Positions 1-64,000 of a stretch of 64,000 bases of DNA are shown here, one piece after another (the first letter of the stretch is position 1; every line of letters starts with the position of its first letter). A program made the position numbers and the translations under genes. The stretch is taken from assembly GCA_017450205.1 (NCBI GenBank), contig JAFSVF010000019.1, positions 1 to 64,000 of the forward strand, read 5' to 3'. The stretch comes from Bacilli bacterium (GTDB lineage: Bacteria > Bacillota_I > Bacilli_A > RF39 > UBA660). Under the pieces are notes generated by a model. That model worked only from the letters and a program-made list of their open reading frames with translations. It did not search any database and was not told the origin of the DNA.

Positions 1-2
1 CA

Positions 3-149
3 CCGATTGAATCGTGGCATTCATTACTCAAAAAAGAAACTTTGTACAACAATAATATCACATCTCTACAAGAATACCAAAAACTTGTAGAAGATTGGAT
101 ATTATTTTATAACACAAAAAGATTAAAATCAAAAACTACAAGAAAATAA
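3..149 (+). mobile_element. C-terminal fragment of an IS3-family transposase (OrfB), cut by the window edge
   Basis: The first 147 bases read as an open frame entering from the left and ending at TAA. It encodes PIESWHSLLKKE, then a stretch ending FYNTKRLKSK. The IES(W/F)HS.LKKE block and the terminal YN..R segment are characteristic of the end of the DDE integrase domain of IS3-family OrfB; the E of LLKKE is where the catalytic Glu is expected. The rest of the element lies outside the window. It is followed by a T-tailed hairpin and a possible terminal inverted repeat. Confidence 0.75.
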
Positions 150-166
150 TCTTGTAGTCTTTTTTT
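135..166 (+). terminator. Intrinsic terminator of the IS element
   Basis: ACTACAAG (135-142) and CTTGTAGT (151-158) form an 8-bp stem followed by seven T. It overlaps the transposase stop codon. Confidence 0.7.
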
Positions 167-167
167 A

Positions 168-193
168 GTGTCTCCTAAATGGGGTTCGCTTCA
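168..193 (+). repeat. Possible right terminal inverted repeat of the IS3-type element
   Basis: After the transposase terminator comes GTGTCTCCTAAATGGGG (168-184), running on to a TCA end at 193. Read inward it begins TGAAGCGAACCCC, with the TG start usual for IS3-family ends. The left partner lies outside the window, so the boundary is an inference. Confidence 0.35.
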
Positions 194-225
194 TTTTTTC
201 TCTAGATTTTTTATTGTAAAAAAAC

Positions 226-313
226 GAAGCTAGCCCCCTGAGACTAGCTTCAAAGAATAAAAAGGGGTTGGCTAGTGTGATACTAGCACCAATTCGCCTG
301 TTTGTGAATTGGT
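226..313. repeat. Cluster of three adjacent hairpins upstream of recG
   Basis: Three inverted repeats sit almost end to end: GAAGCTA/TAGCTTC (226-232 with 245-251), GCTAGT/ACTAGC (271-276 with 282-287) and ACCAATTC/GAATTGGT (288-295 with 306-313). The first two share the core GCTAG. None has a T-tract, so they are not simple terminators. With the IS remnant these fill the interval 150-392, which has no other gene. Function unknown. Confidence 0.5.
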
Positions 314-392
314 ATCTAATATACTAATCGATAAAGTATATTTTGTCAACAAAAAAATGCATTCTGTGGTACAATTTATTAAGAGGTAAAAT

Positions 393-2384
393 ATGGAATT
401 AAAAGAGTTAAAAGGAATAGGAAGTAAAACACTTGCAAGTCTTCGTGATTTGGGCATAAATTCAATAGATGACTTAGTGAGATTTTATCCATTTAGATAT
501 AATGTTTATAAACCTATAAATCTCAATAATTTGACTTCGAATGAAACTGTTACAATTATAGGAAAAGTAGTCTCAAAAGTATCTTTTTTTAGAGGTAATA
601 AAGTAAGTAATATTATAAGATTTAGTTTTGAAACTTGTAATAGAATTATCAATGTTACAATTTTTAATCAACCTTATTTGAGTAAACAATTATATATAAA
701 TAAAGAATTAACATTAGTTGGTAAATATGATGAAATAAATAATATATTTACTGTTTCTAAAGTGATAAATGAGAAATTAGATCACACTTTAATTGAAGGT
801 GTATATCATGTAGGCACTAATATAAAAAAAGGAGTATTAGTAAATTTAATTAATGAAGCTTTAAATCAATATGATATTAAAGAAGTTATTCCTGATTATA
901 TTAATAATCAATATGAATTAATTAGTTTAAAAAAAGCTTTAAGTATTATTCATAATCCTACTAATAATAATGATTATAAAAAAGCATTATTAAAACTTAA
1001 ATATGAAGAATTATTTGTTTTTATGTTTAAAATAAATTTGTTAAAAATAAGAAAAGAGTTATCTGAAAGCTTTGTAATAAAAGATATTAGTGATGATATG
1101 TTGAATGAAGTAAAATCTTTAATTCCTTTTAATTTAACTAATGGACAAAATGAAGCATTAAAAGATATTATTAATGACTTTAAAAAATTAAGAAGAATGA
1201 ATAGACTTGTTTTAGGAGATGTAGGTAGTGGTAAAACAATTGTTGCTTTTCTATCTTTAATACTAAATTCTAAGTGTGGATATCAAGGAACTATGATTGC
1301 TCCAACAGAAGTATTAGCACAACAACATTTTAATAATTTTGTTAATATCTTTAAAGATTTAAATATAAAAGTAAGTCTTTTAACAGGAAGTACTTCTCTT
1401 AATGAAAAAAAACAAATTTATAAAGATTTAAGAAATGGAAATATAGATATTTTAATTGGAACTCATGCAATCTTAGAAGATAATGTTATATTTGAAAATT
1501 TAGGATTAGTTGTTACTGATGAACAACATAGATTCGGAGTTAATCAAAGAAACTCGTTAAGAAATAAGGGTAAACATGTTGATGTTTTATATATGAGTGC
1601 AACACCAATTCCTAGAACTTATGCTTTAACTATTTATGGAGATATGGATATTTCTATTATTAAAGATAAACCAAGTAATAGAAAAAAAATAAAAACATAT
1701 AAATATGATTTTAGTCATATGAATGATGTTATGAACATTGTTAATAATGAGTTAAATAATAAACACCAAGTTTATATGGTAGCACCTTTAATTGAAGATG
1801 AAGAATCTGACTTAAATGATTTAAATAATATAAAAGATACTATTAGTAAGTATTTAGATAAGAATATTAAAGTAGGTATACTTCACGGTAAATTAAAAAA
1901 TATCGAAAAAGATAAAATAATTAATGATTTTAAAGAAGGAATTACTGATATATTAATTTCTACTACTGTTATTGAAGTTGGTGTAGATGTAGCTAATGCT
2001 ACATGTATGGTTATATTTAATGCAGAAAGATTTGGGCTTTCTACATTACATCAATTAAGAGGTAGAGTTGGAAGAAATGATTTAGAATCTAAATGTATTT
2101 TATTAAGTGATAAAGATTCTGAAAGACTTGATTGTTTAGTAAAAAGTAATGATGGTTTCTATATTAGTGAAATGGATTTAAAACTTAGAGGATCAGGTGA
2201 TTTATTTGGTATTAGACAACATGGTGATATGGAATTTAAAATAGCAAATTTAGTACAAGATAACAAAATACTATTACAAACTAAGAAAGATTCTGAAGAA
2301 TTTATTAAAAATAATATAGAAAATAATTTTATAAATTATCCTTATTTTAAGGCAATTGTTGAATATTTAATAAATAATGATTAA
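393..2384 (+). CDS. recG: ATP-dependent DNA helicase RecG
   Basis: RecG is the cytoplasmic superfamily 2 translocase that regresses stalled replication forks and processes Holliday junctions. The 663-residue product is close to the usual 670-690. It shows an N-terminal wedge/OB region (LKGIGSKT at the start), Walker A GDVGSGKT at about 275-282, the DEQH box at 376-379, SATPIPRT, the motif VI-type QLRGRVGR from 554, and the C-terminal LKLRGSGDLFG.RQHG block typical of RecG. The ATG is preceded by AGAGGTAA. It is a single-gene unit between the hairpin cluster and the small RNA promoter. Identity is near certain. Confidence 0.97.
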   Translation: MELKELKGIGSKTLASLRDLGINSIDDLVRFYPFRYNVYKPINLNNLTSNETVTIIGKVVSKVSFFRGNKVSNIIRFSFETCNRIINVTIFNQPYLSKQLYINKELTLVGKYDEINNIFTVSKVINEKLDHTLIEGVYHVGTNIKKGVLVNLINEALNQYDIKEVIPDYINNQYELISLKKALSIIHNPTNNNDYKKALLKLKYEELFVFMFKINLLKIRKELSESFVIKDISDDMLNEVKSLIPFNLTNGQNEALKDIINDFKKLRRMNRLVLGDVGSGKTIVAFLSLILNSKCGYQGTMIAPTEVLAQQHFNNFVNIFKDLNIKVSLLTGSTSLNEKKQIYKDLRNGNIDILIGTHAILEDNVIFENLGLVVTDEQHRFGVNQRNSLRNKGKHVDVLYMSATPIPRTYALTIYGDMDISIIKDKPSNRKKIKTYKYDFSHMNDVMNIVNNELNNKHQVYMVAPLIEDEESDLNDLNNIKDTISKYLDKNIKVGILHGKLKNIEKDKIINDFKEGITDILISTTVIEVGVDVANATCMVIFNAERFGLSTLHQLRGRVGRNDLESKCILLSDKDSERLDCLVKSNDGFYISEMDLKLRGSGDLFGIRQHGDMEFKIANLVQDNKILLQTKKDSEEFIKNNIENNFINYPYFKAIVEYLINND

Positions 2385-2404
2385 AATTTATTAATTAAAT
2401 GAGA

Positions 2405-2433
2405 TTGACAAAAAATATAATATTTTTTATATT
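2405..2433 (+). promoter_or_regulatory. Strong promoter of the small RNA
   Basis: A perfect TTGACA -35 (2405-2410) is followed after exactly 17 bases by TATATT (2428-2433). Expected transcription start is at about 2440, immediately before the first RNA stem. Confidence 0.7.
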
Positions 2434-2439
2434 TAATGT

Positions 2440-2543
2440 AGCAAGGTAGATAATTGCCTTGCGGTATCTCTAATGATTTTTTAGAAGATACAACCAAAAC
2501 CCCCTGAAAGAGAGACATGAATAATTGTCTCTCGCTTTTTTTA
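2440..2543 (+). ncRNA. Candidate structured small RNA of about 100 nt, family not recognised
   Basis: No open frame fits here. From the predicted start the RNA folds as three hairpins: GCAAGG/CCTTGC (2441-2446 with 2457-2462), GTATCT/AGATAC (2464-2469 with 2486-2491), an unpaired AACCAAAACCCCC stretch, and GAGAGAC/GTCTCTC (2510-2516 with 2527-2533) ending in a T7 tract. A dedicated consensus promoter and its own terminator make it an independent unit, not a leader of the next gene, which starts 105 nt further on. I do not recognise SRP RNA, 6S RNA, tmRNA, RNase P or a known riboswitch in it. Confidence 0.6.
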
Positions 2544-2647
2544 TAATATATTTAAATAAATAGATTATGGTATACTATTAATAATAAAGTGAATATTAAA
2601 ATTTAATTAATATTTTGATATTCTTTGCAATGAAAGATGTGATAATT

Positions 2648-4117
2648 ATGAATTTATCTAAATCTAGATATACTAAAGGCGTTACATGTGAAAAATATTT
2701 GTGGTTAAATTGTTATAAACCTGAATTAGCAGAAGATATGGGTAATCAAACTGTATTTGAAAATGGTAATAAAGTTGGTGATTTAGCTAGAAGTCTTTTT
2801 GGAGATTATAAGTTAGTTGAATATACAACTGATTATAAGAAAATGATTGATGATACTAAAGAATGTATTGATAGTAAAGAAAAAGTAATTTGCGAAGCTT
2901 CTTTTAGTTATAATGGTAATTTTATATCTGTTGATATTTTGAAAGTATTAGATAACGGTTTAGAAATATATGAAGTTAAATCGTCAACTGAAGTAAAAGA
3001 TATTTATATAGATGATATTTCATATCAAACTTGGGTTCTAAAAAAATTAGGATATAATGTTTTAAAATCTTCAATTGTATATGTTAACAATCAATATATT
3101 AAAGATGGAAATTTAAATATTAAAGATTATTTTGTTGTTAGAGATGTAACAGAATTAATTGATTTAGATAAGGTAGAAGAAAAAGTAAAAGAATTAAAAA
3201 AAGTATTAGATAGTAATTTAGAACCTAATAGAGATCTTTCAATTAATTGTTTTGATCCTTATAATTGTCCATATTTTAAATATTGTACTAAAAAATTAAA
3301 ATCTCCAAATGTATTTGATTTGGGTTGGGGATTCACTACAAAGAAAAAATTAGATTTATATTATAAAAACATAATAGAATATGAAGATTTATTAAAAAGT
3401 GGATTATTAAATGAAAAAACAACTAATCAAGTTCAAGTTAATTTAGGAAAGAAAAAAGAAATAATTGATAAAGATTATATAAAGAATGTTTTAGATACTT
3501 TAAAGTTTCCTTTATATTTTTTAGATTTTGAATCTTATCAAGATGCTATTCCAGTTTATGATGGAACAAAACCATATCAACAATTATGTTTTCAATATAG
3601 TCTACATATAATAGATAAAGATGGTACTATTACACATAAAGAATACTTACATGATAAGTATGATACTAATCCTATTTATGGTTTATGTGAATCTTTATGT
3701 AATGATATTCCTAAAGATGTTTGTGTTGTTGTTTATAATGATGGTTTTGAAAAGTCTAGATTAAGAGAAATGGCTTATTTGATACCCGAATTAAGTGAAC
3801 ATTTATTAAATATTAGAGAAAATATTGTAGATTTATTACCTGTATTTAAAAATCAAAAGTTTTATACTAAAGATATGAAAGGTAGTGCATCTATTAAATA
3901 TGTTTTACCTGCATTGTATCCAAATGATGAAGATTTAAATTATCATAATTTAGATCAAGTTCATAAGGGTGATGAGGCTAGTGCTGCATATTTATCTTTA
4001 AAAGATTTATCTGAAGATGATAGAGAAATTTTAAGAAAAAATATGCTTAAATATTGTGAATTAGATACTTATGCGATGGTTAAAATATATGAAAAATTAA
4101 GAGATGTTGTAGACTAA
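2648..4117 (+). CDS. DUF2779-type nuclease: Cas4-like PD-(D/E)XK domain plus RNase H-like exonuclease domain
   Basis: The N-terminal half resembles Cas4/RecB-type nucleases: an SRYTKG..CEKYLWL start, an E109-V-K111 core, a QTWVLKKLGY helix, and cysteines C201, C207 and C213 that with the early Cys could bind an Fe-S cluster. The C-terminal half starts with YFLDFESYQ (D293, E295), a DEDD-exonuclease-like signature of the DUF2779 family, and ends with ELDTYAMV. A role in DNA processing or defence is inferred; no substrate can be read from sequence. The start is uncertain: the frame is open from 2615, but the ATG at 2648 (MNLSKSRY) matches the family start, with only a weak GATGTGAT upstream. 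It stands alone. Confidence 0.75.
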   Translation: MNLSKSRYTKGVTCEKYLWLNCYKPELAEDMGNQTVFENGNKVGDLARSLFGDYKLVEYTTDYKKMIDDTKECIDSKEKVICEASFSYNGNFISVDILKVLDNGLEIYEVKSSTEVKDIYIDDISYQTWVLKKLGYNVLKSSIVYVNNQYIKDGNLNIKDYFVVRDVTELIDLDKVEEKVKELKKVLDSNLEPNRDLSINCFDPYNCPYFKYCTKKLKSPNVFDLGWGFTTKKKLDLYYKNIIEYEDLLKSGLLNEKTTNQVQVNLGKKKEIIDKDYIKNVLDTLKFPLYFLDFESYQDAIPVYDGTKPYQQLCFQYSLHIIDKDGTITHKEYLHDKYDTNPIYGLCESLCNDIPKDVCVVVYNDGFEKSRLREMAYLIPELSEHLLNIRENIVDLLPVFKNQKFYTKDMKGSASIKYVLPALYPNDEDLNYHNLDQVHKGDEASAAYLSLKDLSEDDREILRKNMLKYCELDTYAMVKIYEKLRDVVD

Positions 4118-4238
4118 GTCTACTTGATTTATATATATCTTTAAAATTATGTAATATTTAATGATAAAAAGTGTTTATACTTTATATTATTAATCTTTTG
4201 TATGAATTAATAATTCTATATATGTTTTAAGAAAATGA

Positions 4239-4261
4239 GATAGTTTTAACTATCTTTTTTT
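4239..4261 (+). terminator. Intrinsic terminator after the DUF2779 gene
   Basis: GATAGTT/AACTATC (4239-4245 with 4248-4254) followed by a T run to 4261. The rest of the 257-base gap to the ABC gene shows no other recognisable feature. Confidence 0.6.
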
Positions 4262-4374
4262 ATTTTCGACAAAATGTAACAAAAAAGTATTTCATCCTTG
4301 ATTATAATTAATTCGATTAGTGATTACATATGATTTTTATGTTATTATTAATTAGAAAATAGAAAGGTGATTAT

Positions 4375-5280
4375 ATGAGTATTGTAAAAGTAGAAAGTAT
4401 AAATAAAAGCTTTGGAAAAAAGAAAATACTACATGATGTTTCATTTGAAATAAATGAAGGTGAAATACTTGGTTTTATTGGACCAAATGGTGCTGGTAAA
4501 ACTACAACTATTAAGTTAATGCTTGGACTTCAATCAATTGATTCTGGTGAAGTTTATATTAATGGTTATAATTTAAGGAAAGATTTTGAAAAGGCAATTG
4601 AAAAAGTAGGAGCTATAATTGAAAGCCCTGATGTTTATATGTATTTATCAGGAAGAGAAAATTTGAAATTGATAGCTAATCTATATGGTGGTATTTCAAA
4701 AGAAGAATTAGATGAATTAATTAAGACAGTTGGTTTAGAAAAAAGAATAGATGATAAAGTTTCTAAGTATTCTTTAGGTATGAGACAAAGACTTGGAATA
4801 GCAGCTTCTATTATTAATAAACCAAATGTATTATTTCTTGATGAACCTACAAATGGATTAGATCCTCAAGGTATTATTGAAGTTAGAGATTTAATAGTAA
4901 AGCTTGCTAAAGAGAGAAAGATGGCAATTTTAATTTCATCTCATAATTTAAGTGAGCTAGATAGTTTTATTACAGATGCATGTATTATTCAAAATGGTAA
5001 GGTTGTTACTAATTGTCCAATTAAAAAATTAAAGAGTTTAGATGTACCTAAGTACAGATTCAAAGTAAATAAAGTTAAAGGAATAAAGACTTTATTTGCT
5101 AATAAAAAGATTGAAGTTCCTGATGATGAAACTTTTGAATTAGAAATTGATAAGAAAGAAATAAATAGTATTTTAAAGAAGTTAATATCAAATGATTATG
5201 AAGTATATTCATTATTTAAAGTTTCAATGAGTCTAGAAGAAGCTTTCTTAAAAGAGACTGGGGGTAATTCAATTGAGTAA
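4375..5280 (+). CDS. ABC transporter ATP-binding protein (BcrA-like)
   Basis: This is the ATPase of a two-gene ABC-2 type exporter. The 301 residues hold Walker A GPNGAGKTTT near residue 38, the signature YSLGMRQRLGIA near 138, and Walker B VLFLDEPTNGLDPQG near 160, then the H-loop SSHNLSELD. A roughly 75-residue C-terminal extension is usual for drug or antimicrobial-peptide exporters of the BcrA/YhaQ class. AGAAAGGTGATTAT precedes the ATG. It overlaps the permease gene by 8 bases. Substrate unknown; bacitracin-like resistance is only a family association. Confidence 0.93.
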   Translation: MSIVKVESINKSFGKKKILHDVSFEINEGEILGFIGPNGAGKTTTIKLMLGLQSIDSGEVYINGYNLRKDFEKAIEKVGAIIESPDVYMYLSGRENLKLIANLYGGISKEELDELIKTVGLEKRIDDKVSKYSLGMRQRLGIAASIINKPNVLFLDEPTNGLDPQGIIEVRDLIVKLAKERKMAILISSHNLSELDSFITDACIIQNGKVVTNCPIKKLKSLDVPKYRFKVNKVKGIKTLFANKKIEVPDDETFELEIDKKEINSILKKLISNDYEVYSLFKVSMSLEEAFLKETGGNSIE

Positions 5281-6724
5281 ATTAGTATATAATGAGCTAT
5301 ATAAATTATTTCATAAAAGATCTACTAAATTATATTTTGTATTAGTATTTTTATTATTAACACTTAGTTTAGTAATAGTATTAAAGTTTGATAATTCAGA
5401 AGAAATTGAATCTAATTATGATATAAACTATCAACAATCTATTATTGATTCATATAAAGATAGAAATGATTTAAACGATGATGAAAAGAGTGACTATTTA
5501 GGTGCTTTAGTTGAACATGATAAATTATCTTTAATTAAAGAAAAAGGAATTAAACGTAATTCTCCTGAAGAAGCTTATGTTAAAGATAATATGTCTCAAT
5601 TATTTTATTCTAAAAATTTTATAATTGTTTACGGGTATACTACTGATGTAAATAATAGAACTTTAGATGATATTAACGCTGAAATAGATAAAGAAATAAA
5701 AAAATTAGAAGAATTAGATCCGATAGCAGTTATTAAAGATGAATTAAGTACATTAAATAAAGAAATTGTTTGTTTAGATATAAAAAGTGAATTCTGTGAT
5801 AAATATTTTGATATTTACAAAAAAGTTTTAGAATATAGAATCGAAATGAATATTCCTAAATCTTATAATGCAGCTTCAATGGAATTAGAAAGATATTTAA
5901 CAGAGTATCCTTCATATCTTCAATACGAAAAGGATAAGGGAAGAATAAAAGAAGAAGAAAAGGATACTTATAATGAAATAATTTCATTTAATAAAACTAT
6001 GGAATATAAAATTGAACATAAATTATTAACACAAAGTTCAGTAGTTCAACCTAATATGGTAGAGATTGTAAGTTCTGGGCTTACAGATATGTCCATTTTT
6101 ATTGTTATTGGTTTAATTATGATAGGTGCTAGTGTTTTAAGCGAAGAATTTGAAAAAGGTACTGTTAAATTGTTATTAGTGAAACCTTTTACTAGAAATA
6201 AGATTCTTATTTCTAAGATAATAGCTTCAATTATTATGATTGTAATATTTTGTTTATATGTTACAGTATTAAATACAGTATCAAGTATTATATATAATAA
6301 TTATTTAGGTATGTCTTTTATATATTCGTTATGTGAATATAATTTTTCTCTTCATAAAGTAGTTGAATATAATATTTTTAATTATTATATACTTACTTTT
6401 ATTAGTCAAATGATTTACTTTATTATGTTAGATTTAATTGTAATATGTTTTTCTACACTTACTACTAGTACAGCAATATCTATATCATTTGGATTTGGAT
6501 TATTTATTGGAACTGGAATATTAACTGAATTTGTTCAAAAATTTAAATGGATACCATTATTGCCAATGTATACATCAGATATGATAAATGTATTCTTCGG
6601 TCAACCTCCGACATATAAAATTTTAACGTTGCCTGTTCATGTATTTTTTAATATATTCTATGTAATATTATTTATAGGATTAGCAATGTTTATATTTAAA
6701 AAGAAAGATATTAAAAATCAATAA
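5273..6724 (+). CDS. ABC-2 type transporter permease
   Basis: Membrane partner of the upstream ATPase. It starts at a TTG (5273) overlapping the end of the ATPase frame, with GGGGG upstream. One transmembrane helix lies at about 19-38, followed by a roughly 200-residue charged extracellular domain. A membrane block of about six helices then starts near 270 (SIFIVIGLIMIGASVL) and contains the ABC-2 motif FEKGTVKLLLVKPFTRNK. The C-terminus is FIFKKKDIKNQ. The layout of one helix, a large loop and further helices is typical of ABC-2 permeases. Confidence 0.88.
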   Translation: MSKLVYNELYKLFHKRSTKLYFVLVFLLLTLSLVIVLKFDNSEEIESNYDINYQQSIIDSYKDRNDLNDDEKSDYLGALVEHDKLSLIKEKGIKRNSPEEAYVKDNMSQLFYSKNFIIVYGYTTDVNNRTLDDINAEIDKEIKKLEELDPIAVIKDELSTLNKEIVCLDIKSEFCDKYFDIYKKVLEYRIEMNIPKSYNAASMELERYLTEYPSYLQYEKDKGRIKEEEKDTYNEIISFNKTMEYKIEHKLLTQSSVVQPNMVEIVSSGLTDMSIFIVIGLIMIGASVLSEEFEKGTVKLLLVKPFTRNKILISKIIASIIMIVIFCLYVTVLNTVSSIIYNNYLGMSFIYSLCEYNFSLHKVVEYNIFNYYILTFISQMIYFIMLDLIVICFSTLTTSTAISISFGFGLFIGTGILTEFVQKFKWIPLLPMYTSDMINVFFGQPPTYKILTLPVHVFFNIFYVILFIGLAMFIFKKKDIKNQ

Positions 6725-6749
6725 GAGTATTTATACTCTTATTTTTTTT
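6721..6749 (+). terminator. Intrinsic terminator of the ABC operon
   Basis: ATAAGAGTA/TACTCTTAT (6721-6729 with 6734-6742) plus an eight-T tail. Confidence 0.75.
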
Positions 6750-6813
6750 GAGTATTAATTTAGTAATTAACAGTAATTATTAGTTATGTTAAAATAAATA
6801 TATGGAGGTAAAT

Positions 6814-7680
6814 ATGGAAAAAGAAAGGAAGCAAAAGAAAGCACTTATTACATCTAGAGTATTATTTTATACAGTTTTAGATAAAATCTTATTTATTATA
6901 TTTTCAATTGATTTTATCTATGGACTTATTTTGGGATTATTAATGAAAGGAAAAACTTTTACTAATGTATTAGGATATTATTCATGTTTCTTAATTGTAA
7001 TGGTTATTTTAGCACTACTTTTAAATTGGATTTATAAATGTGCTACTAAAACTATGTTATGTATTACTGAAGATGAGGTTTATAAAGAAGCATATGCTCC
7101 TTTAAAAAGAAGTGAGATGTCTATTCCTTTAAATAAGATTACTTCAGTTACTGCATTTAATTTTTGTTGGATATTTAGATCAATTATTATTTTCCAATAT
7201 CATCAATTACCTATTATATTCTTTACTTGGAATAATCAAGAATTTAAAGATAAATTTGATGAATTAGTTAATGGTAGAAAAGAAAAAATATGTAATGAAT
7301 ATGAAGATAAAAATGTTATTTCATTCATTAGTAAAAAGAATTATATACTATTTGGTTCTGTATTTGGTGGATTATTAGTATTGTTCTTAATTATTGCTAT
7401 TATATTAAGTTTTATTAGTCCTTCATCTAGAGTTGTAGGAACTTATGTTAATGATTCCAATGAAATTACTTTAAATAAAGATTTAACTTGTAATATTTCT
7501 TATATTGATGATATTAAAAAGTGTAATTGGGAATTTGATGAAGATAATAATAGAGTAGTTGTTAATTATACTCAAGAAGTAAAATTATTTTCATCTACTA
7601 AAGAAAAAGATTATAGTATGACTTTTGACTATAAAGATAAAGCTTTAAATTATGGTTCTAGAGTATTCTCTAAAAAGTAG
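6814..7680 (+). CDS. Membrane protein with a PH-like (bPH) domain and an extracellular C-terminal domain
   Basis: 288 residues. The ATG at 6814 is chosen because GGAGGTAAAT lies just before it; the in-frame ATG at 6802 is part of that binding site. Two N-terminal helices (about 20-38 and 52-72) lead into a stretch resembling bacterial PH domains (CITEDEVYKE, then MSIPLNKITSVTA). A third helix lies near 178-202, and an external domain of about 80 residues starts VVGTYVNDSNEITLN. That last part reads like a small beta-sandwich that is often the end of Bacillota membrane proteins. No function can be assigned. Confidence 0.6.
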   Translation: MEKERKQKKALITSRVLFYTVLDKILFIIFSIDFIYGLILGLLMKGKTFTNVLGYYSCFLIVMVILALLLNWIYKCATKTMLCITEDEVYKEAYAPLKRSEMSIPLNKITSVTAFNFCWIFRSIIIFQYHQLPIIFFTWNNQEFKDKFDELVNGRKEKICNEYEDKNVISFISKKNYILFGSVFGGLLVLFLIIAIILSFISPSSRVVGTYVNDSNEITLNKDLTCNISYIDDIKKCNWEFDEDNNRVVVNYTQEVKLFSSTKEKDYSMTFDYKDKALNYGSRVFSKK

Positions 7681-7700
7681 AAATTAATTTTCTACTTTTT
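7672..7700 (+). terminator. Intrinsic terminator
   Basis: A long inverted repeat, AAAAGTAGAAA paired with TTTCTACTTTT, spans the stop codon of the PH-like gene and ends in T. Confidence 0.65.
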
Positions 7701-7759
7701 GTTTACTTGAAATAATATACATATTTTTGTATATTATTTTTAGTTAGTAAGGTGATAAG

Positions 7760-8140
7760 ATGAACGACAATAGTAATAACAATAATCCATATGCACATCA
7801 AAAGATAACAAGCAAAAAATTATTTATAGAATCTAATTATGTTAAAAAAGATGAAGAAGATGATAAAGGTTCTTCAATTGTAGGTATTCTTTTATGTATT
7901 GTTATAATTGTGGGATCAATTGTTTTTTATGTTTATTATATTTATCCAACATTTATTAAGAGTACATATACAGTGGAAGAAGCTTGTGCAAATCCTTTTG
8001 AATGTAGTGAAGTTTCTGAAGATGGATATAGAACTTGTTCATATTTTGATTCTCGTGATAAAAAAGTATTTGTTAGATGTAAAGGCGTAACTACTACAAG
8101 TAGTTCAATAACTAGAGAAAAGACAACAAGTAATGATTAA
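7760..8140 (+). CDS. Single-pass membrane protein with a four-Cys external domain, unknown function
   Basis: 126 residues with ATG preceded by AAGGTGATAAG. An Asn-rich N-terminus and a charged cytoplasmic stretch precede one transmembrane helix at about 40-63. The external tail carries four cysteines (EEACANPFECSE, RTCSYF, FVRCKG) that could form two disulfides, and ends in a Thr/Ser-rich stretch. It overlaps the GtrA-like gene by 8 bases, so the two are co-translated. No family recognised. Confidence 0.6.
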   Translation: MNDNSNNNNPYAHQKITSKKLFIESNYVKKDEEDDKGSSIVGILLCIVIIVGSIVFYVYYIYPTFIKSTYTVEEACANPFECSEVSEDGYRTCSYFDSRDKKVFVRCKGVTTTSSSITREKTTSND

Positions 8141-8546
8141 TTTAATAAAAAGAAGAGTTAATAAACAAGATGAATTTATTAAATATACATTAATATCTTT
8201 ATTTTGTACTTTAATATTTTTTATTATATATGTTAGTCTTAATTATTTTACTAATGGAAAATATTTGATTGCTAATGGATTCGCTTATTTTATATCTTTT
8301 AGTGTTCAGTTTCTTTTAAATCAAAGATTGTTTAAAGCTAAACCTGATAAACATCATATGCATTTCATTCAAGGAATAGCTTTTATAAGCGTTAGATTAC
8401 TTGGATTTCCATGTGATCAATTCTTGCTTTTTGTATTTGTAGATAAAGTACATTTATCTTATTTAATTGGAAAGTTATTTGATTCACTTATTATGTTTAT
8501 ATATAACTATTTAACTAATAAATTTATTGTTTTTAAGATAAAATAA
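8133..8546 (+). CDS. GtrA-like small integral membrane protein
   Basis: 137 residues with four predicted helices (about 18-38, 44-63, 78-98, 108-133) and the FIKYTLISLFCTLIFF start and FLLNQRLF/NYLTNKFIVF ends typical of GtrA-family proteins. Members help move lipid-linked sugars across the membrane or accompany glycosyltransferases in surface polysaccharide synthesis. No glycosyltransferase is adjacent here, so the substrate is unknown. It starts within the end of the preceding gene. Confidence 0.75.
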   Translation: MINLIKRRVNKQDEFIKYTLISLFCTLIFFIIYVSLNYFTNGKYLIANGFAYFISFSVQFLLNQRLFKAKPDKHHMHFIQGIAFISVRLLGFPCDQFLLFVFVDKVHLSYLIGKLFDSLIMFIYNYLTNKFIVFKIK

Positions 8547-8566
8547 AAACACACATAAGTGTGTTT
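8547..8566. terminator. Bidirectional terminator between convergent genes
   Basis: AAACACAC/GTGTGTTT with loop ATAA, T-tailed on the plus strand and A-rich on the other side, so it can serve both the GtrA-like gene and the minus-strand gene ending at 8568. Confidence 0.75.
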
Positions 8567-8567
8567 T

Positions 8568-9239
8568 TTAGTTACATAAATTATTTTGTTTTAGTGGTTC
8601 TTCAGAAGGTTCTTTTGCTAATTCAAATGAATCATTTTCTTTATTGTATATTATGTTAGTATAAGAATAAGTATTTGTTGTACAATCAATTTCTTTCATA
8701 CCTAATGTATATATATCATCTAATTTGGAAATATTAAGTGGTCCATTATAGTTGTATTTGCTTATAATATTTTTATCTTTTGGATTAATAAACATTAATG
8801 TGAAATCTCCATCACCATGGTTTTCTTCAACTATAACATAGTTTCCGATAACACCAACTTTGATTCCATTTAAGAATGAAGTTGAATATGTTTCATTATC
8901 ATTGATGTATAATTTATACATATACTTACAAGCAGGTTCACATTCATAAAAATTATTTTTTAACGATATATTATAATCTTTATTAAATAATTTTACAGTT
9001 CCAAGGTTGTAATCAAAGTTTGCATTTGAAGAGAAATCATTTAATACATAACCATCTGTTTCAAGCGCTTTGAAATAATCTTGTATTACTTTTCTTGTTG
9101 GAGTTTCTACCGAATGTATATCATCATTATTTTTATCCATTAAAAGTTTTGAATAAATAACTCCAATTAGTATAGCTATAATAGCAAGTAATATAGCAAT
9201 AACATAGTCTTTAATTTTATCTTTTTTTGTTTCTATCAC
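8568..9239 (-). CDS. Anchored extracytoplasmic protein, unknown function
   Basis: 223 residues. Translation begins at a GTG with GGGGCG upstream. A Lys-rich N-terminus precedes one helix at about 13-31 (VIAILLAIIAILIGVIY), after which the chain is outside: two cysteines in ECEPACKYMYKLYIND, two more near the C-terminus, and an FTLMFINPKDKN stretch suggesting a beta-rich domain. No catalytic motif is visible. Transcribed divergently from the next gene. Confidence 0.55.
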   Translation of the reverse strand: MIETKKDKIKDYVIAILLAIIAILIGVIYSKLLMDKNNDDIHSVETPTRKVIQDYFKALETDGYVLNDFSSNANFDYNLGTVKLFNKDYNISLKNNFYECEPACKYMYKLYINDNETYSTSFLNGIKVGVIGNYVIVEENHGDGDFTLMFINPKDKNIISKYNYNGPLNISKLDDIYTLGMKEIDCTTNTYSYTNIIYNKENDSFELAKEPSEEPLKQNNLCN

Positions 9240-9354
9240 AATATCGCCCCGTAATCATTATTTAGTATAAAAAAATGTTAATAATAAGTAAATATTTTTT
9301 TAGATTTTATCTTTAATATTTTTATGATATATTAAAAATAGAAGGTGAGTAGTT

Positions 9355-9672
9355 ATGTTAGAGTTTGGTAAAAAGAATCATGTCGTTTTACCTTATAATG
9401 TTTTAAAAAATGAAGATTCTATAATTATTGAAGCATCTGGTGTTTATAATGAAGCTTTTCTTGTTTTTCATGGCGAGATAATTTGTGATGGAATAGATTT
9501 TGAAAAAATATATGTTCGATTGAATGAAAATATTGTTAAAGAAATCAATTTAATAATAGAGTATAGAGATGTTAATAATTTTGATTTTGATTTTAATACG
9601 GTACTAACAAATAAAGAAGTTGATAAGATTAAAGTTATTAACAAGAAAGTTTTAAGTGAAGGAGAAATTTAA
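9355..9672 (+). CDS. Hypothetical protein (105 aa)
   Basis: Small soluble protein with a good GAAGGTGAG site before its ATG. It appears mixed alpha/beta (VVLPYNVLKNEDSIIIEASG, IYVRLNENIVKEINLIIEY) with no Cys cluster or helix-turn-helix. Its stop codon is 1 nt upstream of the nitroreductase ATG, and its last codons carry that gene's ribosome binding site, so the two are translationally coupled. Function unknown. Confidence 0.55.
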   Translation: MLEFGKKNHVVLPYNVLKNEDSIIIEASGVYNEAFLVFHGEIICDGIDFEKIYVRLNENIVKEINLIIEYRDVNNFDFDFNTVLTNKEVDKIKVINKKVLSEGEI

Positions 9673-9673
9673 T

Positions 9674-10180
9674 ATGTTATTTGATGAAGTAATTAGAAAA
9701 AGGGAAGCTTGTAGAAAATTTAGTGATTATAAATTAAATGATGAAGAACTTGATAAAATAATTGAAGCAGGAAGAATTGCTCCGAGCGCTAAGAATAATC
9801 AACCAATCAAAATATTTGTATGTAGAAGTGAAGAGGCGTTAAAAAAGATTGATGAAGTAAGTCCTTGTAGATATGGGGCTCCTCAAGTTTTACTTATATG
9901 TGGTTTAAAGGATCAAGTTTATAAAAGTAATGAGGGAGATACTTTAGATGTTGATTGTGCGATATGTGCTACACACATGATGTTAGAAGCTACTAATATT
10001 GGTATAGATAATATTTGGATAAGGATGTTTGATGATAAAAAGTTAATTGAAGCATTTAATTTAGATGATAATTTAAAACCTGTATGTTTAATACCGATGG
10101 GTAAAAGAAGTGAAGATGCACCAATAAGTCCTAAACATAATATAAGAAAAGATAAAAAAGAGTTAGTAGAGTATATTTAA
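9674..10180 (+). CDS. Nitroreductase-family flavoprotein, short form
   Basis: 168 residues starting at the ATG at 9674; AAGGAG sits 10 bases upstream, and the in-frame GTG at 9656 is rejected. The start FDEVIRKREACRKFSDYKL, the GRIAPSAKNNQP block (FMN-binding Arg/Ser region), an ATHMMLEATNIGID helix and a PMGKRSEDA tail are hallmarks of FMN-dependent NAD(P)H nitroreductases. They reduce nitro compounds, quinones or flavins. It is shorter than the usual 200-220 residues but has the complete core. The physiological substrate cannot be deduced. Confidence 0.85.
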   Translation: MLFDEVIRKREACRKFSDYKLNDEELDKIIEAGRIAPSAKNNQPIKIFVCRSEEALKKIDEVSPCRYGAPQVLLICGLKDQVYKSNEGDTLDVDCAICATHMMLEATNIGIDNIWIRMFDDKKLIEAFNLDDNLKPVCLIPMGKRSEDAPISPKHNIRKDKKELVEYI

Positions 10181-10231
10181 TTAGTCATAACTCTTTTTTT
10201 TGTGTATAATTACTGTAGAGGACATGGTAAG

Positions 10232-12091
10232 ATGAAAAAAGATTATAATATTAAAAAGTTACAATCTACAGACAACGGTGGATTTTATCAAATTGATGTT
10301 AAAATACCTTTAAATGTCGGATGGATTGAAAATGTTAATTTTGTTGCTTCGAAAGATGGACATGATATTAATTTTAAATTAGAGCATGTTGGTAATGATG
10401 AAGAGTATGCTCATTTTAGCAATCAAATATATTTAGAAACAGCGGCAGCTTATAGATTTTTCTTTTATTTTTTTGTTGGAAATAATAAATTCTATATGAA
10501 TATAGATTCAGAGATTACTAATTACTTAAATAATAATAAATTAGGAAAACTATCTGTTAATTTTGATACTCCTGATTGGGCAAAGGGTGCAATTATGTAT
10601 CAAATATTTGTTGATAGATTTAATAGAGGTGAAAATAAGCCTCCTAAAAAGATGCCTAGAAGACATGTCTATCCTTCTTTTGATACACCAGTTAATCCTT
10701 ATTATGATGAGAATAGAGATATAAATAATGATTTTTATGGTGGTGATTTAAAAGGAATAATTAATAAACTTGATTATATTAAAAGTTTAGGTGTTGATGT
10801 TTTATATTTAGGACCTATTATGGAAAGTCAAAGTAATCATAGATATGATACGGCTGATTATGAGAAAGTAGATCCTTATTGTGGTACTAATGAAGATTTA
10901 AAAAGATTATGCGATAAGGCTCATAAACTAAATATGAAAGTTATTTTAGATTCAGTATTTAATCATACTGGAAATGATTCTAAATATTTTAATCAATTTG
11001 GTCATTATGATACAATTGGTGCTTGTCAGGATATTAATAGTGAATATGGTAAGTTTTATATAAAAGATATATCAAATGGAAGAATTTACTTTTATTATTG
11101 GTGGTGCCATCAAAATTTACCCGTATGCGATAAGGAATCACCTGAATGGAGAAAATATGTATTTGGTGATGGTGGAATAATTGATCAATGGTTTAAATTA
11201 GGTATTGATGGTTTGAGATTAGATGTTGCTGATGATCTTAGTGATGATTTCTTAGAAAATATAAGAAAAGCTGTGAAAAGAAATAAAGAAGATGGACTTA
11301 TTATTGGTGAGGTATGGAAAAATCCAATGAGAGCTGGAAGAGGTTACTTGTCTTCTGGAAAATGTTTAGATTCAGTTATGGATTATTCACTTGTTGATGC
11401 TTTAGTAAGATATTTTAAATTTGCAGATACTTATAAACTTGATTATACTATTCATGATATTTTAAATGAGTATCCTAAGGGAACAATTGAAACATTAATG
11501 AATTTTACTTCTACACATGATATTTCACGTGCACTTAATATATTTGCTAATAATGATTTTAATGCAAATGATGAATATGCTTGGAAAACAAGCCATAGGG
11601 ATAAAATATTTGATGTATTTTTAGAGTATAGTAAGAAATACAAATTAAGTGAAAGAGAAATAATACGTGGGAAAGAGTTACTTGAAGCTTATACTTATTG
11701 TGTTGACTTAATGCCTGGTATTTTTTCGATATTTTATGGAGATGAAGTTGGTGTTCAAGGTTATGGTAATGAGATGAATAGGGCTCCTTTTCCATGGAAA
11801 AATATGGATCAAGAATTATTAACTCATTTTAGATATTTAGGTAATATAAGAAAAGAAAATGAATTCTTAAGAACTGCAGATTTTGATATTGTTGATTTAA
11901 ATCAAAACTATTTTATGTTTGAGAGAACTTCAAGTGATGGAGATGCATTGGTTGCTGTAAGTAGAAATGAAGAAGATTCAAAGATTTTAATTCCTAGTAA
12001 ATATGAAAACTATGATAAAGTTTATTCTTTAAAGAAATCAAGTTCAAAGAATTTATCTAGATATGGTGGTATTGCATTAATAAAAAAATAA
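10232..12091 (+). CDS. Glycoside hydrolase family 13 enzyme (neopullulanase/maltogenic amylase-like)
   Basis: 619 residues. The ATG at 10232 has AGAGGACATGGTAAG upstream; the frame is open from 10202. An N-terminal beta domain (about 1-115) is followed by the TIM barrel from WAKGAIMYQIFVDRF. All four conserved GH13 regions are visible: DSVFNHTG, GLRLDVADD (nucleophile D331), IIGEVW (acid/base E360) and STHDISR (D430). There is no signal peptide, so it acts in the cytoplasm on imported maltodextrins or glycogen-like glucans. The N-terminal domain and motif set fit the neopullulanase/cyclomaltodextrinase group; precise specificity is not readable. Confidence 0.9.
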   Translation: MKKDYNIKKLQSTDNGGFYQIDVKIPLNVGWIENVNFVASKDGHDINFKLEHVGNDEEYAHFSNQIYLETAAAYRFFFYFFVGNNKFYMNIDSEITNYLNNNKLGKLSVNFDTPDWAKGAIMYQIFVDRFNRGENKPPKKMPRRHVYPSFDTPVNPYYDENRDINNDFYGGDLKGIINKLDYIKSLGVDVLYLGPIMESQSNHRYDTADYEKVDPYCGTNEDLKRLCDKAHKLNMKVILDSVFNHTGNDSKYFNQFGHYDTIGACQDINSEYGKFYIKDISNGRIYFYYWWCHQNLPVCDKESPEWRKYVFGDGGIIDQWFKLGIDGLRLDVADDLSDDFLENIRKAVKRNKEDGLIIGEVWKNPMRAGRGYLSSGKCLDSVMDYSLVDALVRYFKFADTYKLDYTIHDILNEYPKGTIETLMNFTSTHDISRALNIFANNDFNANDEYAWKTSHRDKIFDVFLEYSKKYKLSEREIIRGKELLEAYTYCVDLMPGIFSIFYGDEVGVQGYGNEMNRAPFPWKNMDQELLTHFRYLGNIRKENEFLRTADFDIVDLNQNYFMFERTSSDGDALVAVSRNEEDSKILIPSKYENYDKVYSLKKSSSKNLSRYGGIALIKK

Positions 12092-12112
12092 AACTTCTCA
12101 ATTGAGAAGTTT
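12091..12112. terminator. Bidirectional terminator between GH13 and mgtA-like genes
   Basis: AAACTTCTC/GAGAAGTTT with loop AATT (12091-12099 with 12104-12112), located between convergent stop codons. Confidence 0.75.
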
Positions 12113-12114
12113 TA

Positions 12115-14679
12115 TTATAACCATTTATTATATTTCCTCATATAATGCTTTTTTACTAATAGAACTATAGAAGTATAAAGTGCTAATAGTAATAATACAA
12201 ATATATAATACTTTCCAGGTAATATTATAAAATTAAATGTTTTAATATTATGTAGAACTATTGGAGTAAGTATTGTTCCTATAATTGTTAGTAATGTTCC
12301 GAGTACTAATCTAATATCAGGTAATGATTTAAATAATGGTTTAGATGATCTTACAAAGTATATAATTAATGTTTCACTTATTAAACATTCAACAAACCAT
12401 GCTGTTTGGAAACCTGCTGGGTTAGATGAATTGTAACCAAGTATAAACCAGAAAATTATAAATGCATATACATCTATTACTGAACTTGCCATTCCCATTA
12501 TATTCATAAACTTTGATAAATCTTTTGTATCCCATTTTTTAGGTTTAGCTAAGAATTCCGGATCTACGTTATCATATGGAATTGCTATTTGACTAATATC
12601 ATATAAGAAGTCTTGTAATAACATTTGAATTGGAAGTAATGGTAAGAATGGTAAGAATAGGGATGCTATTACTATACTAAACACATCTCCAAAGTCTGAA
12701 CTTAATGCCATTTTTAAGTATTTAGTTATATTACCATATACTTTTCTTCCTTCAAGTACTCCATCATATACAACTTTAAGGTCTTTTTCTAGTAAAATTA
12801 TGTCACTGGATTCTTTAGCAACATCGGCAGCAGTGTCTACAGAAATTCCTACATCAGCAGCTTTAAGAGAAGGTGAGTCATTAACTCCATCTCCAAGATA
12901 AGCAACAGTGTGTCCATTTTCTCTAAATGCTTTTACCACTCTTTCTTTTTGGAATGGATTCATTCTAGCAAATATTGTTATTTTTTCAATTTTTCTTTGT
13001 AATTGTTTATCAGTTAATTTATCGATTTCATTTCCGGTTAGAATTATTGAATTATCTAATCCAACTATTTCACTTAACATTTTAGTTGAATAAGCATTAT
13101 CTCCAGTTAATACTTTAGTGTATATTCCTATTTCTTTTAAACTATTTAATGTATCTTTAACTTCTTTTTTTGGTGGATCTAGGAATGCTACGATACCAAT
13201 AAATGTCATTTTTTTTTCATCATCTAGACCATATATTTTATCTCCTGATGTATGATTTTTTTCAGCGATTGATATTACTTGCATTCCTTTTTTTGCGTAC
13301 TTTTCGGATAAAGCAATTATTTTTTTCTTTAATCTTGAATCTAATTGTAAAGTTTTACCTTTAGATTTTACTTTAGTACATACTGTTAAGATTTGTTCAG
13401 TTGTACCTTTTGTTAACATTTTATATCTTTTTTGTTTATCTTCAATTACAACAGACATTAGTTTTCTTTCATAATCAAAAGGTATTTCATCAATTTTTTT
13501 AAATTCGTCTTTAATATTATCTACTTGATTCTTTTTTGCGTATTCTACGATAGCTTTGTCTACTAAATTTTTTATACCTGTTCCAAAGTAACTATTTAAA
13601 TAAGCAGCATTTAATACTTTAACGTCTTCTCTGTCGTTTATATTTATATATTTTTGAAGGACTATTCTGTCTTCTGTTAATGTACCAGTTTTGTCTGTAC
13701 ATAAGATATCTATAGCTCCTAAGTTTTGAATTGAATCTATATTTTTAACTAAAGTTTTCTTTTCAGATAATACTTTAGTTCCTCTTGTTAAGTTAACATT
13801 AATTATCATTGGTAACATACTTGGTGTAATACCTACTGCTACTGATAAAGCAAATAGGGTTGCTTCTAGGAAGTCGTGTCTAATTAATCCATATACTATA
13901 AATACTAGTAAGCATACTATAACCATATAATTTAATAGTAATGATGTAATTTTATCAATGCCTTCATCGAATGATGTTTTTGTTTTTTGGATATTTGTTT
14001 TTTTATTCATCTTACCCAAGTAAGTGTTTTCACCAGTTTTAATTATTATTCCTGTTCCTGATCCTGAGATTACATTCGAGCCCATATAACAAATGTTTTT
14101 TATTTCAAATATATCTTCAGTATCATTTGCATCAATAGTTTTCTCTATTGGAAGTGATTCTCCTGAGAATGATGATTGATTAATAAATAAATCTTTTGCT
14201 TCAAGTAATCTTAGATCTGCAGGTATTAAAGTTCCAGCATTAAGTTTTACAATATCTCCTAAAACTATGTTTTCAGCTTTAATTATAGTTTCTTTACTAT
14301 CTCTAATTACTATTGCTTTAGAGTATATTTTTGTTTCTAGTTTTTTATTAAATTTATATACTGAATAGTTTTGAAAATATTTTATTAATGCACTAACAAT
14401 AGCAATTGCAATTATTATTAAACTTCCCAATTTATCCTTTAAAAGAAAATCTATTATTGCTAGTAATATAAGGATGAATATAAACTTGTCATTAAAACTT
14501 TCAAGTAAGAATTGATACCATTTTTTGTTAATTTGTTTTTTTGCTAAGTTTTTACCATTTTCTTTTAATAATCGTTTAGCTCTATCACTTGATATACCTT
14601 CAATTTTACTTTTATATATAGAAAGAAGTTCTTCATTATCCATTTTGGATAATTCTTTATAATCTAAATCCATACTCAT
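12115..14679 (-). CDS. mgtA: Magnesium-transporting P-type ATPase (MgtA/MgtB type, P3B)
   Basis: 854 residues. The cation-transporter N-terminal region (about 1-60) is followed by helices, the A-domain SGESLP loop, the phosphorylation motif CTDKTGTLT (D329), TGDN and GDGVNDSPSLKAADVGISV. Two blocks favour Mg2+ importers over Ca2+ pumps: AVGITPSMLPMIINVNL before the phosphorylation site, and FLYDISQIAIPYDNVDP in the C-terminal membrane part. It imports Mg2+ into the cell. The ATG is preceded by AGGATGTA. A T-tailed inverted repeat lies in its 5' region (14741-14765), but no M-box riboswitch is recognisable. Single-gene unit. Confidence 0.9.
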   Translation of the reverse strand: MSMDLDYKELSKMDNEELLSIYKSKIEGISSDRAKRLLKENGKNLAKKQINKKWYQFLLESFNDKFIFILILLAIIDFLLKDKLGSLIIIAIAIVSALIKYFQNYSVYKFNKKLETKIYSKAIVIRDSKETIIKAENIVLGDIVKLNAGTLIPADLRLLEAKDLFINQSSFSGESLPIEKTIDANDTEDIFEIKNICYMGSNVISGSGTGIIIKTGENTYLGKMNKKTNIQKTKTSFDEGIDKITSLLLNYMVIVCLLVFIVYGLIRHDFLEATLFALSVAVGITPSMLPMIINVNLTRGTKVLSEKKTLVKNIDSIQNLGAIDILCTDKTGTLTEDRIVLQKYININDREDVKVLNAAYLNSYFGTGIKNLVDKAIVEYAKKNQVDNIKDEFKKIDEIPFDYERKLMSVVIEDKQKRYKMLTKGTTEQILTVCTKVKSKGKTLQLDSRLKKKIIALSEKYAKKGMQVISIAEKNHTSGDKIYGLDDEKKMTFIGIVAFLDPPKKEVKDTLNSLKEIGIYTKVLTGDNAYSTKMLSEIVGLDNSIILTGNEIDKLTDKQLQRKIEKITIFARMNPFQKERVVKAFRENGHTVAYLGDGVNDSPSLKAADVGISVDTAADVAKESSDIILLEKDLKVVYDGVLEGRKVYGNITKYLKMALSSDFGDVFSIVIASLFLPFLPLLPIQMLLQDFLYDISQIAIPYDNVDPEFLAKPKKWDTKDLSKFMNIMGMASSVIDVYAFIIFWFILGYNSSNPAGFQTAWFVECLISETLIIYFVRSSKPLFKSLPDIRLVLGTLLTIIGTILTPIVLHNIKTFNFIILPGKYYIFVLLLLALYTSIVLLVKKHYMRKYNKWL

Positions 14680-14740
14680 TACATCCTATCTAGGATAATT
14701 ATATATAAATATAAAAAAAAAGAGTAGATTTAGTAAATAA

Positions 14741-14765
14741 AAAAATCAGATATATTGATTTTTTA
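14741..14765. promoter_or_regulatory. Inverted repeat in the divergent intergenic region
   Basis: AAAAATCA and TGATTTTT arms flank a short spacer, with T runs on both strands, between mgtA and the surface-protein gene. On the minus strand it would lie in the mgtA leader and could act as an attenuator; on the plus strand it would precede the next gene. Function is inference only. Confidence 0.35.
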
Positions 14766-14807
14766 ATGTCTATCTTTTACAATTTAAATAGAATAGAGGT
14801 TGTATAT

Positions 14808-16007
14808 ATGAATGAAGAAAATAAAGAGGCATTAACTAATACAAATTTTGATGCAAATGCTTCTGAAAATAGCGTTGAAATGCCTGCTACTAAAACGGAA
14901 GAACAAACAAATAATGTAACTCTTGAAGTTGCTCCACAAGTTACTCCAGAACCAGCACCGGCAGCGCCAGCTCCACAAAATCCATTAGATAAAACTATTG
15001 AAACTAAAAGAGTAATTCCTACTCCAGTTCAAGCTACATCAACTGCAAATAATGATACTACTAATAAGGAAGTTGGAACTGTAGTTGTTGGAAGTCCAAT
15101 GAGTAATATTGTTAAACCAATTCCTGTTGGAGATATTCAAGGAAGTGGTCCTGTTGCTACAGTTGGTGGTGGTACAAATATTGAACCAAAGAAAAAGAAT
15201 AATATTGTTTCTATAATAGTTTTAATTGTTGCAGTTTTAGTTTTAATAGGTATTATACTATTTAGATTTGTATTTAATGGTAACATTAATCTAGTTGGTG
15301 GACTTACTGGTACTGTTCAAGGAAATACATTAATTTATAAGGGTGTTAAAAAAGGTGATAAAATTAACTTTGAAGTTACTGATAAATTAAAATTAGTTTT
15401 AACTATTGATGAATTAGAAGTTCAAGATGGAGTTGGAACTAAAGTTACTTGTTCTATAAGAGAAGCTGATGGTAAAGATAGTGTTACTTTAACTAATAGA
15501 TGGTTAGAAGACGATAATGAAACAATTAAAATTGATTATAATAAGATTGGCGATTATGCTGTAATTAACAACAGTGTATTATCTTCTGAATTATCTGTTA
15601 TTTCTTCAGATGGTACATTAACAAGATTAAATGATATGTCATCATTCGTTAACGAAGAAAAAGGATTAGTTATTAATTTCAGTGCTGTTACAAGTTCAGA
15701 AATTCAAATTGAAGCTACACGTGCTACTGGAATGGGTTCAATTGTTTATGGTGATTTAAAAACTGAAATTGACTATGATAAGATTAGTGAAAATGAAGAT
15801 GAAATGTCTAAGTATTCTAGATATTCTTTAGGTGATGGTTTTATAATGTGTATTGATGATATTTCTAAATTACCTGAAACAGCAACTATTAGTGCTTTAT
15901 TTACTTTTAAACTAGTTGATGGAAAGATTGATTTATCTAAACCTGAAGTTAGTGATAAAGTTGATTTCAAAACTTATTATGAAACTAATAAAGATACTGA
16001 ATGTTAA
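14808..16007 (+). CDS. Single-pass membrane protein with Pro/Ala/Thr-rich N-terminus, unknown function
   Basis: 399 residues from the ATG at 14808, which has AGAGGTTG upstream (the frame is open from 14766). The first 130 residues are low-complexity, rich in Thr, Pro, Ala and Asn (PEPAPAAPAPQNP), and probably disordered in the cytoplasm. One helix lies at about 140-160 (NIVSIIVLIVAVLVLIGIIL). The external part of about 235 residues looks like a beta-rich domain with two Cys-containing loops. No family recognised; the layout recalls proteins that interact with the envelope. Confidence 0.55.
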   Translation: MNEENKEALTNTNFDANASENSVEMPATKTEEQTNNVTLEVAPQVTPEPAPAAPAPQNPLDKTIETKRVIPTPVQATSTANNDTTNKEVGTVVVGSPMSNIVKPIPVGDIQGSGPVATVGGGTNIEPKKKNNIVSIIVLIVAVLVLIGIILFRFVFNGNINLVGGLTGTVQGNTLIYKGVKKGDKINFEVTDKLKLVLTIDELEVQDGVGTKVTCSIREADGKDSVTLTNRWLEDDNETIKIDYNKIGDYAVINNSVLSSELSVISSDGTLTRLNDMSSFVNEEKGLVINFSAVTSSEIQIEATRATGMGSIVYGDLKTEIDYDKISENEDEMSKYSRYSLGDGFIMCIDDISKLPETATISALFTFKLVDGKIDLSKPEVSDKVDFKTYYETNKDTEC

Positions 16008-16017
16008 GTAAATTAAA

Positions 16018-16047
16018 ACTCTTGATAAAAAATCAAGAGTTTTTTTG
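16018..16047 (+). terminator. Intrinsic terminator
   Basis: ACTCTTGAT/ATCAAGAGT (16018-16026 with 16032-16040) plus a T7 tract. Confidence 0.8.
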
Positions 16048-16083
16048 TTTTATGATATAATAATATAAGGAGTGGATCGTAAA

Positions 16084-16824
16084 ATGAAAAACGTAGATGA
16101 TTATACTTATGTAAAAGATATTGATGAAAGATATCGTAATAGTGAAACTGAAGAAGGTTTAATTATTCAAAGATTAATTTCTATGTATCTTAAAGAAAAA
16201 GAAAAAAATTTAGAAATATCTAAAGAATTAAAAGAAAAAAATAAACAGTTAGATAATATAGTTGATAATTCTAGAAGAGATGAATTAACCGGATTATATA
16301 ATCGTAAAGCAATATTACCTTATTTTAAAAAGTACCTTAATTCAGATAATCCACTAGAAAGGAATAGTTCTTTTAGTTTAGTAGTAATTGATTTAGATCA
16401 TTTTAAATCAGTTAACGATACATATGGTCATAATGTAGGTGATGATGTATTAAAAATTGTTTCTGAAGGTTTAATAAGAACTTTTAAGAAGAGTGACTTA
16501 ATTGTTAGAGATGGCGGAGATGAATTCTTGGTAGTTATTAAAAATTGTGAATTACCAGTTTTAACATTTAGATCAAATGCAATGTGTGATTATATTACTG
16601 AATCAATTCATAAAGAACTTGCTAACAAAGTAGATGAATTTGGAAGACCTATTGAAAGGCCACACGAATATACAGTTTCTTTAGGAATTAAAGAAATGGA
16701 TATGTCTAATTTAAAAGATGTTAATAATAATGAAGAGTTTAAGTTATGGTTTAAAGAAGAAAAAGATTATGCTGATAAAGAAGCATATATTCAAAAGGAA
16801 GAACATCATTCTGTAAGAAGATAG
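16084..16824 (+). CDS. GGDEF-domain diguanylate cyclase, soluble
   Basis: 246 residues; the ATG at 16084 follows AAGGAG by 10 bases (the GTG at 16072 is rejected). A coiled-coil N-terminus (about 30-60) leads to a GGDEF domain starting at DELTGLYNRKA. Metal- and substrate-binding residues appear in VVIDLDHFKSVNDTYGHNVGD, and the active-site loop RDGGDEF (144-148) is intact, so c-di-GMP synthesis is expected. The inhibitory I-site RxxD is KKSD here, lacking its Arg, which suggests reduced product inhibition. No membrane segment. Co-transcribed with the following small membrane protein. Confidence 0.9.
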   Translation: MKNVDDYTYVKDIDERYRNSETEEGLIIQRLISMYLKEKEKNLEISKELKEKNKQLDNIVDNSRRDELTGLYNRKAILPYFKKYLNSDNPLERNSSFSLVVIDLDHFKSVNDTYGHNVGDDVLKIVSEGLIRTFKKSDLIVRDGGDEFLVVIKNCELPVLTFRSNAMCDYITESIHKELANKVDEFGRPIERPHEYTVSLGIKEMDMSNLKDVNNNEEFKLWFKEEKDYADKEAYIQKEEHHSVRR

Positions 16825-16842
16825 TGATTTAAGGAGACTTCA

Positions 16843-17091
16843 ATGAAATATAGGATTTATGAAATTGAAGGATCGTTTTATAATAGCGTGAGTGAAAAAT
16901 TATTTGAATGTGTTGTAAATAAAGAAATTATTTATGAATCATCATTATTTGTAAAAAAAGGTGTTATTAAGAAAGCTTTCTTAGATGGTACAACTTTAAA
17001 AATATATATTAGTTCTGGATTGTTATATCCATGTTTAGCTATTTTTGCAATTATATTTTTAATAGTGTTTACTTTTTTTACTTTTTTATAG
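16843..17091 (+). CDS. Small C-tail-anchored membrane protein (82 aa)
   Basis: AAGGAG precedes the ATG. About 58 residues of polar sequence (YRIYEIEGSFYNSVSEKLFE) are followed by one C-terminal helix (CLAIFAIIFLIVFTFFTFL). It sits 18 bases after the GGDEF gene and 34 before the SpoIIID-like gene, in the same direction. Function unknown. Confidence 0.55.
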   Translation: MKYRIYEIEGSFYNSVSEKLFECVVNKEIIYESSLFVKKGVIKKAFLDGTTLKIYISSGLLYPCLAIFAIIFLIVFTFFTFL

Positions 17092-17125
17092 AGTTTAAGT
17101 TTAATAATTTGAAAGAGGAAAATGA

Positions 17126-17578
17126 ATGGCTATAAAATTAACAGAAGAAGAAAGAAATAATAGGATAAAATTAGTTGGAGAATATTACATTAATACTCCA
17201 AATGCATCTGTTAGATCTACATCCCAATATTTTAAAGAAAATTATTTTGATATTTCTATTGCAACTGTTTCTAATTATATTGATTTATATAAGAAATTAT
17301 ATCCTAATAAAGCAAAAATAGTAGATGATGTAATTGAATCAAGAACTCCTAAAACTGTAGAAGATAAATATATTAGAGATAGAGTATTAAAAGAAGCTAA
17401 GATGATTTTACAAGGATTTACCATTGAGCAAATATCAGAGTTAAATGATATTGAATATTGGGTAGTTTATAGAGATCTAGGTGAAAGACTTAAAAAAGTA
17501 GATATTGAGTTATATGCTGCGGTATGTACTATTTTTAATCAAAACTCTTTAGATAATTTAAACTATAGGAAAAAGTAA
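17126..17578 (+). CDS. SpoIIID-like regulator with two tandem HTH modules
   Basis: 150 residues. The second half (about 85-148) aligns well with the sporulation transcription factor SpoIIID: YIRDRVLKEAKMIL, VVYRDLGERL, then a D-L-A-V spacing and a C-terminal NLNYRKK. The first half (RIKLVGEYYINT, STSQYF, TVSNYIDLYKKLYP) repeats the same pattern. SpoIIID itself has one such module in about 93 residues. The protein therefore looks like an internal duplication; each half carries a recognition helix. DNA binding is inferred from the family; target genes are unknown. AGAGGAAA precedes the ATG. Confidence 0.75.
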   Translation: MAIKLTEEERNNRIKLVGEYYINTPNASVRSTSQYFKENYFDISIATVSNYIDLYKKLYPNKAKIVDDVIESRTPKTVEDKYIRDRVLKEAKMILQGFTIEQISELNDIEYWVVYRDLGERLKKVDIELYAAVCTIFNQNSLDNLNYRKK

Positions 17579-17590
17579 GTAAAATTTAAT

Positions 17591-17617
17591 AAGTTATCGG
17601 TTGGATAACTTTTTTTA
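17591..17617 (+). terminator. Intrinsic terminator of the GGDEF-SpoIIID-like operon
   Basis: AAGTTATC/GATAACTT (17591-17598 with 17604-17611) with a T7 tract. Confidence 0.75.
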
Positions 17618-17653
17618 TTTGGATTATATGTTATTATATAATTGGTGAATAAT

Positions 17654-18712
17654 ATGAAAGATAATTATTTTAAGTATATTGATTATTATGGAAATTATTC
17701 TTTAAATCAAATTAAGATAAATGAAATAGATTATCTTATTTTTGCTACACTTTCATATTTACCTTATATTGACATAAAGGATGGAATGAGTCTAAAAACA
17801 TTAGGTGATAAAATTCTTTCATTAGATAAGAGTAAGTTTTTAGGTACAATGACTCCTAAAGCAATAGATCTTTTAGAAAGTGTTTATAATAAAAAGAGAT
17901 ATAGAAATATAAGAGTTTATAAAATATATAAAGAGAATACTAGTAGTATTCAATTTGGTGTAATTAGTTTTAGATATAAAAATAATTTAATTGTATCTTT
18001 TGAGGGAACTAATAATGCTATGTCTGGGTGGATTGAAAACTTTAAATTAGTTAGTACTTTTCCTACAATTACACATGAAAAAGGATTAGATTATTTAAAT
18101 AAGGTAGTTAGACCAACAGATAAAAACATATATTTAACTGGACACTCTAAGGGTGGAAATACTGCGATGGTTTGTGCTTATTTAGTTAAATCTAGTATAT
18201 TTAATAGGATAAAGAAAATATATAATTTTGATGGACCTGGTTTTAGAAAAGAAGAGTTTAATACTCCTAGGTTTAAAGAGGTTAATATAAAAACTATAAA
18301 CTATTTACCAGATGGATCTTTGGTTGGAATTTTACTATTTAATAGAAAATATAATTATTTATCTAGTGATGGAGTTGCATTCCAAAAACATTATCCTTAT
18401 AACTGGAAGATGTATGGTGGTTTTTTTGAAAGATCTGAATTAGTAAAAACTTCTGCTAATTTTAAAGCAAAACTAGATAATTCTTTAATGACTTTAGATT
18501 ATAAAGAATATAATATGTGTGTTAAACAATTAGATAAGTTTTTTAAAGATAATAAGATTATAAATACTTACGATTTTAAGAATATTAAATTTGATGAATT
18601 TGTTAAGATGTTTAATGATATAAAAGGTCTAGATAAAAATACAAAAGAGATTTTTATTTCATTAATAAAATCAGTTTTCTTTAATAAGATAAATAAATCT
18701 ACAAATAATTAA
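17654..18712 (+). CDS. DUF2974 alpha/beta-hydrolase (lipase-like)
   Basis: 352 residues from the ATG at 17654, with TTGGTGA upstream. The opening IDYYGNYSLNQIKINEIDYLIFATLSYLP is typical of DUF2974 (Mbeg1-like) proteins. A lipase-type nucleophile elbow LTGHSKGGN (Ser165) follows a GTNNA segment, with YNFDGPGF further on and a QKHYPYNW region that may supply the catalytic His. No signal peptide, so it is cytoplasmic. Substrate unknown; esterase or lipase activity is a family inference. Confidence 0.82.
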   Translation: MKDNYFKYIDYYGNYSLNQIKINEIDYLIFATLSYLPYIDIKDGMSLKTLGDKILSLDKSKFLGTMTPKAIDLLESVYNKKRYRNIRVYKIYKENTSSIQFGVISFRYKNNLIVSFEGTNNAMSGWIENFKLVSTFPTITHEKGLDYLNKVVRPTDKNIYLTGHSKGGNTAMVCAYLVKSSIFNRIKKIYNFDGPGFRKEEFNTPRFKEVNIKTINYLPDGSLVGILLFNRKYNYLSSDGVAFQKHYPYNWKMYGGFFERSELVKTSANFKAKLDNSLMTLDYKEYNMCVKQLDKFFKDNKIINTYDFKNIKFDEFVKMFNDIKGLDKNTKEIFISLIKSVFFNKINKSTNN

Positions 18713-18756
18713 TAAAATATGGTATTATAACGCAATAAAAGAAAGAAGTGACTGAT

Positions 18757-20499
18757 ATGTATTTAATTGATAAATTAAATAATGATATTAAGAATATCCT
18801 TGATAATTTAGGATTTAAAGATGATGTTCAAGTAGTTAAGTCATCTGTACCAACTTTAGGTGATTATCAATATAATGGTGCAATGAAACTTGCTGGAATG
18901 AATCATATGAATCCAAGAGAAGTTGCAGAAAAAATAAAAAACGAATTAGAAAAGATTGATGATTATACAAATATTAATATTGCAGGACCTGGATTTATTA
19001 ATATTAGTTTTAAAGATGAAGTATTAGTTGATTATATTAATCAAATATTTAAAGATTATGATAAGAATATTTATAAAGATGAAAATAATCAAACTATATT
19101 CTTAGATTATGGTGGAGCTAATGTTGCTAAAGAATTACATGTTGGTCATTTAAGAAGCGCTAATATTGGTGAAGCTTTGAAGAGACTTTTAAATTCTTGT
19201 AATATTAAAACAATTAGTGATGTTCATTTAGGAGACTGGGGAAGACCAATGGGTCTTGTTATGTTAGAAATTAAGAAAAGAATGCCTGAACTTCCTTATT
19301 TTGATGAAAGTTTTGAAGGAGAATATCCAACTGAATCTCCAGTTACTGCTGAAGATTTAGCCGAAATTTATCCAATTGCATCTAATAAATCTAAAGAAGA
19401 TCCTGAATATTTAGAAGAAGCTAGAGAAATAACTCTTAAACTTCAAAATGGAGATAAAGGTTATACTGCTTTATGGAAACATGTAAGAAAGACTTCTGTT
19501 GATGATATTAAAAAAACTTATGATTTATTAAATACTTCATTTGATCTTTGGGAAGGTGAAGCAGATGCTGATAAAGAAATTCCTGAATTATTAGAATATC
19601 TTGAAAGTAATAATTATACTGAAATTTCAGAAGGTGCTGAGGTTATCTTTGTAAATGAACCTGGTGATAAGAAAGAATTACCTCCATTTATGTTAAAGAA
19701 GAGTAATGGTGGTGTCATTTATGATACTACTGAACTTGCAACTTTATATTCAAGAATTAAAAGATTTAAGTTTAACGATATTTGGTATTTAACTGATTCA
19801 AGACAAGAATTACACTTTGTTCAATGCTTTAGGGCTGCTAAGAAATGTAATTTAGTCCCTGAAGATGTTAAGTTAACACATTTATCTTTTGGTACTATGA
19901 ATGGTAGTGATGGTAAACCATTTAAAACTCGTGATGGTGGAGTTATGAGTTTAAACTCTTTATATAATTTAGTTTATAATGAATGCTTTAATAAGTTAAG
20001 TGATTCAATTGATGAATCTAAGAGAGAAGAAACAGCTAAGATAATTGCTATTGCTGCTATTAAGTTTGCTGATTTACTTCCTAATAGAACTAGTGATTAT
20101 ATATTTGATCCAGTTAAATTTAGTGATTTAAATGGTAAGACTGGTCCATATATTCTTTATAATACAGTTCGTATTAAATCTATTTTTGAAAAAGTTGGAG
20201 ATATAACATTTGATAAGTATCATACTATTTCTTCTCCAATCGAAAGAGAAATTATTCTTCATTTAATTGAACTTTCTAGTGTATTAAAGAAAGCAATTAG
20301 TGGTTCTATATTAAATGAAATATGTGAATTTATATTTAAATTAACTTCACTTTATAATAATTTCTATGCTGATCATTATATTGTTTCAGAAGAAAATAAA
20401 GAAACTCAAGAATCATGGTTAGTATTAAGTGATGTTGTTTATAAGACTAATTTATTTATATTAAATATTCTAGGAATTGAAGTTCCTGAAAGAATGTAA
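18757..20499 (+). CDS. argS: Arginyl-tRNA synthetase
   Basis: Class I aminoacyl-tRNA synthetase charging tRNA-Arg. The 580 residues start at the ATG at 18757 (AGAAAGAAGTGA upstream). Visible features: the N-terminal Add1 domain, the HIGH-type motif as LHVGHLRSAN near 127, the DVHLGDWG motif, the KMSK-equivalent region KPFKTRDGGVM, and the C-terminal DALR anticodon-binding domain with LYNNFY. Length is normal. No T-box leader is present in the short upstream gap. Confidence 0.96.
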   Translation: MYLIDKLNNDIKNILDNLGFKDDVQVVKSSVPTLGDYQYNGAMKLAGMNHMNPREVAEKIKNELEKIDDYTNINIAGPGFINISFKDEVLVDYINQIFKDYDKNIYKDENNQTIFLDYGGANVAKELHVGHLRSANIGEALKRLLNSCNIKTISDVHLGDWGRPMGLVMLEIKKRMPELPYFDESFEGEYPTESPVTAEDLAEIYPIASNKSKEDPEYLEEAREITLKLQNGDKGYTALWKHVRKTSVDDIKKTYDLLNTSFDLWEGEADADKEIPELLEYLESNNYTEISEGAEVIFVNEPGDKKELPPFMLKKSNGGVIYDTTELATLYSRIKRFKFNDIWYLTDSRQELHFVQCFRAAKKCNLVPEDVKLTHLSFGTMNGSDGKPFKTRDGGVMSLNSLYNLVYNECFNKLSDSIDESKREETAKIIAIAAIKFADLLPNRTSDYIFDPVKFSDLNGKTGPYILYNTVRIKSIFEKVGDITFDKYHTISSPIEREIILHLIELSSVLKKAISGSILNEICEFIFKLTSLYNNFYADHYIVSEENKETQESWLVLSDVVYKTNLFILNILGIEVPERM

Positions 20500-20500
20500 A

Positions 20501-20524
20501 AATACTAGATTACTAGTATTTTTT
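20501..20524 (+). terminator. Intrinsic terminator after argS
   Basis: AATACTAG/CTAGTATT (20501-20508 with 20513-20520), loop ATTA, T tail. Confidence 0.7.
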
Positions 20525-20544
20525 ACTTTAAAAGGAGGGGTTAT

Positions 20545-22716
20545 ATGAAAAAAACAGAAATTTTATCTCCAGTAGGTTCAATGGCTTCTTTATATGCTGC
20601 TATTGAAGGTGGATGTGATGCTGTTTATTTAGCAGGTAAGTTATTTGGTGCTAGAGCTTTTGCAGATAATTTTTCTAATGAAGAATTAGTTTTTGCAATT
20701 AATTATGCTCATAAGTATGGAGTTAAAGTATATGTAACTACTAACACTTTAGTTTATGATGCTGAAATACCTGCATTTATGAATTATATTGAGTTTTTAT
20801 ATACAAATAATGTTGATGCTATTATTGTTCAAGATATTGGTATGTTTGATTTAGTTCATAAGACTTTTCCAGATTTAGAGATACATATTTCTACTCAAAT
20901 GCATATTCATAATACTGAAGGTGCTCAAATGGTAGAAAGTTTAGGAGCAAGTAGAGTAGTTCTTGCTAGAGAAACACCAATTGAGCTTGTTAAAAAGATT
21001 AAAGATAATACAAAACTAGAACTTGAAATATTTGTTCATGGGGCTTTATGTATTAGTTATTCTGGTCAATGTTTGATGAGTTCGTTAATTGGTGGTAGAA
21101 GTGGAAATAGAGGTACTTGTGCTCAATGTTGTAGACAACCATACGAGTTATTTTGTAATGATATAAAGATTAGTAAAGATAATTATTTGTTAAGTACTAG
21201 AGATTTATGCACAATTGAAAACATTGGTGATTTAATTGATATTGGAGTAGATTCTTTAAAGATTGAAGGTCGTATGAAGAGACCTGAATATGTTTATTTA
21301 GTAACTAAGTTATATAGAAAAGCAGTTGATTCTTATATTGAGACTGGTAAAGTAAATGTAACTGAAGAAGAAATAAATGATTTAAAGAAAATTTTTAATA
21401 GAAATTATACAAAAGGTTTTTTATTTAATACTAGTAATGATAAGTTTATGAATACTTTTAGACCAAATCATATGGGTATTAAAGTAGGTAATGTTTTAAA
21501 TGTTAATAAGAATAGAGTAAAAATAAGACTTTTAGATGATTTAAATTTAAATGATGGTATTAGATTTATTAAGAATGGTTTTGAAGATGTTGGAATGAAT
21601 GTTCAACAAATGTTTCAAAACGGTAATAAAGTAACTAGTGCTAGAAAGAACGAAGTTATAACTCTTCTGGTTAATGATGATGTTCAAGTAAATTCAGAAG
21701 TATTAAAAACTACTGATTATAATCAATTAAAGAAATTAGATTCAATTATTCAAGAACAAAATAGAAAAGTGAATATAGACGTAGAAGTTGTTGCTAAATT
21801 GGGTGAAGCATTATCAATTAAGGTTAACGATGGTATAAATGAAGTAATTGAGACTTCTCCTTATATTGTAGATAAAGCAATGAATAAACCTACAACTGTA
21901 GAAGATATTAAAGAAAAGATAACAAGAACTGGTTCAACAATTTATAATGTTGAAAATTTAAATGTTATTAACAATGAAAATATATTTATTCCTTTAAAAT
22001 CATTAAATGATTTAAGAAGGGTGGCTTTAGAAAAACTTGAAGAATTAAGAATTAGTAACCCAAAAATTATTGATAAACAAGAATATTATATCGATTTACC
22101 TGATTTTGAGCATACAGAATGGAAAATTTTAAATTTATCAACATATGAAAATTATAATATTAGTATGGGTAGTCACTATAATGAAGTTATTATTCCTTAT
22201 AATAAATCATATGATGATTATTGGATTAGATATGCAATTCCTAGAGTACAAGAACACATTAGTGAAAGAAAAGGAAATGTTTATGTATCAGATTTAGGAT
22301 CGATATATAAATTTAAGAATAAAGATATGGCTAGTTCTTACTTTATGAATGTAACCAATGCTTATAGTGTTGCTTTACTTCATAGTTTAGGAGTCAAAAG
22401 AGTAGCTTTATCAATTGAAATGAATGATTTTCAAATTAAGAAGTTAATTGAAAATTATAAAAGTTTATTTAATAAGCAACCAAATGTTGAAGTAGTAGTT
22501 GATACTTTACCAGAAGCGATGGTTATTAAGTACGATATTTTTAATGGAAAATATGATTCTAAAAATGATTATTATTTAAAGGATAAATTTGGAAACAAAT
22601 TTAAAGTTATAAGAAGAGATAATTTAACAATTATATTTAATTATGAAAGAATTGTTAAAGAAAATCCTGAAAAATACTATGAAATTGGAGTAAATGCACT
22701 TAGATATGATAAGTAG
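20545..22716 (+). CDS. U32-family protein with DUF3656 (RlhA-like)
   Basis: 723 residues with AAAGGAGGGG before the ATG. The U32 core carries ILSPVGSMASLYAAIEGGCDAVYLAG, HISTQMHIHNTEGA, and the cysteine cluster EIFVHGALCISYSGQC...GTCAQCCRQPY, which in this family ligates an Fe-S cluster. The long C-terminal part corresponds to DUF3656. The closest characterised member with this architecture is RlhA, which hydroxylates a cytidine of 23S rRNA; protease activity is historical annotation. Assignment to RlhA is plausible but unproven. Family membership is certain. Confidence 0.87.
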   Translation: MKKTEILSPVGSMASLYAAIEGGCDAVYLAGKLFGARAFADNFSNEELVFAINYAHKYGVKVYVTTNTLVYDAEIPAFMNYIEFLYTNNVDAIIVQDIGMFDLVHKTFPDLEIHISTQMHIHNTEGAQMVESLGASRVVLARETPIELVKKIKDNTKLELEIFVHGALCISYSGQCLMSSLIGGRSGNRGTCAQCCRQPYELFCNDIKISKDNYLLSTRDLCTIENIGDLIDIGVDSLKIEGRMKRPEYVYLVTKLYRKAVDSYIETGKVNVTEEEINDLKKIFNRNYTKGFLFNTSNDKFMNTFRPNHMGIKVGNVLNVNKNRVKIRLLDDLNLNDGIRFIKNGFEDVGMNVQQMFQNGNKVTSARKNEVITLLVNDDVQVNSEVLKTTDYNQLKKLDSIIQEQNRKVNIDVEVVAKLGEALSIKVNDGINEVIETSPYIVDKAMNKPTTVEDIKEKITRTGSTIYNVENLNVINNENIFIPLKSLNDLRRVALEKLEELRISNPKIIDKQEYYIDLPDFEHTEWKILNLSTYENYNISMGSHYNEVIIPYNKSYDDYWIRYAIPRVQEHISERKGNVYVSDLGSIYKFKNKDMASSYFMNVTNAYSVALLHSLGVKRVALSIEMNDFQIKKLIENYKSLFNKQPNVEVVVDTLPEAMVIKYDIFNGKYDSKNDYYLKDKFGNKFKVIRRDNLTIIFNYERIVKENPEKYYEIGVNALRYDK

Positions 22717-22766
22717 TTTACTCTTTTTTTATGCTATAATATTAATATAATGGAAGAGGGAAATTT

Positions 22767-23657
22767 ATGAAATCAAAAGTTTTTTATTGTAAAGAAATTA
22801 CACCTGAGAATTTAATCAAAATTTATGAATCATTAGGTGTTGAACTTAATGGAGAAGTTGCTGTTAAAGTATCTACTGGAGAAAAAGGTTCAAAAGGATA
22901 TTTAAAAGCTGATTTAATTAAACCACTTGTTGATAAGCTAAACGGTACTATTGTTGAATGTAATACAGCATATCCTGGTAAAAGAAACACTTACGAAGAA
23001 CACATAGAAGTAGCTAAAGAACATGGTTTTATGGAAGTTGGTAAAGGTGTAGATATTCTTGATAGAGATGGAGAATTTAAAATTCCTGTTAATCATGGAA
23101 AACATCTTGAATATGATTTATTAGGTGTTGGATTTGATAAATATGATTCTTATTTAAACTTAGCTCATGGTAAAGGACATGCTATGGGTGGATTTGGTGC
23201 TAACCTTAAGAATCAATCAATTGGTTTTGCTTCTCGTAATGGAAAAGCTTATATTCATTCATGTGGTCATACTGAAGATCCAGATGCTTGTTGGAGTGAT
23301 AAACATGAACAAATTGATTTTATAGAATCTATGGCAGAAGCTGCTAAAGCAGTAAGTGATTATGTTAAAAATCAAAATAAAAAAATTGTTTATATTACAG
23401 TTATGAATGCTTTATCTGTAGATTGTGATTGTGATAAAAATCAAGGAGATCCAGTTATGAGTGATTTAGGTATTGTTGGATCTTTGGATCCTGTTGCTAA
23501 TGATCAAGCTTTTATAGATATGGTATTTAATTCTACTGAAAGTGGTAGTGAAGAATTAAGAGAAAGAGTAGATACTAGACTTGGAAGACATATTTTAGAA
23601 TATACTGAAGGTTTAGGATTAGGTTCTACTGAATATGAACTAATTAATTTAGATTAG
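22767..23657 (+). CDS. DUF362-domain protein
   Basis: 296 residues, RBS GGAAGAGGG. The chain contains AVKVSTGEKGSKGYLKADL, ECNTAYPGKRNTYEEH, LNLAHGKGHAMGGFGANLKN and a cysteine-containing CDCDKNQGDPVMSDLGI block, all typical of DUF362/COG2768 proteins. Many relatives end in a ferredoxin domain; this one does not, so it lacks the usual 4Fe-4S pair of CxxCxxC motifs. Function unknown. Nine bases separate it from the following phospholipase-like gene, implying an operon. Confidence 0.8.
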   Translation: MKSKVFYCKEITPENLIKIYESLGVELNGEVAVKVSTGEKGSKGYLKADLIKPLVDKLNGTIVECNTAYPGKRNTYEEHIEVAKEHGFMEVGKGVDILDRDGEFKIPVNHGKHLEYDLLGVGFDKYDSYLNLAHGKGHAMGGFGANLKNQSIGFASRNGKAYIHSCGHTEDPDACWSDKHEQIDFIESMAEAAKAVSDYVKNQNKKIVYITVMNALSVDCDCDKNQGDPVMSDLGIVGSLDPVANDQAFIDMVFNSTESGSEELRERVDTRLGRHILEYTEGLGLGSTEYELINLD

Positions 23658-23666
23658 GAGATTATT

Positions 23667-24305
23667 ATGGCATCATCAATGATTCATCTTACAATTGCTA
23701 ATGAATTAAACAAAATGTTAAAAAGAGATAAGAAAAAATTACTTCTTGGATCAATTGCACCTGATTTATCTAAACTAGTTGGTGACGATAAAACTCGAAG
23801 TCATTTTATTCTAGAAGGTGAAGATGATATTCCAGACTTAAATAAATTTTTAAAAAAATATGGATATTTTTTAAATGATGACTTTGTATTAGGATATTAT
23901 ATTCATTTGTACTCAGATTACTTATGGTTTAAATACTTTATACCTGATCTTTTTGATGAAGGAAAAAATGTTATTACCAAATTAAATGGAGATATTATTA
24001 AATGTAATGGTAATATGATGGAAAAATATATTTATAATGACTATACAAATATTAATAATGATTTAATTAATGATTATGATTTGGATTTGAAATTGTTTTA
24101 TGAACCAATACCTGAATTAAATAATATTATTGATGAAATTCCAATGGATAAAATTTCTTTAATTGTAGATAAAGCTGGTTTAATAATAGATAATTCTAAA
24201 AAAACTAAAGAACTAGTATTTGATATTGAACAAATAAAAAATTTTATAAATATGAATGTTGAAATAATTTATTCAAATTTAAAAGAATTAAAGATTGCGG
24301 AATAA
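23667..24305 (+). CDS. Zinc-dependent phospholipase C-like protein
   Basis: 212 residues with AGGAG before the ATG. MIHLTIANELN at the start, LLLGSIAPDLSK, a THSHF-like RSHF, and GYYIHLYSDYLWF are the conserved His/Asp blocks of the small zinc-dependent PLC-like hydrolases common in Clostridia and Bacilli. No signal peptide is visible. The biochemical role of this cytoplasmic subgroup is not established. Second gene of a pair with the DUF362 gene. Confidence 0.7.
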   Translation: MASSMIHLTIANELNKMLKRDKKKLLLGSIAPDLSKLVGDDKTRSHFILEGEDDIPDLNKFLKKYGYFLNDDFVLGYYIHLYSDYLWFKYFIPDLFDEGKNVITKLNGDIIKCNGNMMEKYIYNDYTNINNDLINDYDLDLKLFYEPIPELNNIIDEIPMDKISLIVDKAGLIIDNSKKTKELVFDIEQIKNFINMNVEIIYSNLKELKIAE

Positions 24306-24334
24306 AGATTATGTTACATAACATAATCTTTTTT
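24306..24334 (+). terminator. Intrinsic terminator
   Basis: AGATTATGTT/AACATAATCT (24306-24315 with 24320-24329) followed by T6. Confidence 0.8.
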
Positions 24335-24405
24335 ATGTAAACTAAAGTTATATTTACTTTAATAAAGTGTGATATATTACTATAATATTATATGAGGTGT
24401 TATAT

Positions 24406-25134
24406 ATGGATAATGAACCTAAAATTCAAACAGCTGTTAAGGATTATAATGGTAAAAAAATTAATCTTATAAAATTAGATATTATACTTACAATTGTTTT
24501 ATTTATTGTAATTGGATTAATGATATATTCTTTATATCCTAAGTTTAAAAATACACATTATATGGGAAATGTAGATGATGAATATGAAGAAGTAACAACT
24601 ACTGAAGCTATAAGTAATGATAAAAAAATTGATGTAGTTGAATTGGAAAGTGAAAATTATATTGTTTATAAAGTTACAAATCAAACAGGCAATGTTAAAG
24701 ATATTACTCTTCGATTAAATACTTATGTTGGTGATAATGTAGATAATACTTTATCTTATGAATGTTTTGGAGTTGATAATAATGCAGTATTTTATGCATT
24801 TTTTAAGAAAAGTGATTTAAAGATTTATGATAAATATGAATATGTTGTTAATTCTATGAATAGTTTATATTCTTCTGCTAAAGAGTTTATAAAATTAGAT
24901 GTTAGTGTTGATGATATATTTGATTATAGATTTACAAATAGTTCTGGTAGAGCAGTTAATTCAGTTAGTTTTGTAATTATATATTATGATACTAAGAATA
25001 ATATTGTAGATATTGAAGAAAAGACTAAGACATTATTTGATGAGAATGATTCTTATGAATTTAAAGTAAAAGATAATTATGATAGATTTGAAGTTTATGT
25101 AAATGAAGCTTATTATACAAAAAAAGAATCCTAG
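24406..25134 (+). CDS. Anchored surface protein, unknown function
   Basis: 242 residues from the ATG at 24406, with GAGGTG upstream (that GTG is in frame but is the ribosome binding site). A short cytoplasmic N-terminus, one helix at about 25-45 (IILTIVLFIVIGLMIYSLYP), then an acidic Thr-rich linker and a beta-rich external domain of about 170 residues (YIVYKVTNQTGNVKDITL, VSFVIIYYDTKNNIVD) that contains two similar strand patterns and may be an Ig-like pair. No catalytic motifs. Confidence 0.55.
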   Translation: MDNEPKIQTAVKDYNGKKINLIKLDIILTIVLFIVIGLMIYSLYPKFKNTHYMGNVDDEYEEVTTTEAISNDKKIDVVELESENYIVYKVTNQTGNVKDITLRLNTYVGDNVDNTLSYECFGVDNNAVFYAFFKKSDLKIYDKYEYVVNSMNSLYSSAKEFIKLDVSVDDIFDYRFTNSSGRAVNSVSFVIIYYDTKNNIVDIEEKTKTLFDENDSYEFKVKDNYDRFEVYVNEAYYTKKES

Positions 25135-25147
25135 GATTCCTTTTTAT
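25126..25147. terminator. Bidirectional terminator between convergent genes
   Basis: The perfect palindrome GAATCCTAGGATTC (25126-25139) is flanked by A and T runs and overlaps the plus-strand stop codon. Confidence 0.7.
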
Positions 25148-26115
25148 TTGAAGTTAATATCGCCTTTATTTACTATATCTTTTGATTCAATTGCATATAT
25201 TAAATCTATTAAGTTTATTTTTTTATCTGAGTTTAAATCATATTTTTCATTATATGTTGAATTATTAAGTATAGAAGTTCTTATTTCTTGAGTATACTCA
25301 CTTATTGCAGTAACTTTTGTGAAAGTAAATAGAGAACCGATTAAGAATAATAGTATAAATATTTCATATTTTCCTTTAAATATATCATCACTTATTGGAT
25401 TATTTACTTCTTCACTTTCTACTTTCTTAATTAATTCAATTCCTTCTTCATTTGATATTTCTTCGACTGTTTGTTCAGGTGTTTTCATGTCAGTGAAGTA
25501 TTTTTTGTTTTTTTGTTTATTCTTTTTTATTTTTTTTCTTACGTTATTAATTATTATAATTATTAAAACTATTCCACATATAGTTAATACTAATTTTTTA
25601 TTTTCTCTAATATATTTTATTATAGGATTTTGCATAATTATTTCTTCTTTAAATAGTTTATAATTATCATCATCTATAGTTACTGTTAGAATTGTTCCAG
25701 CAGTTTTTTCAATCTTATGATTTGAGTTAGCTATTTCAATGTTGTCTATTTTAATAGTTCCTTGATTTGTTTTTGCTGTAGGTTTTATGTTTAATTCCAT
25801 ATATTCAATAGAATTAAATGAATTTTCACTATCTAGAAGAATTGTTATTTTTTTATTTTGTCCAGATTCATTTTCTACTTGTTCTTTATGAAAGTATGAA
25901 TTTGCAGTTATACTTAATACTTCAAATTCTTCTGGATTGTACTCAATTGTATGTTTTATAGCCATTAAATCTGGACTTTGTACTTTAAATCCGATTGTAA
26001 TGGTATTATTACCGGCATCTCTAATTGTATTAGCATCTAGTGTTGTATTTTTAGAATAACCGAATCCAAATATACTTGTTATACTTAGAACTGTTGCTAA
26101 AAGTAGTTTTTTCAT
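25144..26115 (-). CDS. Membrane protein with cohesin-like ectodomain and a single dockerin-like repeat
   Basis: 323 residues. A signal peptide (KKLLLATVLSITSIFGFGYS) precedes a beta-sandwich of about 125 residues whose pattern (NTITIGFKVQSPDLMAIKHT, EYNPEEFEVLS, IKIDNIEIANS) matches cohesin-type domains. Two helices follow (about 176-195 and 255-275), separated by a Lys/Glu-rich cytoplasmic loop. The external tail contains YDLNSDKKINLIDLIYAIES, which matches one Ca2+-binding half of a type I dockerin (D.N.D..IN..DL). Possible function: homotypic surface contacts. No cellulosome genes are nearby. Confidence 0.6.
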   Translation of the reverse strand: MKKLLLATVLSITSIFGFGYSKNTTLDANTIRDAGNNTITIGFKVQSPDLMAIKHTIEYNPEEFEVLSITANSYFHKEQVENESGQNKKITILLDSENSFNSIEYMELNIKPTAKTNQGTIKIDNIEIANSNHKIEKTAGTILTVTIDDDNYKLFKEEIIMQNPIIKYIRENKKLVLTICGIVLIIIIINNVRKKIKKNKQKNKKYFTDMKTPEQTVEEISNEEGIELIKKVESEEVNNPISDDIFKGKYEIFILLFLIGSLFTFTKVTAISEYTQEIRTSILNNSTYNEKYDLNSDKKINLIDLIYAIESKDIVNKGDINFK

Positions 26116-26190
26116 ATAATCACCTAATTTTATTTTAGCAAATTATTAAAATATTACAATTAGATGTTATAATACTTTTGAGGTGTTGGT

Positions 26191-27063
26191 ATGATTCCTG
26201 AATTTTTATTAAATAGATTAGTTAATGATTATGGAGAAGAATTAACTAAAAAGATTATTGAAAGATATAAATTAAAGAGAGTAGTTTCTTTAAGAGTTAA
26301 TACAATTAAAACTAATATTGAATATGTAAAAAGTATTTTAGATAAGAATAATATTTCTTATAAAGAGGTATCTTTTATTCCTTTTGCTTTGATTGTTGAT
26401 TGTGATGAAAAGAAAATTCAAGAATTAGATATATACCAAGATGGTTTTATTTACCTACAAAGTATAAGTTCAATGCTACCACCAGTGTTTTTGGATTTAG
26501 AAAAGAAAAGTACACTTTTAGATATGGCTGCTTCTCCAGGTGGTAAGACAAGTGAAATATGTGCACTTGCTGATAATGAAATATATGTAACCGCAACTGA
26601 AGTAAATGAAATAAGGAGAAATAGACTAGTTTATAATTTAGATAAGTTAGGTTGTAAGAATGTTACTACGTTAAGAGTAGATGCTAGAAATCTTGATGAT
26701 TATTTTTCTTTTGATAATATACTTTTAGATGCTCCTTGTTCTGGAAGTGGTACTATTGAAGAAAATGATTTTAGTAAAATTAATGAAAAACTAGTTGATA
26801 ATATAGTTAAAGTACAAGAAAGTTTACTTAGAAAAGCTTTAAGTATTTTAAAACCTGGAAAAACAATGGTTTATTCAACTTGTTCTATTTTAAAGAGTGA
26901 AAATGAAGATATAATTAATAAAATGATTAAAGAATTTAATATTGAAATTATACCTATTAAAGTTGATTTTGAAACTTTACCTTCAAATATTGAAGGAGTT
27001 CAAACGATAATGCCTAGTGAAGCAAATGAAGGATTCTTTATATGTAAGATTAAGAAGCTTTAA
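26191..27063 (+). CDS. RNA (cytosine-C5) methyltransferase, NOL1/NOP2/Sun family
   Basis: 290 residues with GAGGTGTT before the ATG. SAM-dependent motifs: LLDMAASPGGKTSEICAL (motif I), TATEVNEIRRNRLVYNL, DNILLDAPCSGSG (C183) and MVYSTCSILKSENED (nucleophile C231). Both cysteines of this family are present. It lacks the RNA-binding extensions of RsmF and NusB-like domain of RsmB, so it is a minimal version acting on rRNA or tRNA; the exact target is uncertain. It converges with the helicase gene and overlaps it by 4 bases. Confidence 0.88.
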   Translation: MIPEFLLNRLVNDYGEELTKKIIERYKLKRVVSLRVNTIKTNIEYVKSILDKNNISYKEVSFIPFALIVDCDEKKIQELDIYQDGFIYLQSISSMLPPVFLDLEKKSTLLDMAASPGGKTSEICALADNEIYVTATEVNEIRRNRLVYNLDKLGCKNVTTLRVDARNLDDYFSFDNILLDAPCSGSGTIEENDFSKINEKLVDNIVKVQESLLRKALSILKPGKTMVYSTCSILKSENEDIINKMIKEFNIEIIPIKVDFETLPSNIEGVQTIMPSEANEGFFICKIKKL

Positions 27064-28436
27064 TGCTTCTTTTTAATTTCTATATAATCTTTATAATTGT
27101 GTATTAATTCTTTTATAAATATAGATTTTTTATTATTAACTATGATGTATATGTAATTCTTTGTTCTTGTAAGTGCTACATAGAATATTCTTCTTTCTTC
27201 TTCATAGGGAATATATTCTTTATCTTTTTGTATAAGTTTGAATATTTTTTCTTCTTTAATACCTGATGGAAAATCATCTGAATTAACTAAGATTACGTTT
27301 TCTTCTTCAAGTCCTTTTGATTTATGAATAGTCATTTTATTTTGAAATTCAATATTTTCTATATCCTTATTATTTCTTCCAAGTATTAATACATTTTCTT
27401 TTCCTGTTATTTCAAGAACCTCTTTTAAATTATAATTAATCATTATTTTTATGGGTTTATCTACATTCTTGTTTGATACTATATTCTTTCTTAGTTGCTT
27501 TTTATTCTTCATTATAAAATTAGTAGATACGTGTATTAATTCATTACTATTTCGATATGTATATTTCAAATAATAGTACTTAGCATCTTCAAAGTATTTG
27601 TTAAAGTTTAGAAATATATTTAAGTTAGATCCTGAGAATCTATATATACTTTGAAAGTCATCTCCAACCACAAATAGATATGCATTAGTATATTTAATAA
27701 TTTCTTTTATGAGATTTAACCTAATAAGTGATGAATCTTGAAATTCATCTATTATTATATGTTTATATGGCAATTTAAAGTTTTTAACTTCTTTGGTTCC
27801 TTTGATAATGATATCGTCTAGATCAATTGAATTAGTACTTTTAAGTTCAATATTATATAAGTGATAAATATCTAAGATAAATTTTAAGAGTATTTTAGTA
27901 TTGAAGATAGATTTTTTATAGAATTTATATATATCTTTTTCTTCTAAATTATTACTTTTAGCTAATTTTATGAAAGTATATATTTTCATTTTAAAATTTT
28001 CATATATTTTTGATTTGAATATTTTATTAATATCATTATCTGTGAAGAAAAGGTTCTTAAATAATCTATTTTTCTTTTTATTAAAACTAATATAAGATTT
28101 AAAATACTCATCAATTATAAAGGGAAGAGTAGTGTCATTTGTGATTGAAAAGCTATTCTTTAAGAATTTTAAGCCTAGTTTATGAAATGTTAGTACTTCA
28201 ATTTTATAGCCTAAATTTAATAATTTATTTTTTAGATTATTTACTGTTTCATTAGTAAATGATATACATAATATTTCATTTTCTTTTATATTTAATTCTT
28301 CAATTAAATATTTTACTTTTCCCTGAATTGTTAATGTTTTACCAGAACCAGCTCCTGCGATAACAAGAACTGATTTATTAGTAGATTTAATTGCTTCAAC
28401 TTGTGTATTATCTAATTCAATATTATTTATCCTCAT
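27060..28436 (-). CDS. Compact UvrD/Rep-type DNA helicase
   Basis: 458 residues, much shorter than UvrD (about 700). Superfamily 1 motifs are visible: VIAGAGSGKTLTI (Walker A), ISFTNETVNNL, IIDEFQDSS (motif II), VVGDDFQSIYRFSG (motif III), YRNSNELI (IV), MTIHKSKGLEEENVILV (V) and VALTRTKNYIYI (VI). Insertion domains 1B and 2B must be very reduced. It lies directly downstream of addBA on the same strand, beyond a terminator. ATP-dependent unwinding is expected; the pathway is unclear. Confidence 0.85.
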   Translation of the reverse strand: MRINNIELDNTQVEAIKSTNKSVLVIAGAGSGKTLTIQGKVKYLIEELNIKENEILCISFTNETVNNLKNKLLNLGYKIEVLTFHKLGLKFLKNSFSITNDTTLPFIIDEYFKSYISFNKKKNRLFKNLFFTDNDINKIFKSKIYENFKMKIYTFIKLAKSNNLEEKDIYKFYKKSIFNTKILLKFILDIYHLYNIELKSTNSIDLDDIIIKGTKEVKNFKLPYKHIIIDEFQDSSLIRLNLIKEIIKYTNAYLFVVGDDFQSIYRFSGSNLNIFLNFNKYFEDAKYYYLKYTYRNSNELIHVSTNFIMKNKKQLRKNIVSNKNVDKPIKIMINYNLKEVLEITGKENVLILGRNNKDIENIEFQNKMTIHKSKGLEEENVILVNSDDFPSGIKEEKIFKLIQKDKEYIPYEEERRIFYVALTRTKNYIYIIVNNKKSIFIKELIHNYKDYIEIKKKH

Positions 28437-28460
28437 ACTATTATATTTACCGAAAAAAAT

Positions 28461-28483
28461 AAGGATTACTTAATGTAATCCTT
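28461..28483 (-). terminator. Intrinsic terminator of the addBA operon
   Basis: AAGGATTAC/GTAATCCTT (28461-28469 with 28475-28483). On the minus strand it is followed by ATTTTTTT. It overlaps the addA stop codon. Confidence 0.7.
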
Positions 28484-31400
28484 AAATTTTTTTAAAAAAG
28501 TTTTCTTTTATTGAATAAAGATATATATTTGTTGTTTTATTATATGTTTTTTCAATGTATTTTTTATAACCTTTTAATTGCTCATTGTACTCTTCGGAGT
28601 AAACATTATCAGTTTTATAGTCTATAATATCAAAATGATCATCATATTCTATTAGTAAATCTATAATACCATTTTTTTGAATTCCATTATCTATATATGA
28701 AAATTCATGTTCTTTATAAGTAATTGCTGATGATATATTTTCTACTTCACGATTGTTTATAAATTTTTTTATTATTTCTTTATATTCATCACTTATATGT
28801 AATGTATCTAAGTTATTATTTTTAAAGTCATATACCTCAAAGCAATAATGTAGGTAATTACCATAATCTAACATTTCTTTTAATTCTTTAGTCATTAGAT
28901 GTTTTTGATCTTTACTGAATTTACTATTTTGTAATACTTTATTATCGATTGATATATTATTAATAGTAATTTTATTACCAGTATTTTTAATTATTTTATT
29001 ATAATCAGTATTATCCTTTAGATTATAATCTTTAGTTAATCCGATGGTATCTATATCAATGTCTTCTGTATATTTAAGAAGTTTATTTTTTTCTAATTCA
29101 AAGATATCGCTAAATGACTTACATTTTAGTATGTCTTCACTTGATACTACGGTTTTAGGTTTCATTTTATCTCTCCATGAATTGATTACTATATATTGTT
29201 CCCTTGCTCTTGTAATAGCTACGTATAATAGTCTTATTTTTTCTGATACGTTTTCTTCTAGTTCAGTTTTTTCATATAAAGATTTAATAAAAGTTTTATC
29301 TAAATAATAATCATTTTTAAATGGAGTTATTATTCCATAATCTATACTTAAAGGTATTTTGTTTTGCTTTTTACCTTTAAATGGACTATTTAAATATGGT
29401 AAATAGACAAATGGAAACTCTAATCCTTTTGATTTATGCATTGTCATTATTCTGACAGCGTTTTTGCTTGGAGTTTTAATAGACATTTTAAAATCATCAT
29501 CTGATTTAAGAATTCTATCAAAATAGTCATTTAGTGAATATATATCTAAACCAAATTTGTTTAAATCTTCAGCATTATTAACAATATATTCTAGTTTAGT
29601 TGATCTGTTTTTAACATTACCAACAGTTATTGTTTTAGAAAATATATTGAATTTATTTATTAGTTCAATAATAATTTCTTTATTGGATAATCCTTCGATT
29701 TTTTCTGATATTTCTAGTAAGTCTTTATAAAGTGAAGTATCTTTATATTTCTTTTCATTAATTATTTTAAATATTTCTTCGTCATTAGTCTTATAGATAT
29801 ATGATCTTAATATAGACATAAATGAATGATTAAATATTGGACCATAGTTATTTTCTTTAATACAAATCAGAAGTGATATTAAATTTTTAAGAATATATAC
29901 TTCATCATCTTCTTTTATTGATAGATCTTTTTCAATTGTTACAGGGATTTTATTAAATTCTAGTATTTTTTTTATAAGTTCAAAATTTGTTGATTTGTCT
30001 ACTAGGATACAAAAATCTTTATAAGTAAGTGGATTTTTATTACCATCTCCATCTACTACTAGTATGTTTTGAGACATTTTTTCTTTAATATCCTTAGCAA
30101 TGATAAAGGCTTCTACTTCATTATTTTTAAAATTAAATTTTTCTGGAAGAGAATAGTTGAGTATTCTCATGTTGTAATCAAAATCTTTTTGTTTATATTC
30201 ATTATACGGTTCAAATTTAGCTTCCATTTGATGTTCTTCTTTAAATTTAGCACCACCAATATCATCATGCATAATGTCTGAGAAGAAACTATTAATGTTT
30301 GAAATTACTTCATCTCTAGATCTAAAGTTTTTAGTCATATCTATTTTTATTCCTAAGGCATCTTTAGATACTGATTCACTATATTTTTCATATTTGTCAT
30401 ATTTTTCTTTAAATATGTATGGATTTGCATGTCTAAATCTATAGATTGATTGTTTTATGTCTCCAACCATATAAACATTATTGTTAGAAATATGTTTAAT
30501 AAACTCTTCTTGTATATCATTTGTATCTTGATATTCATCAATCATTATTTCTTTAGTTTTATTTTTAATTTCTTCACAAACACTTTCATTGTTTTTTACT
30601 AGTTCAATAGCTTTAAGAGCTATATCTTGAAATTCATATGCATTATTTTGATTTTTAAATATAGTTATTTCTTTATCTAGTTGTTTAATTATGTTAATTA
30701 AGAATGAAACATTATTTTTTGTATATAGATATTCTGACATTAAATCAGAATCTGTTTTGCTATAAATTTCTTTGATTTTATCTTCCAAAGTTTTAATTTC
30801 TTCTTTTAAATCATCTATATCATCATCGTCGAATATTTTTGTTTTACCACTATTTTGTGGTTTTCTTTCTTTAACTATTTCAATTATTTCTTCTGGATAA
30901 ATAGCTGATTGAAGTCTTTCGATTCGTAATTGCATTTTTTCATGTGCTTTATCAGTTATAATATGAGAATTAAATTCTTCGTATAAAGGAATAATTTTTT
31001 CTTTTGCATCAAAAGCTATATTTCTATATTCTTCAATAAATTTATCTATCATATCTTTTGAGTAAAAATCAGATATATAGTTATCTAAGAATTCTTTTTT
31101 ATCTTTTAAATTACATATACTTCGATATAGTTTAATTATTTCGTTAATTGTATTTGTATCGTCTTTATAACAAAAATCATTTGTGAAGTTTATGAATTCA
31201 TCAGTAGGATTTTCGTAAAATTTTAAGAAAATTTTATTTAAAATTTTTGTTAATTCAGTATTAACTATGTTTTCATCAATTATTGTAAAATGTTTATCGA
31301 TGTTTAATAGATAGTTATATTTTTTAACTATACTTTGAGCAAATGAGTCAAAAGTTGTTATATAAGATGATTCAACTAAATCTAGTTCATCTTTATTTTC

Positions 31401-31631
31401 TTCAGTTACAGTTTCTTTAATAACTTTTCTAATTCTATCTTTCATTTCTTGAGCGGCAGCATTTGTAAATGTAAGTATTATAAGTTCATCTACTTTTGTG
31501 CCACTTGTTACAATTTTTTTAACTCTTGATTTTAATACGAAGGTTTTGCCAGATCCGGCACCGGCAGATACAATTATGTTTTTGCCTGATGCATTAATAG
31601 CATTTTCTTGTTCTTTAGTAGCTTTAGCCAT
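28482..31631 (-). CDS. addA: ATP-dependent helicase/nuclease subunit A (AddA)
   Basis: Helicase-nuclease subunit of the AddAB complex, which resects double-strand breaks for RecA loading. The 1049 residues (family about 1200) begin with TKEQENAINASGKNIIVSAG AGSGKT, then carry ITFTNAAAQEMKDRI, IMIDEYQDTNDIQ, VGDIKQSIYRFRHA, IMTMHKSKGLEFPFVYLP and LLYVAITRAREQ. The C-terminal nuclease shows EHEFSYIDNG, GIIDLLIEY and DIIDYKTD, the catalytic D..D-Y-K core. It overlaps addB by 8 bases. All motifs are intact, so it should be active. Confidence 0.96.
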   Translation of the reverse strand: MAKATKEQENAINASGKNIIVSAGAGSGKTFVLKSRVKKIVTSGTKVDELIILTFTNAAAQEMKDRIRKVIKETVTEENKDELDLVESSYITTFDSFAQSIVKKYNYLLNIDKHFTIIDENIVNTELTKILNKIFLKFYENPTDEFINFTNDFCYKDDTNTINEIIKLYRSICNLKDKKEFLDNYISDFYSKDMIDKFIEEYRNIAFDAKEKIIPLYEEFNSHIITDKAHEKMQLRIERLQSAIYPEEIIEIVKERKPQNSGKTKIFDDDDIDDLKEEIKTLEDKIKEIYSKTDSDLMSEYLYTKNNVSFLINIIKQLDKEITIFKNQNNAYEFQDIALKAIELVKNNESVCEEIKNKTKEIMIDEYQDTNDIQEEFIKHISNNNVYMVGDIKQSIYRFRHANPYIFKEKYDKYEKYSESVSKDALGIKIDMTKNFRSRDEVISNINSFFSDIMHDDIGGAKFKEEHQMEAKFEPYNEYKQKDFDYNMRILNYSLPEKFNFKNNEVEAFIIAKDIKEKMSQNILVVDGDGNKNPLTYKDFCILVDKSTNFELIKKILEFNKIPVTIEKDLSIKEDDEVYILKNLISLLICIKENNYGPIFNHSFMSILRSYIYKTNDEEIFKIINEKKYKDTSLYKDLLEISEKIEGLSNKEIIIELINKFNIFSKTITVGNVKNRSTKLEYIVNNAEDLNKFGLDIYSLNDYFDRILKSDDDFKMSIKTPSKNAVRIMTMHKSKGLEFPFVYLPYLNSPFKGKKQNKIPLSIDYGIITPFKNDYYLDKTFIKSLYEKTELEENVSEKIRLLYVAITRAREQYIVINSWRDKMKPKTVVSSEDILKCKSFSDIFELEKNKLLKYTEDIDIDTIGLTKDYNLKDNTDYNKIIKNTGNKITINNISIDNKVLQNSKFSKDQKHLMTKELKEMLDYGNYLHYCFEVYDFKNNNLDTLHISDEYKEIIKKFINNREVENISSAITYKEHEFSYIDNGIQKNGIIDLLIEYDDHFDIIDYKTDNVYSEEYNEQLKGYKKYIEKTYNKTTNIYLYSIKENFFKKI

Positions 31632-34017
31632 TTATTTCACCTTCTTCTTTTTCTTCATAGTTGTTTATATAGTTAATATCTGATGGTTTTCTAAAGCAGA
31701 TATCTTTATAGTTACAATAGTCGCAACCATTGATTTTATCGTCTTTGATTGGACTTATATCAAATTGTGCATCACTAGTGTTATTAATACACTCTTCAAT
31801 TAGATTCTTTATTAAGTCATATATCTCTGATTGCTCTTCAGAAGACATCATTCGATTTTTATTACTCCATTCACCATCTTTATTGATTGAAAGTCCAGTT
31901 ATTATTTCTGATTTATTAAAAGAATCATCAAATTTAGATATTGTTTTTGGATCATCGTTTGTAATTCCGTCTAGTTTTATTCTATTTTTTAATGTATCTG
32001 TTTTTTTTGTAGGTATTCCTGTTAAAATATGTTGAAGATACATTCCTGCGATATTGTAGTTTTGATTTTCATTTTTTAATAGATAAAGATATATTGGTAA
32101 TTGAATTGTAACTCCATATTTAAGGTGATCTCTATCTATTTTAGCTGAAGTACCTGTTTTATAGTCGATGATTACTACATCGTTGTTTATAAACATACAT
32201 TTATCAACAAAACCTTTTATGATAGACTTAATATTAGTATTTAAGTGTAATTCATCCGTTGTTTTTTCAATATATTTTTCATGTTCTTCTTCTTTTGGAT
32301 TATGTGTTGAATGTGTATATTGTTTTCTAATGGCTTCTACTATTTGATGTAATTCATCATTTACTTTATTTGTATAGAATTCTTCTTTTTTACCATATGG
32401 TAGTTTATCTTTTAAACTTTCAATTTCGTTATAGTATATTGTATCAATATTTTTAGTGTCATCAGTAATACATTCTTCTAAAACTTTATGGAATGCTGTT
32501 CCTATTAATGTACTAAATGTTGTTTCAAATTCATTTAATCTATAAAAGTAATCTAAGTAGAATCTAAATGGACATTTATAATATGTTGAGATACTACTAT
32601 AAGAATATCCTTTAGTAGATAATTTTTCTTTTATATTTTCAGGATTTACTTCAGTAAAACTATTATCATATTCTTGATATGGAATTGTATAAGTTTTATG
32701 TAGGTCATTAATATCTTCTTTATAATCATTAAATTTTATTAAATCATCTAATCTTTCTGAATAAAGTATCTTGTTAAAGTTGTCAGAATAGTTAGAGTAG
32801 GTAATAGTATTTTCTTCTAGTTTTATGTAATCATTATCTATTAGTGTTGATGTCAAATATTTACTTTTTAGACTTGTTTCTTTTAAAGTTATCGTAAGAT
32901 TCTTAATATTTTTTATTGCTGTAGAGTATCTAATTCTTGATGCTTTATTTTGAGTTAATGTATCTTCCATTAAACTAGTTTTAACTGCGTCATCAAGATA
33001 GTCTTCATCTTTATATGATTTTGGAATGCTTTTTTGATTAAAATCAAGTAAAAAAACGTATTCTTCATCATCAAATATATTATCTGTGATATCTACGATT
33101 TTTATTTCTTTTTCATAGTGCTTTGATTTAATATTCTTCATTTTCATTTCTGCTTTGATTGCATCAATGACTTCAATTTTATTATCAGTCCAATAATAAG
33201 TATTAATTAGATCAAATAATGCCTTATAACATTCTTCATTATATTGATTATTTTCAATGTTAAATCTTTCATATATATCATTAAATAATTCTTCTATATT
33301 ATTTGATAAGTTATTTATAAAATATTTACCAATTGTGGTATCACTTAATTTAGTTTGATCTTTTAGATGAATAGGCAAACCATAAAGACTAAATATTTTG
33401 TTAATACTAAAGTAATATTCATCTGAATAATTTGATATATATATTTTGTTAATATCAATGCCAGTGCTTATTAGTTTTGTAATTTCCTCAGCTACATAGA
33501 TTACTTCTTCTTCAAGAGTACCAAGTTTGTGTGCGATATGTTTATAATCGTGAGATGGTGTTTCTATATATTCGATATCTATATATTCAGAAGATTTTTT
33601 TAATAAGAGTTCTTCTAATTTATTTATTGTAGTAAAACCAAATACATACATTTTCTTTTTAGATTTTAATAGGTCAATAAACATAGGGTCTCTTATTAGT
33701 AATCCTTTGCTATCTAATTCTTCTTTAATATCTTTTATATATTTGATTTTTTCTTCAGTCTCTTTTTCACCATTAAGATAATAAGTGTTATTTATAAAAT
33801 CTTTTGCAGTTTCAAATGTTACTGGTCTAGATTTCATTACTTCAACGATTGCTTGATTTGTATATTTATAAAATAAACCATTTAATAAATCGTTAAAAGT
33901 CATTATTTTTATATTTATAAGTAGTTTATTATCATTAATATAAGATAATATTTTTTTTCTTAAATTATTTGGAATTAATAAAATTGAATCTTCTTTAATG
34001 TTAGTTAAAAAGTCCAT
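31624..34017 (-). CDS. addB: AddB-like helicase/nuclease subunit B, shortened
   Basis: 797 residues against about 1150 in B. subtilis. The C-terminal nuclease domain is complete: YYKCPFRFYLDYFYRLNE (first Cys of the Fe-S cluster), LIGTAFHKVLEE, VVIIDYKTGT and the terminal CDYCNYKDICF cysteines. The N-terminal helicase-like part is reduced, and no Walker A motif is visible near the start (LLIPNNLRKKIL stands there). The partner AddA is intact, so AddB probably serves for chi recognition and the second nuclease activity. First gene of the addBA operon. Confidence 0.9.
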   Translation of the reverse strand: MDFLTNIKEDSILLIPNNLRKKILSYINDNKLLINIKIMTFNDLLNGLFYKYTNQAIVEVMKSRPVTFETAKDFINNTYYLNGEKETEEKIKYIKDIKEELDSKGLLIRDPMFIDLLKSKKKMYVFGFTTINKLEELLLKKSSEYIDIEYIETPSHDYKHIAHKLGTLEEEVIYVAEEITKLISTGIDINKIYISNYSDEYYFSINKIFSLYGLPIHLKDQTKLSDTTIGKYFINNLSNNIEELFNDIYERFNIENNQYNEECYKALFDLINTYYWTDNKIEVIDAIKAEMKMKNIKSKHYEKEIKIVDITDNIFDDEEYVFLLDFNQKSIPKSYKDEDYLDDAVKTSLMEDTLTQNKASRIRYSTAIKNIKNLTITLKETSLKSKYLTSTLIDNDYIKLEENTITYSNYSDNFNKILYSERLDDLIKFNDYKEDINDLHKTYTIPYQEYDNSFTEVNPENIKEKLSTKGYSYSSISTYYKCPFRFYLDYFYRLNEFETTFSTLIGTAFHKVLEECITDDTKNIDTIYYNEIESLKDKLPYGKKEEFYTNKVNDELHQIVEAIRKQYTHSTHNPKEEEHEKYIEKTTDELHLNTNIKSIIKGFVDKCMFINNDVVIIDYKTGTSAKIDRDHLKYGVTIQLPIYLYLLKNENQNYNIAGMYLQHILTGIPTKKTDTLKNRIKLDGITNDDPKTISKFDDSFNKSEIITGLSINKDGEWSNKNRMMSSEEQSEIYDLIKNLIEECINNTSDAQFDISPIKDDKINGCDYCNYKDICFRKPSDINYINNYEEKEEGEING

Positions 34018-34081
34018 GATCTCACCCTGTTAACATTATATCATTTATGGTTTGTTTTATTTATATTTAAACATAAAAAAA

Positions 34082-34099
34082 AGTACACTTATGTGTACT
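34082..34099 (-). terminator. Intrinsic terminator
   Basis: AGTACAC/GTGTACT arms with loop TTAT; on the minus strand it is followed by a long T run, ending the 34098-34640 gene before addB. Confidence 0.7.
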
Positions 34100-34640
34100 A
34101 ATCTTTACTAATTGTTCCAACTAACATAATTGCAACACCAAGAGCTTCAATTGCAATTGAAATGATAACTAACATGTTAACATCTTGGTATGATAATTCG
34201 ATTGCACTAGTTAAATATGTTGTTAATACTAAAATGAATAATCCAATTACTACAATTACTATACCAATATCTATTATTTTATCTTTATTTTTTAATTTAG
34301 TTTCATTTGATTCTTTAACTAAACTTTTTACTTCTTCTTTGATTACAGCTAACTTTTCTTTATTTTCTTCTTTGATTGCTTCTGCGATATCGTTTCTTTC
34401 TTCTTCAGTATCAATTGCAGTTATTTTAACTTCTTTTGGATCATAGTTTTTAATATCTACTTTATTTTCTTCGATAGTCTTTACTTCAGGTTTAACTGTA
34501 GTTTTTTTAGTATTATTTCTTTTTCTTGTAGTTGTTTTTTTAGTTATATTCTTTTTAGAAGTTTGTTTGCTAGTAGATTTGTTAGTTGTAGTTGTTTTCT
34601 TTTTAGTAGCTTTCTTTTCTTCATTATTAGTATTTGCCAT
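34098..34640 (-). CDS. Membrane protein with a Lys/Thr-rich disordered N-terminus
   Basis: 180 residues. The first 50 are almost only K, T, N and S (KKTTTTNKSTSKQTSKKN), a nucleic-acid- or polymer-binding type of tail. Then comes a charged helical stretch (EEERNDIAEAIKEENKEKLA) and two C-terminal helices (about 122-142 and 153-175). No family recognised. Divergent from the RluA-like gene. Confidence 0.5.
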   Translation of the reverse strand: MANTNNEEKKATKKKTTTTNKSTSKQTSKKNITKKTTTRKRNNTKKTTVKPEVKTIEENKVDIKNYDPKEVKITAIDTEEERNDIAEAIKEENKEKLAVIKEEVKSLVKESNETKLKNKDKIIDIGIVIVVIGLFILVLTTYLTSAIELSYQDVNMLVIISIAIEALGVAIMLVGTISKD

Positions 34641-34738
34641 ATCTTACACCTCATTTTAATTATAACTATGGCGTATAAAAAAAACAAGTAATTTACATTT
34701 TAGAGTGTAATCTATATAATATGTGTGAGGTTTTAAAT

Positions 34739-35392
34739 ATGAAAAAGAAGAAACTAGATATTATTTATGAAGATAAAGAACTTTTAGTAGTTAATAAAAA
34801 AGCACATGAATTAACCGTTCAAACTAATAAAGGCGGAGAAGAAACCTTATATAGTGAAGTATATGATTATCTACATAAGAAGAATCAAAAAGTGTTTGTA
34901 GTTCATAGACTTGATAAAGATACTTCTGGGATAGTTGTATTTGCTAAGAATGAAAAGATAAAAAAAGCACTACAAGATATGTGGAATGATTATGCTGAAG
35001 TAAGAGAATATTATGCGATTGTAGAAGGTTCAGTTAAGAGTGATAGTGATACAATCAAGAATTATTTAACTGAGAATAAACAATTACATACTTATAGTAC
35101 TACTAATGAAAATGGTAAGCTTGCAATTACACATTATGAAGTAATTAAAAGAAGTAAGAATTATTCTATTTTAAAAGTAACTATTGATACAGGAAGAAAG
35201 AATCAAATAAGAGTAACCTTAAGTGATTTAGGTCATCCTATAATTGGTGATAAGAATTATGGCTCTACTAAGAATCCACTAAGAAGAATGTGCTTACATC
35301 ATAGATATATGAAACTTAAACATCCTTTTAAGAATCATATATTTGAATTTAGTGCACCAATTCCAAAAGAATTTGATATTTTTCCACAATAA
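34739..35392 (+). CDS. RluA-family pseudouridine synthase
   Basis: 217 residues from the ATG at 34739, with GTGAGGTT upstream (an in-frame ATG lies at 34721). It has the catalytic VVHRLDKDTSGIVVFAKNEK block with the active-site Asp, then GRKNQIRVTLSDLGHPIIGD and LHHRYMKLKHP, all typical. No S4 domain precedes the catalytic domain. It isomerises uridines in rRNA or tRNA; which one is not deducible. Single gene with its own terminator. Confidence 0.92.
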   Translation: MKKKKLDIIYEDKELLVVNKKAHELTVQTNKGGEETLYSEVYDYLHKKNQKVFVVHRLDKDTSGIVVFAKNEKIKKALQDMWNDYAEVREYYAIVEGSVKSDSDTIKNYLTENKQLHTYSTTNENGKLAITHYEVIKRSKNYSILKVTIDTGRKNQIRVTLSDLGHPIIGDKNYGSTKNPLRRMCLHHRYMKLKHPFKNHIFEFSAPIPKEFDIFPQ

Positions 35393-35417
35393 AAGGCATC
35401 TTGAATGCCTTTTTTTA
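35392..35417 (+). terminator. Terminator after the pseudouridine synthase gene
   Basis: AAAGGCAT/ATGCCTTT (35392-35399 with 35405-35412) plus T7. It overlaps the stop of the convergent HAD gene. Confidence 0.8.
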
Positions 35418-35885
35418 TACTAATATTTTATCTAAGTTGAATTCACAATGATATGTTTGAATATTCTTTTCTTTAAAAAGTATTCCTGTACCACCTTTAA
35501 TAATCCAATCATCTATGTTGTCTTTTAAATCATCAACTAAGACTGTATTTTTATCAATATTTTTAACATAGTTTGTCTTTTTTTCATATTGGGGTACTGC
35601 AATTACAGGAATATTTATTCCATATTTTTTTAAAAAGTCTTTTTTAACTCTTGCCTCATAGTCATTATTTACTTTAGTTAGTATTGTAATTTCAACTTTA
35701 TCTTGTAAATCTTTTAAAATGTCTAGAGAATTATTTATTTGTCTTTTCTTAGAAAAAACATCAGGTATATTTAAATACCTGAATAGGTTATTTTCATTTT
35801 CTAGTTTATATCTTGAGTATATTAGTTTATATACTGGGATAGTATCTAATATTACTCCATCAAAATCTATATAATATTTTCTCAT
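35415..35885 (-). CDS. HAD-superfamily phosphatase-like protein
   Basis: 156 residues. The start KYYIDFDGVILDTI is the HAD motif I (DFDGV; nucleophile D8 and general acid D10). TILTK fits motif II, a Lys-rich KKTNYVKN region motif III, and VLVDDLKDNIDDW motif IV. The small size suggests a 5'-nucleotidase (NT5C)-type or minimal HAD enzyme. Its ATG lies inside the stop of the XRE gene (TAATG), so the two are translationally coupled, which suggests that the regulator and enzyme work together. Confidence 0.75.
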   Translation of the reverse strand: MRKYYIDFDGVILDTIPVYKLIYSRYKLENENNLFRYLNIPDVFSKKRQINNSLDILKDLQDKVEITILTKVNNDYEARVKKDFLKKYGINIPVIAVPQYEKKTNYVKNIDKNTVLVDDLKDNIDDWIIKGGTGILFKEKNIQTYHCEFNLDKILV

Positions 35886-36109
35886 TATAATAAATTTTCC
35901 ATTTCATCTTCAGCATATTCTAGAATATCTCCAGGTTGACATTTTAATACTTTGCAGATGTTTTCTAATGTTGAGAATCTTATTGCTTTTGCTTTTCCTG
36001 TTTTTAAATTACTCATATTAGCTGGAGTTATACCTACATTTTGTGCAAGTTCATTTAAACTTATTTTTCTATCAGCCATAACTCTATCTAATCTTATAAT
36101 AATTTTCAT
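35885..36109 (-). CDS. Small XRE-family transcriptional regulator
   Basis: 74 residues, GGAGGTGT before the ATG. A single helix-turn-helix: LDRVMADRKISLNELAQNVG, ITPANMSNLKTGKAKAI, then ENICKVLKCQPGDILEY, the usual end of short Cro/C1-type (HTH_26) regulators. The inverted repeat overlapping its -35 box is a good candidate for autoregulation. Coupled to the HAD gene downstream. Confidence 0.88.
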   Translation of the reverse strand: MKIIIRLDRVMADRKISLNELAQNVGITPANMSNLKTGKAKAIRFSTLENICKVLKCQPGDILEYAEDEMENLL

Positions 36110-36140
36110 ATTACACCTCCGATTATTGTTATTTAATAAA

Positions 36141-36172
36141 ATTATACCATTATTTTATTGTTTATCAACAAT
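36141..36172 (-). promoter_or_regulatory. Promoter and candidate operator of the xre-HAD pair
   Basis: On the minus strand TTGATA and an extended -10 TGGTATAAT are separated by 16 bases. The perfect inverted repeat ATTGTT-GATA-AACAAT (36157-36172) covers the -35 box, where a repressor would block RNA polymerase. That it binds the adjacent XRE protein is inference. Confidence 0.55.
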
Positions 36173-36420
36173 TATTTATAGTTTTGATAGTAATTTCTTT
36201 CTTGAAGTATGTCAAGTAAGTTATTTAAAACATCAGAGTTTTCATCATTAATATACATTTCAATTGTATATATTAATTCTGATAAAGTTTTACATTTTGT
36301 AAAATCTATATTGTTTTCTTCTAAAATTTCAACTTGTTCTTGTGATAAATATAATCCATTCTTTTGTTTTTTCATCATTGTATATTCTGGATTAATATCT
36401 ACTTTTATTTCTTCATTCAT
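36172..36420 (-). CDS. Hypothetical protein (82 aa)
   Basis: The ATG at 36420 is preceded by TTTGGAG; an in-frame TTG at 36432 is part of that site. Soluble, acidic; NGLYLSQEQVEILEENNIDF and TLSELIYTIEMYIND suggest a small alpha-helical protein of the type that pairs with the co-operonic membrane protein. It starts 1 base after that gene's stop. Unknown function. Confidence 0.5.
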   Translation of the reverse strand: MNEEIKVDINPEYTMMKKQKNGLYLSQEQVEILEENNIDFTKCKTLSELIYTIEMYINDENSDVLNNLLDILQERNYYQNYK

Positions 36421-36421
36421 T

Positions 36422-36736
36422 TTATTCTCCAAATAGGCTAGTTATATCAAAACCACTTAAGAAGTAATATCCTCCATAACAAATAACTACAGTTATAAGA
36501 ATAAAGAATAATACTGGTAAAAAATCTTTATATGTAACTTTTTCTTTTTTAGAAGATACCTTTTTAGTCTTTTCTTCTTCAAGATTAATTTTCTTTAATA
36601 ATCTAGTGTCTTGTAAGTCTTCGTCAACATCGTAATATTTATCTCCGTGAATACCCATTAAAACAAGTTCAACTGTTTCATTGAAGTCATCACTTAGATT
36701 ATTGTTTTCGTCAAATATATTTATAGATGAATTCAT
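36422..36736 (-). CDS. Small membrane protein (104 aa), unknown function
   Basis: An acidic N-terminus (NIFDENNNLSDDFNETVELV) and a Lys-rich segment (EEEKTKKVSSKKEKVTYKD) precede one helix at about 73-93 (FLPVLFFILITVVICYGGYYF). The start ATG has AGGAAGTG upstream. It is translated together with the next gene on the minus strand. Confidence 0.5.
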   Translation of the reverse strand: MNSSINIFDENNNLSDDFNETVELVLMGIHGDKYYDVDEDLQDTRLLKKINLEEEKTKKVSSKKEKVTYKDFLPVLFFILITVVICYGGYYFLSGFDITSLFGE

Positions 36737-36858
36737 ATATTCACTTCCTTACCATTAAATCTTATCACAAATATATTTTGTCCTCAATAAAAGTCAGTAT
36801 TTTCTTGATTAAAACAAATGTATTATGTTATACTTTTTATAGTAGGAAAGTGGTTATT

Positions 36859-37944
36859 ATGGAGAGTAAAAGTCTAAATATTATTTTAGATGAAATAAAT
36901 AAGAGAAAGGAATTTTACATTGAACAAGAAGGCAATTTAAAATCTAAATCTCTTGATTTAATTCAAAAAGAATTTAAAGAAAATATAAATGAACTATCTG
37001 TTGAATTACTTTCTAAGAAAGACGCCACTACTATTAATAAACTAATTAAAATAATTGAATTTGAAAAAAGTGATTTCGATTTTTCTACTGAAAAAGGATA
37101 TGAAGATTTATTAGAAAAGTTAAAAGAATTTATTGAATTAAATGAAAGAAGAATTGAATCTTCTAGAACAAGTATTAATGAGTGTGAATATTATGAATCT
37201 TTCTTTAAAGGTATGAATAAGAAACATGATTTATTTACTGATGTAAAAGGATTAAGATTATTTATTGATTCATTAGGTTTAAATAATAGTGAAAAGATAA
37301 GTGTTGAAAAGTATTTAGCTGAATATAATATTAAAGCTAAAGTTCTTGACCCTGAAATAAGCGAAACTGTTTCTTATATTTATAATGAGATTAATAACTA
37401 TCAAGATGTTAAGGATGCCATTAGAGATTATATTTATAAAAATAAATTAAAAGTTGATTTAAATTTTATAAAGAGTTATGCAAATGAGATAAGTAAAGAA
37501 ATTGGAAAAAGCCCTGAACTAGTTGAAAATGTCTTTATTGGTATGATTCTTGGTAAAGAATATAAAAAATATATAGATGATGGTGAAGTTGATCATTTAA
37601 CGAGAATGCATAGAGTATTAAATGAATTTACTTTTGATGATATGAGAATGGTTATTTCTGAAGCTAATAGAATATTTAATTTGGAAATGATAGGACTTCA
37701 AAATAATAAAAGTTATGAATTTGGAGAAATAGTAGTAACAGATGCGTCTAGTTTAGAAGAATTTGAAGAAAAGAAGAATGAAAAGAAAGCAATGATTGCT
37801 TATCTTTTAAAGAATAAAGTTGAAGATTATGAAAAGAATAATAATTTTGAACTTAAAGATAAATATAAAGAATTAATTATTGGCTTAATAGATGAATACT
37901 ATAAAACCAATGCTTTAACTTTTAGTGAAGAAAAAACTAGATAA
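36859..37944 (+). CDS. Hypothetical alpha-helical protein, first of a three-gene operon
   Basis: 361 residues from the ATG at 36859, which has AGGAAAGTGG upstream (the frame is open from 36727, but that part reads as non-coding). Entirely helical and charged, with coiled-coil stretches at about 10-40 and 75-110 (KLKEFIELNERRIESSRTS). No signal peptide, membrane segment or catalytic motif. A segment NEFTFDDMRMVISEANRIFNL near 250 is hydrophobic enough for a folded domain. 26 bases separate it from the next gene. Confidence 0.5.
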   Translation: MESKSLNIILDEINKRKEFYIEQEGNLKSKSLDLIQKEFKENINELSVELLSKKDATTINKLIKIIEFEKSDFDFSTEKGYEDLLEKLKEFIELNERRIESSRTSINECEYYESFFKGMNKKHDLFTDVKGLRLFIDSLGLNNSEKISVEKYLAEYNIKAKVLDPEISETVSYIYNEINNYQDVKDAIRDYIYKNKLKVDLNFIKSYANEISKEIGKSPELVENVFIGMILGKEYKKYIDDGEVDHLTRMHRVLNEFTFDDMRMVISEANRIFNLEMIGLQNNKSYEFGEIVVTDASSLEEFEEKKNEKKAMIAYLLKNKVEDYEKNNNFELKDKYKELIIGLIDEYYKTNALTFSEEKTR

Positions 37945-37970
37945 TTTAAAGAAATAAAAAGGGTGATAAC

Positions 37971-39341
37971 ATGGATGAGGGAAAGGAACTTTTATTTAAG
38001 CTAATTGACTTCAAAAGAAAAAGTGTTTCTTTTAAAGATCAAGAAAGTATTATGCTTGATGGTATCAATATGGTTGATATCGCTGATATGCTTGAAAAAG
38101 ATATGGATAATTTATGTGATGTTCCTGATTCTATGATTGATAAAGTTATTGAAGAAGGAAATATTGACGATAATAATTTTAAAAAGAATATTATTCAATT
38201 AAGAGATCTTTTATATGGTAAAAGAAACTATAATTTATTTGTTAAATTAAATAAAGAATATAGAGATGCTTTTGATATATTTAAAAGTACTCTTTTAGAA
38301 ATTATAAATAAAAAACTTCCAGGTGCTAAGAGTGTTGTTGAAATAGATAAGAATTTAAATTTACTTCAACAAGGTTTAGAGAATCATAAGTTAATTAAGA
38401 ATTTTGATTTTATAGAATCAGTTTGTCATGAATATGATGAAAATAAATATGATACTAATATGTTAAAAATATATAGATATATTAATGATCATAATTTAAA
38501 AATACTTAATCCGCCTGATATAGAGTTTGAAGACTTTGATGTTGAGATTGTGGATGAAACAGAGTTTAGTGATAAAATTTATGAAATTCTTAATAAGTTT
38601 GAAATGGATTATAGAACATTACCTAATTTCTTACTTAAAGATTTAAAAGAAATGGATAATAATTTAATCTATAGTACATTTGAAGTAATAAAACAAAATA
38701 AAGCTGAAGATGGTGGAGTATTACATTTAATACCTAAAGAGAATCAAGTTTTAAGAGTTGTATTACTTCTTTATTCTTCACCTCAAGCAGTAAAAGCAGT
38801 TGTTGAATCACTTACTACTGAGGAAGATGGATTAGATATAGATTCATTAAGAATATTACTTAACTATAATATGGGTGTATTTATTGATAGAATTAATGAT
38901 TACTTTAAACCAAGAAATAAAGATTATCTAAATATTATGGATGGATTAAAAGAAATTAAAGTTAACTATAAAGTTTTAATTAAGAGAAATCCTTTATTTT
39001 TATCGCAAAATTATGACATGTTTAAATATATAGTTGAGTATTGTCATGAATTTGGATGTGATCCTAAAGAGTTAGTTAATAGATGTCATAAAACATTGAC
39101 TATTAATCCTACGGTAATAGTTAATAATATAAGTATTCTTTTAAGTCATAAAGTTAATATGTTTACTTATTTTAAAGACGGTAAAGATGATTTTAATTTA
39201 TTAAAAGTTGAAAAGTTAGATAGTATAATTAATCAATTAATTGATAAGAAAGTTATTAAGAAGTATTCATTTACTAATTTTGATAAGATTAATTCTATTA
39301 TATTAAATAGTGTATTTAAGAAAGCTAGGAAGAAGGGTTAA
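37971..39341 (+). CDS. Hypothetical helical protein with possible mTERF-like repeats near the C-terminus
   Basis: 456 residues, RBS AGGGTGA. No membrane segment. From about 300, repeated units of roughly 30-35 residues of the form LIKRNPLFLSQNYDMFKYIV...CHEFGCDPKELV and TLTINPTVIVNNISILLSHKVN recall mTERF/helical-solenoid repeats (N-P-hydrophobic, then a helix, then hydrophobic-G). The N-terminal 250 residues are unrecognised. The resemblance is pattern-based and weak. It may bind nucleic acid, but this is inference. Confidence 0.45.
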   Translation: MDEGKELLFKLIDFKRKSVSFKDQESIMLDGINMVDIADMLEKDMDNLCDVPDSMIDKVIEEGNIDDNNFKKNIIQLRDLLYGKRNYNLFVKLNKEYRDAFDIFKSTLLEIINKKLPGAKSVVEIDKNLNLLQQGLENHKLIKNFDFIESVCHEYDENKYDTNMLKIYRYINDHNLKILNPPDIEFEDFDVEIVDETEFSDKIYEILNKFEMDYRTLPNFLLKDLKEMDNNLIYSTFEVIKQNKAEDGGVLHLIPKENQVLRVVLLLYSSPQAVKAVVESLTTEEDGLDIDSLRILLNYNMGVFIDRINDYFKPRNKDYLNIMDGLKEIKVNYKVLIKRNPLFLSQNYDMFKYIVEYCHEFGCDPKELVNRCHKTLTINPTVIVNNISILLSHKVNMFTYFKDGKDDFNLLKVEKLDSIINQLIDKKVIKKYSFTNFDKINSIILNSVFKKARKKG

Positions 39342-39343
39342 TC

Positions 39344-39640
39344 ATGATTGAATATTTAAAAGAATATGGAATTTCTAATTTTGATTATTTATATTTACAA
39401 AAGAATTTAAATCCTGAAGATATTCAAAGATTAATGCTAGCTGAAAGTAATGTTAGAGAAAACCTTCTTTATTTTAATAAATTAGGATTAAAAGAAAATT
39501 TACATAAACTAATTCTTTATAGATTAGATTTAGTAATTATGCCTCTTGATCAATTAAAGTATTTGCTTTCAAAAATAGATAAGGAATTATTTGTTCAACT
39601 TGTTAATACTAATATAAAGAATTTAATATTATTATTTTAA
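39344..39640 (+). CDS. Hypothetical short helical protein, third gene of the operon
   Basis: 98 residues, starting 2 bases after the preceding stop. NVRENLLYFNKLGLKENLHKLILYRLDLVIMPLDQL repeats the solenoid-like pattern of the upstream gene, so it may be a detached last repeat block of it or a partner subunit. It ends abruptly in LILLF. Its terminator follows at once, so it closes the operon. Confidence 0.45.
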   Translation: MIEYLKEYGISNFDYLYLQKNLNPEDIQRLMLAESNVRENLLYFNKLGLKENLHKLILYRLDLVIMPLDQLKYLLSKIDKELFVQLVNTNIKNLILLF

Positions 39641-39664
39641 GGATGTGTATACATCCTTTTTTTC
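39639..39664 (+). terminator. Intrinsic terminator of the three-gene operon
   Basis: AAGGATGT/ACATCCTT with loop GTAT, followed by T7. Confidence 0.75.
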
Positions 39665-39705
39665 TTGTTTAATTATTATTTAGATGTTATTATTATATTG
39701 TTCTT

Positions 39706-39782
39706 GGTCTGTTGGTGAAGTGGTTTAACACATAACCCTCTCAAGGTTACATTCATGGGTTCGAATCCCATACAGATCACCA
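39706..39782 (+). tRNA. tRNA-Glu, anticodon CTC
   Basis: Cloverleaf: acceptor GGTCTGT/ACAGATC, anticodon stem TAACC/GGTTA with loop CTCTCAA, T-arm ATGGGTTCGAATCCCAT, discriminator A and an encoded CCA. The backbone is that of tRNA-Glu. The anticodon (39740-39742) reads CTC and so decodes GAG, rather than the usual TTC. No second tRNA is adjacent. Confidence 0.9.
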
Positions 39783-39793
39783 TTTTTGTATAT

Positions 39794-39822
39794 AAGTAGG
39801 AGCAATTTATTGTTCCTTTTTT
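39794..39822 (+). terminator. Terminator after tRNA-Glu
   Basis: GGAGCAA pairs with TTGTTCC (one G-T pair), loop TTTA, then T6. Confidence 0.55.
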
Positions 39823-39859
39823 ATTTAAATTTATTTATAATAAATATGAGGTGAATATA

Positions 39860-40927
39860 ATGAATCCACTAAATATATTTATAAATGGACATAATGTCTT
39901 ATATATAATTATTATTACTTTTGCTTTAAGTTTAATTTTAACTCCGCTTTCTATAAAGTTTGCTAAACATGTTGGAGCAGTTGATATTCCTGATGGTAAA
40001 AGAAAGGTACATAATAAACCTATTCCTTCAATGGGAGGACTTGCAATTTTTATTTCATTTTTAATAGGTTATATGTTATTTGCTCCTAAAAGTGATCAAA
40101 TGCTAGCAGTATTAATCGGAGGATTTATAGTTGTATTAACTGGTGTTTGTGATGATATAAAACCATTAAGTCCTAAATGGAAGTTATTTGGTCAAACTAT
40201 TGCTTCTTTAATTGTTACTATATATGGCGGTTTAGTATTTAAAGATATGCAAATATTTGGACATTTTTTTGAGTTTGGTATATTTGCTTATCCATTAACT
40301 ATTATTTTTATAATTGCTATTACTAATGCAATTAATTTAACAGATGGATTAGATGGACTTGCTGCTGGTTCTTCTTCAATTTATTTTATTACAATTGCTA
40401 TCTTAGGTTTCATTATGCAAAATTTAGGTGGATTGGATGTAATACTTTGTTTAATATTATTTGGAGCTTGCTTAGGATTCTTAATATTTAATTTTTCACC
40501 TGCGATGGTATTTATGGGTGATACTGGTAGTTTATTTTTAGGTTATATTATTAGTGTTATAGCTCTTATGGGATTTAAAACCGCAACACTTACTTCTTTA
40601 ATTATTCCTATGCTATTATTATTTGTACCAATCCTTGATACTTTACTTGCTATGGGAAGAAGATTATTAAAGGGTAAAAGTATTGGTGATGCTGATAAAG
40701 AACATTTACATCATCAATTACTTAAGAATACACACTCTACAAGAATAACTGTACTTATAATGTATGCAATTAATATTTTATTTGCATCTGTTTCAATTTT
40801 TTATACTTTGGGTGATAAAAAGTTAAGTATTTTAATTTATGGTGTTTTATTAGTATTCTTTGTTTTCTTAATTTTTAAAACAGATATACTATTTGAGCAT
40901 GATCGAGGTAAGAAAGATGAAAATTAA
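39860..40927 (+). CDS. tagO: Undecaprenyl-phosphate GlcNAc-1-phosphate transferase (TagO/WecA type)
   Basis: 355 residues from the ATG at 39860, with GAGGTGAA upstream. About ten membrane helices. Signature blocks: DIPDGKRKVHNKPIPSMGG, GVCDDIKPLSPKWK (the catalytic DD), NAINLTDGLDGLAAG, FMGDTGSLFLGY and the HLHHQLL loop. This class starts wall teichoic acid or other polysaccharide synthesis by moving GlcNAc-1-P onto undecaprenyl phosphate at the inner membrane face. It tells that the organism has a cell envelope built on lipid carriers. Overlaps the HAD gene by 11 bases. Confidence 0.92.
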   Translation: MNPLNIFINGHNVLYIIIITFALSLILTPLSIKFAKHVGAVDIPDGKRKVHNKPIPSMGGLAIFISFLIGYMLFAPKSDQMLAVLIGGFIVVLTGVCDDIKPLSPKWKLFGQTIASLIVTIYGGLVFKDMQIFGHFFEFGIFAYPLTIIFIIAITNAINLTDGLDGLAAGSSSIYFITIAILGFIMQNLGGLDVILCLILFGACLGFLIFNFSPAMVFMGDTGSLFLGYIISVIALMGFKTATLTSLIIPMLLLFVPILDTLLAMGRRLLKGKSIGDADKEHLHHQLLKNTHSTRITVLIMYAINILFASVSIFYTLGDKKLSILIYGVLLVFFVFLIFKTDILFEHDRGKKDEN

Positions 40928-41492
40928 TTTATTTGATTTTGATGGTACGATTTATGATGGAGATTCAACTGTAGATTTTATTAAATATATTATTAAAAGA
41001 AATCCTTTAGCTATTATCTGGTTACCTTTTATGGGATTTTATGGTTTATTATATATTTTAAGATTTATAAATAAAACTATTATGAAGCAAGGGTTTTATA
41101 AAATATTTATGTTTGTAAAAATTGATAAAAAGTTTCTTGATGATTTTTGGAATATTCACGAAAAGAAAATTAAGAAATTCTATATAGATAGAAATCATAA
41201 AAATGATATTATTATTTCTGCCTCTCCTGAATTCTTATTAAGACCTATTTGTAATAAATTAGGTGTTATGGATTTAATTGGTTCGGTAGTAAATCAAAAT
41301 ATCGGAACTTATACAGGTATTAATTGTCATGATGTTGAAAAAGTTAGAAGATTAAATGAAAAATATTCAGATTATAAAGTAATTGAAAGTTATTCTGATA
41401 GTATTAAATCAGATAAGCCAATTTTAAAACTTGCAGAAAAAGCATATCTTGTTAAAAAAGATGATATTACTTTAATTAATTTTGATAAATAA
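40917..41492 (+). CDS. HAD-IB family phosphatase
   Basis: 191 residues; the ATG at 40917 lies 11 bases before the tagO stop, with GAGGTAAG upstream. It starts with the HAD motif NLFDFDGTIYDGDST, has ISASPEFLLRPI (motif II) and SDSIKSDKPILKLAEKAYLV (motif IV region). A cap region with aromatic residues (AIIWLPFMGFYGLLYILRF) may touch the membrane. Members include PgpC, which makes phosphatidylglycerol. Linkage to tagO suggests an envelope lipid phosphatase, but this is inference. Confidence 0.8.
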   Translation: MKINLFDFDGTIYDGDSTVDFIKYIIKRNPLAIIWLPFMGFYGLLYILRFINKTIMKQGFYKIFMFVKIDKKFLDDFWNIHEKKIKKFYIDRNHKNDIIISASPEFLLRPICNKLGVMDLIGSVVNQNIGTYTGINCHDVEKVRRLNEKYSDYKVIESYSDSIKSDKPILKLAEKAYLVKKDDITLINFDK

Positions 41493-41516
41493 AACTAGAT
41501 TTTCTAGTTTTATTTT
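41491..41516 (+). terminator. Intrinsic terminator of the tagO operon
   Basis: AAACTAGA/TCTAGTTT arms followed by TATTTTT. Confidence 0.65.
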
Positions 41517-41588
41517 TGTTTTTATGATTAAATAATCTAGTAAATTTTTAGATTTATTCTTAAAATTAAATAGAAACAGGTGAATCAT

Positions 41589-42578
41589 ATGTGGAAAATA
41601 GGTAATGTAGAAATAAAGAATAGAGTAGTATTGGCTCCAATGGCTGGTATTTCTAATACATCTTATAGAAAGATTATTAAAGAAATGGGAGCAGGTTTAA
41701 TTTATGCCGAAATGGTTTCAGATAAAGCCATTACTTTTGGTAATGAAAAAACTTTAGAGTTACTTAAGATGGATGAAATGGAAAGACCGATTGTTCAACA
41801 AATATTTGGTGCTGATAAAGATTCATTTGTAAGTGCTGCTAAAAGAATTGAAGAAGTAATGCATCCTGATATTATTGACATTAATATGGGATGTCCTGTT
41901 CCTAAAGTTGCGGTTAGAGCACAAGCTGGATCAGCATTACTTAAAAATCCTGATAAAATAAAAGAAATAGTAGAAGCAGTTGTAAGTGCTGTTAGTGTTC
42001 CTGTTACTGTTAAAATAAGAAGTGGTTGGGATGAAAACCATATCAATGCAGTTGAAGTAGCTAAGAAAATTGAAGAAGCAGGTGCTTCTGCGATAGCAAT
42101 TCATGCAAGAACTCGTTCACAAGGATATTCTGGTAAAGCTGATTGGAGTATAATCAAAAAAGTAAAAGAAGCTGTTAATATTCCTGTTATTGGTAATGGT
42201 GATGTGACCAGTTGTTATTTAGCTAAACAAATGTTAGATGAAACCGGTTGTGATGCTGTAATGATTGGTAGAGGAGTTTTAGGAAATCCTTGGTTAATAA
42301 AAGAATGTGTTGAATATCTAGAAACAGGAAAAGAACCAGATCCAAATGTACCTTCTTATGATGAGAGAATTGAAATGTTAAAAAGACATTTTGAATTACT
42401 TGTTCAAGATAAAGGTGAAGTTGGAGCACTTTTAGAAATTAGAACTCATGCACTTCAATATATTAAAGGTTTACCTGGAAGTGCACCAGTTAAGAATCAA
42501 ATATGCCAAACTAAATCTAAAGATGAAATGTTTAATATTTTAGAAAATTATATTGAGGAACTTAAAAAGCAATCTTAA
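41589..42578 (+). CDS. dus: tRNA-dihydrouridine synthase (DusB-like)
   Basis: 329 residues from the ATG at 41589 (AGGTGAATCAT upstream). FMN-dependent reduction of uridine to dihydrouridine in tRNA. Visible features: VVLAPMAGISNTSYRKI, DINMGCPVPK with catalytic C102, SGWDENHINAVEVAKKIEEAGA, IHARTRSQGYSGKADW, IGNGDVTS and MIGRGVLGNPWL. The C-terminal helical domain is present. The DusB-type start fits Bacillota enzymes. Convergent with the M3-like gene. Confidence 0.95.
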   Translation: MWKIGNVEIKNRVVLAPMAGISNTSYRKIIKEMGAGLIYAEMVSDKAITFGNEKTLELLKMDEMERPIVQQIFGADKDSFVSAAKRIEEVMHPDIIDINMGCPVPKVAVRAQAGSALLKNPDKIKEIVEAVVSAVSVPVTVKIRSGWDENHINAVEVAKKIEEAGASAIAIHARTRSQGYSGKADWSIIKKVKEAVNIPVIGNGDVTSCYLAKQMLDETGCDAVMIGRGVLGNPWLIKECVEYLETGKEPDPNVPSYDERIEMLKRHFELLVQDKGEVGALLEIRTHALQYIKGLPGSAPVKNQICQTKSKDEMFNILENYIEELKKQS

Positions 42579-42588
42579 TGATTGCTTT
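42566..42588. terminator. Bidirectional terminator
   Basis: AAAGCAATC/GATTGCTTT (42566-42574 with 42580-42588) between convergent genes. Confidence 0.65.
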
Positions 42589-43675
42589 ATTTATTTGTTA
42601 AATGTTTTATATATTTATATTCATGAGCATTTAAATGAAGACCTAATTTTTTAGTTTCTTCAATATAACTTTTTTCACTATTATTAATTAAATGCTTTAA
42701 CATATATAAACTTTTTTCTGGATCATTTTTATATTCCCATAATAATTCCAAATCAATAATGTATGGAATTAGATAATCATGGAATAAATATGCATCATAA
42801 GCCATAGCCATTTCAACTTCTTCTTCATATAATAACTTTGAAAAATATTCATACATTTCTTTTTCCGTTTTAAAGTTCATATTTCTTGTATTGTGTAATA
42901 CTTCTAGATTATTAGCGTATATGTCCATTCTTATTAAAAATCCTATACTATCTTGTCTAGCTCTTTCTTTATTGTTACCTATATTTGCAATATATTCATT
43001 TGCTAGTAATTGGAAGAATATAGATACTAATTCTGTATATTGATCATTTGCATAACATATATATTTCCCAAGATAGTTTTGATGAATAGCATGTGCATAT
43101 TCGTGAGCTAAGCTACCAAAACATGAATAGTTAATTGAATTATCTATAGAAATATATTGTTTATCGTCTACTGCAGTTCCTCCACAATAAGAGGCGTCTA
43201 ATTCTTTAAATCTTACATTGTAAATTCTATCACTATATAATTTATTAAAAATATCTTTAAACTCTTTATCTGGGATTGTCATATAAAAGTCATGTACCAT
43301 ATGTAATAATCTTTTATGAGTATATGCAGTATCAGTACATTTATCACATATGAAGTTTTCTAAATCTAAGTTTATTACTGCACGTTGATATGTATCATTA
43401 AATTCTCTTATGACAGGAATACTTTCTTTTTCTTGTTTAAAGTAATCTTTATTATTCTTTCTTTTTTCTGATAAAGATTCATTTTCTAATTCATCATAAA
43501 GAGTATCTATTGATTTGTTTTCTAGAAATAGTTTTAGATTCTTAATATCCTCTAGAATTAATTCATGTTGCTCTTCATCTAGTACTTCTGCTTGTTCTAG
43601 TTTTTCTTTATATTTTAGTATTTCTTTTAGATGTTTTTTTAAATAATTTCTATTAAAAGAATTATATTTTCTCAT
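42587..43675 (-). CDS. Minimal M3-like zinc metallopeptidase, copy 1
   Basis: 362 residues. A gluzincin active site SLAHEYAHAIHQNYLG (H191, E192, H195) is followed by YTELVSIFFQLLANEY, which supplies the third zinc ligand Glu of the oligopeptidase F (M3) type. The canonical M3 family has 560-700 residues; here only the catalytic half and a helical N-terminal part remain. ICDKCTD could be an extra metal site. It begins 4 bases before the end of its upstream paralogue, with ATGA coupling. Substrate: short peptides, inferred from the family. Confidence 0.72.
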   Translation of the reverse strand: MRKYNSFNRNYLKKHLKEILKYKEKLEQAEVLDEEQHELILEDIKNLKLFLENKSIDTLYDELENESLSEKRKNNKDYFKQEKESIPVIREFNDTYQRAVINLDLENFICDKCTDTAYTHKRLLHMVHDFYMTIPDKEFKDIFNKLYSDRIYNVRFKELDASYCGGTAVDDKQYISIDNSINYSCFGSLAHEYAHAIHQNYLGKYICYANDQYTELVSIFFQLLANEYIANIGNNKERARQDSIGFLIRMDIYANNLEVLHNTRNMNFKTEKEMYEYFSKLLYEEEVEMAMAYDAYLFHDYLIPYIIDLELLWEYKNDPEKSLYMLKHLINNSEKSYIEETKKLGLHLNAHEYKYIKHLTNK

Positions 43676-44733
43676 GATACCTCCTTATTTTTTAACATTT
43701 TAATTGCTTCATTTGTATTTTCACCTAAATGAATATTATTTTCATTTAGTAAAGTCAAATAATCTTTATTATTCATTATTAATTTTTTAAGTAAGTATAA
43801 AGATTTTTCGGGGTCTTCTTTATATTTTGTTAATAATTCAAAAGATGTTAACATTGGAATTAAATATGAGTAGACTTGAATTGAACTATGGTCAAAGTAT
43901 AAGTCTAAAGTTGCATCATTGTATTTTTGCTTGAAGTATTCAATTCCTTTTTCTTTAATTTCTTTAGTGTATTTTACTTGGTTCAGGAATGCTGCTGTTT
44001 GCATTTGTATAATGTTTTTTTCAATATCACAACCAAGTAATTTTTTAAAATAAAATAGTGATAATATATTAAAAAATACAGGCGTTAATTCGACTGGTTC
44101 ATAATCTTGTGAATAATATAATAAGTTTTTGTTAATTGTTGTTTGAATTAAATGACCGTATTCATGAATTAAATCAAATAACATATTGTTATAGCTTTCG
44201 TTTTCTCTTCCAAGTGTTATTAATGCATAATCTATCGTAGGCATTAATAATGAATAAGATGAACCTTCTTCAATAGATATATTTTTATTCCTTTCTTTAT
44301 AAACTTTATTAAAAGCATTTCTTATTTCTTTATCTGGAATAGAATTGTAATAATCATATGTTAAATTTAGCATTTTTTCGTAAGTAATATCTTTAGCATC
44401 TTTTTCTTTATCTAGTAGAGATCTTAAAGCAACAATTGCATCTTCATAACTCAAGTCTTTTGGATTTATGTTAATTATTAAATCATTATAATCATTGTAA
44501 GAATCAAATGTAATAATATTTGTTTTTATAAAGTCTTCTTCTTTTTCTTCATTAAAACACTCAAATGGATCGTTATTATGCTTTATATTAAATAATAAAA
44601 CTTTTAATGTATATAAAGCATTTTTGTGTGATTTCATATTATTTTTATCTTTAATATTCACAAATGGTGTAGTTAATATTGCTTTTAAATATAATTGCAA
44701 TAATAGTGATTTTTTAAAACTTGATCTTTCCAT
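43672..44733 (-). CDS. Minimal M3-like zinc metallopeptidase, copy 2 (paralogue)
   Basis: 353 residues with the same plan as the downstream gene: FDLIHEYGHLIQ (H190, E191, H194), VELTPVFFNILSLFYF with the Glu ligand, and a terminal EDPEKSLYLLKKLIM where the paralogue has NDPEKSLYMLKHLIN. Catalytic residues are intact in both, so neither looks like a dead copy. It ends with TGA, one of only two TGA stops in the window, overlapping the next ATG as ATGA. Divergent from uvrA. Confidence 0.72.
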   Translation of the reverse strand: MERSSFKKSLLLQLYLKAILTTPFVNIKDKNNMKSHKNALYTLKVLLFNIKHNNDPFECFNEEKEEDFIKTNIITFDSYNDYNDLIININPKDLSYEDAIVALRSLLDKEKDAKDITYEKMLNLTYDYYNSIPDKEIRNAFNKVYKERNKNISIEEGSSYSLLMPTIDYALITLGRENESYNNMLFDLIHEYGHLIQTTINKNLLYYSQDYEPVELTPVFFNILSLFYFKKLLGCDIEKNIIQMQTAAFLNQVKYTKEIKEKGIEYFKQKYNDATLDLYFDHSSIQVYSYLIPMLTSFELLTKYKEDPEKSLYLLKKLIMNNKDYLTLLNENNIHLGENTNEAIKMLKNKEVS

Positions 44734-44830
44734 AATTACTCCTTATTTCTATGTATTATATAATATTTTTTACAATAATTGTTATTTTTTAAAATTTAGT
44801 ATATAATACGCATGTTTGGAGGTGCTTTTA

Positions 44831-47641
44831 ATGGATAAAATTATAGTAAAAGGCGCTAGAGAAAATAACTTAAAAAATATAGATATTGAAATACCTAAGA
44901 ATAAACTTGTAGTTATGACTGGTGTATCTGGTTCTGGTAAATCAAGTTTAGCATTTGATACAATTTATGCTGAAGGTGAAAGAAGATATATTGAAAGCTT
45001 ATCTGCTTATGCTAGACAATTCTTAGGTGGTTCTGAAAAACCAATGGTTGATTCGATTGAAGGATTATCTCCATCTATTTCAATAGATCAAAAATCAACT
45101 AATAATAATCCTAGATCTACAGTTGGTACTGTTACAGAAATATATGATTATTTAAGATTATTATTTGCAAGAATAGGTACTCCATATTGTCCTAATCATC
45201 ATAAACCAATTGTTTCTCAATCAGTTGAAGAAATGACTAATAAAGTTATGGAATATGAGATAGGTACTAAACTTGAAGTATTAAGTCCAGTTTGTCATGG
45301 TGAAAAAGGAACTCATAAAGATTTATTTGAAGATTTAAGAAAAGATGGATATACAAGAGTTAGAGTAAATGGTGAAACTAGAGATTTAGCAGAAGATATT
45401 GTATTAGATAAAAATACTAAAGATAATATTGAAGTAGTAATAGATAGAATTGTTATTAAAGAAGATATTAGAAGTAGATTATTTGAAGCAATTGAAAATG
45501 CTACTAAATTAAGTAAAGGTAAAGTAGTTATAAATATAATTGGTGATAAAGAAGTAGTAATGTCTGAAAACTATGCTTGTCCTGATTGTGATTTCTCACT
45601 TCCAGAATTAGAACCAAGAATATTTTCATTTAATGCTCCATATGGTGCTTGTCCACATTGTAAAGGTTTAGGTTTTACAAAACATATAGATTTAGATTTA
45701 CTTATTCCTGATAAGAATAAATCAATTTTAGATGGTGCAATTGAAACATTTAACTTTGATAATACTATTGAATCTGTAAAACTTTTAACTGTTGCAAGAG
45801 AGTTAGATATAGATTTAAGTTTACCAATAAATAAAATGCCTAAGAAAGATTTAGATGTTGTACTTTTTGGTAGTCCTTATTTATTTGATTATGATTTTGT
45901 TTCTAAGAATGGTAATACTAGACATACTACTGATTCTTATGAGGGTATTGTTACTCAATTAGAGAGAAGATATATTGAAACAAACTCTGGTTGGATAAGA
46001 GAATGGATAGATAGATATATGAACGATACTACATGTGATGTATGTAATGGTTCTAGACTTAAACCTGAAATATTGAATATTTTAGTAAACGGTAAAAGTA
46101 TTTGGGATGTAGTTCAAATGTCTATTAAAGATTTAATTGTATTCTTTAATAATTTAGAATTAAGTGAATCTCAAAAGGAAATTAGTGAACTTATACTTAA
46201 AGAAATTAAATCTAGATTAGAATTCTTAGACCATGTAGGTTTAAATTATTTATCACTTCAAAGAGAAGCTGGTACTTTATCTGGTGGTGAAGCACAAAGA
46301 ATTAGACTTGCTACTCAAATTGGTTCAAGACTTTCAGGTGTTCTTTATGTTCTTGATGAACCATCAATTGGATTACATCAAAAAGATAATGATAGATTAA
46401 TTGAATCTATGAAGAACATGAGAGATTTAGGTAATACTTTAATTGTAGTTGAACATGATGAAGATACAATGAGAGCAGCTGATTATTTAATAGATATTGG
46501 TCCTGGAGCTGGAGATAATGGTGGAAGAGTTATGGCTCAAGGTACTCCTGAGGAAGTAATGGCAAATGAAAACTCTTTAACTGGTCAATATTTAACAGGT
46601 AAGAAAAAGATTGACGTACCTAAAAAAAGAAGAAAATGTAATGGTAAATGGATTACTATTAAGGGTGCTGAAGAAAATAACTTAAAGAATATTAATGTTA
46701 AATTCCCACTTGGTGTATTTACTTGTGTAACTGGTGTATCTGGTTCAGGTAAATCTACTTTAGTTAATGAAATACTTTGCCATTCATTACAACATAGTGT
46801 TTATAAGTCAAAGGTTAAGATTGGGAAAAATAAATCTATTACTGGATTAGAAAATGTTGATAAAGTAGTAGAAATTAGTCAAGATCCAATTGGAAGAACT
46901 CCAAGAAGTAATCCTGCAACTTATACAGGTGTATTTGATGATATAAGAGATGTATTTTCAGAAACTAAAGAAGCTAAAATGAGAGGTTATGATAAAAGTA
47001 GATTCTCGTTTAACGTTAAAGGTGGTAGATGTGAAGCTTGCTGGGGAGATGGAGTTAAGAAAATTGAAATGCATTTCCTTCCAGATGTTTATGTACCTTG
47101 TGATGTATGTCATGGTACTAGATATAATAGTGAAACATTAGATATTAAATTTAAAGGTAAAACAATTGCAGATGTTCTTGAAATGAGAGTTAGTGAAGCA
47201 ATTGAATTCTTTGAAAATCATAAAAAGGTTAGAGATAAATTACAAGTGTTAATGGATGTAGGTTTAGGTTATGTTAAGTTAGGTCAAAGTGCTCCAACAC
47301 TTTCTGGTGGTGAAGCTAGTCGTGTAAAACTTGCTAAAGAATTACAAAAGAAAGCTACTGGTAAATCAGTATTTATTCTTGATGAACCTACAACTGGATT
47401 ACATACTGATGATATTAAGAAGTTACTTGTAATATTATATAGAATTGTTGAAAACGGTGATACAGTTATTGTTATTGAACATAACTTAGATGTTATAAAA
47501 GTAGCTGATTATATTATCGATTTAGGACCTGATGGAGGAGATGGTGGAGGTACTATTGTTGCTACTGGTACTCCTGAAGAGGTTGCTAAATGTGATTCAT
47601 CATATACTGGTAAATATTTAAAGAAATATTTAAATAAGTAA
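44831..47641 (+). CDS. uvrA: Excinuclease ABC subunit A
   Basis: UvrA recognises bulky DNA lesions in nucleotide excision repair. The 936 residues start at the ATG at 44831, with GGAGGTGC upstream. Two ABC ATPase domains: first Walker A TGVSGSGKSSLAFDT and second TGVSGSGKSTLVNE; signatures LSGGEAQRIRLA and LSGGEASRVKLA; Walker B VLDEPSIGLH and ILDEPTTGLH. Zinc modules CPDC...CPHC and CEAC...CDVC are complete. Length is normal. Confidence 0.98.
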   Translation: MDKIIVKGARENNLKNIDIEIPKNKLVVMTGVSGSGKSSLAFDTIYAEGERRYIESLSAYARQFLGGSEKPMVDSIEGLSPSISIDQKSTNNNPRSTVGTVTEIYDYLRLLFARIGTPYCPNHHKPIVSQSVEEMTNKVMEYEIGTKLEVLSPVCHGEKGTHKDLFEDLRKDGYTRVRVNGETRDLAEDIVLDKNTKDNIEVVIDRIVIKEDIRSRLFEAIENATKLSKGKVVINIIGDKEVVMSENYACPDCDFSLPELEPRIFSFNAPYGACPHCKGLGFTKHIDLDLLIPDKNKSILDGAIETFNFDNTIESVKLLTVARELDIDLSLPINKMPKKDLDVVLFGSPYLFDYDFVSKNGNTRHTTDSYEGIVTQLERRYIETNSGWIREWIDRYMNDTTCDVCNGSRLKPEILNILVNGKSIWDVVQMSIKDLIVFFNNLELSESQKEISELILKEIKSRLEFLDHVGLNYLSLQREAGTLSGGEAQRIRLATQIGSRLSGVLYVLDEPSIGLHQKDNDRLIESMKNMRDLGNTLIVVEHDEDTMRAADYLIDIGPGAGDNGGRVMAQGTPEEVMANENSLTGQYLTGKKKIDVPKKRRKCNGKWITIKGAEENNLKNINVKFPLGVFTCVTGVSGSGKSTLVNEILCHSLQHSVYKSKVKIGKNKSITGLENVDKVVEISQDPIGRTPRSNPATYTGVFDDIRDVFSETKEAKMRGYDKSRFSFNVKGGRCEACWGDGVKKIEMHFLPDVYVPCDVCHGTRYNSETLDIKFKGKTIADVLEMRVSEAIEFFENHKKVRDKLQVLMDVGLGYVKLGQSAPTLSGGEASRVKLAKELQKKATGKSVFILDEPTTGLHTDDIKKLLVILYRIVENGDTVIVIEHNLDVIKVADYIIDLGPDGGDGGGTIVATGTPEEVAKCDSSYTGKYLKKYLNK

Positions 47642-47668
47642 AGAGTGTAGTAAAACTATGCTCTTTTT
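47641..47668 (+). terminator. Weak terminator after uvrA
   Basis: AAGAGTGTAG and CTATGCTCTT form an imperfect stem followed by T5. Confidence 0.45.
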
Positions 47669-47714
47669 ATTGTTTAAAAACTATTTATTAAATATAATTG
47701 TTATAGGTGATAAT

Positions 47715-48560
47715 ATGATTTTACAAACAATTCATGATCCTATAACTTTTAAATTAGGTTCAATAGATATTAGATTATACTCAATATGTATATTAATTGC
47801 TTTTATTGCTGTATATACTGTATTTAAAGTAGAGGCAAGAAGATTTAATGTATCTAAAGATTTTATTTTTAATTTAGCTTTTTGGATTTTTATTCTTGGA
47901 GTAATAGGTGCTAGAATATGGTATGTAGTTTTTAATTTTAATTTATATAAAGACAATCTAGTTGATATTTTTAAAATATGGGAAGGTGGACTTGCTATTC
48001 ATGGAGGTTTACTTGTTGGAATTATTACGGTTATTCTTTATTGTAAAAAATATAGATTTAGATTTATAAGATTACTTGATTTTATTGCTCCAGCCTTATT
48101 ACTTGGACAAGCAATTGGTAGATGGGGTAACTTCTTTAATGGTGAAGCGTTTGGAAATGCAATAGATGCTGGTATACTTAAAAGTTATTTAATTCCTGAC
48201 TTTATTATTAAAGGTATGACAGATGCAGTTGGTAACACTTATATGCCTACATTCCTTTTTGAAAGTTTTGCATGTTTAGTACTATTTATTATATTTATAA
48301 TTATTAGAAATTATAGATATTTAAAAGTTGGTACTTTAACAGCTTTATACTTTATGGGGTATGGAATTATTAGATTCTTTGTTGAATTCCAAAGAACTGA
48401 TGCTTTAATGATTGGTGGACCAGACGGATTAAGGGTAGCTCAAATAGTTTCTATTATTTTCTTTATTATTGGTTTAACTATTTTGATAAGTAATGGTAGA
48501 AAAGGTAAACTTGATGATTTATATAACGATAAAGAAAATGTACCAGATATTAAATATTAG
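47715..48560 (+). CDS. lgt: Prolipoprotein diacylglyceryl transferase
   Basis: 281 residues from the ATG at 47715 (AGGTGATAAT upstream). Seven helices are expected; the IWEGGLAIHGGLLVG region and the Lgt signature GQAIGRWGNFFNGEAFG are present, followed by PTFLFES and RFFVEFQRTD. It transfers diacylglycerol from phosphatidylglycerol to the lipobox Cys of prelipoproteins in the membrane. Its presence means the cell makes lipoproteins. Confidence 0.96.
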   Translation: MILQTIHDPITFKLGSIDIRLYSICILIAFIAVYTVFKVEARRFNVSKDFIFNLAFWIFILGVIGARIWYVVFNFNLYKDNLVDIFKIWEGGLAIHGGLLVGIITVILYCKKYRFRFIRLLDFIAPALLLGQAIGRWGNFFNGEAFGNAIDAGILKSYLIPDFIIKGMTDAVGNTYMPTFLFESFACLVLFIIFIIIRNYRYLKVGTLTALYFMGYGIIRFFVEFQRTDALMIGGPDGLRVAQIVSIIFFIIGLTILISNGRKGKLDDLYNDKENVPDIKY

Positions 48561-48587
48561 AATAGGATAATTCCTATTCTTTTTTTA
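48559..48587 (+). terminator. Intrinsic terminator of lgt
   Basis: AGAATAGGA/TCCTATTCT (48559-48567 with 48572-48580), loop TAAT, T7. Confidence 0.8.
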
Positions 48588-48636
48588 AAAATTGATTTTA
48601 AATGTATTAGGTGTTAAAATCAAAGGCGGTGAGACA

Positions 48637-48999
48637 ATGGATAATTTACGTTATGCCTATTTAGGCGATGCAGTATATGAATTGTTTATTAGAAAGTATT
48701 TAATTAATACTTTAGGAATAAAAAAGGTAAAGGTTTTACAAGAAACAGCTATTAATTATGTATCTGCTAAATCACAAGTTAGAATTCTTGAAAAGTTAAT
48801 AGATAATAACTTATTAACAAATGAAGAGCTAGATATTGTAAGACAAGGTAGAAATGCAAATAGTCATTCTAGTAAATCTACAGATATAGTGACTTATAAA
48901 AAGTCTACTGGATTTGAATGTTTAATAGGTTATTTATATGAAAATGATATAGAAAGATGTAATTATATATTAGATTACATAGTAGGTAATGAATTATGA
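48637..48999 (+). CDS. mrnC: Mini-ribonuclease 3
   Basis: 120 residues from the ATG at 48637, with AAAGGCGGTGAG upstream. It is an RNase III catalytic domain without a dsRNA-binding domain: LRYAYLGDAVYELFIRKYLI (catalytic GDA-E) and RQGRNANSHSSKS. In Bacillus it matures the ends of 23S rRNA. Its stop is TGA, read within ATGATAG, where the next gene's ATG overlaps it by 4 bases. First gene of the mrnC-rlmB-sigH cluster, same order as in Bacillus but without cysS upstream. Confidence 0.93.
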   Translation: MDNLRYAYLGDAVYELFIRKYLINTLGIKKVKVLQETAINYVSAKSQVRILEKLIDNNLLTNEELDIVRQGRNANSHSSKSTDIVTYKKSTGFECLIGYLYENDIERCNYILDYIVGNEL

Positions 49000-49670
49000 T
49001 AGTATATGGAAAGAATGTATTTAATGAAACTGATCCTAAAACAATAAGAAGAGTTAAGTTATCTCCAACATTTAAGGATCAAGAAATTATGAAAAAGATT
49101 AAAGATAATCATATTAAATATATGGTTACTGATCAAAGAGATTTAGATAGAATAGCTTTACATAATCAAGGAATTGTAATTGAAATTAATGATTATGAAT
49201 ATAAAGATTTATCTGTTATTGGAAAAGATGAAAAAATTGTTCTTCTACTTGATCATTTAGAAGATCCACATAACTTTGGTGCTATTATAAGAACTTGTGA
49301 AGCAAGAGGAATAAAATCTGTTATTATTCCTAAAGATAGAAGTGTTGCGGTTAATGATACTGTAATGAAAACTAGTGCTGGTGCATTAAATAGAGTAAAC
49401 ATTATAATGGTACCTAATTTAGTAAATGCTATTAATAAGTTAAAAGATGAAGGATTCTTTGTATATGCTTCTGCAATGGATGGAAGAGATTATAAGAAGG
49501 TATCATATAGTGATAGAGTTGTTTTAATTATTGGTAATGAAGGAAAAGGTATTTCTAAAATTGTTAGAGATAATAGTGATGAAATTATTTCAATACCGAT
49601 GATAGGTTCTATTAATAGTTTAAATGCTTCAGTTGCTGCGGGGATTTTGATGTATGGGATTGAAAACTAA
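48996..49670 (+). CDS. rlmB: RlmB/SpoU-type 23S rRNA 2'-O-methyltransferase
   Basis: 224 residues. N-terminal substrate-binding domain (MIVYGKNVFNE) and a knotted SPOUT domain with LLDHLEDPHNFGAIIRTCEA, TSAGALNRVNI, LIIGNEGKGISK and IPMIGSINSLNASVAAGI, the SpoU motifs 1-3. It methylates a guanosine in 23S rRNA domain V. Overlaps mrnC by 4 bases and sigH by 17, so translation is coupled. Confidence 0.94.
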   Translation: MIVYGKNVFNETDPKTIRRVKLSPTFKDQEIMKKIKDNHIKYMVTDQRDLDRIALHNQGIVIEINDYEYKDLSVIGKDEKIVLLLDHLEDPHNFGAIIRTCEARGIKSVIIPKDRSVAVNDTVMKTSAGALNRVNIIMVPNLVNAINKLKDEGFFVYASAMDGRDYKKVSYSDRVVLIIGNEGKGISKIVRDNSDEIISIPMIGSINSLNASVAAGILMYGIEN

Positions 49671-50262
49671 AAGAGATGTTAGTGATAATGAACTTATTTA
49701 TTTAGCTACAGAGAATAACGAAGATGCTACAAATATTTTATATGATAAATATAAATATATAGTTGATATAACTGTTAGCAAGTATACTAGAAGTGCTTAT
49801 GCATTAAACTTAGAAAAGGATGAATTATATCAAGAAGCGATGGTTGGATATGCTGATGCTATTAGATCTTTTAATCCTGATAAAGATATTCATTTAAGAA
49901 CTTTTATAAGTTTATGTGTTGAAAGAAGACTTCAAAACTATATAAGAAAGAATAGTACTACTAAAGAAAAACTACTTAAAGAATGTTATTCTTTTGATAA
50001 TAAGATAGGTGATGATTTAACTTTAGCTGAAATAGTTGGAGATAATAAAAGAAATCCAGAAGTTATTAAAGAGAATGCTGAAAACTTTAAAGAATTGAGT
50101 AAAAAAATTGATGAAGTACTTAGTCCATCTGAAAAACAATTATTCGAATTATTAATAAATGATTTTACAAGTGAGGATATTGCTAAGATTCTTAAAATTA
50201 GTATTAAGAGTGTTTATAATAAAACTCATAGAATACGTGCTAAAATTAAGGACATTATTTAG
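49654..50262 (+). CDS. sigH: RNA polymerase sigma factor, SigH-like
   Basis: 202 residues (B. subtilis SigH 218). Region 2: ELIYLATENNEDATNILYDKYK, DELYQEAMVGYADAIRSFNPDKDIHLRTFISLCVERRLQNYI. Region 4: LSPSEKQLFELLINDFTSEDIAKILKISIKSVYNKTHRIRAKI. Position after mrnC-rlmB and before secE-nusG is as in Bacillus, where SigH controls entry into sporulation and competence; yacP and rpmG, usually between, are absent. Start is the ATG at 49654, which lies inside rlmB. Identity is supported by both sequence and order. Confidence 0.85.
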   Translation: MGLKTKRDVSDNELIYLATENNEDATNILYDKYKYIVDITVSKYTRSAYALNLEKDELYQEAMVGYADAIRSFNPDKDIHLRTFISLCVERRLQNYIRKNSTTKEKLLKECYSFDNKIGDDLTLAEIVGDNKRNPEVIKENAENFKELSKKIDEVLSPSEKQLFELLINDFTSEDIAKILKISIKSVYNKTHRIRAKIKDII

Positions 50263-50274
50263 TTAAATTTTTTC

Positions 50275-50330
50275 TTGAATATTACATTTTCGTGTGCTAT
50301 ATTATGGGTGTACACGAAAGTGTTTTTTTT
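50275..50330 (+). promoter_or_regulatory. secE promoter embedded in the sigH terminator
   Basis: TTGAAT (50275-50280), 17 bases, TATATT (50298-50303), with a TGTGC extension before the -10. The same stretch is an inverted repeat: 50284-50295 pairs with 50312-50323 (11 of 12), followed by eight T. As RNA it would terminate sigH transcripts; as DNA the left arm is the promoter spacer. Confidence 0.65.
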
Positions 50331-50357
50331 ATACAATAAATTATAAGAGGTGTTTTG

Positions 50358-50957
50358 ATGGCAAAATCTAAGAAAGTTACTGAAGAAGTAGCTGTAGAAG
50401 AAGTAGTTGAAGAAACTAAAAAAGTTAAAAAAACTAAAGAAGAAAAACAAGTAGAAAAATTACAACACAAAGAAGACAAAAAGAAAAAACGTGAAAAAGC
50501 AAAACAAAGAAAACAAGAAATTTTAGTTGAAAAGAAAAAGATTGAAGATGAAATAGATGATATCTATGATTTAATTAAAGCAACTAAAAAGAATATTAAG
50601 GAAGAAAAGAAAAATTTAAAACTTGCTAAGAAAGATTTAAGAAAAGATAAGAAAAATGACGAAAAGAAAAATGTTGTTAAAACTTATAATGAAAACATTA
50701 AAAAATCTAAACAAGAAATTAAAGATAATAAAAAATTAATTTCTAAGAAAGAATTAGAAAGAAGTAATGTTGGTAAGAATCCTAAAGATACATTCTTAGG
50801 TGATGTTTTAACTGAAATGCATTTAGTTAAATGGCCAAGTAAAACTGAAATGGTTAAATATACTATTGCTGTTTTAGTATTTGTTATTTTCTTTGCATTA
50901 TTTTTCATTTTAATTGATTCATCATTTGCTGGTATTTCAAGTATATTTAGAAAATAG
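50358..50957 (+). CDS. secE: SecE with a long charged coiled-coil N-terminal extension
   Basis: 199 residues from the ATG at 50358, with AGAGGTG upstream; typical Gram-positive SecE is about 60. The last 60 residues are SecE: FLGDVLTEMHLVKWPSKTEMVKYT (conserved amphipathic helix and hinge) followed by one helix VLVFVIFFALFFILI. The first 140 residues are almost all K, E and D in heptad-like order (KVKKTKEEKQVEKLQHKEDK), a cytoplasmic coiled coil. SecE stabilises SecY in the translocon. Position before nusG confirms identity. The extension has no recognised function. Confidence 0.92.
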   Translation: MAKSKKVTEEVAVEEVVEETKKVKKTKEEKQVEKLQHKEDKKKKREKAKQRKQEILVEKKKIEDEIDDIYDLIKATKKNIKEEKKNLKLAKKDLRKDKKNDEKKNVVKTYNENIKKSKQEIKDNKKLISKKELERSNVGKNPKDTFLGDVLTEMHLVKWPSKTEMVKYTIAVLVFVIFFALFFILIDSSFAGISSIFRK

Positions 50958-50977
50958 AAAGGGTTGTTGAAAAAAAT

Positions 50978-51514
50978 ATGGAAAAATTATGGTATGTAGT
51001 TAATACTTATAGTGGACATGAGGATAAAGTTAAAGAAAAACTTGAAGCTAGAACTAATTCTATGGGATTCCAAGATAATATCTTTAGAGTTATTATTCCT
51101 CAAGAAACTGTTTATGAAACTAAAAAAGACGGAACTAAAGTTGAAAAGAAAAAGAAAATGTTCCCTGGTTATGTTTTAGTTGAAATGGTTATGTCTGATG
51201 AAGCATGGTACATTGTTCGTAATACTCCTGGTGTTACAGGATTTATCGGATCTTCTGGAAAAGGTGCAAAACCTACTCCATTAAAACCACAAGAAATTGA
51301 TAAAATCTTAATTAACATGGGATTATCAAGAATGGATGCAGATGCAGAACTTAACATTGGTACTAAAGTATCAATTGTTGATGGACCATTTAAAGGTATG
51401 GAAGGTTCAGTTAATGCTATAGATAAAGAAAATCAAAAACTTACTGTTCTTATCGATTTATTTGGACAAGAAACACCTGTTGAAGTTGAACTATTCCAAG
51501 TATCAATTATATAA
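50978..51514 (+). CDS. nusG: Transcription termination/antitermination factor NusG
   Basis: 178 residues. NGN domain (KLWYVVNTYSGHEDKVKEKL, KKMFPGYVLVEMVM, TPGVTGFIGSSGK) and a C-terminal KOW domain (GTKVSIVDGPFKGMEGSVNAID). It binds RNA polymerase and couples transcription to translation. Directly downstream of secE in the same operon. Length and motifs are normal. Confidence 0.97.
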   Translation: MEKLWYVVNTYSGHEDKVKEKLEARTNSMGFQDNIFRVIIPQETVYETKKDGTKVEKKKKMFPGYVLVEMVMSDEAWYIVRNTPGVTGFIGSSGKGAKPTPLKPQEIDKILINMGLSRMDADAELNIGTKVSIVDGPFKGMEGSVNAIDKENQKLTVLIDLFGQETPVEVELFQVSII

Positions 51515-51522
51515 AAATAACG

Positions 51523-51549
51523 ACAACTTAAAAAAGTTGTTGTTTTTTT
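51523..51549 (+). terminator. Terminator of secE-nusG, overlapping the rplK -35 box
   Basis: ACAACTT/AAGTTGT (51523-51529 with 51534-51540) and T7. The T run includes the TTGTTT that serves as the next -35 element. Confidence 0.75.
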
Positions 51550-51568
51550 GATTTTTGTGTGTTATTAT
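51540..51568 (+). promoter_or_regulatory. rplK promoter
   Basis: TTGTTT (51540-51545), 17 bases, TATTAT (51563-51568) with a TGTGT extension immediately before the -10. Confidence 0.6.
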
Positions 51569-51574
51569 CTTAAG

Positions 51575-51650
51575 TGCTAAATTGTTTTATTTAGTAAGTG
51601 GGAGGGAATGCGGATTAGCCCTATACCACTAAGCGAAAATACGAAAGGAA
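51575..51650 (+). promoter_or_regulatory. rplKA leader with possible L1-binding hairpin
   Basis: Between promoter and rplK lie a small CTAAA/TTTAG hairpin and a second one, AGTGG-GA-GGG pairing with CCC-TATA-CCACT (51597-51630), with an asymmetric internal loop. L1 controls its own operon by binding an mRNA mimic of its 23S rRNA site, a helix with this sort of internal loop. Assignment to L1 is inference from position and shape. Confidence 0.45.
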
Positions 51651-51659
51651 GTGTTTTAC

Positions 51660-52094
51660 GTGGCAAAAGAAATCGTAAAAAAGATTAAATTACAAATTCC
51701 TGCTGGAGCTGCTACACCTGCACCACCTGTTGGAACAGTTTTAGGACCTGCTGGTATCAATCTTGCTGAATTCTGTCAAAAGTACAATGCTGCTACTCAA
51801 GACAAAAAAGGCGACATTATTCCAGTTGAAATCTATGTATATGATGATAGATCATATTCATTTGAATTAAAGACTCCACCAGCTGCTGAATTAATTAAGA
51901 AGTATGCTAAAATTGCTAAAGGTAGCAAGAAAGGTAGACTTGAAACTGTTGGTACTCTTTCTCAAGAAGATTTAAGAGCTATCGCAGAAATCAAATTACC
52001 AGACTTAAATGCTTATGATGTTGAAAGTGCAATGAAAATTGTTGCTGGAACAGCTAAAAACATGGGTGTTAAAGTTGAAGGTATGGAAGATTAA
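51660..52094 (+). CDS. rplK: 50S ribosomal protein L11
   Basis: 144 residues from a GTG at 51660; AAGGAAG is 9 bases upstream, and the GTG at 51651 is rejected. [56 protein letters not shown] and the terminal MGVKVEGM are canonical. L11 forms the GTPase-associated centre with 23S rRNA H43/H44. Residues 26-30 read TVLGP where most bacteria have PALGQ, so Pro26 is Thr; the other proline (23) is kept. Pro26 is one of the thiostrepton-binding residues. Confidence 0.97.
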
Positions 52095-52177
52095 TTCTAT
52101 ACAACTTAAGATTTAAAACAATTAATAAATAATAAAAATTTAATCCGCTAATAATACCACGATTGGAGGAAAAATTG

Positions 52178-52876
52178 ATGAAAAAATCAGGAAAGAAATA
52201 TGTGGAAGCTTCTAAATTAGTTGATAAACATACTAATTATTCTATTGATGAAGCAATTGAATTAGCTAAAAAGACTGCTATTACTAAGTTTGATAGTTCA
52301 GTTGAATTAGCTGTTAAAATGAATCTTGATACTAAAAAAGCTGATCAACAATTAAGAGGATCTTTAGTATTACCTTATGGTAATGGTAAAACTAAGAAAA
52401 TTTTAGTTTTAGCTAAAGGTGCTGCTGCTGAAGCTGCAAAAGCTGCTGGAGCTGATTATGTTGGAGAACAAGAAATGATTGATAAAATCGCTAATGAAAA
52501 TTGGTTCGATTTCGATGTTATCATTGCTACTCCAGATATGATGCCTTCATTAGGTAAAATTGGTAAGGTTTTAGGACCTAAAGGTTTAATGCCAAATCCT
52601 AAGACTGGAACAGTTACTCCTGCACCAGACAAAGTTGTTGCTGATGTTAAAAAAGGTATGATTGAATATAGAACTGATAAATTTGGTAACGTTCAATGTT
52701 CAATTGGTAAAGTTTCATTTGAAGCTGACAAATTAAAAGAAAACATTCAATATGTATACAATGTTTTAGTAAAAGCTAAACCATCTACTGTTAAAGGTAA
52801 ATACATTCAAAATGTTTCTATTTCAACTACTATGGGTCCTGGAATTCATGTAGATGAAAATTCTATTGACATGTAA
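52178..52876 (+). CDS. rplA: 50S ribosomal protein L1
   Basis: 232 residues from the ATG at 52178; GGAGG is upstream and a TTG at 52163 is rejected. KSGKKYVEASKLVDKHTNYS, TKKADQQLRGSLVLPYGNGK, ATPDMMPSLGKIGKVLGPKGLMPNPKTGTVT, and TMGPGIHVD are the L1 hallmarks. It binds the L1 stalk of 23S rRNA and usually represses its own operon. Co-transcribed with rplK across an 83-base gap. Confidence 0.97.
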   Translation: MKKSGKKYVEASKLVDKHTNYSIDEAIELAKKTAITKFDSSVELAVKMNLDTKKADQQLRGSLVLPYGNGKTKKILVLAKGAAAEAAKAAGADYVGEQEMIDKIANENWFDFDVIIATPDMMPSLGKIGKVLGPKGLMPNPKTGTVTPAPDKVVADVKKGMIEYRTDKFGNVQCSIGKVSFEADKLKENIQYVYNVLVKAKPSTVKGKYIQNVSISTTMGPGIHVDENSIDM

Positions 52877-52894
52877 TTAGTTACGTGTTATATT
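52866..52894 (+). promoter_or_regulatory. rplJ promoter overlapping the end of rplA
   Basis: TTGACA (52866-52871) lies in the last rplA codons; after 17 bases comes TATATT (52889-52894), preceded by CGTGT, a TG extension. Confidence 0.7.
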
Positions 52895-52900
52895 AATCGA

Positions 52901-53020
52901 GATAAAAAAACGAGTACCGAAGACAGCAAGGGGATTTATCCTTAATAATCTTGCCGAGGGAAGGTTTAACTAATATATAAAATATATATAGTGAACTTTC
53001 CTTTGTGGAAAGTTTTTTTA
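52901..53020 (+). promoter_or_regulatory. Ribosomal protein L10 leader (autoregulatory mRNA structure) with attenuator
   Basis: The sequence ACCGAAGACAGCAAGGGG followed by CTTGCCGAGGGAAGGTTT is the conserved core of the Bacillota L10 leader, where the L10(L12)4 complex binds to repress rplJL. It ends in an attenuator hairpin AACTTTCC/GGAAAGTT (52994-53001 with 53007-53014) and T7. The GGAAGGTT segment can pair with the attenuator arm, an antiterminator arrangement. Confidence 0.8.
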
Positions 53021-53043
53021 TAAATATTTTAAGGAGGACATAT

Positions 53044-53541
53044 ATGGCAAGCGAAAAAATTCTTAACGAAAAACAAACTGTTATTTCTGAAATTTCTGAT
53101 AAAGTAAAAAATTCTGAAAGCATTGTTTTATTTAGATATGCTCAAAGTACAGTTGCTGATTTCGAAGGACTAAGATCTGATTTAAAAAAGATCGATAGTG
53201 AAGTAAAAATTTATAAGAATACTCTTGTTAATAGAGCTTTAAAAGATATGGATGTTGATATGTCTAGCTATCTTGAAGGTCCAAATGCTATCGTATTTGG
53301 TAAAGATTTACTTGAACCAATCAAGATTATTAGCAAGTTTGCTAAAGATCATAAGAACATCGAAATCGTTGGTGGTATGATCAATGGTGAAGTTGTAGAC
53401 TTAAGCACAATCAATGAATATGCTTCAATCCCATCTTACGAAGGATTACTTACTATGTTTGCAGGTGGTTTGATGGAACACTTAAAAAATCTATCTATTG
53501 CGCTTAATTTATATGCCGACAAATTAGGTGAAGAAAAATAA
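53044..53541 (+). CDS. rplJ: 50S ribosomal protein L10
   Basis: 165 residues from the ATG at 53044, with AAGGAGGAC upstream (an open frame from 53005 includes leader sequence). EKQTVISEISDKVKNSESIVLF, VKIYKNTLVNRAL, YLEGPNAIVFGKD and the C-terminal helix that holds the L12 dimers (LTMFAGGLMEHLKNLSIALN) are present. It anchors the L7/L12 stalk. Confidence 0.96.
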   Translation: MASEKILNEKQTVISEISDKVKNSESIVLFRYAQSTVADFEGLRSDLKKIDSEVKIYKNTLVNRALKDMDVDMSSYLEGPNAIVFGKDLLEPIKIISKFAKDHKNIEIVGGMINGEVVDLSTINEYASIPSYEGLLTMFAGGLMEHLKNLSIALNLYADKLGEEK

Positions 53542-53564
53542 TTAATTTTTAAGGAGGAATTAAA

Positions 53565-53933
53565 ATGGCAAAATTAACTACAAAAGATATTATTGAATCA
53601 TTAAAAGAAATGACTATTCTTGAAGTTAAAGAATTAGTTGATGCAATGAAAGAAGAATTTGGTGTTGATCCAAGTGCTGTTGCTGTTGCTGCTGCACCAG
53701 CTGCTGCTGCTGAAGATGAAGGATCTTCTACTAAAACAGTTGTATTAAAAGACTGTGGAGCTTCTAAAATCCAAGTTATCAAAGTTTTAAGAGAAATCAC
53801 TGGATTAGGTTTAGTTGAAGCTAAAGGTTTAGCTGACAATGGTGGAAATGTTAAAGAAAACGTTCCTGCAGCTGAAGCTGAAGAAATTAAAGCTAAATTA
53901 GAAGAAGCTGGAGCTACTGTTGAATTAGCTTAA
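53565..53933 (+). CDS. rplL: 50S ribosomal protein L7/L12
   Basis: 122 residues, AAGGAGG upstream. An N-terminal dimerisation domain ([27 protein letters not shown]), an Ala-rich hinge ([13 protein letters not shown]) and a C-terminal domain [33 protein letters not shown]. The stalk recruits EF-G, EF-Tu and IF2. In the factor-contact helix the usual GLKEAKD is GLVEAKG: a Lys is Val and an Asp is Gly, unlike the consensus, while K70, R73 and the later K84 equivalents are kept. Confidence 0.97.
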
Positions 53934-53951
53934 TTGATTCTATAATAATTA

Positions 53952-53979
53952 AAGACTTCTACAAAGAAGTCTTTTTTTG
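53952..53979 (+). terminator. Terminator after rplL
   Basis: AAGACTTCT/AGAAGTCTT (53952-53960 with 53965-53973), loop ACAA, T7. rpoB and rpoC do not follow. Confidence 0.85.
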
Positions 53980-54004
53980 TTATATAATTAGTTTGGTGAT
54001 TGAT

Positions 54005-54346
54005 ATGAGTAAAAAATTTATAATTGCTTGGGTATTTTTTATTGTTACTTTATTAGGGTGCTTTTTATATATAGGTTTTAATAAAGATAAAAAAAATAAT
54101 GAATATTATAAATTGGAAAATAGTTTGAAAGAAGCTACATCTGTTTATATGACAACTAATTCATTTAATTTAAATAATGGCGATTCAATGAAAATCGATA
54201 TAAATGATTTGGTTCCTGCTTTTACAGATACTAAAGATACTAAAAATGATAAGTGCGAAGGCTATGTTTTAGTTAGTAAAGATAAGAATAAAACTACATA
54301 TAAGACATATTTAACTTGCAATAATTATAAAACGTTAAAAGATTAG
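54005..54346 (+). CDS. Small anchored protein, possibly pilin-like
   Basis: 113 residues from the ATG at 54005, with GGTGATTGAT upstream. A hydrophobic N-terminus (FIIAWVFFIVTLLGCFLYIGF) runs straight into a charged helix YYKLENSLKEATSVYMT, then a short globular part with two Cys (KCEGY, LTCNN). The pattern of a hydrophobic N-terminal helix continued by an amphipathic one recalls pseudopilins, but no prepilin cleavage site is visible. LLGC could be a lipobox, though the following residues are hydrophobic. It occupies the place where rpoB/rpoC usually lie. Confidence 0.5.
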   Translation: MSKKFIIAWVFFIVTLLGCFLYIGFNKDKKNNEYYKLENSLKEATSVYMTTNSFNLNNGDSMKIDINDLVPAFTDTKDTKNDKCEGYVLVSKDKNKTTYKTYLTCNNYKTLKD

Positions 54347-54377
54347 TGAAAATAGTGCGTAAAACCGCAAAAAAATG

Positions 54378-54406
54378 TTGAAATCACTATATTTATGTGT
54401 TATATT
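54378..54406 (+). promoter_or_regulatory. str operon promoter
   Basis: TTGAAA (54378-54383), 17 bases, TATATT (54401-54406), with TATGTGT directly before the -10, an extended -10. Confidence 0.7.
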
Positions 54407-54414
54407 AAGCATGC

Positions 54415-54503
54415 ATTTGGAATTAATCTGAATTTTTTCAGATTTAATTTTATAAATGAATTGACACACCAGGATGTGTGCTCATAGAAAGGAATTTACA
54501 TTT
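54415..54503 (+). promoter_or_regulatory. rpsL leader with two hairpins
   Basis: AATCTGA/TCAGATT with a T-rich loop, and CACAC/GTGTG around CAGGAT (54464-54479), lie between the start point and the rpsL ATG. S7 or S12 autoregulation in this place is known in other bacteria; here it is only positional inference. Confidence 0.4.
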
Positions 54504-54920
54504 ATGACTACAGTTAATCAATTAGTTAAAAAAGGTAGAGGTAAAAAGATTAGAAAGAGTAAATCTCCAGTGTTAACATTTGGTTTTAACTCAATGGAAA
54601 AGAAATCAACTAATACTAACCATCCACAAATGCGTGGCGTTTGTACTAAAGTTGGTACTAAAACTCCAAAGAAACCAAACTCAGCATTAAGAAAATTTGC
54701 TCGTGTTAAACTTTCAAACGGAAGAGAAGTAGATACTTATATTCCAGGTGAAGGACACAATCTACAAGAACATAGCGTTGTATTAATTAGAGGTGGACGT
54801 GTTAAAGACTTAATCGGTGTACGTTATCATGTAGTACGTGGTGCACTTGATACTCAAGGTGTTAACGATCGTAAACAAGCTAGATCTAAATACGGTGCTA
54901 AAAAACCAAAAACTAAATAA
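54504..54920 (+). CDS. rpsL: 30S ribosomal protein S12
   Basis: 138 residues from the ATG at 54504, with AGAAAGGAA upstream; an open frame begins at 54474 but has no sensible start. [74 protein letters not shown] are canonical. The otherwise invariant KDLPGVRYH is KDLIGVRYH: the Pro is Ile104. Mutations of this Pro cause streptomycin resistance or dependence in E. coli. The PKKPN loop is intact. S12 controls decoding accuracy at the A site. Confidence 0.97.
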
Positions 54921-54942
54921 AAAATATTAAGGAGGAAAAAAG

Positions 54943-55410
54943 ATGCGTAAAAATCGTGCTGTAAAACGTGACGTATTACCAGATCCTATATACAATTCTA
55001 AAGTTGTTACTAGACTTATCAACGGTTTAATGATCGGTGGTAAAAAAGGTACTGCTGAAAAGATTTTATATGGTGCATTTGATATTATAAAAGAAAAGAC
55101 TGGTCAAGAACCTATCGAAGTTTACGAAAAAGCTTTAGAAAATATTAGACCAGTACTTGAACTTAAGTCTAGACGTGTTGGTGGAGCTAACCTTTCAGTT
55201 CCAGTTGAAGTTAATGACGATAGAGCTCAAACTTTAGCTTTAAGATGGTTAGTTAACTATTCTAGATTAAGATCAGGTAAAACTATGGCTGAAAAATTAG
55301 CCTATGAAATTATTGATGCTTCTAACGGTATTGGTGGAAGTGTTAAAAAACGTGAGGACACTCATAAGATGGCTGAAGCTAACAAGGCTTTCGCTCATTA
55401 TAGATGGTAG
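54943..55410 (+). CDS. rpsG: 30S ribosomal protein S7
   Basis: 155 residues, AAGGAGG upstream. [62 protein letters not shown] and [21 protein letters not shown] are canonical. It initiates assembly of the 30S head. Second gene of the str operon. Confidence 0.98.
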
Positions 55411-55419
55411 GAGAAAATT

Positions 55420-57492
55420 ATGGCTAGAGATATTCCAATTGATCATTTAAGAAATTTCGGTATCATGGCTCACATCGATGCTGTAAAAACTACTACAACT
55501 GAAAGAATCTTATTCTTAACAGGTAAGACTCATAAAATTGGTGAAACACATGATGGTGAATCACAAATGGACTGGATGGAACAAGAAAAAGAAAGAGGTA
55601 TTACTATTACTTCAGCAGCTACTACTTGCTACTGGAATGGTTATAGATATAATATCATCGATACTCCAGGACACGTAGACTTCACAATTGAAGTTCAAAG
55701 ATCTTTAAGAGTTTTAGACGGAGCAATTCTTTTACTAGATGCTAACGCTGGTGTTGAACCACAATCTGAAACTGTTTGGAGACAAGCAAATGAATTCGAT
55801 GTTCCAAGAATTATTTGTGCTAATAAGATGGGTAAAATTGGTGCTGACTTTTATATGTCTGTTCAATCAGTTAAAGATAGATTAGGTGCTAATGTTGCTC
55901 CTATTGAAATCCCTATTGGAGCTGAAGCTGACTTTGCTGGTGTTGTTAACCTAGTAAACATGAAAGCTTATATGTTCAATGGAGATGAATTAGAAACATT
56001 AACAGAAACTGAAATTCCAGTTGATATGAAGGACAAAGCTGAAGAATGGAGAATGAATTTAATTGATGCAGTTTCAACTTTTGATGATGAATTAATGATG
56101 GATTTCCTTGATGGAAAAGAAATCGGTATTGATCAATTAAAAGCTGCTATCAGAAAAGCTACTTTAAGTGCAAAATTCTTCCCAATGTTATGCTCTGATG
56201 CGTTAGCTAATAAAGGTATTAGACTTGTATTAGACGCAGTTATTGATTATTTACCAGCTCCAACTGATGTTGCTGCTATTGAATGTACTGATAAAGATGG
56301 TAATACAGTAGAAAGACATCCTAGTGATTCTGAACCATTTACTGCATTAGCATTCAAAATCATGACTGACCCATTCGTAGGTAGATTATCATTCTTCAGA
56401 GTTTATTCTGGAGTATTAACAAGCGGTTCTTATGTATTAAACTCAACTAAGGGTGAAAAAGAAAGAATCGGACGTATTCTTCAAATGCATGCTAACAATA
56501 GAACTGAAATTACTGAAGTTCATGCAGGTGAAATTGCTGCTGCAGTAGGATTAAAGAATACTACAACAGCTGATACATTATGTGATGAAAAGAAACCATG
56601 TATCATGAAGGGTATGGAATTCCCAGAACCAGTTATCGATATCGCTATTGAACCAAAATCAAAAGGTGATCAAGATAAGATGGCTATCGCAATTCAAAAA
56701 TTAGTAGAAGAAGATCCAACATTAAGAGTTAAGACCGATTCTGAAACTGGTCAAACAATTCTTTCTGGTATGGGAGAACTTCACTTAGATGTTATTGTTG
56801 ATAGAATGAGAAGAGAATTTGGTGTTGAAGTTAACCAAGGTAGACCACAAGTTGCTTACAGAGAAACTATTACTGTAGCAGCTGACTGTGATGCTAAATA
56901 TGTTAAACAATCAGGTGGACGTGGACAATACGGACATGTTGTTATCAAATTCGAACCAAATCCTGGTAAAGGATATGAATTCGTTGATGAAGTTGTTGGT
57001 GGTGTAGTTCCTAGAGAATATATCCCAGTAACTGACAAAGGATTACAAGAAGCTATGGCTGGTGGTATCCTTGCAGGATATCCAGTTGTAGATATTAAAG
57101 CTACATTACATGATGGTTCTTACCATGAAGTAGACTCATCAGAAATGGCATTTAAAGTTGCTGCTTCTATGGCTCTTAAGATGGCTAAGGATAAATGTAA
57201 AGCTGTATTACTTGAACCAATAATGAAAGTTGTAGTTGACGTACCAGATGAATACGTTGGTAACGTTATGGGAGACTTAACTTCAAGAAGAGGAAGACCA
57301 ATGGGTCAAGAATCTTTAGGAACTGCAACTAGAATTACTGCTATGGTTCCACTATCAGAAATGTTTGGTTACATGACTGATTTACGTAGTAATACTCAAG
57401 GTAGAGGAGCTTATCAAATGTTCAAAGATCATTATGAAGAAGTTCCAAAATCAATCGCTGAAGAAATCATTAAGAAAAACAGCGCTAATTAA
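55420..57492 (+). CDS. fusA: Elongation factor G with altered nucleotide-binding motifs
   Basis: 690 residues, the normal length, in its normal place after rpsG. EF-G drives translocation. Domain II ([17 protein letters not shown]), domain IV ([33 protein letters not shown]) and domain V ([32 protein letters not shown]) are canonical, as are G2 [11 protein letters not shown] and G3 DTPGH (81-85). But the P-loop AHIDAGKT reads AHIDAVKT (V22, codon GTA at 55483), G4 NKMD reads NKMG (G138, GGT at 55831), and G5 CGSAF reads CSDAL (D260, GAT at 56197). All three substitutions hit the nucleotide pocket. It may be deficient in GTP binding, or the changes may be compensated. Confidence 0.95.
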
Positions 57493-57578
57493 GAATAATG
57501 CTTGATTTTAAATTAAGTATTAGATAAAATATATTTGTTAATTTAATAACAAAAAATTAAAGGAAAGAGGAAATTTTT

Positions 57579-58754
57579 ATGGCAAGAGAAAAATTTGACC
57601 GTAGTAAACCACACGTTAATATTGGTACTATCGGACACGTTGACCATGGTAAAACTACTTTAACTGCTGCTATTTCTAAATTATTCTCAAAAGGAACAGA
57701 AGTTAAAGATTACTCACAAATCGACAGTGCTCCAGAAGAACAAGCACGTGGTATTACTATAAACACTGCTCATATCGAGTATGAAACAGAAAAGAGACAT
57801 TATGCTCACGTTGACTGTCCAGGACACGCTGACTATGTTAAAAACATGATCACTGGTGCTGCTCAAATGGACGGAGCTATCCTAGTTGTATCTGCAGCTG
57901 ATGGATGCATGCCTCAAACTAGAGAACATATTTTACTTGCAAGACAAGTTGGTGTTCCAAAAATCGTAGTTTTCATGAACAAAACTGACCAAGTTGATGA
58001 TCCAGAAATCTTAGACTTAGTTGAAATGGAAATCAGAGAATTATTAGGAGAATATGGATTCGATGATAATTGTCCAATTATCAAAGGTTCTGCATTAAAA
58101 GCTATCGAAGGAGATCCTGCTAATGAACAAGCTGTTAGAGATTTAATGGCTGCAGTTGATGAATACATTGATACTCCAGCTAGAGATACTGATAAACCAT
58201 TCTTAATGTCAATTGAAGACGTATTCACTATTTCAGGACGTGGAACAGTTGTTACTGGACGTGTTGAACGTGGTGTATTAAATTTAAATGATGAAGTTGA
58301 AATCGTTGGTATTAAAGACACTCAAAAATCAGTAGTTACTGGTATTGAAATGTTCAGAAAATCATTAGATTTCGCTCAAGCAGGAGACAACGCTGGTGTT
58401 CTTTTAAGAGGAATCTCTAGAGATGACGTTGAAAGAGGACAAGTTTTAGCTAAACCAGGTTCAGTTACTCCACACAAGAAATTTAAATGTTCTGTATATG
58501 TATTAAATAAAGAAGAAGGTGGAAGACATACTCCATTCTTCACAAACTACAGACCACAATTCTATTTCAGAACTACAGACGTTACTGGTGTTATTGAATT
58601 ACCAGCTGGTGTAGAAATGGTTATGCCTGGTGATAACGTTGAATTCGACGTTGAATTAATCACTTCTGTAGCACTTGAAAAAGGAACTAGATTCGCTATC
58701 CGTGAAGGTGGTAGAACAGTTGGTTCTGGTGTAGTTTCAGAAATTATAGACTAA
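57579..58754 (+). CDS. tuf: Elongation factor Tu
   Basis: 391 residues. All G motifs are intact: [35 protein letters not shown] and GSALKA. Domains II and III ([26 protein letters not shown]) are canonical. One small oddity is [13 protein letters not shown], with Cys where Pro is usual. It delivers aminoacyl-tRNA. Its normal nucleotide pocket contrasts with the altered one of EF-G just upstream and argues against a low-quality assembly in this stretch. Confidence 0.98.
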
Positions 58755-58772
58755 TTCTTGAAATTATAAATA

Positions 58773-58800
58773 AAAACTCAACATTGTTGAGTTTTTTTTA
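58773..58800 (+). terminator. Terminator of the str operon
   Basis: AACTCAAC/GTTGAGTT (58775-58782 with 58786-58793) and a T8 run. Confidence 0.8.
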
Positions 58801-58837
58801 TTTTTCTTAAATAGTATAATGATAATAGGTGAATACA

Positions 58838-59719
58838 ATGTTAGATAGAACTAAAGTATATTTAAAAAGAAAGAATGCTGGACCTAGATTTGTTGTTTTA
58901 ATTATGTTTTCTTTTGTTGTTGCACTTATTTATAATGCCTACATTGTTCCTAACAATGTAGTATGTGGTGGAATGTCAGGCCTTGCTTTAGTTATTAACA
59001 AATTATTTCCTGTAGATCCTATATTTTATATGAATATTTTATCAGTAATTACTTTGATGTTAGGTGTATTATTCCTTGGATTAAAAGAAACTGGATATGG
59101 TATTGTTGGATATTTAGTTTATATATTATGTGTTAATATTACAGCTCCGATTGCTAAATATTTTGTTTTAGATTTTGATAGTGTATTTTTGAATACAATA
59201 GTATATGCTTTTATAAGAGGTCTTGCTTTTGGATTTATTTATAGAACTGGATTTAATACTGCTGGAACGGATACTATTGTGGAAATATTAAAAAAGTATA
59301 GAAAGAAACCAATTGGTTATTTAAGTAATATTATAAATGGCGCAATTATAATAAGTGGACTATTTGTATTTGGATTAGTTAATACAATTTATGCGATTAC
59401 ATTTTTAATATTTAATAATTTAATTTGCGATTATGTTTTAATTGGTTCTTCTGTTTATAAGATATGTTTTATTAGAAGTAAAGAATTTGATAAAGTAGTA
59501 GATTATTTACAAGAAGAGATTGGATCTAGTTATACAATTCTAGATTCTACGAATGGAATTGGAATCTTAAATAGAAAAATAATCATGTGTGTAGTTCCTA
59601 GTACTAAATTTATCGATTTACGGAAAAAACTTATTAAAATAGATAAAAAAATATGGATAGTATCAAATGACTGTTATTCCCTAGAAGGTGGTACGGTTGA
59701 GAGTTTATTATTGGTATAA
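58838..59719 (+). CDS. YitT family membrane protein (DUF161 + DUF2179)
   Basis: 293 residues from the ATG at 58838, with ATAGGTGAA upstream. Five or six helices (FVVLIMFSFVVALIYNAYIV, then PNNVVCGGMSGLALVINKLF, GTDTIVEIL) form the YitT domain; the soluble C-terminal DUF2179 part (EEIGSSYTILDSTNGIGI...VVPSTKFIDLRKKL) is typical. Function unknown for the family. It follows the tuf terminator and is a separate unit. Confidence 0.88.
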   Translation: MLDRTKVYLKRKNAGPRFVVLIMFSFVVALIYNAYIVPNNVVCGGMSGLALVINKLFPVDPIFYMNILSVITLMLGVLFLGLKETGYGIVGYLVYILCVNITAPIAKYFVLDFDSVFLNTIVYAFIRGLAFGFIYRTGFNTAGTDTIVEILKKYRKKPIGYLSNIINGAIIISGLFVFGLVNTIYAITFLIFNNLICDYVLIGSSVYKICFIRSKEFDKVVDYLQEEIGSSYTILDSTNGIGILNRKIIMCVVPSTKFIDLRKKLIKIDKKIWIVSNDCYSLEGGTVESLLLV

Positions 59720-59757
59720 TAATAGATATATATGATATAATTAACGAGGTGAATCTT

Positions 59758-60954
59758 ATGAATGATGAAAATACAATGATTAGAGAAATGCTTAACAAAA
59801 TGGATGATGTAGAAACTAATGATGTCGAAGAAAATGAAGATATTGAAGTTTTTGATGATGACATTGTTGAGAACATTACTGAAGAAAAAGATGAAGATGT
59901 TGAGACATTTGATGATTCTGAGGTTGAAACATTAGATAATGTAGAAATGTCAGTAAAAAGTGAAACGCCTGTTGTAGAAGATGCACCTGCGGTTGAGATT
60001 CCTGAAGTTGAAGTATCAAGTGATACTACTGAAGATGGAATGCCTAGTATGATAAAGATGTATGGAGAAGTTTTAACTGATAAAGAGTATATAACTAATC
60101 CAGCTATTGCTAGAGATGAAGAAATAAACAGGATGATTCTTGCTTTAATTACACCTGATAAGAGTGCTTTATTAGTTGGTAAACCTGGTATTGGTAAAAC
60201 TGCTTTAGTTGAAGGTTTAGCTTATAGAATACATACTAATACTGTACCTGCAGCTATTAGCGGATGGAGAATTATTAAGATAAATATTCCAGCATTACTT
60301 GGTAAGATTAATGTTAATGGTGCTGAAGTATCTAAATTACAATTATTAATAAATGAAATTGATAAAGTTGAAAAGACAATTCTATTTATAGATGAGGTTC
60401 ATTTATTAGTTTCTAAAAATGGAACAGCATTAGATTTAGACTTTGCTAATATGTTAAAACCTTACTTAGACCGTGGTAGAATTTTAATGATCGGTGCTAC
60501 TACTTCTGAAGAATATGAAGCTTATATTTTAAGAGATAGAGCATTTGTAAGACGTTTTATTAAAATAGATATTGCTGAACTTACAGGAGATAATGTTGTT
60601 AAAGTATTATTAGGTACTGTTCCTAAGTTTGAAAATAAAATGGGTGTTAAGATGGCATATACTGATTTTCAACAAGAAAAACTATATGAATGGGTAGTTA
60701 GAAATACTGTTGAAGAAAATCGTATATATGAAGTACAAAATAGATATCCAGATATATGTTTAACTATTATTTCAAGTGCATTTTCTTATGCTTTATTTGA
60801 AGGAAGTCCAACTGTACAAATTAAACACTTCTATTTAGCTATGAAGAATACTAATACGATTTATCCTGATAGAATTAAGAAAGCATTAGATGATTTTAAG
60901 GCTACATTTGCTACATGGTTAATTAATGAAGGTATTGATCCAAATTTAATTTAA
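59758..60954 (+). CDS. Stand-alone Clp/Hsp100-type AAA+ ATPase with acidic N-terminus
   Basis: 398 residues from the ATG at 59758 (GAGGTGAATCTT upstream). An acidic low-complexity N-terminus of about 95 residues (DDDIVENITEEKDEDVETFD) replaces the Clp-N domain. One AAA+ domain follows: VGKPGIGKTALVEGLAYRI (Walker A 141-148), ILFIDEVHLL (Walker B, D212 E213), IGATTSEEYEAYILRDRAFVRRF (sensor 1 and Arg finger). It matches ClpB/ClpC D1. There is no second AAA+ domain and no ClpP-binding loop. It may be a specialised remodelling ATPase; partner unknown. Confidence 0.8.
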   Translation: MNDENTMIREMLNKMDDVETNDVEENEDIEVFDDDIVENITEEKDEDVETFDDSEVETLDNVEMSVKSETPVVEDAPAVEIPEVEVSSDTTEDGMPSMIKMYGEVLTDKEYITNPAIARDEEINRMILALITPDKSALLVGKPGIGKTALVEGLAYRIHTNTVPAAISGWRIIKINIPALLGKINVNGAEVSKLQLLINEIDKVEKTILFIDEVHLLVSKNGTALDLDFANMLKPYLDRGRILMIGATTSEEYEAYILRDRAFVRRFIKIDIAELTGDNVVKVLLGTVPKFENKMGVKMAYTDFQQEKLYEWVVRNTVEENRIYEVQNRYPDICLTIISSAFSYALFEGSPTVQIKHFYLAMKNTNTIYPDRIKKALDDFKATFATWLINEGIDPNLI

Positions 60955-60960
60955 TATTAA

Positions 60961-60990
60961 AACCTCTAACTAATTGTTAGAGGTTATTTT
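60961..60990. terminator. Bidirectional terminator
   Basis: AACCTCTAAC/GTTAGAGGTT (60961-60970 with 60976-60985) between convergent genes; T-rich downstream. Confidence 0.7.
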
Positions 60991-61908
60991 TATTCCTTGA
61001 TAAGTATTTCTTTTAACCATTTCTTTATCAATGTCATTTAGTACACAAAACTTTTTTAATAACCATGTTGGTTCGATAAGGTCTTCTTTTACTGGATCAC
61101 CAGTGATTCTTGCAATAACTATATTTTCATCTAAATATTCAAGTTGTGATATTACTATATCTATATATTCTTCCTTAGGTAATATATGAAAAGGATTCTC
61201 TTCATACATTTTAGCTAATTTAGTATTTTTGGTTACGTGTAGCATATGTATTTTTATTCCATCAATTTTTAGATTGTTAAGATATTTAACTGTTTCAATC
61301 ATATCTTCTTTTGTTTCGCCAGGTAAACCATTAATTATATGTACATATACGTTTATATTTCTTCTTTTTAATTCTTTGTAACAATCTTCAAATTCTTTTG
61401 TTGTGTGTCCTCGATTAATTATATTTAAAGTTTTTTCATGAATTGTTTGAAGCCCTAATTCAATAGTTAAGAAAGTTCTTTTAGATAGTTCTTCGATATA
61501 ATCATAAATTTCAGTATTAAAGCAATCTGGACGAGTTGCAATCGAAATACCAACAACACCTGGTAGATTAAGGACTGATTCGTATTTTTCTTTTAATTCA
61601 TCAACTGAACCATAAGTATTGGAATTCGCTTGGAAGTAGGCAATATATTTTGCTTCAGGCCATTTCTTAAGCATAATATCTCTTACTTCATTAAATTGCT
61701 TAACTAAGTTATCTTTTATATTACCTGCAAAGTCTCCAGATCCACTAGGTGAACAATATATACATCCACCAATTCCTTTGGTGCCATCTTTATTAGGACA
61801 TGTGAATCCTCCATTTAAAGATACTTTAAATACTTTAGAATTAAACTTTTGTTTATAAAAATAATTTAATGTATAATAACGCTTGTTATCTAATGTGTTT
61901 TTAAACAT
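60970..61908 (-). CDS. Radical SAM protein of the YtqA/YhcC (TIGR01212) family
   Basis: 312 residues from the ATG at 61908, with TAGGTGATT upstream. The Fe-S cysteines are C37, C49 and C52 in GFTCPNKDGTKGIGGCIYC, the long-spaced motif specific to this family. YIAYFQANSNTYGS, GISIATRPDCF, ELGLQTIHE and YVHIINGLPGETKEDM are also diagnostic. In B. subtilis the homologue YtqA (MnmL) has been linked to tRNA wobble-uridine modification. Cytoplasmic. A single gene. Confidence 0.92.
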   Translation of the reverse strand: MFKNTLDNKRYYTLNYFYKQKFNSKVFKVSLNGGFTCPNKDGTKGIGGCIYCSPSGSGDFAGNIKDNLVKQFNEVRDIMLKKWPEAKYIAYFQANSNTYGSVDELKEKYESVLNLPGVVGISIATRPDCFNTEIYDYIEELSKRTFLTIELGLQTIHEKTLNIINRGHTTKEFEDCYKELKRRNINVYVHIINGLPGETKEDMIETVKYLNNLKIDGIKIHMLHVTKNTKLAKMYEENPFHILPKEEYIDIVISQLEYLDENIVIARITGDPVKEDLIEPTWLLKKFCVLNDIDKEMVKRNTYQGIKITSNN

Positions 61909-61972
61909 AAAAATCACCTAGGTGTATTTTATCATAATTAGAAAAAAATTGCTTATTTGTGTTAAAAAAATG

Positions 61973-62000
61973 TTGCAAATGAATAAACTTATGTTATAAT
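61973..62000 (+). promoter_or_regulatory. Promoter of the tRNA-Gly/tRNA-Asn pair
   Basis: TTGCAA (61973-61978), 16 bases, TATAAT (61995-62000) with TATGT before it. Confidence 0.7.
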
Positions 62001-62021
62001 TAATTATGTCGAGCAGGAAAT

Positions 62022-62095
62022 GCGGGTGTAGGTCAATGGTAGACTTCCAGCCTTCCAAGCTGATTACGTGAGTTCGATTCTCATCACCCGCTCCA
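62022..62095 (+). tRNA. tRNA-Gly, anticodon TCC
   Basis: Acceptor GCGGGTG/CACCCGC, loop CTTCCAA with anticodon TCC (62054-62056), T-arm GTGAGTTCGATTCTCAT, discriminator T, encoded CCA. The anticodon stem CCAGC/GCTGA has one C-A mismatch at its outer pair. Confidence 0.95.
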
Positions 62096-62101
62096 TTTAA
62101 T

Positions 62102-62177
62102 GCCCAATTAGCTCAGTTGGTAGAGCGCGCGGCTGTTAACCGCTAGGTCGTAGGTTCGAGTCCTACATTGGGCGCCA
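62102..62177 (+). tRNA. tRNA-Asn, anticodon GTT
   Basis: Acceptor GCCCAAT/ATTGGGC (perfect), loop CTGTTAA with anticodon GTT (62135-62137), T-arm GTAGGTTCGAGTCCTAC, discriminator G, encoded CCA. Six bases after tRNA-Gly, so both come from one transcript. Confidence 0.95.
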
Positions 62178-62187
62178 GTTTGATATT

Positions 62188-62214
62188 AAAGGTTTCAATT
62201 TGAAACCTTTTTTA
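62188..62214 (+). terminator. Terminator of the tRNA pair
   Basis: AAAGGTTTCA/TGAAACCTTT (62188-62197 with 62201-62210) and a T run. Confidence 0.8.
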
Positions 62215-62271
62215 TTTTGTTGTTTAAAATACCTATTTTTGCTATACTTATATAAGAATAGGAGAATAGAT

Positions 62272-63174
62272 ATGGAAAATTTCGCAAAACCTAGTGTACT
62301 CAAAAATCATAGAAATTCTTTTAATAGTAGTGTTAAAGCAATTAGAGGATTAATAGACAGTTTATCTAATGAATATACTCAAATTGCTGATAATATTGGT
62401 ACATATTCTAAAAAGAGAGAAAGTATAATTCAATCTTTAGAAAATAAATTTAAAAAATATAATTTAAATTATAAAAGTCCATTAATTCAAAATTCTTTAG
62501 AAGATATTTTAAAATATGCTGAAGAATTAGAAAGTCAATTAGATATTTCTTTAGCATCTTTAGATGGAGAAAAAAAATCAAAAGTTATAGATGATACTTT
62601 ATCTATTCCTTCTGATATTACACAAATAGAAGTAATATCTAAAAAAATAGAAAAAGCAAGTAAGAGAATTGAAGAATTAGAATCAGAACTTTCAATGATT
62701 AGAATACCTGAAAAAGATTCTAAAGAAGAAACTGTAGTTAATTTTAAGGAATTAGTTAATAAAAAGAAAAATAATAATGAAGTAAAACCGGTAGAAGAAC
62801 ATACGGTTGTAGTAGATGATTTATCTGCAAGTTTAGATAATGATAATATTAGTTCTGATATCTTTAAAGATGATGAAAGTGAATTAACTAGTTATCTTGA
62901 TAGCTTAATGGGAGAAGATAACAACTCTGTTAGAGTTAGTATGAATAATTCATCAAGTTTTGCTGATAAAGTAGAAGCTGTTTATGGTGATGATTCCTTT
63001 ATTAATAACGTATATAATTATGGTAATAATAAAAATGTTATTGATAAAAAGGCTGTTGAATTAGGAATGTCTAGTGATGAAGTTATGGAAGATAAAAATG
63101 CTTTAATGGGTGAAATTATTGATTTCCCAACTGAAATAAATTTAGATATTGATGATGAAAAAAAATTAGGATAA
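62272..63174 (+). CDS. Hypothetical coiled-coil protein
   Basis: 300 residues from the ATG at 62272 (ATAGGAGAATAG upstream; the frame is open from 62200). The N-terminal half is helical with heptads (VKAIRGLIDSLSNEYTQIAD, VISKKIEKASKRIEELESEL). The C-terminal half is acidic and low in hydrophobic residues (SASLDNDNISSDIFKDDESE). No membrane segment or signal peptide, so it is cytoplasmic. It could be a division or scaffold protein; there is no motif for either. Confidence 0.5.
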   Translation: MENFAKPSVLKNHRNSFNSSVKAIRGLIDSLSNEYTQIADNIGTYSKKRESIIQSLENKFKKYNLNYKSPLIQNSLEDILKYAEELESQLDISLASLDGEKKSKVIDDTLSIPSDITQIEVISKKIEKASKRIEELESELSMIRIPEKDSKEETVVNFKELVNKKKNNNEVKPVEEHTVVVDDLSASLDNDNISSDIFKDDESELTSYLDSLMGEDNNSVRVSMNNSSSFADKVEAVYGDDSFINNVYNYGNNKNVIDKKAVELGMSSDEVMEDKNALMGEIIDFPTEINLDIDDEKKLG

Positions 63175-63191
63175 TTTATCCTAATTTTTTT
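63163..63191 (+). terminator. Intrinsic terminator
   Basis: AAATTAGGAT/ATCCTAATTT (63163-63172 with 63178-63187) and T5, overlapping the stop codon. Confidence 0.75.
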
Positions 63192-63302
63192 ACATAAAAA
63201 TTGTAATTTATGATATTATTAAGATAGGGTAAGAATAGAGAATAGATTAAGTGCAACATTGATTTTACAACTCCTCTAAGTTTATCTATTATGGAGGGTG
63301 TA

Positions 63303-64000
63303 ATGGAAGAAAAATTAAGTCGTTTTATCGAATTAACTAAAAAAGAAATTAGTTTAGATGAAGTTTGTGAAGAATTAGAAATCACAAAAATAGAAGCTTT
63401 AGGATTTAAAAAAGAAGCTAAAGAAGCTGGTTATAATATTGTTTCAGAACAAAAAAATGGTGATTTAATTGTTTATAACCAAGGAGAAATTAACAATTCA
63501 AAAGAAGATAATTTTGAATTTAAAAGTGATGAGAATAATGAGTTTAAGTTTATAGCAATTTCAAATACTCTTTTAGGTAGTAAGAGTCAACAATTATCTA
63601 TTTTAAAAGATATTTATAAGAAGGCAAAAGATGAGGGTATTACTAAAATATTTGTATGTGGTAATTTAAGTGCTGGAACTTACTCTTTAAAGAGTGCTTA
63701 TCATGATACAAATTTTATTTCTGACAAAGAAAATCAAATCAATTATATAATTGAGAATTATCCTAAAGAAGAAGGTATTACGACTTATTTTGTTACAGAT
63801 AAAAAAGAAGAAGGTAAGATTAGCGTAGGTAAAAGAGTTAGTGAAGCTAGAAGTGATATGGTTTATCTTGGAAGTGCATCAGCCGATATTAAAGTTGATA
63901 ATGTTAAGATGAAAATTATTTCTAGTCCAATTCAACAAACTTATACTGTATCTTATAGACCTCAACAATTTGCTAAGTCATTTAGAAGTGAGGATAAACC
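63303..64000 (+). CDS. Metallophosphoesterase-fold protein lacking its metal-binding motifs (partial, runs off the edge)
   Basis: Open from the ATG at 63303 (GGAGGGTGTA upstream) to the window end: 232 residues visible. A small N-terminal winged-helix-like module (SLDEVCEELEITKIEALGFKKEA) is joined to a domain resembling calcineurin-like phosphoesterases. The expected D-x-H reads ISNTLLGS (N88, L90), the GD reads GN (N121), and GNHD reads TDKKEE (166-169). All appear lost while scaffold blocks (YIIENYPKEEGITTYFVT, SEARSDMVYLGS) remain. It is probably non-catalytic. The last part of the gene is outside the window. Confidence 0.72.
   Translation, partial: MEEKLSRFIELTKKEISLDEVCEELEITKIEALGFKKEAKEAGYNIVSEQKNGDLIVYNQGEINNSKEDNFEFKSDENNEFKFIAISNTLLGSKSQQLSILKDIYKKAKDEGITKIFVCGNLSAGTYSLKSAYHDTNFISDKENQINYIIENYPKEEGITTYFVTDKKEEGKISVGKRVSEARSDMVYLGSASADIKVDNVKMKIISSPIQQTYTVSYRPQQFAKSFRSEDK

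Follow-up and report, generated by a model that had tools for sequence, protein, structure and literature searches.

What lies between recG and the DUF2779 gene of this uncultured bacterium, and on what would its product act? The gap, from the end of recG at 2384 to the start of the DUF2779 gene at 2648, is 263 nt, and not the 230 bases given in the first-pass annotation, which had placed there an unassigned small RNA (sRNA) that has a promoter and a terminator of its own and comprises three hairpins together with a C-rich linker of antisense type. That reading is supported by the comparisons of predicted transcripts and genomes described here, and the RNA is proposed, with a probability of roughly 0.6, to be a conserved trans-encoded antisense sRNA that represses several scattered type I toxin-like loci in common. 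The features of the locus are as follows, in coordinates of the window (the whole stretch of 64,000 nucleotides that was analysed).

393..2384, + strand: recG, conserved upstream neighbour, with RecG_wedge and helicase domains
2405..2433, + strand: sRNA promoter, -35 TTGACA at 2405-2410, 17-nt spacer, -10 TATATT at 2428-2433; 11/12 consensus match
2440..2542, + strand: predicted sRNA of ~100 nt, 5' end placed from the -10 box; fold z = -6.6
2441..2462, + strand: hairpin 1, which folds; 6/7 pairs covary on both sides in relatives
2466..2489, + strand: hairpin 2, which folds; 7/9 pairs covary on both sides in relatives
2492..2509, + strand: C-rich single-stranded linker AACCAAAACCCCCTGAAA, near-invariant core AACCCCCTGA at 2498-2507
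2510..2542, + strand: hairpin 3 and T-run, intrinsic terminator; 7/7 pairs covary on both sides in relatives
2648..4117, + strand: DUF2779 gene, downstream neighbour in the window only; PF11074, E = 9.6e-47

A structured RNA family downstream of recG

The promoter is the top-scoring site of the region, and the terminator stem at 2510-2533 is followed by T7, with 0.1 terminators obtained from shuffled sequences; both elements were thus found as first annotated. The predicted transcript folds into three hairpins at -33.2 kcal/mol, compared to -15.8 kcal/mol for shuffles (z = -6.6), and the linker is unpaired in this fold, as had been claimed. The DUF2779 gene is not part of the sRNA system. Directly before recG, an open frame at 3-149 (PIESWHSLLKKETLYNN...FYNTKRLKSKTTRK) is presumably the C-terminal end of an IS3-type transposase, which it resembles.

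A search with the linker AACCAAAACCCCCTGAAA, one mismatch allowed, found matches in 61 of 197 related genomes, all in the window's own family, and the reversed linker gave 0 matches in the same 197 genomes. Most of the matches share one anatomy of promoter, hairpin, hairpin, linker and terminator. In an alignment of 21 sequences, 93.8% of the cells were paired, a percentage favoured by the structure having been drawn from and fitted to these same sequences. Of its 23 pairs, 20 had changed on both sides, in all three helices, and the covariation score was 0.641, compared to 0.244 for shuffles and at most 0.18 with the partners slid. So many double changes would hardly be expected unless the helices were under selection, and the relatives bear out the predicted three-hairpin fold. 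An initial covariance model, R1, whose structure had been derived automatically, performed poorly; its successor, R2, was built from this alignment and its structure. R2 finds the sRNA in 190 of 243 genomes of the window's family (129/148 genera) and matches the window itself at 2440-2540 (E = 6.8e-8); in a class draw of 296 genomes just 2 from other families match, and a phylum draw of 392 gave no match outside the window's family. A recG-like gene lies upstream in ~40 of the sRNA loci examined, which have variable downstream neighbours, and a promoter of at least 10/12 precedes the linker in 84% of 57 relatives' loci, compared to 10% in shuffled sequence. By these comparisons the window sRNA is confirmed as a member of a real conserved RNA family, with the promoter, intrinsic terminator and conserved structure that characterize trans-encoded base-pairing sRNAs. 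Among the matches listed, public records with the motif are mostly metagenome assemblies labelled as uncultured Bacilli, Erysipelotrichaceae or Tenericutes, many of them from gut or rumen, and single matches in unrelated organisms are probably chance. The only match in viral contigs was an sRNA locus itself.

No known family accounts for the RNA, as the first reading had stated. Against Rfam 15, no family reaches the gathering threshold at the sRNA locus. The best match below threshold, RAGATH-19 (24.6 bits, where 85.6 are needed), was rejected as chance similarity, being absent from other members of the sRNA family. A ribosomal protein L10 leader at 52899-53027 and tRNAs at 39706, 62022 and 62102 are the window's only Rfam matches. 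Likewise, no paper describing such an RNA was found in a literature search covering few subscription journals. Among Firmicutes sRNAs, RsaE/RoxS and the UCCC-motif sRNAs of S. aureus have C-rich seeds, and they share with the window sRNA an unpaired, C-rich segment of a kind that can match G-rich sites close to Shine-Dalgarno sequences; however, the window sRNA has no Rfam match to any of them, and seed, structure and locus differ.

In 51 members found by R2, two main linker types occur, AACCAAAACCCCCTGAAG and CAACCGAACCCCCTGAAG, and linker positions 7-16, AACCCCCTGA, are near-invariant across both. Members found by the model were used here because the pattern search had chosen its sequences by the motif; R2 contains the linker, so that this estimate of seed conservation is less biased, not unbiased. 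The almost invariant core, together with the complementary sites in other predicted transcripts described below, agrees with the suggested antisense role of the link and provides the conserved unpaired seed of a trans-encoded base-pairing sRNA.

Complements of the linker in toxin-like genes

Some copies of the motif are not sRNA genes, and on the opposite strand they carry the complement. This complement of the seed, CAGGGGGTT(TT), is found repeatedly, in up to ~10 copies per genome, a short distance upstream of the Shine-Dalgarno sites of genes for hydrophobic peptides of 21-38 aa; usually a predicted hairpin encloses it and conceals the Shine-Dalgarno site. This arrangement, with the site 26-52 nt upstream of the ATG of peptides such as MSKKDLLIFSLLIIIILLILK, is that of many genera other than the window's. 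In the window's genus (G000, G001, G004, G007) the complement belongs to the 3' UTR of genes for Fst-like peptides, where it follows the stop codon of a hydrophobic peptide of ~20 aa and precedes a hairpin, which is the terminator of a putative facing small RNA.

For the 5' UTR sites, the pattern CAGGGGGTTTT, spacer, GG, spacer, ATG was searched in 243 family genomes and occurred in 29 of them, with 54 rows listed compared to 4 for the reversed pattern. The sRNA itself accounts for ~16 of the listed rows and attachment sites for 3; of the remainder, ~30 precede a short hydrophobic peptide, and L308, L326, L327 and L329 are chance-like. Conservation of the motif in these sites is partly by selection of the data, because the patterns required it. 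In G021, where ~10 sites occur, copies were also recovered by overall similarity without the motif, and nearly all keep CAGGGGGTT, one having CAGAGGGTT. Four sites occur in G281, and tandem pairs in G115, G131 and G136. In the partial 0.8-Mb genome of G021, a single toxin-like unit is present ~10 times or more (L371-L392), with many of the copies at contig ends, and mobility or amplification of this unit is possible.

Over 25 leader occurrences, among them several near-duplicates, the predicted folds leave the Shine-Dalgarno site mostly paired (mean unpaired 0.19) and place the target site towards the top of the same hairpin (mean unpaired 0.29), and the predicted duplexes between leader and sRNA linker average -25 kcal/mol, ranging from -20 to -33. 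The two 3' UTR sites of the window's genome form predicted duplexes of -34.6 kcal/mol (19 bp) and -21.9 kcal/mol, compared to about -7 for shuffles. The G243 leaders L443 and L445 are unlike in the bases that follow GGGGGTT, and the opposing hairpin arm has changed with them, which suggests that the hairpin is kept by selection. The sRNA thus shows, towards predicted mRNAs of short hydrophobic peptides, the complementarity that marks type I antitoxin RNAs.

Ten target peptides were compared with Pfam and NCBIfam, where they matched no curated Fst or type I toxin family, a comparison of low power for peptides so short. In 12 of 24 site occurrences, leader-like sequence was found past the peptide gene, on the opposing strand (p <=0.01), in repeats that are same-sense (inverted) and not complementary. 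A local antisense RNA is therefore likely at the target loci, in a predicted arrangement like that of par/Fst with same-sense repeats. At five loci, L061 and L291 in the window's genome and L078, L079 and L082, a putative small RNA faces the gene of an Fst-like peptide, and a copy of the sRNA seed directly follows the terminator of this facing RNA; read-through of that RNA would hence carry the same seed.

These loci resemble par/Fst (RNA I/RNA II of pAD1) in combining a gene for a short hydrophobic peptide with a small RNA that probably faces it; in the window's genus, sequence is shared between the two 5' regions, which overlap at a terminator hairpin. No Fst family model matches the target peptides. 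To our knowledge, the site for a trans-acting sRNA has no counterpart in par. The direct repeats of par pair (PMC4147584), whereas the shared sequence at the target loci is same-sense in both RNAs, forming an inverted repeat in the DNA. Trans-acting type I antitoxin RNAs are represented by OrzO (PMC3919570), IstR-1 (PMC4147584) and, in trans, SprA2AS (PMC6393315), and like the window sRNA they are small RNAs complementary to mRNAs of short hydrophobic peptides. They adjoin their own toxin gene or a paralogue, whereas the window sRNA is encoded on its own, at a core locus that is conserved, and has matches in several scattered loci, whose toxicity and repression are putative.

Probable repression and its alternatives

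Since a fixed C-rich stretch matches the control regions of toxin-like genes, one housekeeping RNA probably controls a scattered set of them. In the proposed mechanism, hairpins 1 and 2 and the terminator would present the C-rich linker single-stranded, with the core AACCCCCUGA as its seed, and the linker would pair with CAGGGGGUU(UU) sites in other predicted transcripts. These sites would be met in the hairpin hiding the Shine-Dalgarno site of type I toxin-like peptide mRNAs or, in the window's genus, at the 3' UTR of Fst-like peptide mRNAs instead; pairing would leave the peptide untranslated or mark the mRNA for decay, and one core-genome RNA would back up the local antisense RNAs of several dispersed loci. 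Repression is judged the most likely outcome, given that the site falls on hairpins already hiding the Shine-Dalgarno site and that the peptides resemble type I toxins, while a 3' UTR site, as in the window's genus, would not obviously be a translation block. It also counts against the proposed mechanism that many target sites are themselves partly paired in the leader fold.

It is possible, though somewhat unlikely, that the RNA is instead a core regulator acting on ordinary mRNAs through a short seed, and that toxin-like loci adopted the seed complement later, being repressed or serving as sponges that titrate the sRNA. In fact, the distribution of the sRNA is far wider than that of its detected sites: it is present in most genomes of the family while toxin-type sites are patchy, and many sRNA-bearing genomes have no detectable toxin-type target, among them 17 genomes, mostly of the variant-linker clade, where the search found no such site. 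A compensatory change of seed and target was sought in that clade and none was found, the search having turned up no targets there. CAGGGGG close to an ATG is also modestly commoner than the reversed control (~87 compared to 52 in 25 genomes), and this excess, with the wider spread of the sRNA, makes an additional or different core role possible. However, this weak excess counts the sRNA itself among its matches, the analysis identified no conserved target among ordinary mRNAs, and the long seed matches are confined to toxin-like loci, sRNA genes and attachment sites, bar a few that are chance-like. A general anti-Shine-Dalgarno regulator was considered and rejected on the same weak enrichment near starts.

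The opposite sign of regulation is quite improbable; here the sRNA would pair with one of the two strands of the leader hairpin, release the Shine-Dalgarno site and so activate the toxin-like mRNAs. In several leaders (L454, L315) the site is paired inside the hiding hairpin, which sRNA pairing could open. In many leaders (L334, L443, L455), however, the site is close to the hairpin tip, and the lower stem, which covers the Shine-Dalgarno site, would stay closed; a core RNA with a constitutive promoter that turned a toxin on would also be hard to maintain.

The linker as an attachment site

Besides repression, the linker would serve a second purpose. At ~15 sRNA loci a homologous gene faces the 3' end of the sRNA, and the two members scanned are tyrosine recombinases (PF00589). 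Near-identical terminators occur in distant genera behind different host halves. In G265 (L265:890-17649), an island of 16.8 kb lies in the sRNA gene with the core AACCAAAACCCCCTGA at both ends, carrying an integrase (PF00589), a repressor-like gene and genes of phage replication type, as well as a type I restriction system and a GmrSD-like gene. An adjacent integrase and a core at both element ends, as at RNA genes used for attachment, are thus present, and by these boundaries and gene contents the sRNA gene is an integration hotspot, in whose linker tyrosine-recombinase elements would insert; the core AACCCCCTGA is accordingly read as both putative seed and crossover region of integrative elements in relatives. 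The window's own copy is uninterrupted. As an attachment site, the linker would receive elements that supply a new terminator, so that the RNA gene would survive insertion. tRNA and tmRNA genes are likewise attachment sites, in the 3' part of which tyrosine recombinases insert with the gene preserved; the sRNA differs from them in being a putative regulator, in having the crossover in its seed and in obtaining its terminator from the element.

That the locus makes no functional RNA, its conserved linker being a mere attachment site, is already disfavoured and very improbable, for the facing recombinase genes, the island bounded by the core and the shared terminators would fit it, but hairpins 1 and 2 covary upstream of the crossover, promoters are conserved, many loci including the window's are without integrases, and complementary sites in peptide mRNAs are not predicted by an attachment site.

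Repression of the toxin-like loci by the sRNA and insertion at its seed may be joined in one bolder scheme, unlikely to hold as a whole: the core RNA would be the shared trans antitoxin of toxin-like loci genome-wide that have local antisense RNAs, its seed would be the insertion site of defence-carrying islands, and the system would guard its own locus. If this were true, loss of or damage to the sRNA gene, for example by a badly integrated element, would release the toxins.

Conclusively, a new and structurally well supported RNA family is described from a large group of uncultured gut bacteria, for which we found no sRNA described so far, and the family now has concrete, testable predicted targets. 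The analysis marks a putative regulatory RNA gene as a hotspot for the integration of islands, one of them with a type I restriction system and a GmrSD-like gene. Furthermore, it suggests that a single housekeeping RNA may govern type I toxin-like loci, beyond purely local antitoxins.
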